Source: Oscillospiraceae bacterium | GTDB lineage: Bacteria > Bacillota_A > Clostridia > Oscillospirales > WRJC01 | Assembly: GCA_009785015.1 (NCBI GenBank) | Contig: WQXD01000244.1 | Coordinates: 1 to 5,728 of the forward strand | Direction of reading: 5' to 3' | DNA: 5,728 bases | Made by a program: the position numbers and the translations under genes | Notes under the pieces: model-generated | The model's database searches: none | What the model was told of the DNA's origin: nothing | The model's input: the letters and a program-made list of their open reading frames with translations, nothing else | In this document: positions 1 through 5,728 of the stretch, in pieces | How positions within the stretch are numbered: the first letter of the stretch is position 1 | Layout of the letters: every line of letters begins with the position of its first letter

Positions 1-375
1 CGGATGCCATGCCATATCATATCGGGTCAGTTTTTTGCCCTCCCTGGCCGCTTTGGCTATCTGCTTTTTGCTGTACGCTACATAACCCGATTTCTTTTTC
101 TCCTGGCAAAATCTGATAAACGCGTTACAGCAATCTTTTATCGCCTGTTTCGTCGCGTCATTGCTCACTTTGTACAACCATGCTTTTTCCTGCTTGTGCT
201 CCGTAAACTTTTTTCGGACTTCCGAATCAGACTGGTACTTTTTGTTCGCCTCGTAATACTCCATTTGCACCCCCAGCGTCCAGTTGTACGCATGACGTGC
301 CGCGTCTGCTGTCTCATATAGTTTGCTTTCTTGCTTTTTGTTCGGCAGCAGCATTACTTTTATGCTCTTAATCAT
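1..375 (-). CDS. tnpB: TnpB/OrfB-family RNA-guided nuclease of an IS200/IS605-type element, N-terminal part only
   Basis: Only the first 125 codons are present; the gene runs off the left edge with no stop. Reading the minus strand gives a protein starting MIKSIKVMLLPNKKQ, with ARHAYNWTL near residues 26-34, WLYKVSNDATKQAIKDC near 66-82, AFIRF at 85-89 and KKLTRYDMAWHP at the break. This is the helix-turn-helix N-terminal region of the OrfB_IS605/TnpB family, in the variant with a Lys-rich insertion before the usual PKFK segment. The family consists of RNA-guided DNA nucleases encoded by transposons; the RuvC and zinc-finger parts would lie outside the window. The ATG at 375 is preceded by GGAGG (385-389, nine bases away), and an in-frame TGA at 379-381 rules out a longer start. 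No TnpA gene is seen upstream, so the element may be a solo-tnpB type. Whether the gene is intact cannot be told. Confidence 0.87.
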   Translation of the reverse strand, partial: MIKSIKVMLLPNKKQESKLYETADAARHAYNWTLGVQMEYYEANKKYQSDSEVRKKFTEHKQEKAWLYKVSNDATKQAIKDCCNAFIRFCQEKKKSGYVAYSKKQIAKAAREGKKLTRYDMAWHP

Positions 376-393
376 TTGTCAACGCCTCCACGC

Positions 394-415
394 CAGATAA
401 TAGCTCTTCTATCTG
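394..415 (-). repeat. small inverted repeat in the gap between the GRE stop and tnpB
   Basis: CAGATA (394-399) and TATCTG (410-415) form a perfect 6-bp inverted repeat around a 10-base loop, just upstream of the tnpB ribosome binding site. It lies in the only gene-free stretch between the GRE and tnpB (376-448). IS200/IS605 elements carry subterminal hairpins at their ends, so this could belong to the left end of the element. It has no T-run after it on the minus strand, so it is a poor terminator for the GRE operon. A repeat this short can also occur by chance. Confidence 0.35.
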
Positions 416-448
416 CTTTCTGCCTTAATACAACATATAATTTTTTGA

Positions 449-2608
449 TTAATTTTGAATTATCCTGTCCACGACCAATTTGCGGAAATCCTTGGAAAGC
501 GTGCAGAAGTACACGGAAAAACCCGTGATGCGCACGACCATATCGGGGTATTTTTCGGGATGCTCGTAAGCGTCCGCCAGTTTTTCGCGGTCGATGATGT
601 TGATGTTTACAAGTGAGCCTCCCAATTCGTTGCAGTAAGTCATAAGAAAATTCGTTATGTTTTCAATGCCTTGTTTCCCTTTTGCGAGTGCCGGGTCGAT
701 TTCCAATTGGATCGGGGCGGTGTTGCCCCAGCAGGGCTGCACGGAGGCCACAGCTATGCCCATAGCGGTCAGCGCGCCCGAATCGCGGAACCCGGGTTCG
801 GGATTTGCCCCGTGCGTGATCGGTTCGCCCGCCTTGCGGCCGTTTGGCGTCGCCATCACCGCCCGGCCCATTCCGATCGTGTTCGCCCACGAAAAAAGCC
901 CCGGAATGCAGTTGTACCCGTCGGGCGTATTCGATTTTTTTGTGTGATACACCAGCATATCGGATAGGCGTTTCGCGTTTTCGTCGGCCTTTGTGCCGCC
1001 GTAACCGTAGTGCGGCGTATTTCGCATATACGCGCGCATATATTCGCGCCCCTCCCAGTTTTCGAGCAGGGCGCTTTCGATTTGCCGCCAGCTGAATTTG
1101 CGCTCATCCTCCGCGGCTCTTTCCAATGCGGCGAAACTGTCGGCGACCGTGCCCAAAGCGCAGAAATCTATCCCGAAATTGTAGTAATCGACGCTTCCGT
1201 GGGAAATATCAAACCCTTTTTCGATCGGGCCGTGGCACATGAAGTCGAGGGCCAGTTCCGGTTTTATCAGATGCGAATATTTTACATGCAAATCGATGGA
1301 CTCCTTGATGACGTCCACCGCAATGCCGAGATGGCGCTCAAACAGCTCCCAGAGCCTTTCAACCGACGGTTCGCCGCGCTCCATCATTTCCAAAAAAGCC
1401 ACTTCGAAAACTTTGGCCATATTGACCTTTACGGTGTCGTTGAGCGTGTATTCGGTGCCCGGCAGCGCGCACCAGTTGCAGCCCGTCTTATAGCGCGTGC
1501 GCGCGAGCTCTTCCGGATAGCCGTTTTTCATAAAGCCTTCGACCATGCAGCGGTCGCCGATATAGGCGGGGTTCCCGCATTTGTCCTCAAACATGTATTT
1601 TACACTGTGCGAAACAAACGCGCGGTCGATGTTTTCGTGTATGCGCAGGCAGAGCGCGGTGGGGATTTTCAGCCAATGGCTCGCCTCGATGGCCAGCCAG
1701 GAAATTCTATTCGTTCTGTCGGTGCCGTCGGGCCATGTGCCGCCGATTTCAAAATACTGCGTATCCTTGATCAACAGGCACGCGAGATGATAAGTCGCCT
1801 CATCTTCGCTCAGGGTGCCCTCCGCGATATCCCTGTCGAAGTGGGGCTTGAGCAAAATGTCCAGCGCGCCCCCCGCGCCCGAACCGTTATAGACGCAGGA
1901 TTGCATCAAAAACCACGAAAGCCACTGGCACGCCTCGAGAAACGTGTCGGGTTTGTCGTCCATGAGCTTGAAGTTCATGGCGGCCATGCGCTCGAGATTC
2001 TCTTTGAGATCGGGGTCTGTTTCGGCCTTGGCCGCCTCTCTTGCCGCTTCCGCGTTATGCCGGATCCACTGCCGGATACCGAAGATCACTTTTTCCTCCG
2101 CTTTCAAAAAAGCGAGCTTTTCGGGGTCGTTTTTGTGGACTTCCTGATAACGGCGGATTTTTTCCAATATGCCCTTGTATCCCAGTTCAAAGCCGATGCC
2201 GCCGGCGTCGTGGTGGAAATGGTGCGCCCCGCTCACGCCGGGCACCAAATCGTATTTTCTGTGAAACACGCGGAGCTCGGGATAATCATGCTCCGGGGGC
2301 CACTGGGTCCTTCCGAACCATTCCAATTTGGTCATGTACGCGCCCGCAAGCGAGCTGTACGGATCGATATAGGCGGGATGCGTGTCGAGCAAATCATAGA
2401 AAACGTCCGCCCATTCCGCCGCCCCGCGTATGATATTGTCGGAGTGGACCGACTTGGGTTCCCATTTCCAGTCGTCGGGCGGCACGACAAATCCTTTGTC
2501 GTCGGTGTTGAAAAATCCCGGGTTCTGATATTTCAAAAGCTTCTTTTGCGTCTCCTGCTCCTTTTTTTGTCTCAGAATATCAACTTTTTCACGATAGCCG
2601 AGAGCCAT
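449..2608 (-). CDS. glycyl radical enzyme (pyruvate formate-lyase-like family), function unassigned, atypical active-site loop
   Basis: A 719-residue cytosolic protein of the PFL/GRE family, whose members use a backbone glycyl radical to make a cysteine thiyl radical that starts substrate chemistry. The C-terminal loop is RITGFSVYF (693-701), matching the RVxGYSxxF-type radical loop, with Gly696 the likely radical site 23 residues from the end. The GRE block ATPNGRKAGEP (586-596) is present, followed by GNTAP (628-632). The expected cysteine loop reads TGCNWCALPGTEY (375-387), so Cys377 is the probable thiyl residue. Known dehydratases, lyases and decarboxylases have Cys-x-Glu here; this protein has Trp379 in place of Glu, plus an extra Cys380. 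It is shorter than many GRE eliminases (roughly 780-900 residues). The start is supported by AGGGAA (2615-2620) six bases ahead of the ATG. It lies 36 bases downstream of the sulfatase and is probably co-transcribed with it. No activase gene is in the window. GRE membership is near certain; the substrate is unknown, and PFL itself is unlikely because the Cys-Cys pair is absent. Confidence 0.94.
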   Translation of the reverse strand: MALGYREKVDILRQKKEQETQKKLLKYQNPGFFNTDDKGFVVPPDDWKWEPKSVHSDNIIRGAAEWADVFYDLLDTHPAYIDPYSSLAGAYMTKLEWFGRTQWPPEHDYPELRVFHRKYDLVPGVSGAHHFHHDAGGIGFELGYKGILEKIRRYQEVHKNDPEKLAFLKAEEKVIFGIRQWIRHNAEAAREAAKAETDPDLKENLERMAAMNFKLMDDKPDTFLEACQWLSWFLMQSCVYNGSGAGGALDILLKPHFDRDIAEGTLSEDEATYHLACLLIKDTQYFEIGGTWPDGTDRTNRISWLAIEASHWLKIPTALCLRIHENIDRAFVSHSVKYMFEDKCGNPAYIGDRCMVEGFMKNGYPEELARTRYKTGCNWCALPGTEYTLNDTVKVNMAKVFEVAFLEMMERGEPSVERLWELFERHLGIAVDVIKESIDLHVKYSHLIKPELALDFMCHGPIEKGFDISHGSVDYYNFGIDFCALGTVADSFAALERAAEDERKFSWRQIESALLENWEGREYMRAYMRNTPHYGYGGTKADENAKRLSDMLVYHTKKSNTPDGYNCIPGLFSWANTIGMGRAVMATPNGRKAGEPITHGANPEPGFRDSGALTAMGIAVASVQPCWGNTAPIQLEIDPALAKGKQGIENITNFLMTYCNELGGSLVNINIIDREKLADAYEHPEKYPDMVVRITGFSVYFCTLSKDFRKLVVDRIIQN

Positions 2609-2644
2609 GATAAATTCCCTTTCATAAAATTAATAACTGACGTT

Positions 2645-3982
2645 TCACGTTAAAGTGTACCTTTCGGCAAATTTGGCATTCCATTCGCGCTCGATTTGTT
2701 CTCGCCATTTGGTGGCCTCGGCGTTCAGCTTTTGCGCGAGTTCCGGCATTGTTTCTGCGAGGTTTGTTTTTTCGGAGGGATCCTCTGCGAGATTTGCCAG
2801 AAACACGGGCGCGATTTCGCCGTCGGAGAAATCGCCTTCGTACAGCTGCCCGTTTTGCACGAGCTTGTAATCCCCATGGCGCACGGCGGTTTGCGGGCCC
2901 ATTTCCCAAAACAGCATATCGTGGACCTGTTCACTGCCGCCGCACAGCGCCGGCATGATATCGGCTCCGTCGAGCTCATATCCGACGGGGTCCCCTCCTG
3001 CGGCCTTGAGCACCGTCGGGAATATGTCCATTGAAGCCACCGGTATGTCTATAACCTGGCCGGGGGCGATTTTTGCCGGATAGCGGATGATTCCCGGCAC
3101 GCGTATGCCGCCCTCGAACAGGCTGAATTTATGGCCTTTGAATATCCCCGCCGAACCGCCGTAATACGGGTCGGGCGTCCCGTCGAGCCAGTTGCGCGAT
3201 TCGCGGGAGGGCCCGTTGTCGCTCTGGTAATATATGATCGTATCGTCGTCTATGCCAAGGCGCGCGAGCTCCGCATTTATTTCGCCTATCCCGTCGTCGA
3301 CCGCCGAAATCATCGCCGCCATGACCTGCCGGTCCCACGGCAGATGGGCGAACCTGTCCATATATTTTTTCGGGGCGTGCATCGGGTAATGCGGCGCGTT
3401 ATATCCGAGGTACAGCAAAAACGGCTTGTCGCCTTTTGATTTTTCGCGTATATACCCCACCGCTTTTTCGCTTATCAATTCTGTGAAATATCTGCCGTTT
3501 TCATATGTTTCCAGGTCGTTTTCCCATAAATCGTGGAGCGGATTGTGCGGGCCGCCCCAGTAAAAAATATGCGAATAATAGTCGATGCAGCCCGCCATGA
3601 AACCGTAAAAATAATCGAACCCGTTTGAGAGCGGGCGGCAATTTTGCGCCAGCCCGAGATGCCACTTGCCTATGCACGCCGTGTCATAGCCCTGTTTTTT
3701 GAGCGCGGAGGCGATAGTCGGCGTATCGGGCATAAGCCCCGAGGCGCGCCGGTGCCCGGCGAGTATGGAGCGTACCCCCGCGTTTGCCGGATACCGTCCG
3801 GTGAGCAAAGCGGCGCGGGAGGGAGAACACACGGGACTGTTGGAGTACATGCAGGTAAATCTTGCCCCGCCCGCGGCGAGCGAATCGATATGCGGCGTCG
3901 CGAAGTCATTACTTCCCATACAGGATAAATCCGCGTATCCCTGGTCGTCCGTCATTATGATGATCACATTTGGTTTTTTCAC
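2645..3982 (-). CDS. cytosolic formylglycine-dependent sulfatase (type I sulfatase / alkaline phosphatase superfamily)
   Basis: Hydrolyses a sulfate ester; the substrate is not evident. Numbering from the GTG start (445 residues): KKPNVIIIMTDDQG (2-15) supplies the metal-binding Asp12 and Asp13. VCSPSRAALLTGR (51-63) is the sulfatase signature, with Cys52 the residue oxidised to formylglycine. GKWHLG (105-110) gives Lys106 and His108, APHYP (196-200) gives His198, SDNG (254-257) gives the metal ligands Asp255 and Asn256, and FKGHKFSLFEGGIRVPG (281-297) completes the active site. The C-terminal subdomain includes the usual DPSEKTNLAE segment. All expected catalytic residues are present. There is no signal peptide: the N-terminus goes straight into the first beta strand, so the enzyme should act in the cytoplasm, unlike many polysaccharide sulfatases. 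ATG codons at 4003 and 3991 are also in frame, but GTG 3982 is preferred from the ribosome binding site. First gene of an operon with the GRE. Being Cys-type, it needs a maturase, which is not encoded here. Confidence 0.95.
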   Translation of the reverse strand: MKKPNVIIIMTDDQGYADLSCMGSNDFATPHIDSLAAGGARFTCMYSNSPVCSPSRAALLTGRYPANAGVRSILAGHRRASGLMPDTPTIASALKKQGYDTACIGKWHLGLAQNCRPLSNGFDYFYGFMAGCIDYYSHIFYWGGPHNPLHDLWENDLETYENGRYFTELISEKAVGYIREKSKGDKPFLLYLGYNAPHYPMHAPKKYMDRFAHLPWDRQVMAAMISAVDDGIGEINAELARLGIDDDTIIYYQSDNGPSRESRNWLDGTPDPYYGGSAGIFKGHKFSLFEGGIRVPGIIRYPAKIAPGQVIDIPVASMDIFPTVLKAAGGDPVGYELDGADIMPALCGGSEQVHDMLFWEMGPQTAVRHGDYKLVQNGQLYEGDFSDGEIAPVFLANLAEDPSEKTNLAETMPELAQKLNAEATKWREQIEREWNAKFAERYTLT

Positions 3983-3992
3983 AAAAATCATG

Positions 3993-3998
3993 CCCCCT
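3993..3998 (-). promoter_or_regulatory. ribosome binding site that decides the sulfatase start
   Basis: AGGGGG on the minus strand lies ten bases ahead of GTG 3982 and pairs with the 16S anti-Shine-Dalgarno sequence with one G-U pair. It lies downstream of the in-frame ATG at 4003 and only one base from the ATG at 3991, so it can serve neither. No other purine-rich site is seen ahead of 4003. Starting at GTG gives the usual sulfatase N-terminus (M-K-K-P-N-V). Confidence 0.65.
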
Positions 3999-4020
3999 GA
4001 CATATATTATCAATTGCTTT

Positions 4021-4031
4021 ATTATATCACA
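4021..4031 (-). promoter_or_regulatory. extended -10 promoter for the sulfatase-GRE operon
   Basis: The minus strand reads TGTGATATAAT: a perfect TATAAT (4021-4026) with the TGn extension and the TRTG-type bases before it. No convincing -35 hexamer is seen at 16-18 bases, which is common for extended -10 promoters. Transcription would begin near 4014, leaving a leader of about 30 bases before the GTG start. That would place only about ten bases ahead of the ATG at 4003, another reason to prefer GTG. Confidence 0.65.
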
Positions 4032-4047
4032 TTTGTTTTTATATCTT

Positions 4048-4066
4048 TGAATTTTTTGTGAATTTT
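4048..4066 (+). repeat. 8-bp direct repeat one helical turn apart, between the divergent promoters
   Basis: TGAATTTT occurs at 4048-4055 and again at 4059-4066, an 11-base period. It lies just upstream of the left-facing promoter and about 35-50 bases upstream of the right-facing one. This is where an activator or repressor of both transcripts could bind. The stretch is AT-rich, so chance repetition is quite possible. Confidence 0.3.
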
Positions 4067-4095
4067 GAAGTGATTGGCTGTTTTATCGTTTTGGA

Positions 4096-4106
4096 TGTGA
4101 TATAAT
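4096..4106 (+). promoter_or_regulatory. extended -10 promoter for the aldo/keto reductase gene
   Basis: TGTGATATAAT, with a perfect TATAAT at 4101-4106 and TG at 4098-4099. The best -35 hexamer at a 17-base spacing (4078-4083, CTGTTT) is poor, as expected for an extended -10 site. The start would be near 4113, giving a leader of about 29 bases before ATG 4142. The geometry mirrors the promoter on the other strand: 36 bases from the -10 to the start codon here, 39 there. Confidence 0.68.
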
Positions 4107-4141
4107 TGTCATCATAAAATTGATTTTAGAGGGTTTGTGAA

Positions 4142-5191
4142 ATGAAAAAAAGAAAAATCGGGTCGGAAATAGAGATAAGCCGGATGGGAATGGGCTGCTG
4201 GTCGTTTGGCGGAGGGGAATACTGGGGGGCGCAAAGCCAAAAGGACGTCGAAACGGTCGTATGCAAAGCGTTGGATTGCGGCGTGAATTTTTTTGACACT
4301 GCGAGAATGTACAATGACGGCGAAAGCGAAAAGTCGCTTGGCTTGGCGTTGAAGGGGCGAAGGCATGAGGCCGTCGTCTGTTCAAAAGTGTCGCCCGCGA
4401 AAGCGTATTTCAAAACGCTGAAACAGGAATGCGAGGCGTCGCTTTTCAACCTTCGCACGGATTACTTGGATATCTATATGATGCACTGGCCCATCAACGC
4501 GTTCGGAATCAGGCATTTTACCGAAGACCCCGCAGTCATCGAAAACCCCCCGTCCGCCGCCGAGGCGTTCGGGGCGCTTTCCGATTTGAAAAAAGAAGGC
4601 AAAATCCGCGCGATAGGGGTGAGCAACTTCGGTTTGACGCAAATGAAAGAAGCGCTTGGTTTATGCCCCGAAATGATTGTGAACGAAATGTCGTACAATA
4701 TCATCTCGCGCGCGATAGAAGCGGAAATAATACCGTTCTGCAAACAAAACGACATATCGCTTATCACCTCGATGGCCCTGATGCAGGGCATTTTGAGCGG
4801 AAGATACGCCAAATTCGACGACATACCTCCCCATCAGGCGCATTCGCGGCATTTCAAAAACGAGCGGGGGCAGGGGACTTCGCGCCACTTTGAAGAGGGC
4901 GCGGAAGACGAAATCATGGAAGTGCAAAAAACGCTGGCTGAAATTTCGGCGGAACTGGGCATTTCAATCGCGCAGCTGTCCGTCGCATGGATATTTGCAA
5001 ATGAAGCGGTCGACTGCGCGCTGCTCGGCTCGCGGAACGAAACCGAGCTTTTGGAAAATATAAAGGCGGCGGATATTGTTTTGCCGGGCGACGTGATCGC
5101 GCAAATCGGCGCGGTGAGTTTGCCCGTTTTAAAAAAACTCGGCAACAACGCCGATTATTATGAAAATTCAAAAAACAGCAGGATATATTGA
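4142..5191 (+). CDS. aldo/keto reductase family oxidoreductase
   Basis: A 349-residue cytosolic NAD(P)H-dependent reductase of the aldo/keto reductase (beta/alpha)8-barrel family, which interconverts carbonyls and alcohols. The full catalytic tetrad is visible: Asp52 and Tyr57 in NFFDTARMYNDGE, Lys82 in VCSKV, and His115 in YMMHWP. GVSNF (159-163), MSYN (183-186) and the cofactor-binding GSRNETELLENI (296-307) are typical. It resembles the soluble bacterial YhdN/GSP69-like group by overall pattern, but the substrate cannot be read from sequence. The start is supported by AGAGGG (4128-4133), eight bases before the ATG, and by the promoter ahead of it. It is transcribed away from the sulfatase-GRE operon from a matching promoter, which suggests but does not prove a shared pathway, for example reduction of an aldehyde or ketone made by the GRE. 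Its TGA stop shares one base with the next gene's ATG. Confidence 0.95.
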   Translation: MKKRKIGSEIEISRMGMGCWSFGGGEYWGAQSQKDVETVVCKALDCGVNFFDTARMYNDGESEKSLGLALKGRRHEAVVCSKVSPAKAYFKTLKQECEASLFNLRTDYLDIYMMHWPINAFGIRHFTEDPAVIENPPSAAEAFGALSDLKKEGKIRAIGVSNFGLTQMKEALGLCPEMIVNEMSYNIISRAIEAEIIPFCKQNDISLITSMALMQGILSGRYAKFDDIPPHQAHSRHFKNERGQGTSRHFEEGAEDEIMEVQKTLAEISAELGISIAQLSVAWIFANEAVDCALLGSRNETELLENIKAADIVLPGDVIAQIGAVSLPVLKKLGNNADYYENSKNSRIY

Positions 5192-5728
5192 TGTATGGGA
5201 AAAATAACTGTCAAAAACCTACGACATTATTGGCGCTGTGCATACTCTTGTCTGCATCGGCGATTGCCGCGGAAAAAAATTCCGCCATATCAGTGGAGTA
5301 TTTGCCTGATACGAATTATATTTCCGAATTTGAAAATCTAAAAGATGATATTGTTTGGCGTGTAAATATTATCTATGAGAGACAAAACGAAAACGATAAA
5401 ACTTTATACGGTGTAAAACCTATCACGGAAGACAATATTGATTTTGCCAAGTCCTACAAAACATATCTCGATTTTTGGACCGGCATCGAATCTGCGGAAA
5501 GCCTGAAAGCGCATTTGGAAAAGTGCGGCTATTATTGGTCGGTTCCGGTGACAACCGGAAAAGCATATTATATCGTCAATATAGAAAAAGGATTGCCGTT
5601 ATCAGATGAAAGAAAATGGATTATAGGGAGCATTGGATATTTTTTCGATGAATTAACGCCGTATGAATATTTACAAAAATACAGCGATGACAGCGGACTG
5701 GATATAGTTCGTAAAAACAATATGTATC
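5191..5728 (+). CDS. exported protein of unknown family, N-terminal part
   Basis: An open frame of 179 codons, still open at the right edge. It starts at the ATG overlapping the reductase stop (TGATG), with AGGA at 5180-5183, seven bases upstream, as ribosome binding site; translation is probably coupled. Residues 1-27 form a Sec signal peptide: Lys4 and Lys9, a hydrophobic core TLLALCILLSASAIA (12-26), and a likely cleavage after Ala26 or Ala27. Cys17 sits inside the core without a proper lipobox, so this is not an obvious lipoprotein. The mature part is rich in Tyr, Asp, Glu and Lys, with no further membrane segment. I recognise no domain. It is clearly more AT-rich than the genes before it: bases 5341-5400 hold 17 G/C of 60, against 30 of 60 at 5041-5100. 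This may mean a different origin or weak codon selection. That it is real is supported by the signal peptide, the ribosome binding site and the long open frame. Confidence 0.78.
   Translation, partial: MYGKNNCQKPTTLLALCILLSASAIAAEKNSAISVEYLPDTNYISEFENLKDDIVWRVNIIYERQNENDKTLYGVKPITEDNIDFAKSYKTYLDFWTGIESAESLKAHLEKCGYYWSVPVTTGKAYYIVNIEKGLPLSDERKWIIGSIGYFFDELTPYEYLQKYSDDSGLDIVRKNNMY

Follow-up and report, generated by a model that had tools for sequence, protein, structure and literature searches.

A clade of glycyl radical enzymes with a conserved tryptophan in the catalytic-cysteine loop

The function of a glycyl radical enzyme (GRE) is often inferred from the residues of the loop that carries the catalytic cysteine. 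In BSS and MASS a fumarate-binding arginine (Arg508/Arg492) is located 15 residues after this cysteine. Two papers (PMC8473560, PMC7077986) attribute the glutamate of the Cys-x-Glu (CXE) motif to 'GRE eliminases' and place it, in HypD, beside His160. The GRE eliminases (glycerol/propanediol dehydratase, CutC, HypD, IslA, HpsG, PflD and YbiW) share with the clade described here a common fold over nearly the whole length, and their glycine loop, catalytic cysteine and N-terminal histidine (His160 of HypD) are also present in the clade, where an activase gene adjoins most relatives. However, where the eliminases have the CXE glutamate the clade has an invariant tryptophan, the identity in the structure comparison is about 21-24%, and the clade proteins are approximately 720 aa long, as compared with 765 (PflD) to 847 aa (CutC row). 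PflD and YbiW have been crystallised with sugar-like rings (PDB titles 8id0 and 8id7: 1,5-anhydromannitol-6-phosphate and 1,5-anhydroglucitol-6-phosphate). Judged by eye, the loop that looks most like that of the clade, GCNWCALPGTEYTLND, is GCVELSIPGRTYGLHD of E. coli PflD, but in E. coli both PflD and YbiW are of the Cys-x-Glu type, and their rows fall on the opposite side of the tree branch from the clade (see below). The aminoacyl radical enzymes (AAREs) are introduced in PMC11528403 as non-canonical GRE homologues, mostly from metagenome-assembled genomes, in which the glycine is replaced by Ala, Ser or Thr; whereas the AAREs, as presented there, alter the radical residue, the clade retains it and alters the cysteine loop.

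The DNA analysed here (the window, 5,728 bp) contains a GRE gene (P0001) on the minus strand at 449..2608, which has an ATG start and encodes 719 aa without an internal stop. The protein belongs to the GRE superfamily: it matched the Pfam PFL-like family (PF02901) with 263 bits (cut-off 24.3) and Gly_radical with 63 bits, also above the cut-off, and its AlphaFold model (pLDDT 93.8, pTM 0.93) has the GRE fold. Translation of the reading frame places the cysteine loop TGCNWCALPG at residues 375-384 (1457..1486, minus), with Cys377 at 1478-1480, Trp379 at 1472-1474 and Cys380 at 1469-1471. The glycine loop VRITGF (residues 692-697; 518..535, minus; Gly696 at 521-523) fits the published RVxG[FWY]-type GRE pattern except that Ile stands in place of Val, and continues unbroken as VRITGFSVYF. 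The initial annotation had judged the radical loop and the fold to be intact, and the whole glycine loop, the uninterrupted frame and the confident model bear this out. Compared with the gene at locus L001, which is located in an Oscillospiraceae MAG, 545 of 718 residues were identical (76%), and dN was 0.18 against a saturated dS of 3.1; a dN so far below dS, saturated as the latter is, fits purifying selection.

Conservation of the loop was assessed in two collections. The first consisted of the query and the best 120 of the 2275 proteins reported by the homology search (45-88% identical); the second comprised 42 distinct clade members from sampled genomes and one plasmid, chosen not by motif but by score (more than 700 bits against the family profile, the next-best GRE scoring 284 bits). 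Position 379 was Trp in all 121 rows of the first set and in all 42 members of the second, and in the latter the loop read Gly-Cys-(H/N/S/G)-Trp throughout. Cys377 was likewise found in 121/121 rows, as expected of the mid-sequence cysteine of the superfamily, and Gly696 was Gly in all 120 rows that reach the column. In contrast, none of 40 other GREs had Cys-x-Trp: 30 had Cys-x-Glu, six (the PFL rows) Cys-Cys and four neither, so that the clade is not alone among GREs in lacking the Glu. Residue 378 was His, Asn or Ser in 121/121 rows, and since the enzyme of the window has Cys377-Asn378 it contains no Cys-Cys pair. Thus the replacement of the presumed base Glu by Trp379, pointed out in the initial annotation, is real. 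The second cysteine, which the annotation had included in its description of the loop, is not invariant: position 380 was occupied by Cys in 80 of the 121 rows (Ser 15, Met 10, Thr 6, Phe 6, Gly 2, Val 1, Ala 1) and in three of the 42 score-selected members (Met 28, Thr 7, others 4). Among the nearest relatives, therefore, the loop is kept in its Trp but not in its Cys380, and the absence of Glu is a trait of the whole clade rather than a novelty of this protein alone. As Cys380 varies, it cannot be a catalytic residue of the entire clade, and its candidacy as a PFL-like partner cysteine was rejected for the same reason. Drift or a pseudogene was also rejected as the origin of the altered loop, because of the invariance of Trp and the low dN relative to dS.

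To place the clade within the superfamily, a maximum likelihood tree was built from which the loop columns were omitted; it contained 74 of 113 rows (alternate Cys-x-Trp rows plus all rows of other types, at least 600 residues long), with no HPAD, IslA, HpsG or BSS rows. A long branch (drawn length 1.54; SH-aLRT 100) set the Cys-x-Trp rows apart from the rest (36 versus 38 rows), and the same split was obtained when six PFL and six long-branch rows were removed (36 versus 26). The Cys-x-Trp rows of the tree and of the conserved-residue comparison described below were chosen by motif, and the 100% Trp in these two analyses is therefore by construction. Taking the invariance of Trp together with the split found in the tree without the loop, Trp marks a clade and is not the product of drift. 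None of the curated NCBIfam cut-offs was exceeded in a model list that does not include IslA and BssA. The best score among the equivalog models for PFL, CutC, HypD, HpsG/HpfG, PRK09983, IAD and HPAD was 206.7 bits against a cut-off of 1000 (cut-offs 994-1150), the PFL equivalog gave 79 bits (994), and the PFL2-3 subfamily model 229.1 bits (678.2). PFL thus belongs to the same superfamily, but its Cys-Cys pair is absent from the clade and its cut-off is far from being reached. Some close relatives (P0004, P0005, P0010 and others) nevertheless bear the database names 'formate C-acetyltransferase' or 'formate acetyltransferase'; they have no Cys-Cys, and the names are contradicted by the cysteine loop of the clade. 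Membership of a characterised clade, which would have spoken against the initial proposal, was not observed for any of the families that could be tested, the tree being without HPAD, IslA, HpsG and BssA. Judging from alignments and the fold model, this is a conserved, sizeable and apparently unassigned GRE clade with the known family fold and an altered catalytic loop, in which the Glu typical of its relatives is swapped for Trp, and very probably it is an active clade distinct from the families tested. We found no Cys-x-Trp GRE among the titles and abstract openings returned by searches of open-licence literature, which leaves most subscription papers outside, so the clade may already be published; an earlier group labelled 'GREs of unknown function', to which PMC6386719 refers, may include such sequences.

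In profile-profile alignment Trp379 lay over the CXE glutamate and His130 (2219..2221, minus) over His160 of HypD. His130, which was His in all 118 clade rows that have a residue there, thus corresponds to a histidine of most Cys-x-Glu GREs (common to at least 70% of these rows). Asp391 (1436..1438, minus) aligned with an Asp located 14 residues after the catalytic cysteine of a propanediol-dehydratase-like GRE (L104); it was invariant in the clade (121/121 and 42/42) and present in only 4 of 30 Cys-x-Glu rows. Further residues that were conserved in at least 95% of the clade but shared by few or none of the Cys-x-Glu rows include Arg372, Tyr285, Asp282, Glu451, Asp481, His599, Gln624, Asn668, Thr695, which adjoins the radical Gly696, and Arg709. 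Tyr285 was kept in 100% and Tyr387 in 96% of clade rows. The clade-specific conserved residues may serve in acid-base chemistry and in binding. Residue 392, the Cys+15 position, was Arg in 0/121 and 0/42 rows of alignments that contain no BSS row.

The gene upstream of the GRE gene encodes a sulfatase (2645..4003, minus; Pfam Sulfatase, 218 bits) with a CSPSR motif recognized by eye. It is on the same strand, 36 bp away, and no signal peptide was evident by eye; because of the short gap and the lack of an evident signal peptide, the two genes are probably co-transcribed as one operon and both products are probably cytoplasmic. Blastp at 1e-5 detected no sulfatase homologues among the ORFs longer than 250 aa at loci L001-L143. 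At this level of similarity, Pfam-level relatives being beyond the search, the sulfatase was ruled out as a general partner of the clade, which hints that it reflects the substrate pool of this lineage and not the reaction of the clade. Divergent from the sulfatase-GRE pair is an aldo/keto reductase gene (4142..5191, plus; Pfam Aldo_ket_red, 215 bits; below every NCBIfam cut-off), for which only weak matches (about 30% identity) were found in other loci, L030 and L080. There is no radical-SAM activase among the ORFs of the 5.7-kb window. A TnpB-type gene of the IS605 family (1-375, minus), cut by the window edge, begins approximately 73 bp beyond the stop codon of the GRE gene and may separate the GRE gene from its activase. 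An ORF at 5188-5727 (plus), open at the window end, matched neither Pfam nor NCBIfam families; by eye, its start resembles a signal peptide. Rfam gave no matches in the window, and a promoter scan of 3900-4250 returned two sites against 1.2 expected.

Of the genomes sampled from the phylum to which the L001 genome belongs, 3 of 398 carried clade members. Members were also detected in 12 of 396 genomes of its order (at most two candidates scored per genome for phylum and order), in 20 of 200 genomes of its family (single-sequence search, 1e-150) and in 9 of 60 relatives of the L001 genome, this genome being included in each count. Two wider samples yielded one genome of 17 and one of 10, each time the centre genome. 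The clade was seen in Clostridia-type MAGs, and the database names among the homologues listed add Treponema and Anaerolineales. A 44%-identical copy is carried by plasmid pPP6 of Persicobacter psychrovividus NBRC 101262 (Bacteroidota), where its immediate neighbour is annotated as an activating protein and genes of the glycoside hydrolase and SusCD types are close by. A scan of viral contigs gave 23 pattern stretches, none of them a relative.

In 35 of 41 relatives a radical-SAM activase gene lies no more than 350 bp from the GRE gene and has the same orientation. Of the other six, L074 has the activase 3.6 kb away on the opposite strand, and five have no called activase, at least one of them (L036) at a contig end. 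The commonest Pfam assignments of operon neighbours (n=105) were 22 Gfo/Idh/MocA oxidoreductases, 16 ABC permeases, 10 xylose-isomerase-like TIM barrels, 9 LacI-type sugar-binding and 8 GntR proteins; this tally, based on rough gene calls and counted apart from the activases, covers 105 of 145 neighbours, the other 40 having been dropped by eye as uninformative, which may inflate the sugar share. Neighbours seen at single loci were MR_MLE (L093, L035), GlcNAc 2-epimerase (L089), GH38 (L091), GH95 and GH3 (L086), GH130 (L022), GH28 (L074), SGNH esterases (L078) and a carboxylesterase (L097), and at L029 UxaC, UxuA and a mannitol-dehydrogenase-type enzyme are near the GRE. When compared with 20 control stretches, chosen by hand from ten of the genomes that also contain test loci, Gfo/Idh genes were found at 19/41 test loci (7/14 from the control genomes) versus 2/20 controls and ABC permeases at 16/41 versus 4/20, contrasts that are inflated to an unmeasured extent because the test loci also served to train the profiles. 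L029, L075 and L077 have a block in common in which two cupin-type genes accompany those of the activase and the GRE; one of the two weakly resembles mannose-6-phosphate isomerase, and genes of the UxaC, UxuA and mannitol-dehydrogenase types are close by. An MR_MLE (enolase superfamily) gene lies directly 3' of the GRE gene at L093:10255-11466 and L094:1344-2555, and possibly encodes the next pathway step. At L001 a gene judged by eye to encode a solute-binding protein had no Pfam family, and the guess that L001:12719-13927 is a glycoside hydrolase was dropped, again for want of a Pfam family.

Since many clade members sit among sugar-breakdown genes, a radical step on sugars is probable, and we consider a carbohydrate substrate likely for the clade as a whole. 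The suggestion of different chemistry or a new substrate class is accordingly plausible, the neighbourhoods favouring carbohydrates. The enzyme of the window is itself very likely active, as had been proposed in preference to a decayed copy; this prediction follows from the real Glu-to-Trp replacement, the intact protein, its position outside the families tested and the retention of Trp in relatives. Our best reading, with a probability of about 0.42, is that it is a competent GRE of a Gly-Cys-(His/Asn/Ser)-Trp...Gly-x-Glu-Tyr...Asp clade, which would catalyse radical C-O elimination on sugars or sugar acids; for C-O elimination as the reaction of the clade we would give less than even odds. 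By analogy with the family, a radical-SAM activase, whose gene adjoins that of the GRE in most relatives though it is not among the window ORFs, would generate the Gly696 radical, which would take a hydrogen from Cys377. The resulting thiyl radical would remove a hydrogen from a carbon of the sugar or sugar acid lying over the cysteine loop, where Trp379, at the position of the eliminase Glu, could offer the sugar ring an aromatic surface to rest on. The substrate radical would then drop its leaving group by C-O cleavage with assistance from acids such as His130 and Asp391 instead of the CXE Glu, the weakest step of the scheme, and the hydrogen would return from Cys377. In this organism a sulfated sugar might first be desulfated by the sulfatase of the apparent operon. 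A bolder version, which we find rather doubtful, is that the Cys-x-Trp enzymes form a separate mechanistic class without the CXE base, acting on intact sugar rings or glycosides stacked on Trp, for instance as a radical lyase detaching an O-linked group from a sugar; if true, it would provide an oxygen-free, hydrolase-independent route to dismantle decorated sugars. Because the clade occurs in varied taxa and many of its members in sugar-type operons, its reaction is a gap in anaerobic carbohydrate metabolism that lends itself to testing, and a GRE working without the CXE Glu would reveal how far the radical mechanism relies on that base.

A sugar GRE could also act without elimination, by radical epimerisation or isomerisation in which Cys377 takes and returns the hydrogen, possibly with another donor, and no group leaves. 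Such a reaction needs no CXE base, which the clade lacks, the conserved Tyr285 and Tyr387 could donate hydrogen, and isomerase and epimerase families occur among the neighbours; but the loop has no second invariant cysteine, we know of no GRE epimerase, and we regard this as improbable. A C-C lyase or decarboxylase with a PFL-like outcome, acting on keto-acids or keto-sugars of uronate/aldonate pathways, is likewise not a probable solution, even with a decarboxylase fitting as well as the eliminases in the structure comparison, which speaks only for the families in its structure list. Bond formation of the X-succinate-synthase type, with the cysteine loop binding a co-substrate rather than offering a base, is very unlikely given catabolic-looking neighbours and the lack of Arg at Cys+15, a comparison made with no BSS row aligned. 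That Glu was lost by drift in a decayed or regulatory, inactive copy is hardly credible: there is no activase among the window ORFs, and the TnpB-type gene downstream suggests that the locus may have been rearranged, but Trp is invariant in both collections, the two loops are intact, dN is far below the saturated dS, and an activase adjoins the GRE in 35/41 relatives.

Further GRE branches with odd glycine loops (RVCGW, RVWGW, RIGGYSD) were noted in genomes G001, G421, G490 and G722. Their cysteine loops read GCYE, ACWE, STCVE, GCFN and GCWG (loci L003, L112, L119, L120, L122, L128, L133-L137, L140 and L141), and G421 alone has 15 PFL-like matches.
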